The notes under the pieces are model-generated. The model saw only the letters and a list, made by a program, of their open reading frames with translations. It was not told where the DNA came from and ran no database searches. Source: Aggregatilineales bacterium (GTDB lineage: Bacteria; Chloroflexota; Anaerolineae; Aggregatilineales; Ch27). From it: a stretch of 64,000 bases of DNA. Both the position numbers and the translations under genes were made by a program. The stretch is taken from positions 62,001 to 126,000 of the forward strand of contig JARKOQ010000096.1 of assembly GCA_029976005.1 (NCBI GenBank), written 5' to 3'. Positions 1 through 64,000 of the stretch are shown here, piece by piece. Each line of letters starts with the position of its first letter. The first letter of the stretch is position 1.

Positions 1-199
1 TCACCGGGAAGCCCACCGGACTGTCCACCTCTCCCCAGTAGATCACCAGCATTTCCGGCCGGTCGTACTCCGGCCAGAGGCCGACGCGCAGGCTCGCCAG
101 GCTGACGCCACCTCCCTGGGCCAGGGCCGGCCGCGCGATCAGAGAGAAGATCAGAGCGCACAACACGCCAGCCCAGCTCAGCCCATGTTTTGATTTCAT
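1..199 (-). CDS. Secreted protein of unknown function, 3' end cut by window edge
   Basis: This is the N-terminal part of a gene that runs off the left edge, so about 66 residues are visible. The start ATG at 199-197 is preceded by a purine-rich GGAGAGGGG site. The first 27 or so residues form a Sec signal peptide: a basic start (MKSK), a hydrophobic core, then an A-L-A cleavage site before Q-G-G-G. The visible mature part carries R-V-G-L-W-P-E-Y-D-R-P, which gives no family assignment. It is divergent from the sigma factor gene and shares its upstream region. The protein is exported; its function cannot be told from this fragment. Confidence 0.7.
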   Translation of the reverse strand, partial: MKSKHGLSWAGVLCALIFSLIARPALAQGGGVSLASLRVGLWPEYDRPEMLVIYWGEVDSPVGFPV

Positions 200-266
200 T
201 ATGCCCCTCTCCTTGAACCCGATGGAACGCGCCGGTCCATGCCCGATCGGACCCGCCTTCGCGGCG

Positions 267-296
267 TTGGCGGCGCGTATACGCGCGGGGTATACT
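267..296 (+). promoter_or_regulatory. Candidate promoter of the sigma factor gene with a palindrome in the spacer
   Basis: TTGGCG (267-272) and TATACT (291-296) are 18 bp apart. The 14-bp perfect palindrome GCGCGTATACGCGC (273-286) lies between them and could be an operator. Prediction from consensus only. Confidence 0.5.
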
Positions 297-372
297 CTCA
301 CCTCGCCGTCAAACATCCGCGGAATATGTACCCCAGGCCCGCAACCCTTAGCCCGACAAGGTGTTTATAGCT

Positions 373-1020
373 ATGACAATGCCCGATACCAGAGACTATG
401 GGCAGGCCGAAGATACCCAACTGGTACTCTGGGCGCGGAACGATCCCGAAGCGTTTGGGGAATTATACAGGCGGTACATCACAAAAATCTACAACTATGT
501 CTACTACCGCACCAATAATCACCACGACGCCGAAGACCTGACCGCCCGAGTCTTTTATCGTGCCATGGCGCACATCGACTCGTATACCGACCGGGGAATC
601 CCATTCTCGGCCTGGCTGTACCGGATCGCCCACAATCTCGTAGCCAACTGGCATCGCGATCGTGGACGCCGCCAGATTATCTCGTTGGAGGATTACGTGG
701 GCGACGGCCTGCGCGGTGAAGCGCCCGAACACCAGGTCGTCACGCTCGAAGAGAAGCATGCATTGATGGAGGCGATCAAACGCCTGCCGGAAGAGCGCCA
801 GCAGTTGATTATCCTGAAGTACGTGGAGCGTATGTCGAACGCCGAGATCGGGACCATCATGGACCGGACCGAAGGCGCGGTCAAGTCGCTCTATCATCGA
901 ACCCTGCTGGCCCTGCGTCGCGAGCTTTCATCAGATTCCGAAGATTCCGAAGCTCATGAAGACTCATCCAACGAAGAATCCGAAACGCCTCCTCCTCGCT
1001 GGCGGCGCTTCGGCCGATAG
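373..1020 (+). CDS. RNA polymerase sigma factor, sigma-70 ECF-like
   Basis: A 215-residue sigma factor with the two domains of group 4 (ECF) factors. Region 2 is around residues 25-90 (F-G-E-L-Y-R-R-Y, then D-A-E-D-L-T and the R-I-A-H-N segment that contacts the -10 element). Region 4 is around residues 130-185, with the L-P-E-E-R-Q-Q core and the helix-turn-helix N-A-E-I-G-T-I-M...V-K-S. The C-terminal 30 residues are acidic and Ser-rich, then basic. An AAGGTG site near 358 favours the ATG at 373; a GTG at 361 and an ATG at 379 are alternatives. The next gene encodes an anti-sigma-like membrane protein, so the pair probably forms a signalling unit. Target genes are unknown. Confidence 0.85.
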   Translation: MTMPDTRDYGQAEDTQLVLWARNDPEAFGELYRRYITKIYNYVYYRTNNHHDAEDLTARVFYRAMAHIDSYTDRGIPFSAWLYRIAHNLVANWHRDRGRRQIISLEDYVGDGLRGEAPEHQVVTLEEKHALMEAIKRLPEERQQLIILKYVERMSNAEIGTIMDRTEGAVKSLYHRTLLALRRELSSDSEDSEAHEDSSNEESETPPPRWRRFGR

Positions 1021-1040
1021 ACAAGGTCACGGCTAGCCTC

Positions 1041-1451
1041 ATGGATTCAGTTTCGAACTCCCGTTCCGACCGGCGGATCGCCAGCGTCCTGGCAGACTAC
1101 GCGGATGGCATCGCCCCGCTGGACACCCTGCTGGCGCAGTATCAGGTCTCCTACAGCGAGATCGCCGATCTGGTCGCCCTGAGCGACCTCCTGAGCAGCA
1201 AGCTGGCCGCGGTCTCGCCGTCGGCCGCGTTCGTGGAGGGGTTGTACGCGGACCTGGCGAGCGGCCGCCCGGTTCAGGCCTGGTACAACCGGCTGCTGCC
1301 CGAATCCCTTCACCTCTATCCGATGTCCAACCGGATGATGATCGCGGCGGGCATCGGCGGGATCACCCTGGCCTTCCTGACGGCGCGCTCGCTGTCCGGT
1401 CGGTTTGGCCTGCGCCATCGTGAGGAAACCTCCCGCGAAGCCCTGGCCTGA
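1041..1451 (+). CDS. Putative anti-sigma-like single-pass membrane protein
   Basis: A 136-residue protein encoded 20 bp after the sigma factor. Residues 10-75 are helical, with the pattern of a Leu-rich segment, then S-P-S-A-A-F-V-E-G-L. This resembles the short helical region of proteins that commonly follow sigma factors in Actinobacteria and Chloroflexi. A transmembrane helix lies around residues 98-116 (M-M-I-A-A-G-I-G-G-I-T-L-A-F-L), with a short basic tail. No zinc-binding H-x3-C-x2-C motif of ZAS anti-sigma factors is present. The anti-sigma role is inferred from position and topology. Confidence 0.6.
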   Translation: MDSVSNSRSDRRIASVLADYADGIAPLDTLLAQYQVSYSEIADLVALSDLLSSKLAAVSPSAAFVEGLYADLASGRPVQAWYNRLLPESLHLYPMSNRMMIAAGIGGITLAFLTARSLSGRFGLRHREETSREALA

Positions 1452-1531
1452 GGTCTGTCTTCCCTCGGGAAATCGCGCGCACCGGCCGTGTAGTCGCCTG
1501 TGAACTCCCCGGCCGCGGGTTATCACCATAG

Positions 1532-1568
1532 CGCGCCCCGGTCGCCTCGATCGGGGCGCGTTCTTTTT
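1532..1568 (+). terminator. Intrinsic terminator after the sigma/anti-sigma pair
   Basis: A 9-bp GC stem, CGCGCCCCG (1532-1540) with CGGGGCGCG (1552-1560), has an 11-nt loop and is followed by TTCTTTTT. It is well placed to end the sigma factor operon. Confidence 0.85.
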
Positions 1569-1592
1569 GGGTGACCACCCTATCCGTCCGGT

Positions 1593-1622
1593 TTGTACCG
1601 CGCCGTCAAACTGATGTATTAT
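1593..1622 (+). promoter_or_regulatory. Candidate promoter of the two-component operon
   Basis: TTGTAC (1593-1598) and TATTAT (1617-1622) are 18 bp apart. They lie just after the upstream terminator and about 120 bp before the response regulator start. Confidence 0.5.
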
Positions 1623-1740
1623 TGGGGAAGATCGAAGTCAAACCTGATCCTTGCCCAACATCGCACACTGTCTTTTTGAATCAACGACCGTCCCATGGGC
1701 TGCCATTGGCTGCGCTGGCAGCCATGTAACGAGGGAATCG

Positions 1741-2481
1741 ATGGCAAAGTTACGACCGTCCGACGCGCAGGACAAGATCACCATCCTCATCGTCGATGAC
1801 CATCCCTTCTTTCGAGAAGGGCTGAGCAAAGTCTTTTCCCTCGAAGAGGACTTTCTCGTCGTCGGAGAAGAGGCCGATGGCGAGCAGGCCCTGCTGGCGG
1901 CCCGCGAGCTCCAGCCCGACGTGGTCGTCCTGGACATCAACCTGCCGGGTATGAACGGCCTCCAGGTCACGCGCCAGCTCAAAGCCGACCGAACCGGGAT
2001 TGCCATCGTCACCCTGACGGCCTATCACGACGAAGAACAGGTTCTGCACGCCATGCGCGCGGGGGCCTCGGCCTACTACCCGAAGGACGTCGAGCCGTCC
2101 ACGCTGATCGAGGTGGTTCGCCGGATCGTCCAGGGGTACTATATTGTTGGCAACCAGATTTTCGACGAGGCCGGGCTGCGAAGCTGGCTCGACGCCGGCG
2201 TGGAAGCGGCGACCGGCCCGTACATGGTCGACCCGGCCGAGCACTTCGTCCCGCTTAGCCCGCGTGAGATGGAGATTCTCCAGTTCGTCACGCGCGGCAT
2301 GAGCAACAAGCAGATCGCCCTGGAACTGGGAATCAGCCACCAGACCGTGAAAAACCACATGACGTCGATTCTCAAGAAGCTCGACGTGGAGGATCGCACG
2401 CAGGCGGCCGTCTACGCGCTGCGCCGGGGCTGGGTTCGTATGCAGGACACGTTGTCCATCGCCGAGGATGACGACGAGTAA
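1741..2481 (+). CDS. LuxR/NarL-family response regulator (DegU-like)
   Basis: A 246-residue DNA-binding response regulator. The N-terminal receiver has the acidic pair D19-D20, phosphoacceptor D65 (V-V-V-L-D-I-N-L-P-G), Thr at 91/93 and K115. The C-terminal GerE/LuxR helix-turn-helix (about residues 175-240) reads L-S-P-R-E-M-E-I-L-Q and later S-N-K-Q-I-A-L-E-L and T-V-K-N-H. The ATG at 1741 is chosen because GAGGG at 1731-1735 sits 5 nt upstream. The partner kinase gene follows after 30 bp. The pair precedes the pilus genes, so control of pilus assembly is a reasonable but unproven guess. Confidence 0.9.
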   Translation: MAKLRPSDAQDKITILIVDDHPFFREGLSKVFSLEEDFLVVGEEADGEQALLAARELQPDVVVLDINLPGMNGLQVTRQLKADRTGIAIVTLTAYHDEEQVLHAMRAGASAYYPKDVEPSTLIEVVRRIVQGYYIVGNQIFDEAGLRSWLDAGVEAATGPYMVDPAEHFVPLSPREMEILQFVTRGMSNKQIALELGISHQTVKNHMTSILKKLDVEDRTQAAVYALRRGWVRMQDTLSIAEDDDE

Positions 2482-2511
2482 AAGCGCACCGATCGAGGGG
2501 TAGGAACATTC

Positions 2512-3606
2512 ATGGTTGACAAGACGCAAGGCCCGGTAAACACGCGTGACGAGCTTTTGAAACTCCTGCATACGGAAAACGACCGCATCTCGAAGCAGTT
2601 GACGGAACTGCAATCCCTGATCGATCAGACTCACAACGAAGTGGAGCGGTTGCAGCAGAAAAACGCCATGGTCACCAACCGGCTGCACCAGATCGAAGGC
2701 AACTTCGACAGCGTGCCTCGCCAGGATATCCGCGTCGCCTACAACGAAGCGATGGATACCCGAAACCGCCTGCTGACGATGCGCGGTAACCTGGAGAAGC
2801 TGCAGAGCGACCAGCGCCAGCTCGATCAGATGTCAAAGATCATCCGCCAGGTACTGGGCACGTTGGAGGGCCTTTCCCCCAGCGCCTTCTCCGGCGTGGA
2901 AACGAGCAGCCCGGTCGAGGTCAGCCCGGCGGCAATCAACATCATTCGCATCATCGAAGCCCAGGAAGTCGAACGCCAGCGCCTGGCCCGCCAGATGCAC
3001 GATGGGCCGGCCCAATCCCTGACGAACTTCATCCTCCAGGCCGAGATTTGCCAGCGCCTGTTCGATCGCAATCCGGACCGCGCCGCCGAAGAACTGAACA
3101 ACCTGAAGACGGTCGCGTCCGGCACCTTTCAGAAGATCCGCGACTTCATCTTCGATCTGCGCCCGATGATGTTGGACGACCTGGGCCTGATCCCAACCCT
3201 GCGGCGCTACACCGAAGCCTACAAGGAAAAGAGCGAGATGGCCGTCAACCTCCACATCCTGGGGGACGAACGGCGGCTCGAATCGCACCGCGAGGTCATC
3301 CTCTTCCGCAGCATCCAGGAACTGCTCAACAACTCGCGCGAACACGCCAGGGCCAGCAGCGTGACCATCACGCTCGATATGGGCCAGGACGTCATCACTG
3401 CGGCGGTCGAGGACAACGGGCAGGGCTTCAATTCCAACGCGGTATTCGACGCGAGCGAATCGGGCCACTCCGAAGATAAATCGCTCGGTCTGAAGACGCT
3501 GCGGGAGCGCCTGGAGCTGGTCGGGGGATCGATGGAAGTGGACAGCGAGGAAGGGCGCGGCACCAAGATCATGATGCGCATCCCGGCCGGGCAGCCTCCT
3601 CACTAA
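2512..3606 (+). CDS. Cytoplasmic sensor histidine kinase, DegS-like (HisKA_3)
   Basis: A 364-residue kinase with no transmembrane helix. Residues 10-125 are a Gln/Glu-rich coiled coil. The HisKA_3 dimerisation domain holds the phosphorylated histidine, H163, in R-Q-M-H-D-G-P-A-Q. The GHKL ATPase domain (about 250-360) has the N box (E-L-L-N-N-S-R-E-H-A), a G1 box (V-E-D-N-G-Q-G-F) and a G2 box (S-L-G-L-K-T-L-R-E-R). The soluble coiled-coil plus HisKA_3 layout matches DegS-type kinases, which phosphorylate NarL-type regulators such as the one encoded upstream. The signal is unknown. A nearby CpaE receiver domain is a possible second target. Confidence 0.9.
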   Translation: MVDKTQGPVNTRDELLKLLHTENDRISKQLTELQSLIDQTHNEVERLQQKNAMVTNRLHQIEGNFDSVPRQDIRVAYNEAMDTRNRLLTMRGNLEKLQSDQRQLDQMSKIIRQVLGTLEGLSPSAFSGVETSSPVEVSPAAINIIRIIEAQEVERQRLARQMHDGPAQSLTNFILQAEICQRLFDRNPDRAAEELNNLKTVASGTFQKIRDFIFDLRPMMLDDLGLIPTLRRYTEAYKEKSEMAVNLHILGDERRLESHREVILFRSIQELLNNSREHARASSVTITLDMGQDVITAAVEDNGQGFNSNAVFDASESGHSEDKSLGLKTLRERLELVGGSMEVDSEEGRGTKIMMRIPAGQPPH

Positions 3607-3660
3607 GAACCCGGCTTGTGGTCTCTGCCACAGGTTATAATCCTGTTACAGATCGGATAT

Positions 3661-3686
3661 AAGGCGGCCCGAGTGTCGCCTTTCGT
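3661..3686 (+). terminator. Weak candidate terminator between kinase and cpaB
   Basis: A short stem, AAGGCG (3661-3666) with CGCCTT (3677-3682), has a 10-nt loop and is followed by TCGTTT. It may attenuate read-through from the kinase gene, as a separate promoter follows. Confidence 0.4.
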
Positions 3687-3707
3687 TTGCTAGGACAATG
3701 TACCCGT

Positions 3708-3735
3708 TTGACTTTTTATTCTAAGCGAATACACT
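3708..3735 (+). promoter_or_regulatory. Candidate promoter of the pilus operon
   Basis: TTGACT (3708-3713) and TACACT (3730-3735) have a 16-bp spacer. They are followed by GGAGGT close to 3765, just before the cpaB start. Confidence 0.55.
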
Positions 3736-3774
3736 AAATTCAGTATTCGACCCTACTGGGGACCGGAGGTAGTT

Positions 3775-4905
3775 ATGCGCGGACGTGGCCGCTTACTAAT
3801 CCTGCTTGCGTTGATCATCCTGCTGGGTGTCATCGCGGTGGTGGTTGTGCTTCCTCAGCTTCAACGAACCGGCGGCACGGGCGCCAGCGCGGAGCCAACC
3901 CGCCAGGCCGAAGCAATCCCGACCGCTACGCCGATTGCCCTGACTGAAGTTGTGATCGCGATCCAGAACTTGCCGCGCGGCTTCAAGATCACGGAAGATT
4001 CAGTCGACGTTCGGTTGTGGCCCGCCGAATCGGCACCTTTCAATGCGCTTCAGAACCCAGCGGATGTGATTGGCAAGATCGCCAGGACGGACATCCCGCG
4101 CGAGTCGCCGATTCTCTTCAACGCGCTGGTGGAAGACCTGCGTGACCTGGCGACGGTGGGTTCCGATGCGGCCGCGGTGATGCCGCCCGGCCTGGTCGCC
4201 ATCACCATCCCGATGGACCGTATCACGGGCGTCGCCTACGCCATCCGCGAAGGCGACTATGTGGATGTGATCTTCTCCATGCTCTATGTAGACGTGGACG
4301 AGGAATTCCAGTCGATTACCCCCAATCTTCAGACCCTGACCAGCACGAGCGAATCCGGTCAGATCACGCTGGCCGCTTCCATCGAAGGCCGTCTGGACGT
4401 GGGCCTGGGCGGATCGGCGGTGATCGTCAGTCCACAGGAAACGCAGCGACCGCGGCTGGTGACTCAGCGCACCGTTCAGAGCGCCTGGGTGCTTCATGTC
4501 GGCGACTTCCCGATCACCGGCCATTACATTGGCCCCACGCCCACGCCCACGCCGCGTCCCACCCCGGCGGATGAGCGTCAGGCGCAGCAGACTCCGGCCG
4601 CCGACCGGCCAGCCGCGCAGGCCACCCCGGTCCCGCCGCCCGACAATATCACGCTGGCCGTGTCGCCTCAGGATGCGGTTGTCCTGGTCTGGGCCATCGA
4701 AGCCAAGCTGCCCATCACCCTGGCGCTCCGCTCCGCGACCGACATTTCCCAGGTACCGACGCAACCGGTGACGCTCCAATATATCATGAGCAACTTCAAC
4801 ATCACCGCGCCGGATCGGCTGCCCTACGCGCTGGAGCCTGCCCTGCGCAGTATTCGCCAGTTGATCGCGTTCCAGGAAATCACCCTGCGCGACTCGAGCA
4901 ATTGA
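3775..4905 (+). CDS. cpaB: Flp pilus assembly protein CpaB/RcpC-like
   Basis: A 376-residue membrane-anchored periplasmic-type protein of the Tad/Flp pilus system. One N-terminal transmembrane helix (about 7-28) is followed by a Thr/Pro linker. A SAF domain (about 55-115) reads A-I-Q-N-L-P-R-G-F-K-I and later P-R-E-S-P-I-L, and the RcpC-type region then runs to V-D-V-I-F-S. A second T-P-T-P-rich linker lies around residues 257-290. The start has a clear GGAGGT site. It is the first gene of cpaB-cpaE-cpaF-tadB-tadC. CpaB normally works with an outer-membrane secretin; none is encoded in this window, as expected for a cell without a typical outer membrane. Confidence 0.85.
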   Translation: MRGRGRLLILLALIILLGVIAVVVVLPQLQRTGGTGASAEPTRQAEAIPTATPIALTEVVIAIQNLPRGFKITEDSVDVRLWPAESAPFNALQNPADVIGKIARTDIPRESPILFNALVEDLRDLATVGSDAAAVMPPGLVAITIPMDRITGVAYAIREGDYVDVIFSMLYVDVDEEFQSITPNLQTLTSTSESGQITLAASIEGRLDVGLGGSAVIVSPQETQRPRLVTQRTVQSAWVLHVGDFPITGHYIGPTPTPTPRPTPADERQAQQTPAADRPAAQATPVPPPDNITLAVSPQDAVVLVWAIEAKLPITLALRSATDISQVPTQPVTLQYIMSNFNITAPDRLPYALEPALRSIRQLIAFQEITLRDSSN

Positions 4906-4953
4906 TCTGAACCGGGACACAACCAATCATCGTCAACAGAACTGGAAAGCGTT

Positions 4954-6273
4954 ATGAGCGGCGAGGCCGAACGTAAAATCCGTGTCATGATCGTGGATGA
5001 CATCCCGGAAACACGGGAGCAGATCAAAAAGCTCCTGATGTTTGAGCCGGACTTCGAAGTCATTGGCACTGCCGGGACAGGCCGCGAAGGCCTGGACATG
5101 GCCCGCGAGACGCAGCCAAACATCATTCTGATGGACATCAACATGCCGGATATGGACGGCATCCAGGCCACGGAACAGATCGCCACGGCGGTTCCCATGG
5201 CTGCCGTGGTCATGATGTCGGTTCAGAGCGAAGCGGACTACCTGCGGCGGGCCATGCTGGCCGGAGCCAGCGACTTCCTGACCAAGCCGGTCTCGGGTGA
5301 CGACCTCTACAACACCCTGCGCAAGGTCTACGAGCGCAAGCAGGCGATGATCTCAACCATGCCCGTCGCCCCCCAGCCGGGGGCGGCAGGCCCCCGGCCA
5401 AGCGGAGCCACGGGTATGCTGCGCACGGCGGAGAAACGCCTGGGGCAGATTCTCGTGATCTACAGCCCCAAGGGCGGGGCCGGCTGCACGACCATCGCCA
5501 CGAACCTCGCTTCTGGCCTGATGCGCGACGGTACCCGCGTTCTGCTCGTCGACGCGGATGTCCAGTTCGGGGATGTGGGCGTGTTCCTGAATCTGAAAGC
5601 TCCGACCACTCTCGCCGACTTGTGCGAGAGCGTCGATGACCTGGACATGGAGCTGGTCGAGAACGTCCTGGTCACCCACGGCAGCGGCTTGCGCGTGCTG
5701 CTGTCACCCGAACCCGAACCGGGCAACCTGACGAATCCACTGCCCGGCGAAGCCGTCACCCGCGTCATCGCCAAAATCGCCTCTGCCTACGACTTCGTGA
5801 TCGTCGATACCGGTCCGCAAATCGACGCCCTGAACGCCGGCCTGTTCGACATCGCGCACAAGATCATGGTGGTGGCCAACCCCACCCTGTCGAGCGTGCG
5901 CAACGTGCGCGCCTTGCTCCGCCTTCTCGACGAATCGGAGTATCCGGCCGACAAGACCATGCTGGTGCTCAATCGCGTCATGGACGACAAGGGGCGCGGC
6001 GGGCGAGTCACCATCGCCACCGAGCTGATCGAGAAGAACCTGAAGCTGAAAGTTGTTTCGGAGATTCCCAGCGAAGATCGGGTCGTCCTCCATGCAGTCA
6101 ACCGGGGCGTGCCTGTCATCGCTATCTCCAAGGACCGCAACCGGCCACCCATCAAGGAACTGCTGGATTTGGCGGAGCTGGTGCGGCGCAAGCTCGGCGG
6201 CCAGGAAGAGCCTGTGCAGGAAGAGGAAAAGGAACAGAAGACCGGGGGTTTAAGCTGGCTTCGTCGTCCCTAA
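4954..6273 (+). CDS. cpaE: CpaE-like ATPase with intact N-terminal receiver domain
   Basis: A 439-residue fusion of a receiver domain (about 8-125) and a MinD/ParA-type ATPase (about 160-410). The receiver keeps all catalytic residues: D15-D16, phosphoacceptor D61 (L-M-D-I-N-M-P-D), S89 in place of Thr, and K111. The ATPase has a deviant Walker A motif (K-G-G-A-G-C-T-T) and V-D-A-D-V-Q-F-G-D. The tail is charged. CpaE/TadZ proteins place the pilus machine in the cell, and many have a degenerate receiver. Here it looks able to accept phosphate, and a histidine kinase gene lies 1.3 kb upstream. The gene sits 48 bp after cpaB and 38 bp before cpaF. Confidence 0.88.
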   Translation: MSGEAERKIRVMIVDDIPETREQIKKLLMFEPDFEVIGTAGTGREGLDMARETQPNIILMDINMPDMDGIQATEQIATAVPMAAVVMMSVQSEADYLRRAMLAGASDFLTKPVSGDDLYNTLRKVYERKQAMISTMPVAPQPGAAGPRPSGATGMLRTAEKRLGQILVIYSPKGGAGCTTIATNLASGLMRDGTRVLLVDADVQFGDVGVFLNLKAPTTLADLCESVDDLDMELVENVLVTHGSGLRVLLSPEPEPGNLTNPLPGEAVTRVIAKIASAYDFVIVDTGPQIDALNAGLFDIAHKIMVVANPTLSSVRNVRALLRLLDESEYPADKTMLVLNRVMDDKGRGGRVTIATELIEKNLKLKVVSEIPSEDRVVLHAVNRGVPVIAISKDRNRPPIKELLDLAELVRRKLGGQEEPVQEEEKEQKTGGLSWLRRP

Positions 6274-6311
6274 TTCACAAGTGGATTCTATAACCAGGTG
6301 AAGGTAAAGCC

Positions 6312-7754
6312 ATGTCTCTGCTAAAGCGGATCGAAAAAGGCAATCAGGGCAATCAACCGGGGGGTGGTCCACAAGGGCCAGGCGGCCCGGGTGGCCCAGC
6401 CGCCCCTCATGGCGATCAGGACGAGGAGTCCAGGCTGGCCCAGATGCGCGTTCGCCAGCGCGCCGCGCCAACCGCCGCCGCAGCCGCGCGCGAAAGTTAC
6501 ATGGACATCAAGAGCCGTGTCCAGACCAAACTTCTGGCCGAGCTTGATCCATCGATGGATATGACGCGCCACGCGGAGATCCGCAACACGATGGAGGAGC
6601 TGTATACCACCATCCTGGCGGAAGAGAATATCGTCCTGAGCCGGGCGGAACGCACACGCTTGTTCGATCAGATCGTGGCCGAAATCCTCGGCCTGGGGCC
6701 GCTGGAGCCGCTCCTGGCGGACGAGAGCATCACCGAGGTGATGGTCAACGGGCCGAAGAACATCTATGTCGAGCGCAAGGGTACTCTGCACCGGGTCAAC
6801 ATCTCGTTTGAGAACGAAGACCACGTCCTGCGCATCCTGGACCGCATCGTCGCGCCGCTGGGCCGCCGTATCGACGAAAGCCAGCCCTACGTAGACGCCC
6901 GTCTGGCGGACGGCTCCCGCGTGAACGCGGTCATTCGCCCCATCTCCCTGGTCGGCCCCACGATCACCATTCGTAAGTTCGCCAAGAAACCGCTGACCAC
7001 GGAAGACCTGATCCGTTTCGGTTCGGTCACCCAGGAAATCGTCGAATTCCTGCGCGCCTGCGTTATCGCGCGCCTGAACGTCATCGTGAGCGGCGGCACC
7101 GGCTCCGGCAAGACTACCCTGCTCAACGTGCTTTCGAGCTTCATCCCGGACGGCGAACGCATCATCACCGTCGAAAATGCTGCCGAGCTTCAACTCCGGC
7201 AGGAACACGTGATCACGCTGGAAAGCCGCCCGCCCAACATCGAAGGCAAAGGCGAGATCACCATCCAGGACCTGGTGGTGAACTGCCTGCGTATGCGTCC
7301 CGACCGGATCGTGGTCGGGGAGTGCCGTTCTGGCGAAGCCCTGGACATGCTCCAGGCCATGAACACCGGTCACGATGGTTCCCTGACCACCCTGCACTCG
7401 AACAGCCCGCGCGACTCGATCTCCCGTCTCGAGGTGATGTGCCTGATGTCCGGCATGGACCTCCCGGTGCGGGCTATCCGCGAACAGATCGCGTCCGCCG
7501 TGGACCTCATCTGCCACCAGGACCGCATGCGCGACGGCACGCGGAAGGTCACCCGTGTCACCGAAGTCCAGGGCATGGAAGGCGATGTGGTCGTGCTCTC
7601 GGACATCTTCGAATTCGAACAGACCGGAATCGAGGCCAACAAGGTGATCGGGCGGATTCGCCCAACCGGCCTGCGCCCGAAATTCATGGATCAGATCGAG
7701 GCCGCGGGCATCCATCTGCCGCCCTCGATCTTCGGCATCGGCCAGCGCTACTAG
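6312..7754 (+). CDS. cpaF: CpaF/TadA-type pilus assembly ATPase
   Basis: A 480-residue secretion ATPase of the GspE/VirB11 superfamily that powers Tad pilus assembly from the cytoplasmic face. A Gly/Pro-rich disordered start (residues 15-35) precedes the N-terminal domain. The ATPase core has Walker [10 protein letters not shown] (around residue 260), the A-A-E-L-Q-L Asp-box region, a Walker B-like R-P-D-R-I-V-V-G-E, and T-L-H-S-N-S with its His. Length and order match CpaF. tadB and tadC follow and encode the membrane platform proteins. Confidence 0.93.
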
Positions 7755-7785
7755 CCGTCTCGCACCATCCCATGAGAAGGCGGGA

Positions 7786-7816
7786 TTGCACCGTTGCCGG
7801 CGGGGTATGCTATAAT
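7786..7816 (+). promoter_or_regulatory. Candidate extended -10 promoter before tadB
   Basis: TTGCAC (7786-7791) is 19 bp from a perfect TATAAT (7811-7816). The -10 is preceded by TG at 7808-7809, giving an extended -10. tadB-tadC may therefore be transcribed separately, and the leader would be about 95 nt. Confidence 0.6.
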
Positions 7817-7916
7817 GCAGTCAGAATGAACGGTGCGGGATCCATCCATACCATTCGAGCACGTTTACTGTCAGACCATGTAAGTCACGTCTGTGTGACC
7901 GGGTGAAGGCACAAGT

Positions 7917-8894
7917 ATGGATACTCAAACCATCATCATCATCGCCGCTGGGGTGCTCTCGTTCATCATCCTGATCGTCGGCATCATCAGCATCCGCAGA
8001 GAGAACAAAGACGTTATCGCGGAACGGTTGGGGCGTTACACCGATTTCGAGCAGGTCGTCGAAATCACCCCGGCCGGCGGCGAGACGGAGGAATCCAGCG
8101 CGCTTACCCGCCGGCTCGATCTGGCCTTGAACAACCGCGAGTTCGGCAAGAAGTGGAAAATCGCCCTGGCGAAAGCCGACCTGAAAATCACCGTGGCCGA
8201 GTATATGGCCCTGCATGTCATCACCACGATCGGGTTCTTTCTGGTTGGCATCTTCATCCTCTTCAAAGGCAATATCGTCGGTGCGCTGATCGCCGGCGTC
8301 ATTGGCTTCTTCGCCCCGCGCATCTATGTCAGCCGCAAGCAGAACAAACGCCTGATCCTGTTCGAGACCCAGCTTCCCGATACGATCAGCCTGTGGGTGA
8401 ACGGCTTGCGCTCCGGTTACAGTGTGCTCCAGGCCATGGAAGCCATTGCCAAGGAGTCGCCCGAACCGACCGCCAGCGAGTTTCGCCGCGTGGTTCAGGA
8501 AGTCCAGCTCGGCATCACCATGGAAGATGGCCTGGATCACATGCTCCAGCGCATGACCAGCGACGACCTCGACCTGATCGTCACCGCGGTCAACATTCAG
8601 CGCGAGGTCGGTGGTAACCTGGCCGAGATTCTAGATGTGATCGGACATACCATCCGCGACCGCATCAAGCTCAAGGGCGAGATTCGCGTGCTCACGTCGC
8701 AGGGACGCTACACCGGCTATCTGATCAGCGGTCTGCCGATCGTGCTGGCCCTCTTCCTGATGGTGATCAACCCGAACTACATGGGTGGCCTCTTCGAAAA
8801 CCGCATGTGCGGCTGGCCTATGCTGGGTATCGGTCTGGGCCTGATTGGCATGGGCACGGCGGCCATCCAGCGCATCGTCGATATCGACTACTAA
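7917..8894 (+). CDS. tadB: Tad pilus inner-membrane platform protein TadB
   Basis: A 325-residue integral membrane protein of the type II secretion F family. Hydrophobic segments lie near residues 5-25, 95-135 (two helices), 265-285 and 295-312. The T2SSF domain (about 150-275) reads P-D-T-I-S-L-W-V-N-G-L-R-S-G-Y-S-V-L-Q and later G-I-T-M-E-D-G-L. TadB and TadC are thought to form the cytoplasmic-membrane platform driven by the CpaF ATPase. The start has only a weak GAAGG-type site. tadC follows after 28 bp. Confidence 0.9.
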   Translation: MDTQTIIIIAAGVLSFIILIVGIISIRRENKDVIAERLGRYTDFEQVVEITPAGGETEESSALTRRLDLALNNREFGKKWKIALAKADLKITVAEYMALHVITTIGFFLVGIFILFKGNIVGALIAGVIGFFAPRIYVSRKQNKRLILFETQLPDTISLWVNGLRSGYSVLQAMEAIAKESPEPTASEFRRVVQEVQLGITMEDGLDHMLQRMTSDDLDLIVTAVNIQREVGGNLAEILDVIGHTIRDRIKLKGEIRVLTSQGRYTGYLISGLPIVLALFLMVINPNYMGGLFENRMCGWPMLGIGLGLIGMGTAAIQRIVDIDY

Positions 8895-8922
8895 CACAGG
8901 CGAGACTGGTAAGGAGACGACC

Positions 8923-9855
8923 ATGGATCTTCCCGGCATCATCATATTGGTTGTCTTTGGCCTGCTTGTCTTGGGTGGGCTTGTGTATTACGGGATGCGC
9001 GACGACGACGATCGCGACCCACTCCAGGCGCGCCTGGCGGAATATGGCGATCGGGAACTGCCGCAGTCCCTGGAAGAGATCGAACTATCGATGCCCTTCC
9101 AGGAGCGCATCCTCAAACCGCTCTTCAAGACCATGGCCGCCGCCATCATCCGCTTCACGCCTGAGCGCCAGATCGAGGAGACCCGCCGCCAGCTTGAGCT
9201 GGCCGGCAACCCCAACAACTTGGATGCGTCCACCTTCCTGGGGATGCGCGTCGGCGCGACCGTGGCCTTCGCCTTCCTGGCGTTCATGGTGTTCGCCATT
9301 CTGACCAAGCAGGCCAACGCAGTTCTATACATCCTGGGCGCAATCGCCCTGGGTTGGTTCCTGCCCTCGCTCTGGCTGAAGGGGAAGATCACCCGCCGCC
9401 AGGAGGAGATCGTCAAGGCGCTGCCCGACGCGCTGGACCTGCTCACCGTCTGCGTGGAAGCCGGTCTGGGCTTCGATGCGGCGATGGGCAAAATCTACGA
9501 GAAGTGGGATAACCCGCTGGCCGTTGCCTTCGGGCGCGTGCTTCAGGAAATCCAGCTCGGCAAGCTGCGCCGCGAAGCGATGCGCGACATGGCGAACCGG
9601 ATGGACGTGCCGGATGTCACCAGCTTCGTGGCGGCCATTATCCAGGCCGACCAGTTGGGCGTGAGTATGGCCAAAATCCTGCGCATCCAGTCGGACCAGA
9701 TGCGCGTCAAGCGCCGCCAGCGCGCCCAGGAAAAGGCCCATCAGGCCCCGGTCAAGATGATGATCCCGATGGTGCTCCTGATCTTCCCGTCGATCTGGCT
9801 CGTGCTGCTCGGCCCGTCCATCATCATTCTGCTCGAAACCAACATCTCGTTCTAG
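8923..9855 (+). CDS. tadC: Tad pilus inner-membrane platform protein TadC
   Basis: A 310-residue T2SSF-family membrane protein, paralogous to TadB. Helices lie near residues 5-22, about 110-150 (two) and 280-305. The T2SSF core (about 165-290) contains L-P-D-A-L-D-L-L-T-V-C-V-E-A-G-L-G-F. The ATG at 8923 is chosen over an upstream in-frame ATG at 8845, which would overlap tadB, because AAGGAGA at 8911-8917 sits just before it. This ends the pilus group. No prepilin, prepilin peptidase, minor pilin or secretin gene is seen next to it. Confidence 0.9.
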   Translation: MDLPGIIILVVFGLLVLGGLVYYGMRDDDDRDPLQARLAEYGDRELPQSLEEIELSMPFQERILKPLFKTMAAAIIRFTPERQIEETRRQLELAGNPNNLDASTFLGMRVGATVAFAFLAFMVFAILTKQANAVLYILGAIALGWFLPSLWLKGKITRRQEEIVKALPDALDLLTVCVEAGLGFDAAMGKIYEKWDNPLAVAFGRVLQEIQLGKLRREAMRDMANRMDVPDVTSFVAAIIQADQLGVSMAKILRIQSDQMRVKRRQRAQEKAHQAPVKMMIPMVLLIFPSIWLVLLGPSIIILLETNISF

Positions 9856-9871
9856 CCGGTCAGGGTCGTCT

Positions 9872-10594
9872 GTGTCCAATCCACTCGCTGCCGGAACAGG
9901 CAGACGAGCGTTGACTCTTTCCGGGTGGACGCTCGTCCAGACTCATCTCCTCGACCCACTTCTGAATCTGGTGTATCCACCAGTCTGCGTGGGCTGCGGG
10001 CGCGTCGGAGCGCTGCTGTGCGACGGCTGCCGGGCCAGCCTGGAACGGAATGCCCCCATCCTGGACGAGCAGCCGCTCCCGCCCATCGCCTCGGTCACGG
10101 CGATCGGCGCGTTCGCGGGGATTCTTCAGCAAGCCGTCCATGCCCTCAAATACGAGGGAATGACCGATCTGGCGGAGCCGCTGGGCAGCCTTCTGGCAGC
10201 CCGACTGAGCGCCGCCGCGTTGCCCCCCAGCCTGATCGTGCCCGTGCCCCTGCACGCCAGCCGCCTCGCCCAGCGCGGCTACAACCAATCCGCGCTGCTC
10301 GGCCGGGTGCTCTCCACGGCGCTGGCCTGGCCGTTCGATCCCGCACTGCTTCTCCGGCAGAGAGCGACCGCCAGCCAGGTGGGCCTGAACTACCAGGGCA
10401 GACAGGAGAATGTACGTGATGCCTTCATGGTAACGGACTCATCGGTAGTCGAAGGCCGGGATATCCTGCTCGTGGACGACGTCTATACTACCGGAGCCAC
10501 GCTGCACGAGTGCGCGCTCAAGCTGGAGGAGCGCGGCGCGCGAACCATCCGGGCCGCCGTCGTCGGAAGAGCCGGATCGACCGGTATGTCCTGA
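9872..10594 (+). CDS. comF: ComF-family phosphoribosyltransferase-like protein
   Basis: A 240-residue ComF-type protein. A zinc-finger-like start has V-Y-P-P-V-C-V-G-C-G and later L-C-D-G-C-R, so four Cys form two pairs. The C-terminal type I phosphoribosyltransferase fold has V-P-V-P-L-H-A-S-R and the PRPP-binding motif L-L-V-D-D-V-Y-T-T-G-A-T (about 205-216). ComF proteins are linked to DNA uptake and single-strand DNA handling in competent bacteria. The gene lies 16 bp after tadC and uses a GTG start with a weak site. A competence role next to a pilus cluster is suggestive but unproven. Confidence 0.85.
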   Translation: MSNPLAAGTGRRALTLSGWTLVQTHLLDPLLNLVYPPVCVGCGRVGALLCDGCRASLERNAPILDEQPLPPIASVTAIGAFAGILQQAVHALKYEGMTDLAEPLGSLLAARLSAAALPPSLIVPVPLHASRLAQRGYNQSALLGRVLSTALAWPFDPALLLRQRATASQVGLNYQGRQENVRDAFMVTDSSVVEGRDILLVDDVYTTGATLHECALKLEERGARTIRAAVVGRAGSTGMS

Positions 10595-10646
10595 GCTTGT
10601 TGACCGTAGTGCGTTATCCCTGTGCTATCCACGAAAGGAGCAAGTC

Positions 10647-11225
10647 ATGGAGGTCCAGATTCGCACCAGGAATGTGGAGTTGAAGCCGCGACTGCGGGAC
10701 CACATCGAGAAGAAAACCGGCAAGTTGGACCGCTATTTGCCCAATATCGTCGATGCGCAGATTGACCTCGCCCTGGAGCGCCAGAAGCAAGGGGGAGAAC
10801 GAGCCGTCGCCCAGCTCACCGTGCGCGACCGGCGCGGCACGATTCTACGGGCGGAGGACAAGAGCCAGGCGGACATCTTCGCCGCGGTCGATATCGTTCT
10901 GGACAAGATGTACCGCCGTATCCGCAGTTACAAGGGCAAGAAGCAGCGTCACGGCGGCGAGCGCTATGCCGAGCTGGAGCCGGAGCTGGCCGCGGCCGAG
11001 CCGGTTCCCGGCGAAAAGCCAATCGAGCCGGACGAAGAAAAGGCCGAAGTCGTGCGCCGCAAGGTCGTCCGGGTGACACCGATGACCGAAGAGGAAGCCA
11101 TCGAGCAGATGGAGCTGCTGGGCCACGATTTCTTCATCTTCCTGACCAAGGACAGCCACGAAATCAGCGTGGCCTACCTGCGGGAAGACGGCAACTACGG
11201 CATCCTGGAACCGCAGATCGACTAG
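10647..11225 (+). CDS. hpf: Ribosome hibernation promoting factor, long form
   Basis: A 192-residue long-form HPF. The N-terminal S30AE domain (1-100) begins M-E-V-Q-I-R-T-R-N-V-E-L and contains R-Y-L-P-N-I and D-I-V-L-D-K-M. An acidic linker (about 108-135) joins the C-terminal dimerisation domain (about 137-190, with M-T-E-E-E-A-I-E-Q-M-E-L-L-G-H-D-F-F-I-F). Long HPF pairs 70S ribosomes into inactive 100S dimers in stationary phase. An AAAGGAG site precedes the ATG. A possible -35, TTGACC at 10600-10605, lies upstream without a convincing -10. Confidence 0.95.
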   Translation: MEVQIRTRNVELKPRLRDHIEKKTGKLDRYLPNIVDAQIDLALERQKQGGERAVAQLTVRDRRGTILRAEDKSQADIFAAVDIVLDKMYRRIRSYKGKKQRHGGERYAELEPELAAAEPVPGEKPIEPDEEKAEVVRRKVVRVTPMTEEEAIEQMELLGHDFFIFLTKDSHEISVAYLREDGNYGILEPQID

Positions 11226-11266
11226 TCGTGCCGCGATTCAACTCACTTGGAACTGGACCACAACCG

Positions 11267-11288
11267 CCGGGGGCTGCGCAGCCCCCGG
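11267..11288. repeat. Perfect 22-bp GC palindrome after hpf
   Basis: Two 11-bp arms, CCGGGGGCTGC and GCAGCCCCCGG, abut with no spacer between the hpf stop and the next start. As RNA it would form a very stable hairpin with a tiny loop and no U-tract. It may limit read-through or protect the hpf transcript, or it may be a protein site. Confidence 0.75.
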
Positions 11289-11307
11289 CGCGCTGAAAGC
11301 AACGGCA

Positions 11308-12447
11308 ATGCCTACTTCCACAACCGGCGCCATTATTCTGGTCGGGCCAGGCGGCCCCACCCCACAGGAACAACTCGTCGCGCGCGCCCAGCAGGCCAGT
11401 GCGCTCGACCTGATCGATACCCTGCTGGCTCAAGGTCTGGAGCCGGTGATCGTCGCGGCTCCCACAGACGGCTGGCTGCCCGCCGGGAGCGGCGTGATCT
11501 TCGATCCAGACCCGCCGGGCCAGCCCTTCCACTTCGGCAAACGTCTGGCCGATCTCATCCACCGCTACGCGCTGTCCCACCTCATGGTCTTCGGAGGCGG
11601 CAGCGCCCCCTTCGTGGATGCCAGCCTGATTGAGACGATGGCGCAGCTCATGGATCAGGCGGTCCACCGGCCGGGCGGCCGGATTCCTTCCCACATGGCG
11701 CTGACCAACAACAAACACTCCAGCGATTGGGTGGCCTTCACCCACGCGGACGAGGCGCTCGCCCTGATGAACGACGCCGACCGGGATAACAGCCTGGCCT
11801 GGCTGCTCGACCAGTCAGGCCGGTACGACGTGCGCGTCGTGACCGGGCTGCGTCCCACCGCCGGATTCGATCTGGACACGCCCTCCGACCTGGCCCTGGC
11901 CGCCTGCCATCCCGACTGCCCGCCGCGCCTCGCGGCCGTGCTCCAGGACTCGCGCCTGGGCGCCCTGCCGGTGCGGGACATCGCGTGCATCGCCGCCACC
12001 CCGGAATCGAACCTGACGCTGATCGGGCGCGTCGCCCCCCTGCCCTGGCAGGCGCTCAACAAGGTCACTCACTGCTGGGTGCGCGTCTTCGCCGAGGAAC
12101 GAGGCATGGTCGCCAGCGGCCGTCTGCAACGCGGCGAGGTCAAATCGCTGCTGGGGGAGATGATCCGGAAAGACGGGGCCTACGCCTTCTTCGCGACCCT
12201 GGCCGGGCTGAGCGACGCGGCTATCATCGACTCGCGGCCCATCATGGCCTCCCTGGGCCTCTGGCCCTCGGACGCCGATCGCTTCGCCTCCGACCTCTAC
12301 ATGGCCGAGGCCATCCACGATCCCTGGCTGCGTGAGTTCACCCAGGCAGCGGCGGAAGCGCCCATCCCGATCCTGCTGGGTGGGCACAGCCTCGTCTCCG
12401 GCGGATTGTATGCCCTGGTGGAGATTATCGAGCGGCAGGCCTACTGA
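11308..12447 (+). CDS. Unknown protein with NTP-transferase-like N-terminal half
   Basis: A 379-residue protein without a confident family. The N-terminal half (about 8-200) has the look of a nucleotidyltransferase or glycosyltransferase A fold: A-I-I-L-V-G-P-G-G-P-T-P near the start, a long mid-region, and G-F-D-L-D-T-P-S-D-L near residues 190-199. That last motif is the D-x-D-T-P-x-D-L signature seen in CofC/MobA-like enzymes. The usual G-x-G-x-R-M-G nucleotide loop is not present. The C-terminal half (about 215-379) has W-V-R-V-F-A-E-E-R-G and L-G-G-H-S-L-V-S-G-G-L-Y and is not recognised. It is convergent with the glycosyltransferase gene, 6 bp away. A sugar-nucleotide or cofactor role is only a guess. 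Confidence 0.6.
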   Translation: MPTSTTGAIILVGPGGPTPQEQLVARAQQASALDLIDTLLAQGLEPVIVAAPTDGWLPAGSGVIFDPDPPGQPFHFGKRLADLIHRYALSHLMVFGGGSAPFVDASLIETMAQLMDQAVHRPGGRIPSHMALTNNKHSSDWVAFTHADEALALMNDADRDNSLAWLLDQSGRYDVRVVTGLRPTAGFDLDTPSDLALAACHPDCPPRLAAVLQDSRLGALPVRDIACIAATPESNLTLIGRVAPLPWQALNKVTHCWVRVFAEERGMVASGRLQRGEVKSLLGEMIRKDGAYAFFATLAGLSDAAIIDSRPIMASLGLWPSDADRFASDLYMAEAIHDPWLREFTQAAAEAPIPILLGGHSLVSGGLYALVEIIERQAY

Positions 12448-12453
12448 CCGGCC

Positions 12454-13218
12454 TCAGGCTCCCCGGTCGCGCGCCAGATCGGCCAGCTTTCGGTGTTTGA
12501 GCCATTCGTACCAGGCCATGAGCAGGCTCATACGCAGGCCGTGCAGCCCATCCCGGTAGCCTTGCAGAGTCACGAACCGCCAGTAGAACTGGCGCATTGG
12601 CTGGGTGATCGACTTCCTGAAGCTGGGCCGCACCCCCTGCTCGAACAGGATGCCCGCGTCGATGGCCGCGTAGCGCCGCTGCTTGGCGACGAAGTGCGCC
12701 AGATCGCGGTAGTTGTAATGGATGAACGGCTCCTGGAGGTACCCCAGCGGTCCGTCGAGAATCACGACCTCGTGCACCGGACGGGCGGGATCGTACCGGG
12801 CGCTGGCCCGGTGCAGCAGGCGAGTCTGGTAATCCGGATACCAGCCGGCATGCCGGGTCAGGTGGCCAAAGATGTAGTTGTGACGCGGGATGCCGTACCC
12901 AACCGCGTCGGGAGCCGCGATCACCCGCCGGACTTCGGCCGCCAGCCCTGGCGTGACCCGCTCGTCCACGTCGATGAACAGCACCCACTCGGCCGTCGTG
13001 GAATCCAGCGCCGCGTTGCGCTGGCTGGCGTAGTCGTCGAAGCGGCGCTGGCACGTCCGCGCCCCGGCTGCCTCGGCCGCCGCAATCACCTGGGCCAGCA
13101 CCGGGCTGCCCGAGTCGATGAAGACGATCGTCTCGTCGGCGAAGGCCGCGCTCTCGATGCAGGCGGACAAGTGATCCAGTTCGTCCCGGCACAGGATAAT
13201 CGCAGCCAGAGTCGTCAT
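12454..13218 (-). CDS. Family 2 glycosyltransferase, WaaE/KdtX-like
   Basis: A 254-residue GT2 enzyme. It starts T-L-A-A-I-I-L-C-R-D-E and has the metal-binding F-I-D-V-D-E-R motif near residue 85. The segment G-W-Y-P-D-Y-Q-T-R-L-L and V-H-E-V-V are typical of the WaaE/KdtX group, which adds a glucose or similar sugar to surface glycans. The ATG at 13218 overlaps the upstream TGA by 4 bp (ATGA), with GGTGG upstream, so translation is probably coupled to the preceding glycosyltransferase. The acceptor is unknown. Confidence 0.88.
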   Translation of the reverse strand: MTTLAAIILCRDELDHLSACIESAAFADETIVFIDSGSPVLAQVIAAAEAAGARTCQRRFDDYASQRNAALDSTTAEWVLFIDVDERVTPGLAAEVRRVIAAPDAVGYGIPRHNYIFGHLTRHAGWYPDYQTRLLHRASARYDPARPVHEVVILDGPLGYLQEPFIHYNYRDLAHFVAKQRRYAAIDAGILFEQGVRPSFRKSITQPMRQFYWRFVTLQGYRDGLHGLRMSLLMAWYEWLKHRKLADLARDRGA

Positions 13219-14153
13219 AGCGCCGCCACCGTGCGGTAGGCCTCGATCAGCGCGGCCCGTCGCGTCTCGTCGAGGCTCGAATCCCGCCGGGCCTGGGCGA
13301 TCCTGCGCCGCATCCCCAGCCGCACGATCCCGCGAATAGCCAGCACCCTGAGCGGGGAGTAGTGCTTGGTATACAGCTTGAACCGGCTGCGCCACAGATT
13401 GACGACGCTGGCCGGGCGAATCTGGGACGTACTCTGCCCTTCAAGGTGGGTGATGCGTGCCGCCGGGACGCACAGAATCCGCCAGCCCGCCTTGCGGATG
13501 CGCATCGCCCAGTCGACTTCCTCGCAGTACATGAAGAATTGCTCGTCGAACATCCCGGTCTGCCGGATGACCTCGCGGCGCAGCATCATCGTCGCCCCCA
13601 GCGTGTGGTCGACCGGGAAGGGCCGCGCTCCGTCGTACAGCGTGCGCGGATAGCGCCCGTTCAGCGCGCTTTCGTAGAAGCGGCCCGGCATCGGCAGCAG
13701 ATCGAACATGGTCTGCCAGATACCCGGAAAAGCGAAGGCGCTGTGCTGGAAGCGCCCATCCCCATACGCCAGCCGCGCTCCAACCAGCCCGTTGCGCTCG
13801 TCCGCGAACAGCGCGTCATACAGGGCGCGCACCGCGCCCGGCTGCACCAGCGTATCCGGATTGAGCAAAAAGACGGCGCGAGGAAGCGCCTCTGGCGGAT
13901 GGCTGCCAAAGCCAATCGCCCGCAGCGCCAGGTTGTTGCCGCCCGCAAAGCCGAGGTTGTCCGTGCTGGCAATCAGGTGTACCGCCGGAAAGTGCTCGCG
14001 CACTGCGTCGGCCGTACCATCCGCCGAGGCGTTGTCCACCACCCACACCGCAGCGTCCAACCCGGCGGCCTGGGTGTCTTCGATCAACGTCCGCAGGGCG
14101 TCCAGCACCAGCCCGCGCACGTTCCAGGTGACGATGACAGTCGCAAGGTCCAC
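13215..14153 (-). CDS. Family 2 glycosyltransferase (rhamnosyltransferase-like)
   Basis: A 312-residue GT2 enzyme. V-I-V-T-W-N opens the nucleotide-sugar binding fold, followed by V-V-D-N-A-S-A-D-G-T and N-L-G-F-A-G-G-N-N. The D-x-D equivalent is L-L-N-P-D-T near residue 98, and F-M-Y-C-E-E-V-D-W-A (about 220) is the conserved segment of rhamnosyl- and related transferases. It begins with GTG 6 bp after the PhnD-like gene and overlaps the next GT2 gene by 4 bp. It probably builds a cell-surface polysaccharide or glycan. Confidence 0.88.
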   Translation of the reverse strand: MDLATVIVTWNVRGLVLDALRTLIEDTQAAGLDAAVWVVDNASADGTADAVREHFPAVHLIASTDNLGFAGGNNLALRAIGFGSHPPEALPRAVFLLNPDTLVQPGAVRALYDALFADERNGLVGARLAYGDGRFQHSAFAFPGIWQTMFDLLPMPGRFYESALNGRYPRTLYDGARPFPVDHTLGATMMLRREVIRQTGMFDEQFFMYCEEVDWAMRIRKAGWRILCVPAARITHLEGQSTSQIRPASVVNLWRSRFKLYTKHYSPLRVLAIRGIVRLGMRRRIAQARRDSSLDETRRAALIEAYRTVAAL

Positions 14154-14159
14154 GAACGG

Positions 14160-15167
14160 CTATTCTCCCAACAGGGTCAGGTCCAGGCCGCTCGACTGAA
14201 GAAAGGCCCGCAGGTCGGCAAAATCGCTCTCGTCCACCCGCGCCAGGCTGTCCTGCTGGAGAATCGCCGCCAGGGTTTGCTTGTGCTCGCTGCTGGCCGC
14301 GATCTGGAAGAAGACGTCGGTCAGCGGAATCCGCACGTTGAGCGGCACCGTCTGGGAATAGACCAGGATGCCATACGGCAGCTCCGGCGAGGACTGCACG
14401 ACGGCCACCCTGTCGCGCAGATCGTCCAGGGCGCGCAGCTCGCTGCCGGCCCGGTTGGGGAAGTAGCGGTTGGGGACGGCCCCGGCCTGGCACTCGTCGT
14501 TGTAGATGGCCGAAATGATCGCGTCCGAGTCGGCGACATCCAGCACGCCCTCCAGCCCATACAGAGGGTCCACCCCCGCCGCTTGCAGCATCAGCCCTGG
14601 GACGAGCCAGGTCGCCACGTCCTCGCTGCTCAAGCGGCACAGGGTCTGCCCGGCCAGCGCGCCGATGTCCTCAGCGGTCACTTCGTCCCCGGCCAACTCG
14701 GCGCTGATCAGCAGGTCGACCCGATACCCGGTTGCATTCGCGCGCCTCACCTGGAGCGCCGGGTCGGCGCAGCCCTGGATCGCGGCCACGCCATAGGTCA
14801 GCCCATCCAGCCAGCCGGCCACCGGCTCGGCCCCGCACAGGCGGGCCGAGATTTCGCCGTAGCTGTCCACCAGCTCGATCTCGACCACCAGTCCGGTCAG
14901 TTCCTGGATAAGCTCGCCCAGGGCCTGAGCGCTGCCCGCCGAAGCGCGGCGCGTGCCTTCGGGCCGCATCAGGATCGTCAGCGGGTTGTCTTCCGAAGCC
15001 AGCGGGACTGCGGTCGGGACAGGTGGCAGCGGAGTCGAACGCGGCGTCGCGGTCGCGGTCGGCAAGGGCGTTGGAGGGGGCGTCGACGGGCCGCCGCAGG
15101 CCGCCAGGATCAGACCGCCCAGGAGTGACAGCAGCAGAAAAGCGTTCAGCGCAGTCCAACGCTTCAT
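14160..15167 (-). CDS. PhnD-like substrate-binding lipoprotein
   Basis: A 335-residue lipoprotein. A signal peptide ends in the lipobox L-I-L-A-A-C (Cys about 22), followed by a Pro/Thr linker to about residue 60. The rest resembles the phosphate/phosphonate-binding PhnD family: L-T-I-L-M-R-P-E-G near the start, A-G-Q-T-L-C-R-L, A-V-V-Q-S-S-P-E-L-P-Y-G, and a Leu/Asp-rich end. No ABC permease or ATPase gene lies nearby. It may be an orphan binding protein or a sensor component. The ATG at 15167 has a GGGGGA site. Confidence 0.75.
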   Translation of the reverse strand: MKRWTALNAFLLLSLLGGLILAACGGPSTPPPTPLPTATATPRSTPLPPVPTAVPLASEDNPLTILMRPEGTRRASAGSAQALGELIQELTGLVVEIELVDSYGEISARLCGAEPVAGWLDGLTYGVAAIQGCADPALQVRRANATGYRVDLLISAELAGDEVTAEDIGALAGQTLCRLSSEDVATWLVPGLMLQAAGVDPLYGLEGVLDVADSDAIISAIYNDECQAGAVPNRYFPNRAGSELRALDDLRDRVAVVQSSPELPYGILVYSQTVPLNVRIPLTDVFFQIAASSEHKQTLAAILQQDSLARVDESDFADLRAFLQSSGLDLTLLGE

Positions 15168-15205
15168 AGGTCTATCCCCCGTACAATCGCAGTGGTGCTG
15201 AGGGT

Positions 15206-15234
15206 ATGGTACAGGCAATCACACGGCTCGGCAA
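15206..15234 (-). promoter_or_regulatory. Candidate promoter of the PhnD-like/glycosyltransferase operon
   Basis: On the minus strand TTGCCG (15229-15234) and TACCAT (15206-15211) are separated by 17 bp, about 40 bp before the lipoprotein start. Confidence 0.45.
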
Positions 15235-15262
15235 CCGCCGGGCCGGGCCGACGCGCCATCTC

Positions 15263-16663
15263 CTAGTCGTCCCCATCCGCCGCCGCCTCGAACGCCGGGT
15301 CGGGCACAATCTCGACCCAGCGCCGGTCCACGTCGGCCTGGACAACCGCGACGTCTTCGTGAATCAGCCCGATCCAGCACGGCTGCGGATTGCGCTGGGA
15401 CACGATCTCGGTCAGGCGCACCGCGCCCCAGACCACCGCCTGCGCGCCGGGCGGCAGATAGTAATAGGTCTCGCCGTTGGCCTCGACCACGTCGAGCTGG
15501 TCGGTGGGAGCCAGCGCCCAGCGCCAGGGGTAACTGCTGGCGGTCGTGTCGCATTCCAGGCCAACCCGCCACGCGCCCGATTGCTCGAACCACCCGATCC
15601 CGCTGGCGCGCTGTTCCTGCTGGTAGACCGTGCCGGGCGGCGGGCCGCTGGTGCGCAGGCCGACGCTGCCATCGTTGGTGATCGTCAGGCGGAACACCAG
15701 CAGGTCGCCCTGGCGAACTACCTCGCTGTCGGAGATACTCGACTCGATCCCTTCGGGGACCGGAAGCAGCTCCCCGACGTGCTCGGCGTCGGTGAAGTAG
15801 GCCTCGTCATAGGGCAGCGTGTCGTAGAATACGGTCGTGCCCGACGGCTGGGGGTACACCGCCCCAAGCGGGTATCCGCCGTCCCGGATCGAGAGCGCGG
15901 CCGTCCGCCGGACGCGCTGGCCGGTCGCATCTTCCGCCAGGGCGACCAGGGTGTAATCGCCATCGTCGGGCGGCTCGCGGCCGTTGTCGATCCCGCCGTC
16001 GTAATCGAAGACGTGCAATCCGGCCGCCCCGACCTCCAGCCCCTGATTGACTTCGGTCACGTAGGCGCGCTCGGCCATCCCCTCCAGATACATGGTCAGC
16101 GTGGCATCCCTGGTCAGGTAGACATTGATCGCCACCCGGTCGTCGATGCCGTCCTGGTTGGGCGTGAACAGCGTGGGGGACACGGACAGCCCGGCCAGGT
16201 CCGGCAGACTCGAATCGGCCTCGGCAATTGCCAGCGGGCCGGTGACTTCCATCGTTTCGCCATCGTCGGCCACGGCGCGCAGCCGCCACGTGTACTCACC
16301 ATTTGGGAGCAGCCGCGTCTCAACCTCGCCCTGCACCGCCTCGCCCGGCAGCGTATACCCCTGGACAATGCCGCTGAACTGCACCCGGTAATCATCCGGT
16401 ACGCGGAGTTGGGAATCACGGAACACGTATTCCCGCCCGTCCTGCCCGGCAAAAGTGATGGAGATCGTCGCGTTGCGGGTCAGGGTATAAGTGAAGATCG
16501 CCACGTCCCGATCGCCATCGGCGTTCGGGGTGATCTGGCTATCCGAAAACGCCGCGCCGTCGATCAACGGGCGGGCGGGCTGCACGATCTGGATGCCAAT
16601 CACAAGGACGATCGCGGCGGCGACCAGCGCCGCCAGCAATGTCAACAGGCGCGAAATCTGCAT
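15263..16663 (-). CDS. Membrane-anchored protein with FlgD-Ig-like repeats
   Basis: A 466-residue exported protein with an N-terminal membrane anchor or signal (about 5-27). Two repeats resemble FlgD-type Ig modules: S-Q-I-T-P-N-A-D-G-D-R-D near residue 42 and T-L-F-T-P-N-Q-D-G-I-D-D near residue 165. The T-P-N-x-D-G-x-x-D core is typical of these beta-sandwich domains. The C-terminal 200 residues contain beta-rich sequence with L-V-F-R-L-T-I-T-N-D-G, like a DUF11/CARDB-type fold. The start has GGAGG. It probably acts at the cell surface; no catalytic motif is seen. Confidence 0.7.
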   Translation of the reverse strand: MQISRLLTLLAALVAAAIVLVIGIQIVQPARPLIDGAAFSDSQITPNADGDRDVAIFTYTLTRNATISITFAGQDGREYVFRDSQLRVPDDYRVQFSGIVQGYTLPGEAVQGEVETRLLPNGEYTWRLRAVADDGETMEVTGPLAIAEADSSLPDLAGLSVSPTLFTPNQDGIDDRVAINVYLTRDATLTMYLEGMAERAYVTEVNQGLEVGAAGLHVFDYDGGIDNGREPPDDGDYTLVALAEDATGQRVRRTAALSIRDGGYPLGAVYPQPSGTTVFYDTLPYDEAYFTDAEHVGELLPVPEGIESSISDSEVVRQGDLLVFRLTITNDGSVGLRTSGPPPGTVYQQEQRASGIGWFEQSGAWRVGLECDTTASSYPWRWALAPTDQLDVVEANGETYYYLPPGAQAVVWGAVRLTEIVSQRNPQPCWIGLIHEDVAVVQADVDRRWVEIVPDPAFEAAADGDD

Positions 16664-16691
16664 GGCTTTCGCCTCCTCTCACAGCGGCGGA

Positions 16692-16721
16692 AGTGTAGCG
16701 CGACTCGCCACAAAGGAGCAA
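16692..16721 (-). promoter_or_regulatory. Candidate promoter of the FlgD-Ig-like gene
   Basis: Minus-strand TTGCTC (16716-16721), 18-bp spacer, TACACT (16692-16697), about 30 bp before the start codon. Confidence 0.5.
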
Positions 16722-16753
16722 CCTACACACAACGGCACCCGTCTCAGGCGCGT

Positions 16754-18343
16754 CTAGGGTTCCGGAGTAGCGACGCCTCCCACCCAGCCCAGCACCCGAA
16801 TCTGGCCGCGCAGGCTGCCGGTTTCGTTGACCGCGCCATAGCCGGTCGGGCTGGCGATGTACAGGTCCAGCCGCCCGTCGATCTGCGGGTTGATGCCGGA
16901 GTAGGCCAGCCAGACGCCATCCGGAGAAAATGCCGGATCGCAGGCGGTCGGCGGCGGATTGGCGCTGGAGACAATCTCGAAATTGCCCGTCAGGACCGTC
17001 AACCCATAGGGGCACTGCCCGCTGCGCCCGCCCACCGCGATCCGGGAGCCATCCGGACTCCAGATGATGTGCACCGCGTAACGCGCGAAGTTGAAGCGAT
17101 CCAGCCTCCCCAGCTCCGCCCCGGCCTGATCCATCAGCACCAGGTTGGAGGTCCCCCCGGCCTGCTGGAACGCCACGCGGGAACCATCCGGTGACCAGCG
17201 TTCGACCAGGTAGAACGTCCCCGCGTCCCCTTGCAGGGTATGCCGGCTGGCCGAGCCGGTCATGATGTCGGCCAGCCACAGGTAGCGGAAGTCATCCCCT
17301 CGCACGAAGCTCCCCGTCCCAAACGCGATCAGGCGGTCGTTGACCCAGTAGGGCGGCTCGGAGATCAACTCGCTGCTAAGTTGCCGGATATCGCCGGTTT
17401 GCGTGTCGTACAGGTACAGGCCGCCGCCGGTTGGCCCGTTCGGATACGCCTCGTAACAGCCCGCGCCCGGCTCCCAGCTTGGGCAGGCCTCCCGGTCGGA
17501 GACGAACGCGATGAAGCGCCCTCCCGGCGACCAGACCGGCCACCAATCGAAGGATGGCTGCGGCGTGATGCTGCGCAGGTCCGTGCCGTCCGCGTTCATC
17601 AGGTACACGTCCATGTCGTAGGCGGTCGCCAGCCCAATCGCAATCTGGCGGCCGTCCGGCGACCATTGCGGCGGACTGAGGAAGCCGCGCTGCGTCAGGC
17701 TGTCCAGCCGGAGCAGGCGCGAGCTGACGCCAATCGTCAGGTCGAACACGTACAACCCGCCGGTCTGGGCGGCCGGATCGTTCTGCAGGAAGTAGGCGAC
17801 ACGATCCCCGGTCGGCGCCCAGTACACGTGGTCGTCCGTGGTCGAAGGAATCTGGAGCACGGCCACCCGTTCCCCGCTGCGCGGGCTGACCAGGTAGAGC
17901 GTTTCGACGTTGGTCGCCGGCTGCGGCGTGCGCGGATCGCCAACGCCGTCCCGGTCGTTGATATTCACGAATGCGACCCACGGCTCGTCCAGCGCCTCCC
18001 CCAGGGGAGCCGGGACGTCGGCCATTGTCCAGTTGTCCCCCGCGAAGCTCAGGGTCGGCAGGCCGGTCGGCGTCGGGGTCGGGGTATCGCTGGCGGTGGG
18101 AGTCGGAGTCGGCGTGTCCGTCGCCGTGGGCGAGGCCGTCGGCGTGGCCGACGGAGTCGGGGTATGGGTCGGAGTCCCGGTCAGGGTCGCGGTCAGCGTC
18201 GGGCTGGGCGTGGGCGTCGCCGTCGGCTCGACCGGCGCGCAGGCCGCCAGCAGTAAGACCAGACTCAGGCCGGCCATCCACAGGCGGCGGCCCGGTTTTC
18301 GCACGGAATAGTTCCCAGCCCAAACAGACATTTGCAGTCGCAT
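16754..18343 (-). CDS. Lipoprotein with TolB-like beta-propeller (PD40) repeats
   Basis: A protein of up to 529 residues. The signal peptide ends in L-V-L-L-L-A-A-C (lipobox), followed by about 60 residues of T-P-T-P/S-P-T linker. A propeller follows, with repeated W-S-P-D-G/W-S-P-G-G blades: Q-W-S-P-D-G-R-Q-I-A, W-S-P-G-G-R-F-I-A-F, W-S-P-D-G-S-R-V-A and F-S-P-D-G-V-W-L-A. Such propellers serve as binding scaffolds at the cell surface. The start is uncertain: ATG 18343 and ATG 18331 both lack a clear ribosome site. The gene lies 41 bp after the AlbA_2-type regulator gene. Confidence 0.8.
   Translation of the reverse strand: MRLQMSVWAGNYSVRKPGRRLWMAGLSLVLLLAACAPVEPTATPTPSPTLTATLTGTPTHTPTPSATPTASPTATDTPTPTPTASDTPTPTPTGLPTLSFAGDNWTMADVPAPLGEALDEPWVAFVNINDRDGVGDPRTPQPATNVETLYLVSPRSGERVAVLQIPSTTDDHVYWAPTGDRVAYFLQNDPAAQTGGLYVFDLTIGVSSRLLRLDSLTQRGFLSPPQWSPDGRQIAIGLATAYDMDVYLMNADGTDLRSITPQPSFDWWPVWSPGGRFIAFVSDREACPSWEPGAGCYEAYPNGPTGGGLYLYDTQTGDIRQLSSELISEPPYWVNDRLIAFGTGSFVRGDDFRYLWLADIMTGSASRHTLQGDAGTFYLVERWSPDGSRVAFQQAGGTSNLVLMDQAGAELGRLDRFNFARYAVHIIWSPDGSRIAVGGRSGQCPYGLTVLTGNFEIVSSANPPPTACDPAFSPDGVWLAYSGINPQIDGRLDLYIASPTGYGAVNETGSLRGQIRVLGWVGGVATPEP
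18058..18237. repeat. Low-complexity Thr/Pro-coding tract
   Basis: On the plus strand this tract is rich in GTCGG and GGTCGGCGT-like units. It encodes the T-P-T-P linker of the beta-propeller lipoprotein. The units are irregular, so it is a degenerate coding microsatellite. Confidence 0.8.
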
Positions 18344-18384
18344 AGAAGGCTATCTCGAAATAGATTAAGCGAAAGACAGATGGC

Positions 18385-19812
18385 TCACTTCTTGAGCACG
18401 TAGTAGGAACCGCGCTTCTGACCCATCTTGATCAGGATGCCCTTATTCACCAGATCGGCCAGATCGCGGCGAATCGTCTCCTGGTGCACGTCCGGGCACA
18501 GCTCCTGCAGGTCCTTGTTGGTGATGCGCGGGTTGCCACGATTGACGAGGAAATCGAGGGCATATTCCTGGCGCGGGTTGACTTCAACCCCCTTGTATTC
18601 ACCCCCGAACGCGTTGAGCGGAGCCAGGGGCGCGCTGGGCGCATGGCTGCGGTTGCGGAGCGTGACGCGCACTCCGCCGTCGGTTTCTTCGAACGAGGGG
18701 AAGGGCAGCCCCTGCTGCTCCATCAGGGCGATCACCCGGTCGACCCCGTACCCCAGGCGCTCGATGAATCCCATGTCGGAAAGCACCTGGACAACGATCG
18801 GGTTGCGAGAAAAACGCTCTTCCACGATGTTTTCGATCGTCACCGGCCCCGGCAGGCCGCCGGGACTGGTCACCTCCATCCGGTCGGCGAAGATGTACAG
18901 CCGCACCCCATCGCCCTGGATGCTGTAGTCGCGGTGCGCCACCGCGTTGACCACGATCTCGCGCGCGGCTTCCATAGGGTACTCGAAGGCTTCCCCGCGG
19001 GCCATCTCCGCGCCCATCTGAATCTGCTTGCGCAGGTGATCCGCCAGAAAAGCCTGGACGCGGCGCAGTTGAGCCGGCAACGCCCCGGCAATGTCCTCCC
19101 GTACGAAGGTGTCGCCCATCGCCTCTCCGGCGAAACGTGCGGCGGTGATGTCCGAGCCACGCAGGATTTCCTGCGGCGTCTTGCCGAACAACAGGATTCC
19201 GGCATTGGTCGGCACGATCTCCCCCGCCGGGGTCGTGACCAGACAGCCTCGCTTCAGCAAGACTTCCCTGGGAGACAGCCCGCTGAACACGTCCAGCGCA
19301 TTCACATAACTCTCGACCTGCGTCCAGTCCAGATCGTCGAGAGTCGCGCCGCGCGCGGCCTCCTCTTCGAAGCTGACGTCGCCGCGCGCGATCAGGATTT
19401 GCCGCAGGGAGCGCGCGTCGAGAATCTGATTCTGGGCCTCCTGGCGCACCAGAAAGCGGCCGTCGTAGGCATACACATGCGGCAGCCCGCGTGGAACGGT
19501 CACCACCAGCAGGGTGAACTGGCCGATCTTGACCTTTTGCGCCAGGGGGATGATCAGCGGCGGCGTCGTGGCGAGGGTCGCGCGCAGCACCCGGTCGATC
19601 GCCGCGTCGGGATCGTCCACCCCGACGATCTGATCGGTGCGCGGCGCGATTCCCAGCAATACGGTCCCGCCCTGGCTGTTGGCCATCGAAACCAGGAGCG
19701 GGGCAATGTCCTCGACCGGGGCGCGTCCGGGCAGCCAATCGACGTCGGCCGACCGGCCGGCGCTGATCAGACCAAGCACATCCTGTTCGCCAATGACCAC
19801 TGTCGCGCTCAT
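18385..19812 (-). CDS. AlbA_2 (Schlafen-like) domain regulator with GHKL-type ATPase fold
   Basis: A 475-residue protein of the group often annotated as RecG-related or ATP-binding transcriptional regulators. An N-terminal AlbA_2 domain (about 15-140) has S-M-A-N-S-Q-G-G-T-V-L-L-G-I and R-F-L-V-R-Q-E-A-Q-N. An HATPase_c_4-like domain (about 255-400) reads A-A-R-E-I-V-V-N-A-V-A-H-R-D-Y and S-P-G-G-L-P-G. A C-terminal winged-helix part follows (about 425-475, with R-I-T-N-K-D-L-Q-E-L). It starts 6 bp after the lon stop, and its AGAGGTG site overlaps the end of lon, suggesting coupling. The DNA target is unknown. Confidence 0.82.
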   Translation of the reverse strand: MSATVVIGEQDVLGLISAGRSADVDWLPGRAPVEDIAPLLVSMANSQGGTVLLGIAPRTDQIVGVDDPDAAIDRVLRATLATTPPLIIPLAQKVKIGQFTLLVVTVPRGLPHVYAYDGRFLVRQEAQNQILDARSLRQILIARGDVSFEEEAARGATLDDLDWTQVESYVNALDVFSGLSPREVLLKRGCLVTTPAGEIVPTNAGILLFGKTPQEILRGSDITAARFAGEAMGDTFVREDIAGALPAQLRRVQAFLADHLRKQIQMGAEMARGEAFEYPMEAAREIVVNAVAHRDYSIQGDGVRLYIFADRMEVTSPGGLPGPVTIENIVEERFSRNPIVVQVLSDMGFIERLGYGVDRVIALMEQQGLPFPSFEETDGGVRVTLRNRSHAPSAPLAPLNAFGGEYKGVEVNPRQEYALDFLVNRGNPRITNKDLQELCPDVHQETIRRDLADLVNKGILIKMGQKRGSYYVLKK

Positions 19813-19818
19813 GGATCG

Positions 19819-22269
<2,451 letters not shown>

Positions 22270-22307
22270 GATCTCAACCACTCCAGCCCACAGCCTGAAC
22301 GGCCGGG

Positions 22308-23678
22308 CTATTCCAGTAACAGTCGCTCCAACAGTGCGGGATCATAGTTCACGGCCTGTCCGGGGGGCAGCCCCAGGCAGTCCCGCGCTTCGCCGATGAT
22401 GAACAGGGACCCGGTGACGACCACCACCCCATCCGGGCCGGTTAGCGCGCGCGCGCGGCGCAGCGCCTCGCCAACCACCGGGACCGCCTCGATCGTTACG
22501 TGAAAACCCACCCCAGCCGCCTGCTCCTCCAGAACCTGGAGCGCCATGGCCCGGGGATGGACCGCCTGGGCCAGCAGGAGGTGATCCACCTGGGGCAGCA
22601 GCGCGTGGAACATCCCGGTCACGTCCTTGTCGGCGGACGCGCCAAAGACCAGCGCCAGCGGCCGCCGGCCCGGAAAGACCTCCTGAAGAGTCTCGCGCAG
22701 GCAGTCCGCCGACGCGCCGTTGTGGGCCGCGTCCAGCACAACCCAGGGATTCTCCGCCACAATCTCGAAGCGCCCCGGCCAGTTGGCATTCAGCAACCCG
22801 CCGCCTTGCACGACCGGAGGAATCGCCAGCCCGGCCCGCCCGGCGATCTCCAGAGCAGCCAGCGCCGCGCTGGCGTTGAGCACCTGGTGCTTGCCCAGCA
22901 AGGGCGTCACGTAACGGCGCGGCAACTCGCCGGCAGGCCCCGCCAGAAAATCCTGTCCATGGCGCGTGCTGCGTCCCGGCTGGATCAGCCAGTCGCGGCC
23001 GATGACCGTCAGAGGCGCGCCGCGCTCGGCCGCGACGGCCGCCAGCACCTCGGCCGCTTCGGGCGGCTGGGGAGCGCTGACCACCGGCACGCCGGGCTTG
23101 ATGATCCCGGCCTTTTCCGCGGCGATCTGCGCCAGGGTATTGCCCAGCAGATGCATGTGATCGTAGCTCAGGCTGGTGATCACGGACACGAGGGGCGTGA
23201 CTACGTTGGTCGCGTCCAACCGCCCGCCCAGCCCAACCTCCAGGATGACTGCGTCGACCTGTTGGCGGGCGAAGTACAGCAGCGCCAGCACGGTGATCAG
23301 CTCGAACCATGTCAGCCCCTCGATCCGGTCGGCGAAGGGCTTGATCTCCGCCAGCAGCGCCGCAAGCGTATCCGGGTCAATCATCGACTCGTTGATTCGG
23401 AAGCGCTCGCGGAAATCCTGAAGATGCGGGGACGAATACAGCCCGGCGCGCAGCCCGGCCGCCTGCAATGCCGCCAGGCAGTAAGCGCCGACCGAGCCTT
23501 TGCCTTTCGTGCCGGTGATGTGAATGATCGGGTAGTCGCGGTGTGGATTGTCCAGTTGAGCCAGCAAGGCCACCGGACGATCCAGGTTCATTACTTCAGG
23601 CGCATACCGGACTTCGCGCCGAATCTCATAATTGACGAAACTGTACAGATAGTCGAGAGCTTCTTCGTAGCTCCACAT
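22308..23678 (-). CDS. folC: Bifunctional folylpolyglutamate/dihydrofolate synthase
   Basis: A 456-residue FolC of the Mur ligase superfamily, which adds Glu to folates (and to dihydropteroate in bifunctional forms). The ATP-binding loop [10 protein letters not shown] lies near residue 50. Later motifs are [25 protein letters not shown] and L-D-A-A-H-N-G-A-S. The ATG at 23678 (M-W-S-Y-E-E-A) is preferred over an upstream TTG at 23714. It is the first gene of the folC-lon-AlbA_2 run. Confidence 0.93.
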
Positions 23679-23770
23679 GTAGGCGGATGGCTCCCAGGCT
23701 GAACGGATGGGCAATGCCGGTGCACAAACTAAGACGGCCTATACTACCCTTCCCTGGGTCGCCCGACAAG

Positions 23771-25069
23771 TCACAATTCGCGGGTTTCTTCGTGAGAATA
23801 AGCGCCCGGGCTGGCCGGTTTTTCGGCCGGTTTGCCGGCCGGTTCGTCCGCCGGAGCGGCGGAATCGGCGACCAGGTCATCCTCGTCGGTCACGAAGAAT
23901 ACGCGCAGATTGAGGTTCCCCAGGCTGACCTCGCTGGCGTTGTTCAGCGCATGGCGCTCGTTGGGGTTGAGCTTGACACCATCCACGCGCGTGCCGTTGC
24001 TGCTCTCCAGGTCTTCGACCGAGAACCCCCCGGCCTCCCGATAGAGCGCCGCATGCACCCTGGAGACCCCGGCTTCGAACGCGCCGTAGCGATCCAGGTC
24101 GACGTGCGGACGGGGAACGTACCCGCTGCCTCGCCGCCCGACCGTGACCCGGTCGGGCACGACCACGGCCAGCGGCTCGTCGTACCCCGCGACAAACAGC
24201 ACCAGCGCGTCCCGGCGCACTTCGGCGGGCATCGCGCGCAGGGTATCCGTCCCATCCAGGTGCTTGGTGCGCATGAAGAGGATGCGCGCCTCGTTCCACT
24301 GGATCAGGGACGTCACCACGCGTACCAGCTCGCGGATGCTGACCGGCTTGCCGAGAAAGACGTCCGCCCCGGCCTCGATCGCGTCAACCATGTTTGACCG
24401 GGTCACTCCGGCCGTGACGACGACGATTGGGATATCGCGCTGGGCAACGTCGCGCCGGACATACCGGCACAGCTCCAGGCCGTGAATGTCGGGCAGCATC
24501 AGGTCGAGGATGATCGCGCTGGGGGCCTGGGTATTCAGGAAGCGAATGGCGCTCACCACCTCGTGGCAGATGAATGGCACGTAACCGGCCCGCTCCATCA
24601 CCAGCCGGAAGATCTCGGCGGTTTCCACCTCGTCCTCAACGACCAGCACCGGCTGTCCGCTGCCGGCGGGCCGAGGCGCGGCCGCCGGGGAGTGATAGTA
24701 GGTGATCTTGGCTTCTCCTGGCGCGGAGAGGATGTTGAGCTGGATTTCCAAAACGCCAACTTGGAGAATCGAACCGCTGGCGAGGAGTTGAGGCGCCCCC
24801 GACTCGACCGGGACTCCGTTCAACAAGGTGGGACGGCCGCTGCCCATGTCAACCAGGTTGAGCTGCTCGCCATGCGTGAAAATGGTCACATGCTCAGGCG
24901 CAACGCCAAGCTCCATCGCATCCCACATCGCCAGATCGATGTCTGGGGTGATGTCCTTGGACTTATCGCTCCGGCCGACAACTACCCGGTCCCCAATCGA
25001 CCGGGTGATCGCATTGGCCGTTTGAGGAATCCGCAACTCCAGCAGCCAGGTTCCGCCCTCGTCGTCCAT
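23771..25069 (-). CDS. FHA-receiver-FHA signalling protein
   Basis: A 432-residue cytoplasmic protein with three domains. Residues 25-115 resemble a degenerate FHA fold (V-V-V-G-R-S-D, then L-L-N-G-V-P-V). A receiver (about 140-260) has E-D-E in place of the D-D pair, phosphoacceptor D in I-I-L-D-L-M-L-P-D, Thr in V-V-V-T-A-G, and K in F-L-G-K-P-V. A good FHA domain (about 310-400) has V-T-V-G-R-R-G, G-V-S-R-V-H-A and S-S-N-G-T-R-V-D-G. The C-terminal tail is Pro/Ala-rich. FHA domains bind phosphothreonine, so the protein may link His-Asp and Ser/Thr phosphorylation. The ATG at 25069 follows GGGTGA. It has no adjacent kinase gene. Confidence 0.85.
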   Translation of the reverse strand: MDDEGGTWLLELRIPQTANAITRSIGDRVVVGRSDKSKDITPDIDLAMWDAMELGVAPEHVTIFTHGEQLNLVDMGSGRPTLLNGVPVESGAPQLLASGSILQVGVLEIQLNILSAPGEAKITYYHSPAAAPRPAGSGQPVLVVEDEVETAEIFRLVMERAGYVPFICHEVVSAIRFLNTQAPSAIILDLMLPDIHGLELCRYVRRDVAQRDIPIVVVTAGVTRSNMVDAIEAGADVFLGKPVSIRELVRVVTSLIQWNEARILFMRTKHLDGTDTLRAMPAEVRRDALVLFVAGYDEPLAVVVPDRVTVGRRGSGYVPRPHVDLDRYGAFEAGVSRVHAALYREAGGFSVEDLESSNGTRVDGVKLNPNERHALNNASEVSLGNLNLRVFFVTDEDDLVADSAAPADEPAGKPAEKPASPGAYSHEETREL

Positions 25070-25122
25070 CCACACTCACCCAGCGCAGCCGCGCGACACA
25101 AGGATTGGATATTCTTAGGCAC

Positions 25123-25131
25123 AGCATATCA
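25123..25131 (-). promoter_or_regulatory. Candidate extended -10 promoter of the FHA-receiver-FHA gene
   Basis: Minus-strand TATGCT (25123-25128) is preceded by TGA (25129-25131), an extended -10. No good -35 is seen. Confidence 0.4.
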
Positions 25132-25165
25132 CAGAACCGATTGGGCGGCATGCGCCCTGCCCCCT

Positions 25166-27103
25166 TCACATCTGCTGGAGCCAGACGAACGCATAGGGCG
25201 CCAGCACGATCGCCGGACCAAACGCCAGCGAGCGGCCCGACGCCAGATCGCGGACGCGCATCCCGCCGGACCAGCCGGGCGCCAGGTCTCCCGTCCGGAT
25301 CGTCTGTTCCTGCTCCGAGAAGTTGGCCAGGATCAGGATATTGTCGTGCCGGAGATAGCCGAACACGTGTGTATTGCCCGTCTCCAGGAACGTGGTATGC
25401 CCGTTGGCAAACGCGGGCAAGGACTGACGCACCCGGATCAGGCTGCGTAGATTCTGGAACACCCGGCTGGGGATCGTCCCCGCAATCGATCGCTCCGCGG
25501 CCCGTTCCCAATCGAACTGGGGCCGGTGAACCCAGCGGCTGTCAACCGCTTTGGCCGGATCGTCCCGATAGCTGTAGTCGTTGAGGGTGGCCAGCTCGTC
25601 CCCCAGGTAGAGCAGCGGAATGCCGCCGATGCTCAGGATGATGCTGTGGATCAGAAGAATCCGGCGGATGGCATGCTCGGTATACAGAGGATCGTTCAGG
25701 TTGAGCGCCTGCTCCAACCCGGCCAGGGAAGCCGCCATGCCCGAAATCCGCATGTCCTGGTTGCGCGGGTTGTAGTTGAAGGGCAGCCCAGTCGCAAAAC
25801 TCCCGGCAAAGCGGCCGGTGTAGAACATATTCAGGAACTGGCGGTGATCGAATCCGCGCACGCCGATCTCCAGCGCGTCTTCGTCCGCGAAGCTCCAGCC
25901 AATGTCATCATGACAGCGCACGTAATTGACCCAGGTGCAGTCCGGATCGATCGAGAAGCGTTTGATCATCGACTGCCGCAGCAGGCGCACCTCGCGCGTC
26001 GCAAGCGCCTCCCAGAGCAGATTCATCAGGGTCGGGTTGTAAGAGATCGGGCATTCCTCCGCGCTGATGTACTGGGCCACGAAGTCCGGGTGGACAATCG
26101 CCTCGGACTTGAACACCATCGCCGGGGCCGCGATCTGCACCAGAGCGTTGAAGGCCCGGATGATCTGGTGCGCCTGGGGCAGATTCTCGCAGACCGTGCC
26201 CATTTGCTTCCAGACAAACGCCACTGCGTCCAGCCGCAGCACCTCGACGCCCTGGTTCGCCAGGAAAAGCATCTCCTCCAGCATAGCCTGGAAGACCGCC
26301 GGATTGGCGTAGTTGAGGTCCCATTGAAACTGGCGGAAGGTCGTCCAGACCCATTTCTGGATGGCCGGAACGTAGGTAAACGAGCCGGGGTCCTGTTCGG
26401 GGAAAATCTCGCGCAGGTGGCGCTCGTACTGGTCGGGGATCGTGCGATCGTCGTACATCAGATAGTACGCCTGATAGTCTTCTTCTCCGGCCAGCGCGCG
26501 TCTGGCCCACTCGTGCTCGTTCGAGGTGTGGTTGAACACAAAGTCCAGCACGAGGCTGATCCCCCGAGCGCGCAAGTCGCGCGCCAGCGCCGCGAGATCG
26601 GCCATCGTCCCCAGGTCGGGCCGCACCTCACGGTAGCTGCTGACGGCATACCCGCCGTCGTTGTTCTCCTCCGGCACCTTGAACAAAGGCATCAGATGCA
26701 GATAGGACAGGCCCAGCTCTTCGAGATACGGCAGCCGCTCGCGCACGCCTTGCAGATCGCCGGCGAAGAGATCGACGTAACACACCCCGCCCACCATCCG
26801 CTCGCCCTGGAACCAGCGCCGGTTCGCCTCCCGCTGGTGATCGAGCGCGTGCAGATCGGCCGGCCGGGCCGCGAACGTCCGGGCCGCGACCAGGACGATC
26901 TGCTCGATGTGGTAGAAGAAATCGTACTGGGTGCCGTACAGCCCATACAGCAGCCGGAACAGCCGGGGAAACTGCTGCTCCAAACGGTGGACGAATACCT
27001 GGCGCTGGGCCGGGTCGGTCAGGACGGGCTCCAGCCTGGGCAAGAGACGTTCCAGAGTGATTGCAGCCTGTTTATCAATCCACATTCTGCTTTGCATGCT
27101 CAT
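25166..27103 (-). CDS. Amylosucrase (GH13 family)
   Basis: A 645-residue glycoside hydrolase family 13 enzyme close to amylosucrase, which makes alpha-1,4-glucan from sucrose and releases fructose. A helical N-terminal domain (1-95) comes first, then the barrel: D-L-F-A-G-D-L-Q-G-V, G-L-S-Y-L-H-L-M-P-L-F, D-F-V-F-N-H-T. The nucleophile is D292 (V-L-R-L-D-A-V-A-F), the acid/base E334 (F-K-S-E-A-I-V), and the third carboxylate follows in R-C-H-D-D-I-G-W. The 42-residue spacing from D292 to E334 equals that of the Neisseria enzyme (D286/E328). Sucrose hydrolase is the main alternative. No signal peptide is seen, so it is cytoplasmic. Confidence 0.88.
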   Translation of the reverse strand: MSMQSRMWIDKQAAITLERLLPRLEPVLTDPAQRQVFVHRLEQQFPRLFRLLYGLYGTQYDFFYHIEQIVLVAARTFAARPADLHALDHQREANRRWFQGERMVGGVCYVDLFAGDLQGVRERLPYLEELGLSYLHLMPLFKVPEENNDGGYAVSSYREVRPDLGTMADLAALARDLRARGISLVLDFVFNHTSNEHEWARRALAGEEDYQAYYLMYDDRTIPDQYERHLREIFPEQDPGSFTYVPAIQKWVWTTFRQFQWDLNYANPAVFQAMLEEMLFLANQGVEVLRLDAVAFVWKQMGTVCENLPQAHQIIRAFNALVQIAAPAMVFKSEAIVHPDFVAQYISAEECPISYNPTLMNLLWEALATREVRLLRQSMIKRFSIDPDCTWVNYVRCHDDIGWSFADEDALEIGVRGFDHRQFLNMFYTGRFAGSFATGLPFNYNPRNQDMRISGMAASLAGLEQALNLNDPLYTEHAIRRILLIHSIILSIGGIPLLYLGDELATLNDYSYRDDPAKAVDSRWVHRPQFDWERAAERSIAGTIPSRVFQNLRSLIRVRQSLPAFANGHTTFLETGNTHVFGYLRHDNILILANFSEQEQTIRTGDLAPGWSGGMRVRDLASGRSLAFGPAIVLAPYAFVWLQQM

Positions 27104-27168
27104 TTCCGGGAGTGCCGATTACAGATGAGGGCGGGGAACACGGGCCGGATGCTGCGCGACCCATGCTG

Positions 27169-27197
27169 ATTTTACACCGAACCCATCCACGTGCCAG
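27169..27197 (-). promoter_or_regulatory. Candidate amylosucrase promoter
   Basis: Minus-strand CTGGCA (27192-27197), 17-bp spacer, TAAAAT (27169-27174), about 65 bp before the start codon. Confidence 0.5.
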
Positions 27198-27325
27198 CGT
27201 CCTGGATCACGTCAGACGGCGCATTAAACCCTTCGCGGGACACGGAAAATCAGTCACCGAGAGTCTTCCCGCTCATTTTCCAGGGCAGCGTTGTCTCCTG
27301 CATTACGCTTATCTCCAGGCCTTTC

Positions 27326-27362
27326 CTCTGCGCGTTTTGCGGTTCCCGGTCTTTGATGCACC
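27326..27362 (+). repeat. Dispersed intergenic repeat, copy 1
   Basis: This 37-bp stretch matches 59119-59155 at 30 of 37 positions by eye. The shared core includes GCGGTTC and GTCTTTGATGC. Both copies are intergenic. Confidence 0.6.
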
Positions 27363-27388
27363 GGCCCGGAAACTCGGCCGGAACCACG

Positions 27389-27417
27389 TTGCATCCCGCC
27401 CCAGGAACAGGTACAGT
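27389..27417 (+). promoter_or_regulatory. Candidate ribokinase promoter
   Basis: TTGCAT (27389-27394), exact 17-bp spacer, TACAGT (27412-27417). An AAGGAG site and the GTG start follow within 40 bp. Confidence 0.55.
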
Positions 27418-27456
27418 CTGGACCATCATTTCTGCCCTAGAAGGAGCTAAGGAATC

Positions 27457-28377
27457 GTGAGCAAGCCGCGCATAACGGTTCTGGGAAGCTACAACACAGA
27501 CCTGACCACCTTCACCCCGCGCATGCCCCAGCCGGGGGAAACCATTCTCGGAAGCGGATTCAAAACCGGTCCCGGCGGCAAAGGCTCCAACCAGGCCGTG
27601 GCCGCGGCACGAGTCGGCGCCTGGGTCAGCTTCGTGGGGCGCATCGGACAGGACATGTTCGGCGAAATGGCCCTGCGCACCTGGAAGGAAGCCGGAGTCG
27701 ATACCGCCTGCGTCCGGCAGAGCAGCGAGCAGGCGACCGGTGTGGCAACCATCCTGGTCGACAGCCACGGCGAGAACATGATCGTCGTCGCCTCCGGGGC
27801 CAATTTCGCCGTCTCTCCGGCCGACGTGGAAGCCGCCGCAGACGCCATCGCGAATTCCAAAGTCGTGCTGACCCAGCTCGAAACCCCCCTGCCCGCCGTG
27901 CGACGGCTGCTGGAGTTGGGCCGCGCCCAGGGCGTGCTGACCATCCTCAATCCGGCCCCCGGTCAGCCCCTCGACCGCGATCTGCTGGCCCTGTGCGACA
28001 TCATCACTCCCAACCAGACCGAGGCCGAGATCATCACCGGCGTCCCCAGCACGGACGCCGAGAGCGCGGCCCGCGCCCTCCGCGAGCACGGCGCCAGGAC
28101 GGTGGTCATGACCCTGGGTGGCGAGGGTGTATTGCTCTACGACGATCAAGGCCCCCGGCGTTTCGCCGCTTTCAAAGTCGACCGGGTCGTGGATACCACC
28201 GGGGCCGGGGATGCCTTCAATGGCGCGCTGGCTGTAGCCCTCGCCGAAGGCAGGTCGATGCCGGACGCGATCCGCTTCGCCAGCGCGACCGGCGCGATCA
28301 GCGTCACCCGCCCCGGCGCGACCGAGTCGATGCCAACCCGCGCCGAAGTCGACGCCCTGCTCGCCAGCGCCGGCTGA
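27457..28377 (+). CDS. rbsK: Ribokinase (PfkB family)
   Basis: A 306-residue sugar kinase that phosphorylates D-ribose to ribose 5-phosphate in the cytoplasm. PfkB signatures are T-G-P-G-G-K-G-S-N-Q-A-V-A-A-A (about 40-54, substrate binding) and D-T-T-G-A-G-D-A-F-N-G (about 247-257, with the catalytic Asp in G-A-G-D). I-T-P-N-Q-T-E-A-E and M-T-L-G-G-E-G also match ribokinase. The GTG start follows GAAGGAG. No ribose transporter gene is adjacent, so another PfkB sugar cannot be excluded. Confidence 0.88.
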   Translation: MSKPRITVLGSYNTDLTTFTPRMPQPGETILGSGFKTGPGGKGSNQAVAAARVGAWVSFVGRIGQDMFGEMALRTWKEAGVDTACVRQSSEQATGVATILVDSHGENMIVVASGANFAVSPADVEAAADAIANSKVVLTQLETPLPAVRRLLELGRAQGVLTILNPAPGQPLDRDLLALCDIITPNQTEAEIITGVPSTDAESAARALREHGARTVVMTLGGEGVLLYDDQGPRRFAAFKVDRVVDTTGAGDAFNGALAVALAEGRSMPDAIRFASATGAISVTRPGATESMPTRAEVDALLASAG

Positions 28378-28402
28378 GACTCCGCTCCGAAGTCCTTGCC
28401 CC

Positions 28403-28440
28403 AAAACGAACACCGCCCGATCTGAGCCGGGCGGTGTTTT
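28403..28440. terminator. Bidirectional terminator between rbsK and pckA
   Basis: An 11-bp perfect stem, AACACCGCCCG (28409-28419) with CGGGCGGTGTT (28428-28438), is followed by Ts on the plus strand. A U-rich run also follows it on the minus strand. It serves two convergent genes. Confidence 0.85.
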
Positions 28441-28460
28441 TGTGCCTGTACGATGACCGT

Positions 28461-30056
28461 CTAGCGCGGGCGCGGCCCGGCGGCACGCACCGCCGGAGTC
28501 ACGTCTGCCTCGAACGTCTTGAAGTTGTTGTTGAACAGTTCGGCTACCCTGGCCGCCTGGCGATCGTAGGCTTCGGGATCGGCCCAGGTCTGGCGCGGGT
28601 TGAGCACCTCGACCGGCACGTCCGGCACGCTCTGGGGCACAAGGAACCCGAACACCGGATCGGGCACAGTTGGCACGTCGGCCAGCGCCCCGCTCAGCGC
28701 GGCCCGAACCATGGCGCGCGTGTAGCCGAGCTTCATCCGCTGCCCGACGCCGTACGGCCCGCCCGTCCAGCCGGTGTTGATCAGCCACACAGCGGACTTG
28801 TGCTCCTCCAGCTTCTTGCCGAGCAGTTCGGCGTAGCGGCTGGGATACTGCACCATGAACGGCGCGCCGAAGCACGTGCTGAACGTGGCCTGCGGCTCGC
28901 TGCCCATGCCTTTTTCGGTCCCCGCTACACGGGCCGTATACCCGGACAGGAAGTGATACATGGCCTGCTCAGGGGTAAGCCTGGCAATCGGCGGCATCAC
29001 GCCGAAAGCGTCCGCGGTCAGGAAGAAGATGTTCTTGGGATGGCCGCCGAAGCCTTTGTCCGATGCGTTGGGGATGTGCGACAGCGGGTAGGACGCGCGT
29101 GTGTTTTCGGTGTGAGTCGCATCATCGAGATCGATGTGGCGGCTGTCCGCGTCCACCACCACGTTTTCGAGGATCGTCCCAAAGCGGCGAGTGGTCTGGA
29201 AGATTTCCGGCTCGCCATCCGGATCGAGCCGGATGACCTTGGCATAGCAGCCGCCCTCGAAGTTGAACACGCCGCGGTCGGACCAGCCGTGTTCGTCGTC
29301 GCCGATCAACGTACGGGTCGAATCCGCCGAAAGGGTGGTCTTGCCCGTACCGGATAGCCCGAAGAAAATCGCCGTGTCATCCAGGTTCTTGCCATAGTTC
29401 GCCGAGCAGTGCATGGGCAGCACGTCCTTGAACGGCAGCAGGAAGTTCATGACGCTGAAGATCGACTTCTTGATCTCGCCGGCATAGCTCGTGCCGCCGA
29501 TCAGAATCAGCTTTTCAGCGAAGTTGACCAGGATGAACGCCGAAGAATTGACTTTGTCGAGCGCCGGCAAGGCATGGAACGATGGCGCGTCGATCACGGT
29601 GTACTCCGGGACGTGGCGCGTCAGCTCTTCCGGCGTGGGTTGAACAAACATGTTGCGTGCGAACAGGCTGTGCCAGGCCGTCTCGGTGACGACCCGAATG
29701 GGAAGCCGGTAGGCCGGGTCCCAGCCCACGTACAAATCCTGCACGAAGGCGGCGCGGTTCTGGAAGTACGCCAGCAGGCGCTGCTTCAGACCGGCAAAAT
29801 GCTCGGCATCGATGGGACGGTTAACATCGCCCCACCAGATGCTTTTTTCGGTGCTCGGTTCCTTGACGATGAACTTGTCGCGCGGAGAACGGCCCGTATG
29901 CTGTCCGGTGCGGATCACCGCCGGCCCCAGATGGGCGATCACGCCCTCGCGAAAACGGATAATCTGCTCGTATAGGGACGGCGTCGACAGATTCCAATAC
30001 TCACGTTCGAGGTTGCTGAACCCGTGATTCTCTAGTCCGTAATAACTCTGAGTCAT
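28461..30056 (-). CDS. pckA: Phosphoenolpyruvate carboxykinase (ATP)
   Basis: A 531-residue ATP-type PEP carboxykinase (oxaloacetate + ATP to PEP + CO2 + ADP). The P-loop kinase motif G-L-S-G-T-G-K-T-T-L-S-A-D lies near residues 233-245. Other family segments are R-T-G-Q-H-T-G-R-S-P-R-D-K, G-T-S-Y-A-G-E-I-K-K-S, N-F-E-G-G-C-Y-A-K and Y-T-A-R-V-A-G-T-E. The ATG at 30056 is preferred over a GTG at 30080 because a GGAGG site (30065-30069) lies 8 nt upstream. It follows ppdK, from which it is separated by a strong hairpin. Together they can supply PEP for gluconeogenesis. Confidence 0.96.
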   Translation of the reverse strand: MTQSYYGLENHGFSNLEREYWNLSTPSLYEQIIRFREGVIAHLGPAVIRTGQHTGRSPRDKFIVKEPSTEKSIWWGDVNRPIDAEHFAGLKQRLLAYFQNRAAFVQDLYVGWDPAYRLPIRVVTETAWHSLFARNMFVQPTPEELTRHVPEYTVIDAPSFHALPALDKVNSSAFILVNFAEKLILIGGTSYAGEIKKSIFSVMNFLLPFKDVLPMHCSANYGKNLDDTAIFFGLSGTGKTTLSADSTRTLIGDDEHGWSDRGVFNFEGGCYAKVIRLDPDGEPEIFQTTRRFGTILENVVVDADSRHIDLDDATHTENTRASYPLSHIPNASDKGFGGHPKNIFFLTADAFGVMPPIARLTPEQAMYHFLSGYTARVAGTEKGMGSEPQATFSTCFGAPFMVQYPSRYAELLGKKLEEHKSAVWLINTGWTGGPYGVGQRMKLGYTRAMVRAALSGALADVPTVPDPVFGFLVPQSVPDVPVEVLNPRQTWADPEAYDRQAARVAELFNNNFKTFEADVTPAVRAAGPRPR

Positions 30057-30091
30057 ACCAATTGCCTCCGATTTGTCCACTCACCGCCCAA

Positions 30092-30133
30092 AGAAACGCG
30101 GGAGAATCATAGTTTGCATTCTCCCGCGTTTCT
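30092..30133 (-). terminator. Strong hairpin terminator between ppdK and pckA
   Basis: A 16-bp perfect stem (30092-30107 with 30118-30133) has a 10-nt loop. On the minus strand it is followed by TTTGGG. It should end most ppdK transcripts, leaving pckA to a separate promoter or read-through. Confidence 0.8.
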
Positions 30134-30147
30134 AAGTCAAGTCGTGA

Positions 30148-32811
<2,664 letters not shown>

Positions 32812-32970
32812 GGTTTTTCCTTTCCAAATACCGGAGATGGGTGCCTGAGCATCCCGCTGTTGAACAGCGATATCGGCAACCGCACGGATGGTGATGGCCC
32901 CATGCTGGAGGCCGAAGTCGGAAATCTCTGGGGGCAGGTTCCAGTGAAGCCTTCCCAAAAAACCCTGATG

Positions 32971-32999
32971 AGTATAACACAACCGCCCCCGGTTGTCCG
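32971..32999 (-). promoter_or_regulatory. Candidate ppdK promoter with dyad in the spacer
   Basis: Minus-strand CGGACA (32994-32999), 17-bp spacer, TATACT (32971-32976) with TG giving an extended -10. The inverted repeat ACAACC-6-GGTTGT (32979-32996) covers the spacer. Confidence 0.6.
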
Positions 33000-33019
33000 T
33001 GCTTGAATTCTGGTAAACT
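32993..33019 (+). promoter_or_regulatory. Candidate promoter of the Ser/Thr kinase gene
   Basis: TTGTCC (32993-32998), 15-bp spacer, TAAACT (33014-33019) preceded by TGG (extended -10). Its -35 overlaps the divergent ppdK -35 and the shared dyad. Confidence 0.35.
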
Positions 33020-33157
33020 GCTCAATTTACCTGAAAATCAGGAGATATGTCACGCGGCCGCGCGGCCAAGCGCGCCAATTCGGCAGAGTCCAAGCGCCCG
33101 CGCACGATAATGGGTAAAATGGAGGCGATTCCTATCTGCCAGGCAGTGCATGGGACT

Positions 33158-34396
33158 ATGTCGAACCAAGAAACCCTCCTCAACAACCGCTACCGGCTGA
33201 TCGCCCAACAGGGTTCGGGCGGCATGGCCGTGATCTACAAGGCGATCGACCAGGCCCTGGGCCGCACCGTCGCCGTCAAGATTCTGCGTCCCAGCCTGAT
33301 CACCGACCCGGCCTTCCTGGAACGCTTCCGCAACGAAGCCCGCAGCGTCGCCAAGCTGACGCATCCCAACATCGTGACAGTGCATGATGTCGGGCAGGAT
33401 GGGCACACCCACTACATCGTCATGGAGTTCGTGGAAGGGCAGGACCTCAAGAAGCTCATCCGCGCCCAGGCTCCGTTCAACGTGGATCGCGCCCTGCACA
33501 TTGCCACGCAGATTTGCGGTGGGATCGGCTACGCCCACCGCTCCGGGCTGGTCCACGCCGACATCAAACCCCAGAACATCCTGATTGCCGACGAAGACAC
33601 GGTCAAAGTCACCGACTTCGGCATCGCCCAGGCCCTGTCCGACGCGGCTGGGGAGCGGCAAAAAGTCGTCTGGGGTAGTCCTCACTACTTCTCCCCCGAG
33701 CAGGCCCAGGGAGAACGCCCCACCCCGGCCTCGGACGTCTATTCGATCGGGATCGTGCTGTTCGAGATGCTGACCGGCCGGCTGCCCTACATCGGCGCGG
33801 ATCAGCAGGAGCTGGCCATGGCCCACATCCGGGAGGAGATTCCCCGGGTGACCGAGTTCAATCCGACCGTGCCGCCCCAGCTCGAACAGATCATCATCAA
33901 GGTCATGTCGAAGGAACCGGCCTCGCGCTATCGCTCAGCCGAACAGCTTGGCCGCATCCTGAAGAGCTACCATCAGCAGGGCTACCGCGCCACCGGCAGC
34001 ATCGGCGATACCGTGCGTCCGCGCGCGCCCCAGCCGACGGCGGTCCACATGCCGGCGGTCCAGTGGCCCGCCGCGCCGACGCTGCCCAACACCCCCGCCA
34101 GCCCGCCCACCCAACAGGCCCGGCCCGTCATCCCGGCGGCCCAGCCCCACCCGCATGCGACCCAGCCCGCGCCCGTGTACTCGCAGCCCACGCCACCGCC
34201 CTATACGCCCCACGCGTATCCTGCGGTGGACCGCGAATACGAGTACAGCCGCAGCCAGCCGGTGCGGGTCCAGAACGAGGAAGGGGTCGTCAATATCGTG
34301 ACCGTCATCCTGGGCATCCTGGCCGCCATCGCCGTCCTGGGCCTGATCCCGCTTGGGATTTCAGTCCTGCAAGCCTATCAAGGACTGGGCGGCTGA
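33158..34396 (+). CDS. Membrane Ser/Thr protein kinase, PknB-like
   Basis: A 412-residue Hanks-type kinase. The kinase domain (about 11-270) has G-S-G-G-M-A-V-I-Y, catalytic Lys in A-V-K-I-L, and D-F-G. The catalytic loop reads V-H-A-D-I-K-P-Q-N, with Ala where most have Arg (H-R-D), so this is a non-RD form. A Pro/Ala/Gln-rich juxtamembrane region (about 290-365) leads to one transmembrane helix near residues 380-403 and almost no extracellular part. The ATG at 33158 starts 11 residues before the kinase fold. An in-frame ATG at 33047 has AGGAG only 2 nt away and is possible. Targets may include FHA proteins. Confidence 0.85.
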   Translation: MSNQETLLNNRYRLIAQQGSGGMAVIYKAIDQALGRTVAVKILRPSLITDPAFLERFRNEARSVAKLTHPNIVTVHDVGQDGHTHYIVMEFVEGQDLKKLIRAQAPFNVDRALHIATQICGGIGYAHRSGLVHADIKPQNILIADEDTVKVTDFGIAQALSDAAGERQKVVWGSPHYFSPEQAQGERPTPASDVYSIGIVLFEMLTGRLPYIGADQQELAMAHIREEIPRVTEFNPTVPPQLEQIIIKVMSKEPASRYRSAEQLGRILKSYHQQGYRATGSIGDTVRPRAPQPTAVHMPAVQWPAAPTLPNTPASPPTQQARPVIPAAQPHPHATQPAPVYSQPTPPPYTPHAYPAVDREYEYSRSQPVRVQNEEGVVNIVTVILGILAAIAVLGLIPLGISVLQAYQGLGG

Positions 34397-34546
34397 CCGA
34401 GCACGGCACCCGGCTATTCCGATGGGCGTGAATTGAAGCCGCGCAGCGCCGTCGAAAGATACCCAGGCAGCCCCGGCCATTGTCGCGCTTTGCGCGCCAT
34501 TTCCGGCTGGAATGCCTGAATCCCAACCCGACCGGGACAATCGGCA

Positions 34547-34575
34547 TTGGAGTTTTCCCCCTCGAACAGTATAAT
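34547..34575 (+). promoter_or_regulatory. ftsH promoter
   Basis: TTGGAG (34547-34552), exact 17-bp spacer, perfect TATAAT (34570-34575). The predicted leader to the GTG start is about 105 nt. Nothing else is seen in this 292-bp gap. Confidence 0.7.
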
Positions 34576-34688
34576 GAGAGTTAAGGGGTGAACTATGAAA
34601 TCATCCCTGCGCTTTCAATTGTCAAATAGGAAGCGACGGTAGCCGGAACTGGACAAGCATCTGGCAACGTATGGCGGAGGACCTCTGA

Positions 34689-36620
<1,932 letters not shown>

Positions 36621-36641
36621 TCAAGCCCTTGCAAGACAACG

Positions 36642-36676
36642 AAAAAAGGACGCGGCTTCGGCCACGTCCTTTTTTT
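36642..36676. terminator. Bidirectional terminator between ftsH and ileS
   Basis: A stem with one mismatch (GGACG...CGTCC, 36648-36669) around a TTCG tetraloop is flanked by six As on the left and seven Ts on the right. It serves both convergent genes. Confidence 0.9.
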
Positions 36677-36699
36677 GTCGTGCGAGCGAAGTTCTTGTT

Positions 36700-39600
36700 C
36701 TAGGGAACGACGCGCCGGACGCTGAGAACCACGTCCTCCTCGTCGATCGTGAAGCTCTGGCTGAAGGCGTCCTGGCCGGGTTCGCTGCTCAACAGCGCGT
36801 CCGCCAGGGTCTCGCCGCTTACGTAGTCCATGTGGGCCTTGATGGCCTTGACCACGCGCTTCGATCCCTGGTAGGTGACCACGATCCGGTCGCTGATCTC
36901 GAAATCGGCATCGCGGCGCATCGTCTGGATGCGGCGGACGACCTCGCGGGCCAGCCCTTCGAGCACCAGGTCTTCGCTCAGGGTAATGTTCAGCGCCGCC
37001 AGGTAGCCGGCATCCTCCGCCAGGGCATACCCTTCGGCCGCGCGCTGCTGGACTTCCACTTCCTCCGGCAGGGCTTCATAGTCCTGCCCGTCCAGCGTCA
37101 CCGTCACGCTCTGCCCCGCCAGCAGGGTCCTGGCCCAGCGCGCCACGTCTTCGGGCGCGCCCTCGCGCAGGGCCTTCTGCACGCGCGGGAAGTCCTTGCC
37201 GAACTTCCTGCCCAGCTTGGCCGGCAACGGGTTCAGCGCGTAGGCGACCACGTCGCCAGCGCCATCCAGGATCGTGACTTTACGGACGTTCAGCTCGTCG
37301 GCGATCAGGTCGCTCAGGCGGCCGATCGACTCGCGCTCGCTGGCGGAACGCAGTGCGAACGCCGCCTCCAGCAAGGGCTGGCGCACGCGCAGGTTGACGC
37401 TCTCGCGCGCGGCGCGCCCCAGGCTGACCAGACGCTGCGCCAGCGCCATCCCGTCCATCAGCTCCCGGTCGATCAGGCCCTCGTTGACCTCCGGCCAGGC
37501 GGCCAGGTGGACGCTGTCCGGCGCGCCGGGCTTCACACCGGCCACCAGATTACGGTAAAGCATCTCCGCCATGAAAGGCATCATCGGGGCCAGCAGATGG
37601 GCCAGGGTCGTCAGCACTTCGTACAGCGTGGCATAGGCGCTGCCACTGTCCTCCGACTTCCAGAAGCGCCGCCGCGACAGGCGCACGTACCAGTTGCTGA
37701 GCTGGTCGACGAAACTCTGGATCGGCCGCGCCGCGCCCGGCGCATCGTAGGCTTCCAGGGCGGCCGTCACCTCGCGCACCAGGCCGTGCAGTTCGCTGAG
37801 TACCCAGCGGTCGAGCGGATCGCGGGCCGCGACCGGCGGCGCGGGCTGTTCCGGCGACCACCCTTCCAGGTTGGCGTAGGTCACGAAAAAGCTGTAGGTG
37901 TTCCACAGAGTCAGCCAGAACTTGGTGACCACCTCGCCCACCAGGTCGAGGCTGAAACGGCGCGGCTCGCCGGGCGGGCCGGAGGTATACATGTACCAGC
38001 GGAAGGCGTCGCCCCCATACTTATTAAAGACCTGCCACGGCTCGACGAACGTCTCCGGCCGGCTCTTGGACATCTTGAGGCCGTTCTCGTCGAGGATGTG
38101 GCCGAGGCTGATCACATTCTTGTAGGCCACGCTGTCGAACACCAGTCCGGAAATGGCGTGCAGGCTGTAGAACCAGCCGCGCGTCTGATCGACCGCCTCG
38201 CAGATGTAGTCAGCCGGATACTGTTCCTTGAACATCTCCTGGTTGCGGTGGGGATATCCCCACTGCGCCGCCGGCATCGAGCCGGAGTCAAACCAGACGT
38301 CGATCAGCTCCGGCACGCGATACATGGTGCCGTGTCCATTGCATTCCCGGCAGGCCCAATGGACTTCATCCACGTAGGGCCGGTGCAGGTCGAGGTTGCT
38401 CTGGTCGAAGCCGCTCAGGCGCGACAGCTCATCCACGCTGCTGACGCACAGCATGTGGCCGCACTCCGGGTTGTCGCAGCGCCAGATCGGGAGCGGCGTG
38501 CCCCAGTAGCGCTCGCGGCCCAGCGCCCAGTCCTTGAGGTCTTCCAGCCAGTTACCGAACCGCCCATCGCGGATGTGGCTCGGCACCCAGTTGATAGTCT
38601 GGTTCAGCGCGATCAGCCGGTCGCGGTATTCCGTGGTAGCCACGAACCAGGTATCGCGCGCATAGTACAGCAGCGGTGAGTTGCAGCGCCAGCAGAAGGG
38701 ATAGCTGTGTTCGTACAGGGTCACACGGTACATCAGGCCGCGCCCCTGCAAATCCTTGATGATCTCCGCGTCGGCGTCCTTGACCCACATCCCGCGCCAG
38801 GGCCGCACCGCGTCGATGAACGCGCCGTTCGGCAGGACCGTCTCCAGAACCGGAAGGCCGTACTTCTTGCCGACCTGCATGTCGTCCTGGCCGAACGCGG
38901 GGGCGATGTGGACGATGCCGGAGCCTTCCTCCGTGCTCACGAAGTCGCCTTCGACCACGTAGGCATAGTCCTGCTCGACCGGCAGGAAGGTGAACAGCGG
39001 GCTGTAATGCTTGCCGGTCAGCGTGCTGCCTTTGAAGCGATCGAGGACGCGGTAAGCGTCGCGGTTCTTGAGCGCGTAGGACAGCAGGGCCTCGGCCAGG
39101 ATCAGCCGCTCGACACCGCCGTCCTCGGTCGGGCCTTCGATCAGCACGTAGTCCACGTCGCGGCCCACCGCCAGGGCCACATTGCCCGGCAGCGTCCAGG
39201 GTGTGGTCGTCCAGACCAGGAAATAGGTACCCGGCTCGTCCCGCAGGGGGAAGCGCACGAAGACGCTGGGGTCCTTGACGTCCTTGTAGCCCTGGGCGAC
39301 CTCGTGGCTGCTCAGGGGCGTGCCGCAGCGCGCGCAGTAGGGCACGACCCGCTTGCCCTTGTAGAGCAGCTTCTTGTCCCACAACTGGCGCAGCAGCCAC
39401 CACACCGACTCGATGTACTCGTTGGTGAAGGTGACGTAGGCATCGTCGAGGCTGACCCAGTAGGCCATGCGCTCGCTGAACTTCTCCCACTCGTTGATGT
39501 AGCGGAAGACGCTCTGGCGGCACTTCTCATTGAACGGCGCGATGCCGTAAGCCTCGATCTCTTTTTTGTCCTTGAGGCCGAGTTCTTTCTCAACCTCGAT

Positions 39601-39879
39601 CTCGACCGGCAGGCCGTGCGTATCCCACCCACCCTTGCGCAGGACGTAATAGCCGCGCATCGTCTTGAAGCGTGGGAACAGGTCCTTGAAGGCCCGCGCG
39701 ATCACGTGGTGGGTGCCGGGCTTGCCGTTGGCCGTCGGCGGCCCCTCGTAGAACACGAAGCGCGGCCGGTCTTCCCGCTCGGACATGGTCCGCTCGAAAA
39801 CGTGGCTTCGCCGCCAGAATTCGAGCTGCTCATTCTCCAGGTCGGGGATATTCACTTTGGCAGATACTGGCTTGAACAT
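36700..39879 (-). CDS. ileS: Isoleucyl-tRNA synthetase, type 2, with GTHH signature
   Basis: A 1059-residue IleRS that charges tRNA-Ile. It matches the type 2 (eukaryote-like) lineage: W-D-T-H-G-L-P-V-E-I-E-V-E-K, C-A-R-C-G-T-P-L-S-S-H-E-V-A and S-R-P-E-T-F-V-E-P-W, with the K-M-S-K-S loop intact. The class I signature at residues 55-58 is G-T-H-H; aligned to T-A-N-G-x-P-H-V-G-H of the Thermus enzyme, first and third positions are swapped. Such GxHH type 2 enzymes are known to be extremely mupirocin-resistant. An editing domain and a C-terminal anticodon domain are present. The ATG follows CGGAG; a structured leader with a short ORF precedes it. Confidence 0.95.
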   Translation of the reverse strand: MFKPVSAKVNIPDLENEQLEFWRRSHVFERTMSEREDRPRFVFYEGPPTANGKPGTHHVIARAFKDLFPRFKTMRGYYVLRKGGWDTHGLPVEIEVEKELGLKDKKEIEAYGIAPFNEKCRQSVFRYINEWEKFSERMAYWVSLDDAYVTFTNEYIESVWWLLRQLWDKKLLYKGKRVVPYCARCGTPLSSHEVAQGYKDVKDPSVFVRFPLRDEPGTYFLVWTTTPWTLPGNVALAVGRDVDYVLIEGPTEDGGVERLILAEALLSYALKNRDAYRVLDRFKGSTLTGKHYSPLFTFLPVEQDYAYVVEGDFVSTEEGSGIVHIAPAFGQDDMQVGKKYGLPVLETVLPNGAFIDAVRPWRGMWVKDADAEIIKDLQGRGLMYRVTLYEHSYPFCWRCNSPLLYYARDTWFVATTEYRDRLIALNQTINWVPSHIRDGRFGNWLEDLKDWALGRERYWGTPLPIWRCDNPECGHMLCVSSVDELSRLSGFDQSNLDLHRPYVDEVHWACRECNGHGTMYRVPELIDVWFDSGSMPAAQWGYPHRNQEMFKEQYPADYICEAVDQTRGWFYSLHAISGLVFDSVAYKNVISLGHILDENGLKMSKSRPETFVEPWQVFNKYGGDAFRWYMYTSGPPGEPRRFSLDLVGEVVTKFWLTLWNTYSFFVTYANLEGWSPEQPAPPVAARDPLDRWVLSELHGLVREVTAALEAYDAPGAARPIQSFVDQLSNWYVRLSRRRFWKSEDSGSAYATLYEVLTTLAHLLAPMMPFMAEMLYRNLVAGVKPGAPDSVHLAAWPEVNEGLIDRELMDGMALAQRLVSLGRAARESVNLRVRQPLLEAAFALRSASERESIGRLSDLIADELNVRKVTILDGAGDVVAYALNPLPAKLGRKFGKDFPRVQKALREGAPEDVARWARTLLAGQSVTVTLDGQDYEALPEEVEVQQRAAEGYALAEDAGYLAALNITLSEDLVLEGLAREVVRRIQTMRRDADFEISDRIVVTYQGSKRVVKAIKAHMDYVSGETLADALLSSEPGQDAFSQSFTIDEEDVVLSVRRVVP

Positions 39880-39925
39880 CTCATCAACTCCGTTGGCACT
39901 GGATGAATCGCTCTTTCAGGAATGC

Positions 39926-39976
39926 TTATCCCAGCCTGCCAATCGGACCCGACGAGCGGCGGTGCCACATCGTCAT
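39926..39976 (-). CDS. Putative 16-codon leader peptide upstream of ileS
   Basis: A short ORF encodes MTMWHRRSSGPIGRLG and ends at TAA, 46 nt before the ileS ATG. Its ATG has the best Shine-Dalgarno in the window, AAGGAGGTG (39984-39992), with a 7-nt spacer. It has one Ile codon (ATT) and three Arg codons. It may control ileS by translation coupling or attenuation. Its coding role is inferred from the ribosome site alone. Confidence 0.5.
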   Translation of the reverse strand: MTMWHRRSSGPIGRLG

Positions 39977-40043
39977 GGGATAACACCTCCTTGTTCACGC
40001 GCCCGCGGCCGGATGGTCGTTCCACCTGGCCGCGGCGGTGCCA
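39956..40043 (-). promoter_or_regulatory. Structured ileS leader, T-box-like elements
   Basis: In minus-strand order it has TGGCACCGCCGC (40043-40032), a hairpin with 8-bp arms CCGCGGCC and GGCCGCGG (40003-40035, 17-nt loop), the Shine-Dalgarno AAGGAGGTG, then a second GTGGCACCGCCGC (39968-39956). The core TGGCACCGC is the shape of the T-box TGGNACCGC sequence. The CACCGCC in each copy can pair with GGAGGTG (6 of 7). N is C, not the U expected for tRNA-Ile (A73), and no full stem I is evident, so a classical T-box is not established. Confidence 0.45.
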
Positions 40044-40110
40044 TGTCCATACTGCTTCGCCCAACCACCCCAACTGCCCTGACGCCCCCCGTCCCGCCGG
40101 GGCGAGCCGT

Positions 40111-40647
40111 TCAGTCCGGCCGGGGCATCCAGTTCACTTCCCTGGCAATCGAAAAATGGGTGCGTCCATCCCCGGTATTATAACCATCGGAGATGGAAAC
40201 TTTCCAATTCGCGCTGAATTCACCAAACGTGATCGTACCTTGACAATATCCTACACCAGATGCCCCGCCTTGAGCAGGGTCAGTCCGCCCCGATGGGCAG
40301 GAAACCAGCGGTTCCAGGGCGCACGACTCCGCCTGCGTCTGGTACCAGGCATAAATCTCGCAGCCTGTGGCCTCGCTGCTGTAGTCCCATTCGTCCACGC
40401 CATAGGCCACCCCGCGGTGTTCCACCAGCCGGGCCGGCTCGAAGATCGGCGGGTCGGGCGGGCTGACCAGTCCGGCCAGTGGCCCGGCCACCGCCGCGAT
40501 GATCGCGGCCGCCACAGCCAGACTCCCCACCCCCACGGCCACGATCAACCAGAGGGGCAGCCCGCCTGAGCCTGGGCCGCGCTCCGCGTCGCCAGGCTCC
40601 GCCGGGGAAGCGTCGGGGTTCGATCCGGCCGGGTCTACTGGCCCCAT
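40111..40647 (-). CDS. Small single-pass membrane protein of unknown function
   Basis: A 178-residue protein. A Pro/Gly/Asp-rich N-terminal segment (1-30) is followed by one transmembrane helix (about 32-58) and an exported domain of about 115 residues. That domain has five Cys, in S-E-A-T-G-C-E-I-Y-A-W-Y, A-E-S-C-A-L, V-S-C-P and G-Y-C-Q-G. No family is recognised. Its start overlaps the end of the preceding small membrane gene by 13 bp, so it belongs to the TPR operon. It lies 230 bp before the ileS start. Confidence 0.65.
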   Translation of the reverse strand: MGPVDPAGSNPDASPAEPGDAERGPGSGGLPLWLIVAVGVGSLAVAAAIIAAVAGPLAGLVSPPDPPIFEPARLVEHRGVAYGVDEWDYSSEATGCEIYAWYQTQAESCALEPLVSCPSGRTDPAQGGASGVGYCQGTITFGEFSANWKVSISDGYNTGDGRTHFSIAREVNWMPRPD

Positions 40648-41090
40648 ACCTGCTCGATGTCGATCAGGGTGCGGCCGGCATACTCCCCCAGGCCAGGCTG
40701 AACGACGACGATGGTGTACTGGGTCACGAAGAAGGAGGAACCGTCGGCGATGCAGCGGTAGCTCACCGCCGGTTCGTTCGGGTCGCTGGACGAGTTGGTC
40801 AGGACGGTGCAGTTTTCGCCCATCTCCCGCACGTAGAACCCGCCGACCTCTTCCGCCGAGCTGTTGCTGACGTAGCGCAGCCGGCCGTGTCCCTGCGACA
40901 GGATCGCTTCGGGACCGACCTGTTCCGAGTCGGGATAGATCGGCACGGCCAGAGGCATGTTGCGGGACGATTGGAACGCGGAAAAGGCCAGCCAGGCCCC
41001 CCCGACCACCAGCACGACGCCCGCCAGTAGAATTAGGGCCAGCCGCAGCATCGGGTTACGGCGCTGCTTCGAGGTCTTCTGTTGGCTCAT
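40635..41090 (-). CDS. Small single-pass membrane protein of unknown function
   Basis: A 151-residue protein with a basic N-terminus, one transmembrane helix (about 15-36) and an exported domain. That domain starts with P-I-Y-P-D-S-E and has Y-V-S-N-S-S-A-E-E-V-G-G-F-Y and two Cys (E-N-C-T, Y-R-C-I). The P-x-Y-P-x-S/A start followed by a V-x-x-F-Y segment recurs in small Chloroflexota lipoproteins (impression, not searched). The ATG at 41090 follows AGGAGGACTCC and overlaps the upstream TPR gene by 35 bp. Function unknown. Confidence 0.65.
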   Translation of the reverse strand: MSQQKTSKQRRNPMLRLALILLAGVVLVVGGAWLAFSAFQSSRNMPLAVPIYPDSEQVGPEAILSQGHGRLRYVSNSSAEEVGGFYVREMGENCTVLTNSSSDPNEPAVSYRCIADGSSFFVTQYTIVVVQPGLGEYAGRTLIDIEQVWGQ

Positions 41091-41901
41091 GGAGTCCTCC
41101 TGCCAATAAATGCTCAATTCGACCGATATCCTCAGCCAGGGCCACGCCGTAGGGCGTCGCGCTAAAACGCGCTGCTTCCGCGCGCCACAGGCCCAGCCCA
41201 TGCTCGTAACGGCTCAGGTCTTCCCTGGCCTCGTCCGGCGCCGATTCCGACAGGCGCGCTTGCAGGTACACGGCCATCAGCCGGCGGTGCGGCTCCAGCT
41301 CGATCGCGGCCGCCTGCCGGAGCGATTGGGCCGCCGCTTCCGGCTGGCCGGCGTACACCTGGGCCAGGGCCAGATCGGCCACGATCGTCGGCTGGGCGCG
41401 CCGTTCGAGCGCCAGCTCGATCAATGCCGCCGCTTCATCGAAGCGCCCCTGCGCCAGCCGGGTGCGCCCCAGGCCGTAGGCCGCGATCGGGGAATTCGGA
41501 TCGGCCTCGTGAGCCTGGACGAGCACCTGCTCGCTCTCGTCCAGCCGCCCGACCTGGCGGTAGGCATTCCCCAGCAGGGTCAATCCAGCCGTGTCCAGCG
41601 GAGTCGATTCCTCCGCCTCTCTGAGCATGCGAATAGCGCCCTCGAAATCCCCGGCCATGTACAGGCGGCGCGCCCGGCGCACCTCCGGATGCTGCCGCCA
41701 GAGCGTGAGCAGGATCATCCCCTGCACGACGATGAAAAGGGCAAACAGCCCCACGATGGCCGCGATCTGGACCTCGCGCGAGCCGACGAAAGACAGCCCC
41801 ACGAGGATCAGCGACACGAAGCCAAACACCTCAATCAGCCGCCGCACCCGCGCCGGAAGCTCGCGCCAGGTCGCGCGCGCCTGCATCACGAACCGGCTCA
41901 T
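41056..41901 (-). CDS. Membrane TPR protein C
   Basis: A 281-residue protein with two N-terminal transmembrane helices (about 22-40 and 45-68) and a cytoplasmic TPR array (about 75-215: A-R-R-L-Y-M-A-G-D-F-E-G-A-I, G-N-A-Y-R-Q-V-G-R-L-D-E-S). It ends with a signature shared with its two upstream paralogues: G-L-x-x-W, then Y-G-x-x-L-A-x-D-I-x-x-I-E-x-L-L. It overlaps the upstream gene by ATGA. TPRs mediate protein contacts; the partner is unknown. Confidence 0.75.
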   Translation of the reverse strand: MSRFVMQARATWRELPARVRRLIEVFGFVSLILVGLSFVGSREVQIAAIVGLFALFIVVQGMILLTLWRQHPEVRRARRLYMAGDFEGAIRMLREAEESTPLDTAGLTLLGNAYRQVGRLDESEQVLVQAHEADPNSPIAAYGLGRTRLAQGRFDEAAALIELALERRAQPTIVADLALAQVYAGQPEAAAQSLRQAAAIELEPHRRLMAVYLQARLSESAPDEAREDLSRYEHGLGLWRAEAARFSATPYGVALAEDIGRIEHLLAGGLHEPTEDLEAAP

Positions 41902-42788
41902 GCACCCTCCTGCCCGGTGTGCGACTCGTCCGCTTCCAGCAGCGCCCGCTCGATCTCCTCCAGTTCACGCGCCAGCCGCTGCCCATATGACGTGCCGGCC
42001 AGCGGCAGCAGGCCGGACTTCCAGCCTTGCAGCCCGTCGCGCGCGCTGACCATCTTTGCGGCGGCGCGGGCGGCCTGGCGGGCGTCCCCGCTTTCGGCGT
42101 AGAAGTTCGCCAGGTGATAGTACACCCGCAGCGCATACATCGAGGGCAGCCGGTAGCGCGCGGTCTGCTCGAATGAGCCACGCGCCGCATCGAGGTCGCC
42201 CGCGTAAAGCTGCATCAACCCCAACTCGGACAGAATGACCCCGGCATCGGGATCGAGAGTCACCGCCCGGCTCAACACTTCGGCCGCCGCTTCGTAGGCC
42301 GCCTGGAGCCGGTACACGTTGCTCAGGGTCAGATAGGCGGCGGTCTCCCTCGGATAGACCGCGACGACTCGATCCGCCACCCGCTGCGCGTCCGCCAGCC
42401 GCCCGGCGTACCCGTAGGCGCTGGCCAGCAGCATCAGCACGTCGACCGTCTCCTTGCCTTCGGCAAGAAGCTGTTCCAGGATTGGGATCGCTTCATCGAA
42501 CTTGAAGGCTTCGATCAGGCGGTAAGCTTCCCCGTAGCCCGGCCCCTGCCGCCGGGTCTGAAGCCCCAGCAGGAACGCGGTGCTAAGGAACCACACCAGG
42601 AACATCGCGATGGCCACCCCCAGACCGATCAGGGCGAGCGTGGTCAACTGCGAAGGGGTGCTGTCCGCGAACATGCCGCGCCGGTTCAGGATGTATTCCC
42701 CGGCAATCCCGCCCAGGAAGGCCACGACCCCCAGAATCGCCAGCACCAGCGGTATCCGGGTCAGTCCAATCAACAAACGGCGTCTCAT
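41898..42788 (-). CDS. Membrane TPR protein B
   Basis: A 296-residue protein with two transmembrane helices (about 12-33 and 47-73), TPR repeats (about 85-235: F-K-F-D-E-A-I-P-I-L, A-Y-G-Y-A-G-R-L-A-D-A) and the shared C-terminal signature (G-L-Q-G-W...Y-G-Q-R-L-A-R-E-L-E-E-I-E-R-A-L-L). Both ends overlap neighbours by ATGA, so the three TPR genes are translationally coupled. No enzyme motif is seen. Confidence 0.75.
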   Translation of the reverse strand: MRRRLLIGLTRIPLVLAILGVVAFLGGIAGEYILNRRGMFADSTPSQLTTLALIGLGVAIAMFLVWFLSTAFLLGLQTRRQGPGYGEAYRLIEAFKFDEAIPILEQLLAEGKETVDVLMLLASAYGYAGRLADAQRVADRVVAVYPRETAAYLTLSNVYRLQAAYEAAAEVLSRAVTLDPDAGVILSELGLMQLYAGDLDAARGSFEQTARYRLPSMYALRVYYHLANFYAESGDARQAARAAAKMVSARDGLQGWKSGLLPLAGTSYGQRLARELEEIERALLEADESHTGQEGA

Positions 42789-43798
42789 ACCCCCGCCTCG
42801 TCTGCCGAACGCATCGCATCCAGAGCCTGGACCCCGGCCCCATCCGCGAGACGCTGCACAAGCGCGATATCTTCCGCCAACACCTGCCGCAGCGCGGCCG
42901 CCTGCTCGCTGGCGATGATCGTCTGCCACTCCTGGATGCCCCGCTTCAGGCGGCGCAGGCTGCCCAATTCCGCCTCCGCCTCGGCCGTCTGCCCCAATCG
43001 GGCATGCGCGCGGGCCAGCCAGAGATGAATCAGGACCCGATGGCGCGCGTCCGGGCGGCCTTCCTCCAGGGCACGCCGCAGGTGGGCGACGACCTGATCG
43101 CTCATCCCCAACCGATCCTCGATCATGCCCAGGTTGTAGGGCATCACCCATTGATCCGGCTCAACCTCGTTGGCCTGCCGAGCGTGGATCAACGCCTGTG
43201 GTAAGTCGCCTTCCTGAAGGTAGACCTCGGCCAGACCGTTGTACCCGACGCCGGACTGCGGCTCAAGCTCGACGATGCGGCGGTAGTCCTGGAGCGCCTT
43301 GATAGGCTTGCCCTGCAGACGATACAAATCCGCCCGGAAGCGATAGTGGCTCGATTCGGCCGGCTCCGCACGGATCAGGTCGCCCATGATTCGGATAGCT
43401 TCATCGTATTCGTTCCGCCGGAGATGGCGGATAGCCTGTTGGTACTCCCGGCGCACATTGCGCCGCAGCACGATCTGGGCCAGGATCAGCCAGCCCACCC
43501 CGGCCCCCACGAACCAGACCAGGAAGTCCGGAAGCAGGATGCCCAGGCCGAATCCCAGCACCAGCGGGCCGATCGAGACGATCAGCGGCCGCCGGTCGAG
43601 CGGGTCCAGCCGGCTGAGCAAGACGCCGACTGCCCCCACCAGGGCGACAAGAAACAACCCGTTCTGAACCGGAATCACCCACGGGACGTCCGTCCCCACG
43701 GCCTGAAGCATCAGGCTCAGCGTCCCCGTGATCGCCAGCAGCAAAAACAGCCCCCAGGCCCGCCGCGATCCAAGCCAAGCGATGAAGCGCCGGAACAT
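42785..43798 (-). CDS. Membrane TPR protein A
   Basis: A 337-residue protein with four hydrophobic segments in the first 110 residues, then TPR repeats (about 120-265: N-E-Y-D-E-A-I-R-I-M, Y-N-G-L-A-E-V-Y-L-Q-E-G-D-L). A diverged form of the shared end follows (G-I-Q-E-W...L-A-E-D-I-A-L-V-Q-R-L). The ATG at 43798 follows AAAGGTGGGG. It is the first of the three tandem paralogues and lies 14 bp after the 224-residue unknown gene. Confidence 0.75.
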   Translation of the reverse strand: MFRRFIAWLGSRRAWGLFLLLAITGTLSLMLQAVGTDVPWVIPVQNGLFLVALVGAVGVLLSRLDPLDRRPLIVSIGPLVLGFGLGILLPDFLVWFVGAGVGWLILAQIVLRRNVRREYQQAIRHLRRNEYDEAIRIMGDLIRAEPAESSHYRFRADLYRLQGKPIKALQDYRRIVELEPQSGVGYNGLAEVYLQEGDLPQALIHARQANEVEPDQWVMPYNLGMIEDRLGMSDQVVAHLRRALEEGRPDARHRVLIHLWLARAHARLGQTAEAEAELGSLRRLKRGIQEWQTIIASEQAAALRQVLAEDIALVQRLADGAGVQALDAMRSADEAGV

Positions 43799-43812
43799 GC
43801 CCCACCTTTCCC

Positions 43813-44487
43813 CTAACCGCTGCGCGCGTATTCCGCCAGTTCCACCGAGAGATACTCCGCCGGCAGCACCCAACGCACCGGAACGCCATGGGCATCCAGG
43901 TGCAGCCGCTGATCGCCGATCTCAGGCATCCTCAGCGCGAAGCCATACCCAAGTTGTGGCCCGTCCGGCCCCGGCACGATTTCCCGCCGGTCAAGCTCGG
44001 CGTCCACCTGGAGCAGCGCGGGCCACAGCGTCCCATGCTGAATCCCTGGGGCCACCAGGGAAACCGTCTGCCGGCCTTGCAGCCGCCGGTCGTAACCGGC
44101 CCACAGGAAGTTCTCGGTGATCGTGTGCCAGCCGTAGACCTCGTAGCTGGCGGGCAGGATCATCGTCTGGGTCTCGGTCCCATGTACCACCAGGGCATAA
44201 TCCGGCATGAACCGGTACTCGACCAGGTCGTCGCGCCCATCCTGCCAGCGCCAGTAGAACACCATTTGCACGGGGCGTCCCTCCGGATCGCGCAGCAGGT
44301 AGCAGGCCGAGATCGGGGTCGTGCCGCCGAACACGAGCTGGCTCCGCCAGATCAGCGCGCCGTCGGGCAGAGCGTGCGCCATCCAGTACTCCTGGATGCG
44401 CGTTGATTTGCCCCGGCGCAGCTGGCGATAAACTCCATGCGCCACCAGGGCTTCGTCCGGCTCAACCGGCGGCAGTATCGTATCCAT
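43813..44487 (-). CDS. Conserved-looking protein of unknown function
   Basis: A 224-residue soluble protein, not recognised. It is rich in aromatic and beta-type sequence: Y-W-M-A-H-A-L-P-D-G-A, R-S-Q-L-V-F-G-G, F-Y-W-R-W-Q-D-G, Y-E-V-Y-G-W-H-T-I, L-G-Y-G-F-A-L-R-M-P. No signal peptide or membrane helix is seen. It could be a lipocalin-like or hydrolase-accessory beta fold; this is weak inference. It lies 34 bp after alaX and 14 bp before TPR protein A, so it is within the directon. The start ATG at 44487 has a distant AAGGA. Confidence 0.6.
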   Translation of the reverse strand: MDTILPPVEPDEALVAHGVYRQLRRGKSTRIQEYWMAHALPDGALIWRSQLVFGGTTPISACYLLRDPEGRPVQMVFYWRWQDGRDDLVEYRFMPDYALVVHGTETQTMILPASYEVYGWHTITENFLWAGYDRRLQGRQTVSLVAPGIQHGTLWPALLQVDAELDRREIVPGPDGPQLGYGFALRMPEIGDQRLHLDAHGVPVRWVLPAEYLSVELAEYARSG

Positions 44488-44521
44488 GCGGATCGGAATC
44501 CTTGTCGATGGACGGCAGGCT

Positions 44522-45247
44522 TCAGGCCTGGTCGTCGAGGGCCACGTAAATGCGCTTGAAGATTCCGCCTTTGTTCTTGGTCTCGGTGATGCGAATCCGG
44601 CCGACCTCGGCGGTGCTGGCAACGTGCGTGCCCCCGTCCGCCTGCAAATCCAGGCCCACGATCTCCACCGTTCGAATTTCGAGAATGCCTTCCGGAAGCA
44701 AATTGACTTTGGTGCGGATCAGGTCCGGAATCTGGAAGGCCTCGTCGCGCGGCAGAATCCGCACCCGGACGGGCCGGTTCGCCGCCACTTCAATATTAAT
44801 CTTTTCTTCAATCTCGCGCACCAATTCCTGGTCGAAGCGCTCGAACTCGAAGTCCATCCGGCCGTGCAGCGGCTCCATATTGCCCCCCGTGACGCTGGCC
44901 CCGTAGTCGCGCCAGACCACGCCGCACAGGATGTGCATGGCCGTATGGGTGCGCATCAGGGCATAGCGCCAATCCCAGTCGATCGCGCCGCGAACCAGGC
45001 TCCCCACGGCGGGTAGCCCCTCGCTTTCGAGCACGTGGAGTACCTCCGCCCCCGCCTTGCGAACCGCCGTGACCGGGATCGCCGTCCCGTCGATATCCAG
45101 ACTGCCCCGATCGGCCGGCTGTCCGCCGCCACCCGGATAAAATACCGTCCGATCCAGGCTCACCGCATGCTGATCGGCGTCGATGCCGGTCACCCGGGCC
45201 TCGAATTCGCGGATGTAGCTCTCCGTCTGGAACAGCAGCTCGGTCAT
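44522..45247 (-). CDS. Alanyl-tRNA editing protein AlaX
   Basis: A 241-residue free-standing editing protein of the AlaX-M type, which hydrolyses Ser- or Gly-mischarged tRNA-Ala. It has Y-P-G-G-G-G-Q-P near residue 40, the zinc motif R-T-H-T-A-M-H-I-L (H-x3-H), and L-Q-A-D-G-G-T-H-V near residue 200. There the usual Cys of C-x3-H is Asp, as in some AlaX proteins. The ATG at 45247 is chosen because the upstream frame has no motif. It is the first gene of the directon that ends with ileS. Confidence 0.9.
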   Translation of the reverse strand: MTELLFQTESYIREFEARVTGIDADQHAVSLDRTVFYPGGGGQPADRGSLDIDGTAIPVTAVRKAGAEVLHVLESEGLPAVGSLVRGAIDWDWRYALMRTHTAMHILCGVVWRDYGASVTGGNMEPLHGRMDFEFERFDQELVREIEEKINIEVAANRPVRVRILPRDEAFQIPDLIRTKVNLLPEGILEIRTVEIVGLDLQADGGTHVASTAEVGRIRITETKNKGGIFKRIYVALDDQA

Positions 45248-45305
45248 CGCCGTATGTCCTCTCCGGTCTTGCCGCCCGGCTGGGGCGGCCACGTCACGCC
45301 CGCCA

Positions 45306-45314
45306 AGCATACCA
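45306..45314 (-). promoter_or_regulatory. Candidate extended -10 promoter of the alaX directon
   Basis: Minus-strand TATGCT (45306-45311) is preceded by TGG (45312-45314). No -35 match is seen at the usual distance. Confidence 0.4.
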
Positions 45315-45442
45315 CACCGGCCTGCCCCAGAGGGATCAAACAATGAGATGTTTTTTTAAGAGCGATCCTGTAAACTATGGGCGTAATCAGGATCATGCGG
45401 CGTGCTTTCACGCGGATTGTCGGCGTAATGGTGGTCATGCCT

Positions 45443-45919
45443 ATGAACACCCCACAACAGATGCCCACCCCCCAGGAGGCCGAAGCCGTTTTGCGTCAGG
45501 CCGGACACCGCATCACGCCGCAGCGCCAGTTGCTGCTGGAACTGCTGCGCAACCACAAAACGTTCCTGGATGCCGAACAGGTCTACACGCTGGCCGCCAA
45601 ATACGAAGGCGACGCCAGCCTTGCCACGGTCTACCGCAATCTTCAGCTTTTTGTCGAGCTTGGCCTGGTCGAAGCCCGCTACCTGGACCCGGAACACAAG
45701 CGTGAATACTACCGCATCACCGGCGGCGCGGAGTATCATTACATGACCTGCCGGGGTTGCGGCAAGATGGTCCCCGTCGATCCTGAGATCATCCAGGAAA
45801 CTTCGCTGAACTGGGCCACCGCGCATGGGCTGACCCTGATCACCGCCCATGCCTGTTACACAGGCTACTGCGCGGACTGCACCCGCCAACGGGCCGGGCA
45901 TCCCCGGAACAATGAATAG
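45443..45919 (+). CDS. Fur-family metal-responsive regulator
   Basis: A 158-residue Fur-superfamily repressor. A winged helix (about 10-85: Q-A-G-H-R-I-T-P-Q-R, A-S-L-A-T-V-Y-R-N-L) precedes a dimerisation/metal domain with H-Y-M-T-C-R-G-C-G (C-x2-C zinc site), then H-A-C-Y-T-G-Y-C-A-D-C. Fur, Zur, PerR or Nur cannot be separated from sequence alone. The ATG at 45443 is preferred because GGTGG lies 8 nt upstream; ATGs at 45377, 45395 and 45437 are alternatives. It is divergent from alaX. Confidence 0.88.
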   Translation: MNTPQQMPTPQEAEAVLRQAGHRITPQRQLLLELLRNHKTFLDAEQVYTLAAKYEGDASLATVYRNLQLFVELGLVEARYLDPEHKREYYRITGGAEYHYMTCRGCGKMVPVDPEIIQETSLNWATAHGLTLITAHACYTGYCADCTRQRAGHPRNNE

Positions 45920-46033
45920 CCACCGAAAGATTGGGATGAGATTCCCAGTATCATATTGGCGATTTTTATGCTATATTAATTATGCTTTAATTCAACATCC
46001 CTCAAGTGTGAGCACGTAGTGCGGGCAAAGACC

Positions 46034-47134
46034 ATGAGTGGCAAAACTCGGCTGGCGATGTTCGTTCCTTTTCTGTCGCCCATCTTCCTGGGGATGGCGC
46101 CCTTCTTCGGCAAGCTCGCTTACCAGAGCGGCTCCGATCCTTTCACCGTCGCCGCCATTCGAACCGTCATCGCCGCCGCCATCCTGTGGAGCCTGTATTT
46201 CATCTTCTGGCGTCGCTACATCTTCATCTATCCGGCCGGCCTGCTGGGCTGCGTCGTCATTGGCACCGTCAACGGCATCGGTTCGCTGATGTACTACACC
46301 GGGCTGAATCTGATGAACGCCAGCCTGGCCCAGCTCCTCAACGGCATGTACATCGTGTTCGCCGTCGCCATCGCCCGGTTGGCGGGCCATCAGGTGACTT
46401 ACCGCACCATGCTGCGCGTTGGCCTGGCGCTGGTCGCCCTGCTGATGCTCACCGGGGCCTCCGCCGCCAGCATCAACTGGCTCGGCGTGGGCCTGATGTT
46501 GGGCAATGCCCTCCTGTTCGCCGGCACGATGCTCCTCAGCCAGCGCGTTCTTTTCGAGATGCCGGCCCAGACCGTGACCCTGTACGTGCTGACCACGATG
46601 GCCGTGATCGTGGTGATGGCGCGCGTCGCCTATGGCATCTCCGGCCCGGCCTGGGTTTTGAGCAGCAGCGCCATGTGGGCCATCATCGCCCTGGGCGCTT
46701 CCACCGCGCTGGCCCGCCTGACCATGTTCATGGGCGTCAAGAAGCTGGGGGGCTTGCAGACCGCCCTGATCGCCATGACCGAGATCGGGGTCTCCCTGCT
46801 GCTGACCCTGGCCTTCCTGGGCGAAAGCCTGACCTCGCCGCAATGGATCGGGGTGGGATTTCTGGCAGCCAGCATCCTCCTGATGCGCACCGACGAGAAT
46901 CCCCAGGGCGTGGCGCGCGACGCCACTTCCCTGCCCAACATGGCCGGGCTGACTCTGTTTCAGCAAATGGCCTTCGACCAGGCCTTTGGCAAAAACGGAG
47001 TCGAAGTGTCGCCTGAGGAACTGGAAGCGATCCGGCGCATGATGGGGGCCGCGGCGGATCAGCCCCCGCCGGCCAGGCCCACCACCTCCGACGAACTGCC
47101 CACCGCGCCCAAAGCCTTCGATCCCATGCCCTGA
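46034..47134 (+). CDS. EamA/DMT-family transporter
   Basis: A 366-residue drug/metabolite transporter with ten predicted helices in two EamA halves (about 8-140 and 148-290), e.g. F-L-G-M-A-P-F-F-G-K-L and A-S-L-A-Q-L-L-N-G-M-Y. The C-terminal 65 residues are hydrophilic, ending in a Pro/Thr-rich tail, longer than usual. The substrate cannot be told. The ATG at 46034 is preferred over a GTG at 46019. An AT-rich stretch (45955-45995) probably holds its promoter. It is convergent with the next gene, 7 bp apart, and no terminator is visible. Confidence 0.85.
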   Translation: MSGKTRLAMFVPFLSPIFLGMAPFFGKLAYQSGSDPFTVAAIRTVIAAAILWSLYFIFWRRYIFIYPAGLLGCVVIGTVNGIGSLMYYTGLNLMNASLAQLLNGMYIVFAVAIARLAGHQVTYRTMLRVGLALVALLMLTGASAASINWLGVGLMLGNALLFAGTMLLSQRVLFEMPAQTVTLYVLTTMAVIVVMARVAYGISGPAWVLSSSAMWAIIALGASTALARLTMFMGVKKLGGLQTALIAMTEIGVSLLLTLAFLGESLTSPQWIGVGFLAASILLMRTDENPQGVARDATSLPNMAGLTLFQQMAFDQAFGKNGVEVSPEELEAIRRMMGAAADQPPPARPTTSDELPTAPKAFDPMP

Positions 47135-47141
47135 CGGCGGC

Positions 47142-49580
47142 TCACTCGACCGTGATCGTGCCCAGTCGGGCGGCCATCCCGTCCGCGATCTGGTTCTGTC
47201 CGGCGACGGGCAAGGCCTCCTGCGTGCGCCAGTCGTAGACCTTGACCCACAGCTCGTATTCGCCCGGTGCCAGGGTATCGGGAAGTTGCAGCCCGTAATT
47301 GTCGCGGATGTAATCCCCGGCCGCCCAGGTATTCATGGGGCGGAAGAACGCCTGGGGCGCGCCATGCCGCTCCAGGACGACCCCACTCTGATTGACCAGG
47401 AAGATGCCCACGTTGTAATCCGTGGCTGGCGCGCGCTCGGCCCGCCACAGCAGGGACAGCGGCAGCACCTCCCCGGCCGCGTACGTCTCCTTGAGCGGGT
47501 CAGGTCCGGCAAACGGCCCCACGCGCACCCGCGCAGCCGGGATGTCGTATCCAACGAGGCGCACTTCGCCGCCAAAGACCGCGTCGACCGCTTGCTCCGG
47601 CCAGGCCATCGCCTGGCCCGGCGGCGCGTCGCTGTTCACGTCGAACAAAATCAGCCGGGCGGATTCGTCCGTCTGGACGGTCGTGACCGGGAAATAGTGG
47701 CGCGCCAGGAACCATTCGACCGGGCGGACGGTATAGCCGGTGAACGGCCCGCTGCTTTCCACCAGCCAGACCCGATCGGTGTATTCGGGCAGGTTCATCA
47801 GGAAGACAGTCACGTCCGGACGCACCAACCAGTCCTGATTGGTGCTCACCACCTCCGGCGGCTGCTCCGGGCTGGGCCGTTCGCCTGGGGCCATGGGCAG
47901 GGTATAAACCAGGTTCGAGCCCCGGTAGTAGTTCATGAAGAATTCGCGGTAGCTCGGATTGGACAGCACCAGGATATCCCCCGTCTGGGTCTGGGTATCA
48001 ATCAGGTCCAGCAGGTCGTGCAGCTTCGCCTGGTCGCCCAGGAAAGCCGGATCGGGATAGATGGCGCGCAAGCCCAGCCACAGCACCGCCGCCGCCAGGA
48101 CGATCAGCCCGGCTCCATACCGGAGCGCGGGCCGCGGGGAAGTCTGTTCAGTCCGCGACCAGTAGACAAGCCCGGCCGAGGCAGCCGCGATCAGTACCAG
48201 GGCGGATAGCGGCAGCCAGCCCGCCGCCCCGCCCACCCGACTCCAGGCGAAGTCCAGTGGGTAGTTACCCAGCACGCCCGGCAGCAGAACCACCGGGGAA
48301 TACGCGATCTGCCACGTCCCGCCCTGCCAGGGGATGACGCCGGCTTTCGCCAGTTCGGCCGGATGGACGTCCTGCCGGACGAGCACCCCCAGCAGTTGCA
48401 CCCCGACGCTGGCCGCCAGCAGCAGGACAATCGTCCAGCGTACCGCGCCGCTCAGGCTACCTTCCAACAGGCGCTCGATCACGGGCAAGACGGCCAGCAT
48501 CAGGAACGGGATCACCGGCAGCAGGTAGCGCGGGCCCCAGCCCAGGCCGCCATACCACAATTCGTTGCGGACGACCGCGTAACCTACCACAAAGGCCAGC
48601 AGAGCCACCACGGGCACCAGGGCGTCCCGCCAGCGTCCCTGGCGGGCCAGCAATCCCACACCACCCAGCCCCAGCAGGAGCACCGGCGAAAAGACCCACA
48701 GGCTGCGTCCGGGACTGAACAGGTAACTGAGCAGCGCGTAACCGATGAACTCGCCCTTGTCCGCCACGTCGGCCAGGCGGGCCAGCGGGTTATATGAGCG
48801 CGGCACCTGGATCACCTCCAGCACCGCGTTCAGCCCGATCAGGGCCGCGACCGCCAGAACTGCCGCGACCAGCAGGACAATCAGCAGGCGCTTGCGCCCC
48901 CCTGGCGAGCCGATCCGGGGAAAGACCTGGGCCAGGAAAATCGGGAGGCTGAGCATAGCCGCTTCTTTGGTCAGCAGCGCCATCAGGTACAGCACCAGAA
49001 AGCCGCCCAGCCAGCCCCAGGCGGCGCGCCGTCCCCACTGCGCGCGGCCCAGGTGGAGGCACAGCGAAGCCCCGAACAGCAGCAGCACGGCCAGCGGCTC
49101 GCGGAAGAAGAGCTTGCTGTACGGCCAGATCATCGTGCCCAGGCCGTAGGCCAGGGTCGCGATGATCGCGGTCTTCCGGCCATAGCCCAGCACGCGGGCA
49201 TACACAAACAGCACCCCGCCGCTGGCCGCGCACACCAGGACGTTCAGCAGCCACACCGCATGCAGCAGCCCCACGCCGGGCAGCGCCTGCCCCAGGCTGA
49301 ACAGGAACGCGCCAGCCATGATCTGCATCGGCTCGGCATCCACCAGCGGCGTCGCCGGCTGATCGCCAATGGAGAAATCGCGGATATTCGGGTAGTCCAG
49401 GGTCAGCGCCACCTGGGTGTTGCCCCGCCGGGCGAAGCCCTCTACTCCGTCGAACAGGGAGGCTTCATCCGTGCTCAGGATGCGCCCGCTGTAAGTCAGC
49501 CAGTAAATCCCCAGCAGCAGGACAGTCAGGCACAGGGCCAGGAGCGCATCGCGGCGATCGAAGGGGTGGGCGTGGGACAT
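47142..49580 (-). CDS. GT-C-like multi-pass membrane protein with C-terminal exported domain
   Basis: An 812-residue protein. The first 500 residues have about 11-12 membrane helices and resemble lipid-linked-sugar glycosyltransferases of the ArnT/PMT type. An acidic D-E-A-S-L-F-D motif follows helix 1, with E-P-L-A-V-L-L-L-F and R-Y-L-L-P-V-I-P-F-L later. The C-terminal 300 residues are beta-rich (T-V-F-L-M-N-L-P-E-Y-T, L-R-V-G-P-F-A-G, Y-E-L-W-V-K-V-Y-D) and probably lie outside the membrane. The acceptor is unknown. The preceding membrane-protein gene lies 46 bp upstream. Confidence 0.75.
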   Translation of the reverse strand: MSHAHPFDRRDALLALCLTVLLLGIYWLTYSGRILSTDEASLFDGVEGFARRGNTQVALTLDYPNIRDFSIGDQPATPLVDAEPMQIMAGAFLFSLGQALPGVGLLHAVWLLNVLVCAASGGVLFVYARVLGYGRKTAIIATLAYGLGTMIWPYSKLFFREPLAVLLLFGASLCLHLGRAQWGRRAAWGWLGGFLVLYLMALLTKEAAMLSLPIFLAQVFPRIGSPGGRKRLLIVLLVAAVLAVAALIGLNAVLEVIQVPRSYNPLARLADVADKGEFIGYALLSYLFSPGRSLWVFSPVLLLGLGGVGLLARQGRWRDALVPVVALLAFVVGYAVVRNELWYGGLGWGPRYLLPVIPFLMLAVLPVIERLLEGSLSGAVRWTIVLLLAASVGVQLLGVLVRQDVHPAELAKAGVIPWQGGTWQIAYSPVVLLPGVLGNYPLDFAWSRVGGAAGWLPLSALVLIAAASAGLVYWSRTEQTSPRPALRYGAGLIVLAAAVLWLGLRAIYPDPAFLGDQAKLHDLLDLIDTQTQTGDILVLSNPSYREFFMNYYRGSNLVYTLPMAPGERPSPEQPPEVVSTNQDWLVRPDVTVFLMNLPEYTDRVWLVESSGPFTGYTVRPVEWFLARHYFPVTTVQTDESARLILFDVNSDAPPGQAMAWPEQAVDAVFGGEVRLVGYDIPAARVRVGPFAGPDPLKETYAAGEVLPLSLLWRAERAPATDYNVGIFLVNQSGVVLERHGAPQAFFRPMNTWAAGDYIRDNYGLQLPDTLAPGEYELWVKVYDWRTQEALPVAGQNQIADGMAARLGTITVE

Positions 49581-49626
49581 CGAGAGGCCTTCTTAGAGAG
49601 GCGGCCCCACGGGCGGGGCCGGTGAG

Positions 49627-50304
49627 TCAGTCCGGCGCATGAGTCCGCGGGCTGGCGGCGGCGTCCTTGTGGTAGAGCCAGCGGGCCAGTTGCCCACCGG
49701 CCGCCAGCAGCAGCACCGTCATCACGCCAAAGGCAAGCTGGATGCGGAGCGACTCCGTATCCCGGATAGGCGCGGGCGGATGGAGGACTCGCTCGGTCAC
49801 GTTCAGCAGCAGGATCATGATCGCCACGACCGCGACGTTGACCAGTCCGGGCGCCATCGGGTGGTTGGAGAAGAGCAGCACCGCCTGGGCAATCAGCATC
49901 AGGGCCATCATCTGGAAGGCCATCAGGAAGCGCGGCTCCATCAGGAAGGTCAGATTCCAGGAGTTGTTGGCCCAGGTCGCGTTGGCTGCCAGAATGCTGA
50001 CCGGGATGTAGAGCGCCCACCACAGGAGCGCCACTCGACTCAGGGCCTTACTCGCGGCGTGAAGCCGCCCGCTCCGCCGCAGCAGGGCGACCAGCCCCAC
50101 CCCTGCCGCCGCGAACCAGGTCAGCAGCGAGGCCCAGACCAGCGCGCCGTGGAAGTAGACCAGGCGGGCGTTATCCCCGCCGAGCGTGCGCTCCGGCGGG
50201 GCGGTCACCGCCACCAGCAGGGTAAGGACCAACATCACGGCGATGCTGGCCCAGATCAAGCGGCGATCGAGAGCACTTCTCAGACCAGCCTGTAGAAAAG
50301 ACAA
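49627..50304 (-). CDS. Six-helix membrane protein of unknown function
   Basis: A protein of about 225 residues with six predicted helices. The segment R-L-V-Y-F-H-G-A-L-V-W-A-S-L-L near residue 50 recalls the H-x-P-x-A-W region of CcmC/CcsA cytochrome assembly proteins, but the Trp-rich haem motif is absent, so no function is assigned. A TTG start (50304) has GAGGAG 8 nt upstream; GTG 50313 is an alternative. It precedes the GT-C-like gene by 46 bp on the same strand. Confidence 0.6.
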   Translation of the reverse strand: MSFLQAGLRSALDRRLIWASIAVMLVLTLLVAVTAPPERTLGGDNARLVYFHGALVWASLLTWFAAAGVGLVALLRRSGRLHAASKALSRVALLWWALYIPVSILAANATWANNSWNLTFLMEPRFLMAFQMMALMLIAQAVLLFSNHPMAPGLVNVAVVAIMILLLNVTERVLHPPAPIRDTESLRIQLAFGVMTVLLLAAGGQLARWLYHKDAAASPRTHAPD

Positions 50305-50467
50305 AGACGGCACTCCTCGGATAACAGCATTCAGCCATCAGCGGTGAGCGAAAGACAAAAACAGCCAGGCTGCGCCATCAACCCCTTACGCGCGCCGCAT
50401 GTGAGAACTGCCGCGCCTGGGTTCGCTTTGCGCTTCGACGCTGCCAGCGGCTCGTCCTCCAGCCGGG

Positions 50468-51529
50468 CTATCGGGTAACGACGAGCACGATCAGCGCGAC
50501 AGCCGCAAGCACGATCCCACTGCTCAGGGCCACGATGCCAAACATCAACATGCGGGGAACCACTCGCTGGCCGGGCAACCGCGTCGCTTTGATCTCATCT
50601 GGAATGTAGTTCAGGAATTCCTTCAGGTCGTCTTCCGCCTGGAAGGCTTCGTCGAGGGTCCCCGTGGCAAACGGGCTGGCGCTGCTGAAGCTGCCGCCCG
50701 CCGCGTCAAGATTGGCGAAGGGATCGTCCTCGGCCACCGGCGCGGTTCGGGCTGCGGGGGCCGGCGTGGATTGGGCCTTGGCGCTACGACTGTCGTATTC
50801 CTCTTCGTAGGTGTTGCTCTGGGGCAGCGCGAACGGATCGAACCGGCCACCGGCGCTGTACTCTTCCTCGGCCGGCTCCGGACTGATCATCTCCGCATAC
50901 GAGGCCGATTCGCTGGCAGGGGATTTCACGTCCAGGTCCAGCAGGAAAGAGTCATCCGCTTGCTGAAAGGGACCGCTGTCCAGGTCGAAGGCATCGCTAC
51001 TCGGCGGAGCGACTGGCTGGGATCGGGGTTCCGAGCCGAGGCCCAGCCCTTCCACCCAGGCGTCGTATTCGTCTTCCGAGGGCAACTGCACGTGCTTTCC
51101 GCTGCCGTGGTACCCACCAGCAGAAGGCGGCTCGGCCGCCGCAGGCCGCCGCTGCTCGAACTGGGCCAGGTCGGACGGATTCGAAACCGGCGCGCTCAGG
51201 TCAAAGGGTGACGGGCTGGCCGGAGCCGGGGCAGGCGGCGCGGGCGGCGGCGCGGACACGCCGCCGTGCTGCTTCTTGGCAAGCTGGCGCCGGATCGACT
51301 CCAACCCCTGCGCCGCGCGAGTATTGTTCGGGTTGATCGCAATGACGTTCTCCAGGCAGATTAACTGGTTCTCCAGCGTATCCACCACGGCGCTCAACCA
51401 CATCCACGCATCCTCGTTGCGCTCGTCTAGCTCGGTCGCTTTGCCGAGCAGTTTGATGGCCTCATCCCGCCGCCCTGCTTTGTAGGCGGCGACCCCTTCC
51501 CGGATCAGTCCCTCAACATTCGAACCCAT
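50468..51529 (-). CDS. TPR protein with acidic linker and C-terminal membrane anchor
   Basis: A 353-residue protein. One or two TPR units (about 1-75: A-A-Y-K-A-G-R-R-D-E-A-I-K-L-L, A-I-N-P-N-N-T-R-A-A) are followed by a long Pro/Ser/Asp/Glu-rich disordered region (80-310). A single C-terminal helix lies near residues 328-352. The cytoplasmic TPR plus tail-anchor layout suggests a scaffold. No catalytic motif is seen. The ATG at 51529 is chosen over an upstream in-frame ATG at 51595. Confidence 0.7.
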   Translation of the reverse strand: MGSNVEGLIREGVAAYKAGRRDEAIKLLGKATELDERNEDAWMWLSAVVDTLENQLICLENVIAINPNNTRAAQGLESIRRQLAKKQHGGVSAPPPAPPAPAPASPSPFDLSAPVSNPSDLAQFEQRRPAAAEPPSAGGYHGSGKHVQLPSEDEYDAWVEGLGLGSEPRSQPVAPPSSDAFDLDSGPFQQADDSFLLDLDVKSPASESASYAEMISPEPAEEEYSAGGRFDPFALPQSNTYEEEYDSRSAKAQSTPAPAARTAPVAEDDPFANLDAAGGSFSSASPFATGTLDEAFQAEDDLKEFLNYIPDEIKATRLPGQRVVPRMLMFGIVALSSGIVLAAVALIVLVVTR

Positions 51530-51932
51530 CTCTCGTGCTCCCGTCTGAACGGGCGGCTGTTCGCGGCGCGCCCACCAACCGGCCGCGCCCATCACCGCCG
51601 GTGTTGCTTGCAGGTATCATACCACATCCCGCGAATCGCAGGCCACGCCCCCGTGTCTTCCAGAGCAACCGCATCCAAACACAGTCTGAACCGCCACAAC
51701 ACCAGAAAAATGTGCGCCGCGACAGACTCGCGCCGACCGTACCGAGATCGCAGGCGAAAAGACTTGAAAGCCCTCTCTTTGCCTCGCATCCTTCGCGATC
51801 CTTGCGGTAAGCTGTTTTTCAGTTTGGCGTGCCAGTCTGCGGCAGCCAGCCAGGAAGTTGCCCGCCGGACAGGATTGGGATAAGGTGGACGCGGTTTTCG
51901 GGCACCCGCGTGCCCTTTCACGGAGAATTCGC
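51530..51932. other. Divergent intergenic region without recognised gene
   Basis: This 403-bp gap lies between two divergent genes. A pyrimidine-rich run (51770-51815) with TTTGC and CTTCGCG words resembles the style of the dispersed repeat near 27340 and 59135, but does not align well. No coding ORF with a ribosome site and no clear promoter is seen. Confidence 0.5.
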
Positions 51933-52628
51933 GTGAGACGCTTGGATCGTTTTCAGATGGCCGGCTGGCTCGCTTTTCTGGCGCTGCTCCTGGCAGGCTG
52001 TAGCGTGGAAAACCTGGATGGCGTCACCCTGGTCGCCCCGGTGATCATGCCCACCAGCACCCCCCAGCCCACCCCCACCCCGGACCCGCTGGCGCTGGAA
52101 CTGCCCAACCTGATCGAGAAAGAATTCATGGGCACGCAGCTTACATTCCGGTATCCGGACGGCTGGACAACCGACGAGGGCGGCCAGTATCTGAACGTGT
52201 ACAGCACCGATCCGGACACGCCGGCCGGCGTGGGGATTTTCATCTCGCTCACGCGCGGGGTGGGGCTGAACAGCGATTCGGAAGAAGCCCTCGCGCCGCT
52301 GGCCATGCAGGTCTTCCTCCAGAACGCGGTGGATCATGGCTTCGCCAATCCGGAGACGGTGCCGGGCGAAGGGGAAGCCCTCGGTTTCGACTGGGGCGCA
52401 CACGACGCGGCGCTCTTCGGATGGCAGACTGCGGATGGCGCCACGACCGGGCTTCAGATCGTGCTCATGGACAGCAGGCGCGATCGCTTCGTGCTGTTCA
52501 CCCTGCAAGCAGCCAGCGACCAGTGGCCCGGACTGGAACCGACTTTCAAGGCGATCCTGGCTTCGGTGGCGTTGGACGGCGAAGCGCTTCCGGCCGGGGA
52601 CGTACTGGCCGCTTACGACGCCCGCTAA
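51933..52628 (+). CDS. Lipoprotein of unknown function
   Basis: A 231-residue lipoprotein. The signal peptide ends with L-L-L-A-G-C (Cys about 24), then a short T-P-Q-P-T-P-T-P-D-P linker. The exported domain (about 60-230) has F-R-Y-P-D-G-W near residue 75 and a V-L-F-T-L-Q-A segment, like the PsbP/MOG1 or DUF1795-type folds that start with a Y-P-x-x-W motif. The GTG start follows GGAG with a 7-nt gap. It is divergent from the TPR gene and convergent with the M42 genes. Confidence 0.7.
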   Translation: MRRLDRFQMAGWLAFLALLLAGCSVENLDGVTLVAPVIMPTSTPQPTPTPDPLALELPNLIEKEFMGTQLTFRYPDGWTTDEGGQYLNVYSTDPDTPAGVGIFISLTRGVGLNSDSEEALAPLAMQVFLQNAVDHGFANPETVPGEGEALGFDWGAHDAALFGWQTADGATTGLQIVLMDSRRDRFVLFTLQAASDQWPGLEPTFKAILASVALDGEALPAGDVLAAYDAR

Positions 52629-52640
52629 TCCCCTCCACCC

Positions 52641-52681
52641 ACGAAAAAAGCCCCGGCCGCTGTCTTGCGGGCCGGGGCTTT
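52641..52681. terminator. Bidirectional terminator, lipoprotein/M42 genes
   Basis: A 12-bp stem, AAAGCCCCGGCC (52647-52658) with GGCCGGGGCTTT (52670-52681), has six As on its left side. It is strong in the minus direction (U-tract) and weaker in the plus direction. Confidence 0.8.
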
Positions 52682-52709
52682 CGATTCAAGGCGCTTGTAC
52701 CGGGTCGCC

Positions 52710-53711
52710 CTAGGCGAGCTGCACCGGCTTGCTGACGATCTCGACCAGCAGATCGACGCTGGCCTGCACATCCACCATGTCCACCGTCTCGCTGACGGTA
52801 TGCACGAAGCGGCACGGCACACTGATGCAGCCGCTGGGCACGCCCGCCCCAGCGAGGCTGATGGCCGACGCATCGGTCGAGCCACGGGTGAGGACTTCCA
52901 TCTGGTACGGGATTCCCGCCGCTTCGGCCCGCTCGACCATCAGGTTCTTGACCGCCGGCGGCACCACCAGCCCGCGATCGTAGACCTTGATCGCCGTCCC
53001 GCCGCCCAGCTTGACCGCCATCTTGCCTTCGGAGCGCGGCGTATCCGGGCAGGCGGTCACGTCCAGGGCGATGCCCAGGTCCGGGGCCAGGCCAAAGGCG
53101 GACGCCCGCGCCCCGCGCACGCCGACTTCCTCCTGGACGGTAAATACGAAGTAGACCTCGTTGGGGATGTTCCCCAGCGCGGCCAGCTTGCGCATGGCCT
53201 CGATGCCAATCGCGCAGCCGATCCGGTCGTCCAGGCTCTTGGCGATGATCCGCGTGCCGCGCTCCTCATACGGCCGGAAGAAGCCCGCTGCGTCGCCTAC
53301 CTTGACGCCGCTGTTCGTATCGGCGCCGTCGCTCACGTCGACGAAGAACGCCGAGATCTCCGGCACGTCGTGGCGGAAGGGCCGCCCTTCATGGCCGACG
53401 ACGCCGGTCGCGCCGTTCTCGAAGCGCACGCGGTTGCCGGACAGCGTCTCCGGGAACACCCCGCCCAGCGGATCGAAGCGCAGGTAACCGGCCTCGTCCT
53501 GATAGGTCACTATCATCCCGATTTCGTCCATATGGGCGGCGACCATGATCTTGAGGCCGCCGCTGCCCATCCGGCAAATCAGGTTGCCGACCGGGTCAAC
53601 CCGGACTTCGTCGGCCAGGCTTTGCACTTCGGCCTGAATCAGGGCGCGAACGTGATGCTCAAATCCACTTGGCCCCCAGGCCTCGACCAGTTTCTTGATC
53701 GTGTCTTTCAT
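52710..53711 (-). CDS. M42-family aminopeptidase, copy 3
   Basis: A 333-residue TET-type metalloaminopeptidase. It has the di-metal ligands in A-A-H-M-D-E-I-G, S-L-D-D-R-I-G, the catalytic Glu pair in V-Q-E-E-V-G-V-R-G, and L-D-V-T near residue 225. S-V-P-C-R-F-V-H supplies the last His. M42 enzymes trim peptides in large cytoplasmic dodecamers. It is the last of three tandem copies. The ATG at 53711 has AGGGGA; an ATG at 53735 also exists. Confidence 0.9.
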   Translation of the reverse strand: MKDTIKKLVEAWGPSGFEHHVRALIQAEVQSLADEVRVDPVGNLICRMGSGGLKIMVAAHMDEIGMIVTYQDEAGYLRFDPLGGVFPETLSGNRVRFENGATGVVGHEGRPFRHDVPEISAFFVDVSDGADTNSGVKVGDAAGFFRPYEERGTRIIAKSLDDRIGCAIGIEAMRKLAALGNIPNEVYFVFTVQEEVGVRGARASAFGLAPDLGIALDVTACPDTPRSEGKMAVKLGGGTAIKVYDRGLVVPPAVKNLMVERAEAAGIPYQMEVLTRGSTDASAISLAGAGVPSGCISVPCRFVHTVSETVDMVDVQASVDLLVEIVSKPVQLA

Positions 53712-53735
53712 GGTTCCCCTGTTTTCCAATCGCAT

Positions 53736-54782
53736 CTACTGGTGTGCCAGCACGCCCGGCCCGAACTTCTCCAGCGCGGCCCGCATCAACTGAACTGCAC
53801 GCGAGATGTCCTCAAGGTCACACACGGCGGCCGGCCCGTGGATGTAGCGGCAGGGCACCGACACGACGGCGCTCGGCACGCCGGCATTGGTCACGAAGAC
53901 CGCCCCGGCATCCGTCCCACCCACGGCTGCCTGCTTGTACTGGTAAGGAATACCTTCCGCCTCGGCCACGCCGCGCAGGTGCGCCAGCAGCCGTGGATCG
54001 ACAATCACGGTTCGATCGGCCAGGGTCAGGGCCGGCCCCTTCCCCAGCTCGGTCACAGGCGTGAACGAGGGGGCTTCGGGGTCGTCCTCGACCGCGGGCA
54101 GATCGTTGGCCATCGTGCCTTCCAGCACGAAAGCCACGTCGGGCTTGATGGCCTGGGCCGCGACCTTGGCCCCGCGCAGCCCGACTTCCTCCTGCACCGT
54201 GAAGGCCACGTGCAGGTCAAACGGGAACGGCTCGCCCTGGATCAGCTCGATCAGCACCGCGCATCCGGCCCGGTCGTCGAACGCCTTGCCCGTCGCCAGG
54301 CGGCCCAACTCGTGGTACTTCGTGTCGAACGTCCCCCGGTCGCCCACCTTGACCTTGCCGTTGGCCTGCTCCTTTGAACTGGCCCCGATGTCGACCCGCA
54401 GGCGATCGAGATTGACTACGGCGCTGTCATGGCCCAGGTGGATGGGCTTCCACCCGATCACCCCTGGAACCCGATCCTGGCCGAAAACCAACCGCAGTCC
54501 GGGCAGAATCCGCGCGTCGAAGCCGCCGACCCCGGCGACCCGCAGCGTGCCATCGCCCTCCACTCCCATCACCATGAAGCCCACTTCGTCCATGTGGGCG
54601 GCGACCATCACACGGGGATCACCGGGCTGAGGGTTGCGGCCGCGCTTGACGGCCAGCACGTTCCCCAGCGGATCGATCCGGATGTCCTCGACATGCCCCT
54701 GGATCGCCTTGAGGATGACGCCACGCACTTCTTCTTCCGCGCCGGACACACCGAACGCATCAGACAGCTCCTTCAACATCAT
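53736..54782 (-). CDS. M42-family aminopeptidase, copy 2
   Basis: A 348-residue paralogue with V-A-A-H-M-D-E-V-G, A-F-D-D-R-A-G, V-Q-E-E-V-G-L-R-G and V-P-C-R-Y-I-H. After the Q-E-E block it has V-L-E-G-T (Glu where the other copies have Asp), a ligand difference that can affect substrate or metal. Its ATG overlaps the stop of the upstream copy by 4 bp (ATGA). Confidence 0.9.
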   Translation of the reverse strand: MMLKELSDAFGVSGAEEEVRGVILKAIQGHVEDIRIDPLGNVLAVKRGRNPQPGDPRVMVAAHMDEVGFMVMGVEGDGTLRVAGVGGFDARILPGLRLVFGQDRVPGVIGWKPIHLGHDSAVVNLDRLRVDIGASSKEQANGKVKVGDRGTFDTKYHELGRLATGKAFDDRAGCAVLIELIQGEPFPFDLHVAFTVQEEVGLRGAKVAAQAIKPDVAFVLEGTMANDLPAVEDDPEAPSFTPVTELGKGPALTLADRTVIVDPRLLAHLRGVAEAEGIPYQYKQAAVGGTDAGAVFVTNAGVPSAVVSVPCRYIHGPAAVCDLEDISRAVQLMRAALEKFGPGVLAHQ

Positions 54783-55879
54783 GCGGTCTTCTCCTCCCCG
54801 GCGGCGGACTCGGCCAGCGGGTCCTTCCAGGCAATCGTGGTCAGGAAGTCCTCCTCCAGCCCTGCGATGAATTCGGCCAGCAACCGGCCGGTGCGCTTGA
54901 TGTCGCCCAGATCGACGATCTCCACCGGGCTGTGCATGTTACGGAGGGGGATGCTGAGCAGCGCCGTGGGGATGCCGCTCTGGGCCACCTGGATCGGCCA
55001 GGCGTCGGTGCCGCTCCGCCCAGGGATGGGATCGAGCGTCACGTCCATCTCCAGGCGGCGGGCCGCGTCGGCCAGTTTTTCGCCCAGCCCCGGATGGAAA
55101 TTCGGCCCCATGCTGATCACGGGCGCGCTGCCCAGGGCATAGGCATTGTCCCCGTCGCCGACTCCCGGCTGCCTGGCGAAGGTCACATCCAGCGCGATCG
55201 CCAGGTCGGGCTTCAGGTGGTAGGCGGCCACCTCGGCCCCGCGCGAGCCGACTTCTTCCTGGACGGTCGCCACCGCCAGAACATCCCAGCGATGCTGGCG
55301 CGTCTTCAGCTCGTGCAGGCACCAGCTCACCGCGGCCACGCAGGCCCGGTCGTCCAGGGCCTTGCCCATCAGGCGATCCGCCACCAGATCGAGGGCCGGC
55401 ACGTCGACCGTGACCGGGTCGCCGATCCGCACCTTGGCGCGGACTTCCTCGGCGCTCAGGCCCACGTCGATAAGCAAGTCTTCGGTGGCCGGGTACTGGG
55501 AGCGTTCCTCGGCTTTCAGGACGTGGGGCGGCTTGGAGGCAACCACGCCGGGCAGCGGCTCCTTGCCATGCACCATCACTGACTGGGCCATCATCACCCG
55601 GCTGTCGATCCCGCCAAGGCTGGCCACGCGGATGAATGAGCCGTCGATCGCGCGGACGAGCATGCCGATCTCATCCATGTGCGCCGCCAGCATAATCCGG
55701 CGGCGCGGCTGCATGCCGCCGCTCCCCCACTTCGCCCCGATCAGGTTGCCCAGGGCATCCGTGGTCAGGTCATCCACCAGGTCTTGCCAGTCGGCCTGGA
55801 CGGCCTCGCGGACCGGCCCCTCCAGACCGGACGGGCCGTGAGCCTGGGCTAGGCGAATAAGATGCTGTTTGAGATCCAA
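54779..55879 (-). CDS. M42-family aminopeptidase, copy 1
   Basis: A 366-residue paralogue with L-A-A-H-M-D-E-I-G, A-L-D-D-R-A-C, V-Q-E-E-V-G-S-R-G and L-D-V-T. The C-terminal segment I-P-L-R-N-M-H supplies His. The start is TTG, preceded by AAGGAGAGG, and no better ATG is available. The metal-ligand set looks complete. It is first of three tandem genes, so different M42 subunits could co-assemble or cover different substrates. Confidence 0.88.
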   Translation of the reverse strand: MDLKQHLIRLAQAHGPSGLEGPVREAVQADWQDLVDDLTTDALGNLIGAKWGSGGMQPRRRIMLAAHMDEIGMLVRAIDGSFIRVASLGGIDSRVMMAQSVMVHGKEPLPGVVASKPPHVLKAEERSQYPATEDLLIDVGLSAEEVRAKVRIGDPVTVDVPALDLVADRLMGKALDDRACVAAVSWCLHELKTRQHRWDVLAVATVQEEVGSRGAEVAAYHLKPDLAIALDVTFARQPGVGDGDNAYALGSAPVISMGPNFHPGLGEKLADAARRLEMDVTLDPIPGRSGTDAWPIQVAQSGIPTALLSIPLRNMHSPVEIVDLGDIKRTGRLLAEFIAGLEEDFLTTIAWKDPLAESAAGEEKTA

Positions 55880-55927
55880 TGGCCTCTCCTTGCTTGCTGC
55901 AAAAACGGCTGCTCGGCCCCCTCCGGA

Positions 55928-56527
55928 CTACGACCCCTCCTGCGTCGGGGTAGGCAGATCGAGAGTAGGCTGCGGCACAACCGTCGGCGGAGGTTCCGTC
56001 GTCGCCGTGGGTTCCGGGGTATTCGTGATGATCTGCACGGTCGGCAGCGGAGTCCAGGTAAACGTCGACGTCACCGTGGGAGCCGGCGTGCTCGTCACGA
56101 TGATAAACGCGGTCGCCGTGGGGAACGGCGTGAACGTCCAGGTCGGCGGGCGGGGCGTCCAGGTCGCCGGCGGAGGCACGTACTGTCCCGGCGTGACCAG
56201 CGTGCCGCCGCGCGGCGGCGTGGGAGTCGGTAGCGGCCCCTGCGGCAGCGGCGTGATCGTTGGGAACAGAGTCCAGGTCGGCGAAGGCCCCACCTGGCGG
56301 GTCAGGTCAAGGGTCGCCCCGGCGGGCACCGTCGCCCGAACCCGGTCGGAACCATCCCTGGCCAATCCCAGCAGGATCGCGCCCGCGCAGTAACAGGGCA
56401 GCGTGGCCACGATCACCAGGAGCAGCACGGTGTGAATCATCCGCCGCTGGCGCAGGCGCGCTTCACTGATCCGTTCCACGAGGAGCCACTTTCCGTGAGA
56501 TGCAGAGAACCAATCCAGCAGCCGCAC
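55928..56527 (-). CDS. Membrane-anchored Thr/Pro-rich protein
   Basis: A protein of up to 199 residues. One transmembrane helix (about 31-52: M-I-H-T-V-L-L-L-V-I-V) is followed by an exported low-complexity domain of T-P-T-P, T-W-T-P and P-P-T units. It has no globular domain. The start is uncertain (GTG at 56527 with no clear ribosome site; the M-I-H codon is an alternative). It is probably a surface spacer or stalk. Confidence 0.55.
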   Translation of the reverse strand: MRLLDWFSASHGKWLLVERISEARLRQRRMIHTVLLLVIVATLPCYCAGAILLGLARDGSDRVRATVPAGATLDLTRQVGPSPTWTLFPTITPLPQGPLPTPTPPRGGTLVTPGQYVPPPATWTPRPPTWTFTPFPTATAFIIVTSTPAPTVTSTFTWTPLPTVQIITNTPEPTATTEPPPTVVPQPTLDLPTPTQEGS

Positions 56528-56620
56528 GATGTGAAATCACTGCGCGCTGAGGATAGCACGGCGCATAACCCGCTGTCAATTCACCTACCGCCCGGAAACC
56601 GCTTTCCTACCGGATCGACG

Positions 56621-57076
56621 CTATTCCAGCGCCTTCATCGCCAGGGCGACGCTGTCTTCCGGGCTGACCTTAATTCGCGCGTCGAGGATGGTGCCGTCCT
56701 CGCCGATGACCCAGTGCGAGCGGATCACCCCCATGTACTTCTTGCCGTACATCGACTTCTCGCCCCAGACTCCCCAGGTTTCCAGCACGGCGTGGTCGGG
56801 GTCGGACAGCAGGTCGTAGGGGAGCGATTCCTTTTTCTTCCACTTGAGCAGGGCATCCGGCTCATCCGGGCTGAGGCCGAGCACGACCGCCTTGGACGTC
56901 TCAACCTTGAGGAACTGGTCGCGGAAGCCGCAGGCCTGAGTCGTGCAGCCGCTCGTCCCGGCCTTGGGGTAAGCGAACAGGATCACCTTGCGCCCGCGAA
57001 AATCGCTCAGGCGCACCGGACGTCCATCCTGGTTGAGCAACTCGAAGTCGGGGGCTTTCTCGCCAATCTGAGGCAT
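56621..57076 (-). CDS. bcp: Peroxiredoxin of the BCP/PrxQ group
   Basis: A 151-residue thiol peroxidase that reduces peroxides. It starts G-E-K-A-P-D-F and has peroxidatic C44 in A-G-T-S-G-C-T-T and C49 five residues on, the typical PrxQ/BCP arrangement. The usual T-P-G-C is T-S-G-C here (Ser for Pro). The conserved Arg is in V-I-R-S-H-W. The ATG at 57076 follows AGGAG with a 7-nt gap. Confidence 0.92.
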   Translation of the reverse strand: MPQIGEKAPDFELLNQDGRPVRLSDFRGRKVILFAYPKAGTSGCTTQACGFRDQFLKVETSKAVVLGLSPDEPDALLKWKKKESLPYDLLSDPDHAVLETWGVWGEKSMYGKKYMGVIRSHWVIGEDGTILDARIKVSPEDSVALAMKALE

Positions 57077-57134
57077 TCTGAACTCCTGAAAAATAGTGTA
57101 GACACGACAAAATTGGAGAAACCCACCCACCGGC

Positions 57135-57157
57135 GAGTCTCCTCTCCAGACTCTATA
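57135..57157 (-). promoter_or_regulatory. Candidate operator and -10 upstream of bcp
   Basis: The inverted repeat GAGTCT-7-AGACTC (57135-57153) overlaps TATAGA on the minus strand (57152-57157). No good -35 is seen. It could control the peroxiredoxin gene. Confidence 0.3.
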
Positions 57158-57210
57158 CGGCTATCTTACCATCAAACACGGCGGGAGGCTGCTCATTCCA
57201 GTTCATCCGG

Positions 57211-58899
57211 CTATCCCGTCTGATCGGCCGGAGCCACCAGCGTGGCGCTCCGGCCGTGGATTCCGGTCGCGCCGCTGGGCCGCGGGCCACGCTGCGTATC
57301 GTCCTGCACGATCCCATCGCCATCGTAGGCGCGCACGGCGAAGGTATGCTGCCCCTCCGCGAAAGGCCAGTCGTAGCGCCAGATCACCCAGGTCGTCTCC
57401 GAAAGCGGCGCGCGGAGCCGGGCTGCCTGCCATTCGCCGTTGTCCACCTGGACCTCCACCTTCGAGATGCCCCGCGCCCCGGCATGGGCGATCCCGCCGA
57501 CCGGCACCCGGAGTTGCCCGCCCGCGTCGACCAATGCCTGGGCGGCGACCGTATCGATCACGGCCGTCGTCCGCATCTGAGCCACGGCATCCCATCCGCG
57601 CTCCACCCAGTATCCATCTTCGTAATCGGCCGAAACGTGAATTTCCGTGATCCATTTGGGCTGCTTCATCCCGTACCGGTCGGGGATGTAGATGCGCAGC
57701 GGGAAACCGTGATCGACGGTCAGCGGCTGGCCGTCCCAGGCGTAACACAGCATGATCCGCTCGTCGGCCCGCACCAGGTCCAGCGCCAGGGTCTCGTAGA
57801 AGCCGTCTGCCGAGCGGATCAGCAGGTAGCCCGCTCCATCGTGAATCCCTGCGTCGGCCAGCACACGCTGAAGGGAGACTCCCGTCCAGCGGGTCGTGCC
57901 GATCAGGTCGCCGCCGACCGGGTTGGAGATGCAGGCCAGAGTCACGTACTGGTCGATCGCCGGATAGTTGCCGCGCAGGTCGTCCAGGGTCAGCGCCAGG
58001 GGATGATCGACCAGCCCGTCGATGGTCAGGACCCAGGTCTGCTCGCTGACCCTGGGAGAGACCAGGTTGATGTCGATCCGGTAGTGCTCCGCCAGCGGCG
58101 TGTATTCCAGGCGCGTCCCCGGCGCGGGGATCAGCGGGTCGGCCGCGTTGGGGAGTCCGGGCGGCAAATCCTGCCCGCCGGTCAGGGCTGCCGCTACAGT
58201 CACCGCCGCGCGCTGGCGTTCGGACAGGAGCATTCCCAGCCCGGCCCCGGAGACGGTGATCACCGCCGCCGCGCCGCCGACCTGAACCAGGAACTGCCTC
58301 CGGCTGAGGGTCGACGCGGCGACAGCCTGCTCATTCGAAGCCATTCCAGCAGGCGCAGACTCACTCGCAGGCCTCAAGACCGGCCGGGCCGCTTCCGGGG
58401 CCGCCAGCCGGTCGTACAGCCAACCCAGGGCCAGCCCCCAGGCCGCCAGGCTGCCCAGCACCCACAGCGCGCCGAGCAGCGGCGTGATTTCCGGCAGACC
58501 CAGCGACGCGCTGACCAAGAGCAAGAGCACACCCAGGATCAGCCCCAGGCCCAGGCCGGCCTGCCAGCCGCGCCGCGCCCGGCGCGTGGCCAGCGCCGCG
58601 AACAGGATCGCACCGGCGGCCGACCCAATCGCGGCGAACAGGCCCAGCGCCATCAGGCGCTCGATCGTCTTGGCCGTGGAGGACGTCTGGCCCAGGTCCA
58701 GGCCGCCAATCACCCCCACGATCGCGTCGATCCCGGCCGTGATCACGTTGCCCGGCAGGACGCGCGCCAACCAGTCGAACAGGTCGAACGGCGCGAAGGG
58801 CAGCCCCACGAGCCGCTGTACCAGAAATTGAACGGCCATCAGCGGCGCGGTCACGATCAGACCGGCCGCCAACCCCCACATCCCCCATCGCTTGCCCAT
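57211..58899 (-). CDS. Molybdopterin-dependent oxidoreductase fused to N-terminal membrane domain
   Basis: A 562-residue protein. The first 150 residues have about four membrane helices. At about residues 198-204 is a Tat-like motif, S-R-R-Q-F-L, then a hydrophobic segment. The sulfite-oxidase-type Moco domain (about 265-430) has the Cys ligand C323 in L-A-C-I-S-N-P-V-G-G. A beta-sandwich dimerisation-type domain (about 450-545: V-E-V-Q-V-D-N-G-E-W) follows. It resembles SoxC/YedY-like enzymes, but the membrane fusion ahead of the Tat motif is unusual. The ATG at 58899 follows GGGAG; an ATG at 58914 has no site. Substrate and electron partner are unknown. Confidence 0.85.
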   Translation of the reverse strand: MGKRWGMWGLAAGLIVTAPLMAVQFLVQRLVGLPFAPFDLFDWLARVLPGNVITAGIDAIVGVIGGLDLGQTSSTAKTIERLMALGLFAAIGSAAGAILFAALATRRARRGWQAGLGLGLILGVLLLLVSASLGLPEITPLLGALWVLGSLAAWGLALGWLYDRLAAPEAARPVLRPASESAPAGMASNEQAVAASTLSRRQFLVQVGGAAAVITVSGAGLGMLLSERQRAAVTVAAALTGGQDLPPGLPNAADPLIPAPGTRLEYTPLAEHYRIDINLVSPRVSEQTWVLTIDGLVDHPLALTLDDLRGNYPAIDQYVTLACISNPVGGDLIGTTRWTGVSLQRVLADAGIHDGAGYLLIRSADGFYETLALDLVRADERIMLCYAWDGQPLTVDHGFPLRIYIPDRYGMKQPKWITEIHVSADYEDGYWVERGWDAVAQMRTTAVIDTVAAQALVDAGGQLRVPVGGIAHAGARGISKVEVQVDNGEWQAARLRAPLSETTWVIWRYDWPFAEGQHTFAVRAYDGDGIVQDDTQRGPRPSGATGIHGRSATLVAPADQTG

Positions 58900-58939
58900 C
58901 GCGTCTGCTCCCATTCAAACATGATATTTTCTATACAAA

Positions 58940-58948
58940 AATATAGCA
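58940..58948 (-). promoter_or_regulatory. Candidate extended -10 promoter of the oxidoreductase gene
   Basis: Minus-strand TATATT (58940-58945) is preceded by TGC (58946-58948), in a very AT-rich patch. Confidence 0.4.
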
Positions 58949-59118
58949 TACAAGAGGTAAACATCCCGTGATGTCCGCCTGAGAGCACGGTGAGAGATCG
59001 CCGGACCTCACCCACAGAGGGCATGGCATCAGACCGAATAAGCAGCTCGCCGCAAAGAGTGCAACGGGAAACAGGTTTTCAGGCGCTTGCGCCGCGAACG
59101 CAGCGGTGGGTTCTCCTC

Positions 59119-59155
59119 CTTTGCGCTCTTCGCGGTTCGCCGTCTTTGATGCGCC
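59119..59155 (+). repeat. Dispersed intergenic repeat, copy 2
   Basis: 37 bp matching 27326-27362 at 30 of 37 positions, with shared GCGGTTC and GTCTTTGATGC. Confidence 0.6.
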
Positions 59156-59216
59156 CTCCCTATCCTCGACCGTGATCCTGCTTGTCAAAATCCACCTAGT
59201 CCTACCAGGATAGGTG

Positions 59217-59225
59217 TGGTAGAAT
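59217..59225 (+). promoter_or_regulatory. Candidate tRNA-Gln promoter (extended -10)
   Basis: TAGAAT (59220-59225) is preceded by TGG (59217-59219), ending 13 bp before the tRNA. An imperfect dyad (CACCTA/TCCT with AGGA/TAGGTG, 59193-59216) lies just upstream. Confidence 0.5.
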
Positions 59226-59238
59226 CGGTGACGAATGA

Positions 59239-59310
59239 TGGGGAGTGGCCAAGCGGCAAGGCAACGGTCTTTGGAACCGTCTATCGCAGGTTCGAATCCT
59301 GCCTCCCCAG
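59239..59310 (+). tRNA. trnQ: tRNA-Gln (anticodon TTG)
   Basis: A 72-nt cloverleaf. Acceptor arms are TGGGGAG (59239-59245) and CTCCCCA (59303-59309) with discriminator G at 59310. The anticodon stem ACGGT/ACCGT encloses loop CTTTGGA, anticodon TTG, and the T arm is GCAGG-TTCGAAT-CCTGC. The U1-A72 pair and G73 fit bacterial tRNA-Gln. No CCA is encoded. A terminator follows at once. Confidence 0.96.
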
Positions 59311-59315
59311 CACGA

Positions 59316-59345
59316 AAAAGGCCCCTCGCTGGAGGAGCCTTTTTT
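59316..59345. terminator. Terminator of tRNA-Gln, bidirectional
   Basis: A stem of AAAAAGGC with GCCTTTTTT encloses a 14-nt segment with a further CCTC/GAGG pairing. It has Ts on the right and As on the left, so it also serves the convergent membrane protein gene. Confidence 0.85.
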
Positions 59346-59364
59346 GTTTGCCCGCCAAACAACC

Positions 59365-61293
59365 TTAATCGGCCGCGCGGCCCGACCAGGCCGGATCGGG
59401 CCGGTAGACCCGGTACTCGAAGCCGTTCATCGGGATCGTCTCGGCCAGGGCATAGGCATTCAGCATGGCCTCCAGGACCGGCTCCGGGTAGAAATCCGCC
59501 CGCAGGATCAGCACGTTGAAGGCCTGAGCCTCGATCATTGCGATCAACGCCGACGGGTCATACAACCCATTGTTGTACAGGTTGAGGAGCTGAGTCGGGT
59601 TGGTGACGACCGGCTTCCCGGCCAGCAGGCTGAAGGCCGCGTCCTCGCTGATCGCCGGGGCATCTCCTTCCGCGGCCAGGTCGACCAGCCGCCAGCCGTT
59701 GGCGATCTCCTGCTCGGTTGGAATCTGGCCCAGCACGGCATAGCCCACCGTCCAGCCCGCCGAATCGTAAAAGGCGAAGCCGGTATTGGGCTGGATGCCG
59801 AGAGTCTGGCTCAGCGGCCCGAAGACCGCGCCCTGGGTCGGCATGTGAAAGACCGAGACGCCATACAGCAGGTACAGGGCTGGAACGACCACCCCCGCCA
59901 CTCCGGCGGAGACGGCGGGTCGGGAAGCGGCTCGATCCAGCAGCGATTGCAGCCTCCGCCCCAACCGGCTTTCGGTCAGCCGCCAGGCCCCGCGCAGGGT
60001 ACGCGCCGCGTAAATCCCGCTCAGGATGCACATGCCCGCGATGGCCGTGGCGAAGTAGCTGTCGCCCGCCCCCCACTTACCGGCCAGCAGCGTCCCGGCG
60101 GTCGAGACGATGAACCACACGCTGTACAGGCTGAGCCGGTCGAGCACCAGCTCATACAGCACCACCAGTCCCGCCAGCGCGAGCAGAACGCCGTGCAGGC
60201 TGATCCACTGGCGCAGCAGCCCCACGAACTGGCCCGGCACGAACGGGTTGACGTTGGCCGTGATGATGTTCAGCCACCACTGCCCGCCGGTGGCCCGATC
60301 GATCAGGAGGAAGATCGCCCCCGCGATGGCCGCAAAGATCACCCCCCACCCGATCGCGCGCCGGGGGTTCTCCAGAAACAGGTAGAGGAAAACCGCCGCG
60401 ACCGTGGAAATCGCCAGTTGCTTGGTATACCCGGCCGCCAGCAGCAGGATCATCCCGGCCCACAGGATGCGCCGCCGCTGGCGGGTCGCCATCCGCTCGT
60501 GCAGGGTCGCCAGGACGACCACGGCCAGCGTCTCGAACATCACCATGACAAAGTGCTGCCGGAACAGCGGGCCGATGTGGTAGATGTAGTTCGAGGCCAG
60601 GTAGGCCAGCCCGCTGGCAACCGCCACGACCCGGTTACCCTCCGCCCGGTAGACGGCATACCCGATCACCGCGGCGGTCAGCAGCGTCCCCAGGGTCGCC
60701 AACAGCCGTCCGTACCAGTACGCCGGGCCAAACAGCCACACGAACGGGGCGGCGATGATATGGAACAGCGGCGGGTAGTTCGAGGAATAGAACGGGAAGA
60801 CCTCGGTGTTCTGGTAAGGCCACCGGAACTGGCTGAACATGACCGTGTCCACCAGTTCGAAGCCCTCGCCCTGATCGTAGTCGAATGGGAAGGTGATGAT
60901 GTTGGCGGCGTACACCAGGAAGACCACCAGATAGAAGACCAGCAGCGCCAGGGCCAGGATCATCAGCACCCGCCCGGCCAGCCGCCAGCCGCCCTCGGCC
61001 TGGGCCATCCCACCCGGCAAACTCACCAGCGGCCCGACGGCCGGTTCACGCAGGGGGAGCAGGATCAGCCCGCCCAACGCCAGCACCGCGCTCAGCGCCA
61101 GCGCCAGAATCTGCTGTGGCCCAAAGCCGGGCAGCCGGTCCGCCGGCAGGATCGGATGGCCCAGCCGGTCGAACAGCGTTGCCAGCGGATCGAGCGCCAG
61201 CACGCCCACGATCCCCAGCGCGCCCACAACCAGCAGCACGATCCCCACCTGGCGTTTGGTCACACGAAAGTCTTTTCTCAGGAATGGCAGCAT
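59365..61293 (-). CDS. GT-C-like multi-pass membrane glycosyltransferase
   Basis: A 642-residue protein with about 12 membrane helices. The region after helix 3 has D-Y-D-Q-G-E-G-F-E and S-S-N-Y-P-P-L-F-H, similar to the acidic first loop of GT39/GT83-type enzymes (Asp/Glu plus the N-Y-P-P-L motif). The C-terminal 130 residues are hydrophilic and lie outside. It probably transfers a sugar from a lipid carrier to a surface glycan or protein. The ATG at 61293 follows AGGAG with a 7-nt gap; a GTG at 61314 is an alternative. Confidence 0.78.
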   Translation of the reverse strand: MLPFLRKDFRVTKRQVGIVLLVVGALGIVGVLALDPLATLFDRLGHPILPADRLPGFGPQQILALALSAVLALGGLILLPLREPAVGPLVSLPGGMAQAEGGWRLAGRVLMILALALLVFYLVVFLVYAANIITFPFDYDQGEGFELVDTVMFSQFRWPYQNTEVFPFYSSNYPPLFHIIAAPFVWLFGPAYWYGRLLATLGTLLTAAVIGYAVYRAEGNRVVAVASGLAYLASNYIYHIGPLFRQHFVMVMFETLAVVVLATLHERMATRQRRRILWAGMILLLAAGYTKQLAISTVAAVFLYLFLENPRRAIGWGVIFAAIAGAIFLLIDRATGGQWWLNIITANVNPFVPGQFVGLLRQWISLHGVLLALAGLVVLYELVLDRLSLYSVWFIVSTAGTLLAGKWGAGDSYFATAIAGMCILSGIYAARTLRGAWRLTESRLGRRLQSLLDRAASRPAVSAGVAGVVVPALYLLYGVSVFHMPTQGAVFGPLSQTLGIQPNTGFAFYDSAGWTVGYAVLGQIPTEQEIANGWRLVDLAAEGDAPAISEDAAFSLLAGKPVVTNPTQLLNLYNNGLYDPSALIAMIEAQAFNVLILRADFYPEPVLEAMLNAYALAETIPMNGFEYRVYRPDPAWSGRAAD

Positions 61294-61489
61294 CGTCGCT
61301 CCTACCTTCGTCACCGAGACGGCACGGAGTATACCGCGAGTCCGCAGGCTCTCCGCCTGCCGATTTGCGCCCGATCGGTGTTAAATCCGTGAGTCGCAAT
61401 GCGCAACCCAACCGGCGAGACTGCGTATAGAGTAGTGATTTGGATAACTTATCGGAGTGACGATCTCCTTGAGCGTTCAGGAGCTAACC

Positions 61490-62266
61490 ATGAGTGAGGA
61501 GCAGAACATTCTGGATCGGCTGGCCAATCATTCTGACGAGCCAATCAGCGAAGCCACGCCCATTCCGATCCGGATTGAGAAGAGCAAGCACGAAGCAGTC
61601 GATTCCCTGCACCAGGCTGAAGCCGCCGCGCGGGACAGCGACGAAATCGTGCGCGAATACGAAGAGCGCTACTACGGCGACGGGGAAACCCGCCGCAAGC
61701 GGATGCGCGCCGAAGAGATGGCCGGGGAAGTCAAGCACAAGCTGGAAGCGTTCGACTGGCAGCCCCACGCCTACGCAACCCAGGGCCTCACCGACGAGGA
61801 AAAACTCTGGTCGGCCCTGGCCCATGCCAGCTTCCTGCTGACCCTGGGTGTGGGTACGATCACGGGCGGCCTGGGGGCGCTGCTGCTGCTCTTCGCCCCG
61901 CTGGCGATCTACTACTCTTTCCGCGACCGTTCCAAGTTCGTGGCTTACCAGGCCATGCAGGCCTTCGCCTTGCAGGTGATCGGCACGGTGGGCTGGCTGG
62001 GGGTGCTGATTGCCGGGTCGCTCGTCTTCGTCCTGGCCCTGATCATCTCCGGGCTGGCCAGCATTGTCCTGATCGGGATTCCCTTCCTGATCCTGTTCGC
62101 GGTGCTGTTCGTGGTCTTCCTGCTGGTGATGGTCTTCGTCCCGCTGGGCATGGCTACCTTCTCGATCATCGCCGCAATCAATACCTACATGGGCAAGGAT
62201 TACCACTACCCCTTCATTGCGAGCTGGATCGACCACCAGGTAGACTCGGGCGAGCACATCCTCTAG
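61490..62266 (+). CDS. DUF4870-like membrane protein with coiled-coil N-terminus
   Basis: A 258-residue protein. Residues 1-90 are charged and helical. From about residue 100 it has L-T-D-E-E-K-L-W-S-A-L-A-H-A-S-F-L-L, the start of the DUF4870/Tic20-like membrane domain, with four predicted helices (about 110-240) and F-V-A-Y-Q-A-M-Q-A-F-A. It ends in a short polar tail. The ATG follows AGGAG. Such proteins are common and have no proven function. A terminator follows. Confidence 0.8.
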   Translation: MSEEQNILDRLANHSDEPISEATPIPIRIEKSKHEAVDSLHQAEAAARDSDEIVREYEERYYGDGETRRKRMRAEEMAGEVKHKLEAFDWQPHAYATQGLTDEEKLWSALAHASFLLTLGVGTITGGLGALLLLFAPLAIYYSFRDRSKFVAYQAMQAFALQVIGTVGWLGVLIAGSLVFVLALIISGLASIVLIGIPFLILFAVLFVVFLLVMVFVPLGMATFSIIAAINTYMGKDYHYPFIASWIDHQVDSGEHIL

Positions 62267-62288
62267 AGCAGGTCTGGAGCAAACAAAC

Positions 62289-62320
62289 AAAACGGCGGCT
62301 GAGATCAGCCGCCGTTTTGT
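62289..62320. terminator. Terminator between DUF4870-like gene and ssrA, bidirectional
   Basis: A 13-14 bp perfect stem (62289-62302 with 62305-62318), AAAACGGCGGC...GCCGCCGTTTT, has a very small loop. It ends just before the tmRNA 3' end and can serve both strands. Confidence 0.85.
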
Positions 62321-62325
62321 TCAGG

Positions 62326-62713
62326 TGGAGATGCCGGGAATTGAACCCGGGTCCGAAGAGGACGAAACCGCACGTCTACAAGCGTAGTTGACCTTTTGGT
62401 TCTCGCCGTTGGTAGCCCCGGCCAACAGGGTACACCGCAGGCCAGCCGATGACTCTTAACGCCCGTTTATCGGCGTGACGGACGGGCACTCTGGCTTTGG
62501 TGTCGCCCACCTGCCCCCCGGCCAGAGACGGAGGAGGCGGACGGATTACCTACGTGAGGTAATCGGCTACGGGATGGACCGCTTTAAGCGGCCATGGCCA
62601 TAGCGGGTGCGTAAGTGCGGTTGGCACTTATTGGGTTGCGCCGGATTTACGAGTTAGCGCGGCTCGGCTTGCGGTACGGCCCCTATCTCTCCCCGTCGAA
62701 TCCTGTCATCCCC
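62326..62713 (-). ncRNA. ssrA: tmRNA
   Basis: About 388 nt on the minus strand. The 5' end GGGGATG (62713-62707) pairs with 3' CATCTCC (62333-62327, one G-U pair). The 3' T arm is CCGGGTTCAATTCCCGG, and the discriminator A is at 62326; CCA is not encoded. The tag ORF (62625-62584) encodes ANRTYAPAMAMAA and ends in TAA. The tag starts with Ala and ends M-A-A, near the common A-L-A-A proteolysis signal. tmRNA rescues stalled ribosomes and tags products for proteases such as Lon and FtsH, both encoded here. Confidence 0.95.
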
Positions 62714-62734
62714 ATGTCAAAACTACTCATCTGC

Positions 62735-62743
62735 ATTATAACA
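62735..62743 (-). promoter_or_regulatory. ssrA promoter (extended -10)
   Basis: Minus-strand perfect TATAAT (62735-62740) is preceded by TGT (62741-62743). Transcription should start about 14 nt before the mature 5' end. No -35 match is seen. Confidence 0.7.
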
Positions 62744-62823
62744 TACACGCCAGTGAATTCATACGATGGATTTTGTTAGAAGCGCCGTAGATTTCCCATC
62801 CGTCCAGGAATTATCATCACATC

Positions 62824-63936
62824 ATGACCACGCACACACCCTATCAGACCATCATCGTCAAAGTGGGCACCAGCACCCTCACCGCCGGCACGCGGCGGCT
62901 CTCCCGTCCGGCCATGCTGGAGCTGATCCGGCAGATCGTCACGCTGCGCCAGGCCGGGCACCGGATCGTGCTGGTCACGTCTGGCGCGATGGCCGCCGGG
63001 CGCGAAGTCCTGAACGACCCTGAGCTACCCAACCATCTCCCCGCCAAACAGATGCTGGCCTCGGTCGGCCAGGGCCGTTTGATGGAGGTCTACGGCAGCC
63101 TCTTCGGCCTGTACGACGTGCGCATCGGGCAAATCCTGCTCACCCACGACGATTTCAGCCACCGCACCCGCTACCTGAACGCCCGCGAGACCTTCACCAG
63201 CCTGCTCGATTACGGCATCGTGCCGGTGGTCAACGAGAACGACACCATCGCCGTGCAGGAGATCAAGTTCGGCGACAACGACAACCTCTCCGCCCAGATC
63301 GCCGCGCTGCTCGACGCCGATCTGCTGATCCTGTTGACCGACCAGGCCGGGCTGTATGACTGCGATCCCAGCCAGAACCCGGACGCCAGACTGATCCCGC
63401 TGGTGAAAGACATCACCGAGGACATCTGGGCGCTGGCCGGAGATACCAACAACCTCCTGGCCTCCGGCGGCATGCGCACCAAAATCCAGGCCGCCCAGAT
63501 CGCCACCCGCAGCGGCACGCGCACGATCATCGCCAGCGGCCGGATGCCGGACGTGCTGGTACGCCTCATGCACGGCGAAAGCCTGGGCACGACCTTTCTG
63601 CCGGCGGTGGATCACCTGGAAAGCCGCAAGCGCTGGCTGGTCGCCGAGCGCCCCCAGGGCACTCTGCACGTGGACTCCGGCGCGGCCAGCCGCCTCAAGA
63701 CCGGCAAGGCCAGCCTGCTGCCGGTGGGAATCCGCCACATCCAGGGCACGTTCGAGCGCGGCGCGATCGTCCAGGTGGTCGATGCCGCCGGGCGCGCCCT
63801 GGTCAAGGGCCTGGTCAGCTATTCCAGCGCCGAGCTGGTCCAGCTCTGTGGCCGCCGGTCGAGCGAGATCGCCAGCATCCTGAGCTATACCTATGGCGAC
63901 GAAGCGATTCACCGCGACAACATGGTCCTGATCTAG
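62824..63936 (+). CDS. proB: Glutamate 5-kinase
   Basis: A 370-residue ProB that phosphorylates glutamate in the first step of proline synthesis. The kinase domain starts I-V-K-V-G-T-S-T-L, with L-V-T-S-G-A-M-A-A-G, F-G-D-N-D-N-L-S-A and the T-D-Q-A-G-L-Y loop. A C-terminal PUA domain (about 275-365: H-V-D-S-G-A-A-S-R-L, R-G-A-I-V-Q-V-V-D) is present, as in full-length ProB. The ribosome site is weak. The next start lies 57 bp downstream and may be proA. Confidence 0.95.
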   Translation: MTTHTPYQTIIVKVGTSTLTAGTRRLSRPAMLELIRQIVTLRQAGHRIVLVTSGAMAAGREVLNDPELPNHLPAKQMLASVGQGRLMEVYGSLFGLYDVRIGQILLTHDDFSHRTRYLNARETFTSLLDYGIVPVVNENDTIAVQEIKFGDNDNLSAQIAALLDADLLILLTDQAGLYDCDPSQNPDARLIPLVKDITEDIWALAGDTNNLLASGGMRTKIQAAQIATRSGTRTIIASGRMPDVLVRLMHGESLGTTFLPAVDHLESRKRWLVAERPQGTLHVDSGAASRLKTGKASLLPVGIRHIQGTFERGAIVQVVDAAGRALVKGLVSYSSAELVQLCGRRSSEIASILSYTYGDEAIHRDNMVLI

Positions 63937-63992
63937 GCGAGGTCCGCCTCGCATCTCGTCTGCATATTGCTTTCTTGTGAAGGAGACCCGGC

Positions 63993-64000
63993 ATGACCCT
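63993..64000 (+). CDS. Start of next gene, cut by window edge (possibly proA)
   Basis: Only ATG-ACC-CT is visible, after a clear AAGGAG (63980-63985). The usual neighbour of proB is proA (glutamate-5-semialdehyde dehydrogenase). This is inferred from position only. Confidence 0.4.

Follow-up and report, generated by a model that had tools for sequence, protein, structure and literature searches.

A naturally swapped GTHH signature in the type 2 isoleucyl-tRNA synthetase of an Aggregatilineales bacterium, with predicted mupirocin resistance

Introduction

Many type 2 isoleucyl-tRNA synthetases (IleRS2) carry the class I signature HXGH with its first and third positions exchanged, and this G/AXHH form has been tied to mupirocin inhibition constants (Ki) reaching the millimolar range (Brkic et al. 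2023, PMC10485003). The natural ALHH enzyme of D. radiodurans has a Ki of 6.6 mM, which falls 823-fold, to 8.1 µM, after return to HVGH, and exchange to GVHH raises the Ki about 200–400-fold in the Thermus and Priestia enzymes (from 0.20 to 35 µM in Thermus IleRS2 and from 1.08 to 460 µM in that of P. megaterium; PMC10485003). The published explanation is that in IleRS2 the third His occupies the catalytic position and conflicts sterically with mupirocin; the same work reports little catalytic cost of the exchange in its natural carriers (PMC10485003). Position two of the motif was described as hydrophobic; the minimum history inferred for the swap was two gains with one reversion, and poor support for the early IleRS2 branch was blamed on scarce Chloroflexota and Planctomycetota sequences (PMC10485003).

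The window analysed here, a stretch of 64,000 nucleotides in contig JARKOQ010000096.1 of an Aggregatilineales bacterium (the host), holds an ileS2 gene whose product resembles these enzymes. Like the G/AXHH IleRS2 of S. griseus and D. radiodurans (ALHH), it is of type 2, has positions one and three swapped, retains KMSKS and belongs to a kind that can serve as sole housekeeping IleRS. Unlike them, it has Thr at the supposedly hydrophobic position two, PET with one extra residue in place of G-N after KMSKS, and GYPHR for HYPFE, and it comes from Chloroflexota, a phylum scarcely represented in that work. The IleRS2 of T. thermophilus (1ile) has the same architecture but a canonical HVGH, a Ki of 0.20 µM and KMSKSKGN; the GVHH enzyme of P. 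megaterium (8c8w) has the swap at identical positions but is a laboratory mutant of an HVGH enzyme, likewise with KMSKSKGN. The link between G/AXHH and mupirocin is already published and the host enzyme itself is an ordinary case of it. The main gain is one of scale, with about 200 IleRS, nearly all from Chloroflexota, among which the swap prevails, interchange is repeated and position two is polar.

Results and discussion

A full-length IleRS2 with a swapped signature

The ileS2 frame (Table 1) opens with ATG, is full length and scores 919.7 bits against a TIGR00392 cut-off of 621.4, which identifies its product as an isoleucyl-tRNA synthetase. A class I catalytic domain is followed by the anticodon-binding domain and a C-terminal DUF5915, and the editing-site motifs WTTTPWTLP and GIVHIAPAFGQDD are intact. 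Searches of solved structures returned the GVHH P. megaterium IleRS2 as the best full-length match (8c8w, E 2e-289), above the wild type, and Thermus IleRS at E 3e-287, compared with 1e-104 to 8e-71 for IleRS1 structures; with the first 160 residues alone, phmmer gave Thermus IleRS, an IleRS2, as the best solved match. The IleRS1 marks Tyr59 and NKIL (PMC4861432) are missing, Thr48 and ARAF standing in their places, while Ala61 and His594 are found where IleRS1 has the mupirocin-binding residues Asn70 and Phe586 (PMC10485003). The HYPFE mark of eukaryote-like IleRS2 (PMC4861432) reads GYPHR in the host. HYPFE is present in most Chloroflexota rows, and it varies in a minority of both the GXHH and the HXGH enzymes of the phylum, all clearly IleRS2 by overall similarity, so we regard it as a typical but non-strict mark of IleRS2. 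The similarity values and the missing IleRS1 marks bear out the type 2 assignment made in an earlier note on this DNA, and the host enzyme is confirmed by sequence comparison as a full-length IleRS2.

Table 1. Features of the ileS2 locus (positions in the window)
Feature	Residues	Positions	Strand	Remarks
ileS2, type 2 isoleucyl-tRNA synthetase, 1059 aa, intact		36700..39879	(-)	TIGR00392 919.7 bits; top PDB matches are IleRS2 structures
Swapped class I signature Gly-Thr-His-His at the HXGH site	55-58	39706..39717	(-)	Ungapped alignment to 1ile, 8c8u, 8c8w; multiple alignment of 204 IleRS
GYPHR in place of HYPFE, the form of most IleRS2	541-545	38245..38259	(-)	
KMSKS loop KMSKSRPETF	602-611	38047..38076	(-)	Gly-Asn replaced, one residue added
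Anticodon-binding domain PF08264	690-836	37372..37812	(-)	
C-terminal DUF5915, PF19302	857-1056	36712..37311	(-)	

Translation and alignment both give G-T-H-H at the signature residues, as the earlier note had read them, in the context FYEGPPTANGKPGTHHVIARAFKD (PPTANGKP-GTHH-VIARAFKD). In phmmer alignments of the first 160 residues, gap-free around the motif, GTHH is matched exactly to the HVGH of two enzymes, T. thermophilus IleRS (1ile) and P. megaterium IleRS2 (8c8u), and to the GVHH engineered into the latter (8c8w); when 204 IleRS rows are aligned together, these columns contain HIGH in E. coli IleRS1. The ungapped placement on the HVGH of 1ile upholds the exchange of first and third positions that had been judged by eye against Thermus, and these alignments exclude another H-x-G-H at the signature site, the finding that had been named as counting against it. 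The motif begins with Gly (Ala being the other accepted residue) and has His in third and fourth place, and in these positions it fits the G/AXHH definition.

KMSKS itself is intact (residues 602-606), but the tail behind it reads KMSKSRPETFVEP where nearly all relatives have KMSKSx-GNVVDP, and is one residue longer. The KMSKSRPETF-type tail is common to family members G315, G336 and G337, with RKETF in G338, and occurs in G371, G385 and G353, three further genomes of the order (loci L085, L255-L257 and L304-L306 besides the host); since it is shared by family members and by three other genomes of the order, the change is real and inherited. Searches of the PMC10485003 main text brought up no mention of it. 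A tentative possibility is that, in the host's family, the swapped signature and a KMSKS loop lacking Gly-Asn and carrying one extra residue make up a re-shaped, as yet undescribed ATP site, with possible consequences for catalysis or inhibitor binding on top of those known for GXHH. Other KMSKS changes were seen within GXHH enzymes, namely KQSKS, KASKS, KASKH, KMSTS and KHSKS (L231, L232, L293, L297, L309, L318).

Predicted mupirocin resistance

By analogy with the structure of the P. megaterium GVHH mutant, His57 at position three would supply the imidazole, normally that of the first His, for transition-state stabilisation in isoleucine activation. Bound mupirocin would push the signature back towards its position in IleRS1, where the position-three His would clash with the inhibitor and binding would be lost, leaving the host highly resistant without an acquired gene. 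The catalytic role of His57, the steric clash and a Ki of at least tens of micromolar, probably near millimolar, are carried over from the enzymes of PMC10485003; our own analysis contributes the sequence and its alignment, the assignment to type 2, the finding that the motif is conserved throughout the order and the single IleRS of each genome searched. Taken together, these lines make it highly probable that the host relies on an active housekeeping IleRS2 with HXGH naturally swapped to GTHH and is highly mupirocin-resistant. RPETF for xGN after KMSKS and GYPHR for HYPFE set the host enzyme apart from those assayed, and the size of the swap effect depends on the background, since the swap alone gave a Ki of merely 35 µM in Thermus IleRS2. 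The association of GxHH IleRS2 with extreme mupirocin resistance, cited in the earlier note, agrees with the Ki data of PMC10485003, and the note's expectation that the host is resistant by way of its housekeeping enzyme is well founded as a prediction.

Distribution and history of the swap

Nearly all named relatives of the host are metagenome-assembled genomes of Anaerolineae, Ardenticatenia or other Chloroflexi. Four other genomes of the family were found, with IleRS 74–83% identical to that of the host, and all four have GTHH. Across the order, G/AXHH occurs in 53 of 53 readable IleRS (GTHH 19, GSHH 19, GIHH 10, GVHH 2, GLHH 2 and ASHH 1). Position two of the motif is wider than the published description, Thr (19, and the host's own residue) or Ser (20) being the rule among the 53 enzymes of the order.

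For the phylum, exact DNA pattern matches, part of them translated, were counted in 201 sampled Chloroflexota genomes. TANGxP-GXHH had a match in 72 genomes, one of them (G022) by a chance match alone, and a second pattern, ITANNPM-GXHH, in 87, the two sets being otherwise non-overlapping; one or other swapped-motif pattern was present in 158 of the 201. Two matches to the GXHH DNA pattern, G111:C63 and G022:C7, were discarded as chance hits outside IleRS. Among 198 rows with a readable site (three non-Chloroflexota included), 171 have GXHH and 27 HXGH, E. coli being among the latter; these rows were partly picked by motif pattern, and the count over 201 genomes is the fairer estimate of frequency. 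In Chloroflexota the swapped motif is the usual condition and, because it is common to order and phylum, it is more plausibly an old character of the lineage than an adaptation specific to the host.

A second deep clade of Chloroflexota IleRS2, of PMHKS type, combines ITANNPM-GVHH with an altered KMSKS, [PEAD]MHKSxGN, in which the first Lys is lost and Ser is replaced by His (most of L159-L211, plus L322 and L323); its pattern is the one matched by 87 of the 201 genomes. Both kinds of IleRS2 occur together in some genomes (G276, G299, G249, G225 and G253).

Changes between GXHH and HXGH numbered 6 on a FastTree phylogeny of the 198 rows with the motif columns removed, 4 of them forced by starred branches, and 5 on a mixture-model tree of 82 rows, 2 of them forced. 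On these trees swapped and canonical forms were interchanged repeatedly, about 5–6 times (2–4 forced by well-supported branches), in agreement, from a denser sample, with PMC10485003; the count and direction are approximate, some long branches of the trees being uncertain. Among the GXHH rows of the 82-row mixture-model tree, 4 changes are needed for Thr at position two, which probably had more than one origin.

We lean slightly towards regarding the swap as a neutral or structurally driven old state of Chloroflexota IleRS2, with mupirocin insensitivity as a by-product and not the reason why it was kept. Its prevalence in phylum and order points this way, as do its presence in the deep PMHKS-type clade beside other active-site changes, the adjacency of swapped and canonical forms on the trees and the little catalytic cost in natural carriers (PMC10485003), although the back-and-forth change could equally track changing exposure to mupirocin-like compounds. 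This reading concerns why the motif exists and is compatible with the resistance mechanism proposed above. The survey also yields natural pairs of close relatives for testing the cost of the swap and its drivers.

Gene copy number and housekeeping role

One IleRS locus, and no more, exceeded the TIGR00392 cut-off in the host genome, which is 82% complete; the six relatives searched, drawn from the family and the order and 95–98% complete, likewise had exactly one apiece, that of G273 being divided between two contigs. Neither a second IleRS nor an IleRS1 beside IleRS2 was found in the host genome or these six relatives; judged by their length and score, the remaining matches were LeuRS, ValRS or MetRS-like proteins. 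A ValRS match, present in every relative searched, is missing from the host genome, probably owing to its incomplete assembly. A second ileS could likewise be missing from a genome that is 82% complete and shows no ValRS, and since absence from the host alone is weak, the single-copy argument is carried by the six relatives. With one IleRS above the cut-off in the host and in each relative, the earlier note's wording that resistance runs through the housekeeping enzyme is reasonable, and the host IleRS2 is apparently the sole, ordinary isoleucine-charging enzyme.

It is very improbable that the host protein is instead a non-working duplicate or decaying copy, with another enzyme charging tRNA-Ile. 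Such a reading could draw on signature residues off the class I norm, on the loss of G-N after KMSKS and on the two IleRS genes of some class members, but the frame is full length, 74–83% identity is kept across four separate family genomes, the editing-site motifs are intact and the searches described above returned no other IleRS to take over the charging. A sequencing, frame or alignment error behind GTHH has a negligible chance and was rejected, as the alignment is ungapped on both sides of the motif, four family members in separate assemblies all have GTHH, and other families of the order have the swapped motif as well. MupA and MupB belong, like the host enzyme, to the type 2 IleRS family, but at 892 bits (NF000257) and 846 bits (NF000258) the host enzyme lies far under their 1900-bit cut-offs and its gene is a chromosomal, apparently housekeeping one; an acquired MupA/MupB gene was thus also rejected.

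Genomic neighbourhood

Three neighbouring reading frames at 40635-43873 (-) encode TPR repeats and have hydrophobic stretches near their N-termini, and the small frame at 40635-41201 (-) in this neighbourhood has no Pfam match. At 44522-45343 (-) there is a gene for an AlaX-M-like alanyl-tRNA editing protein, scoring 276.5 bits and thus slightly below the NCBIfam cut-off of 300, which is adjoined by a Fur-family regulator at 45377-45919 (+).
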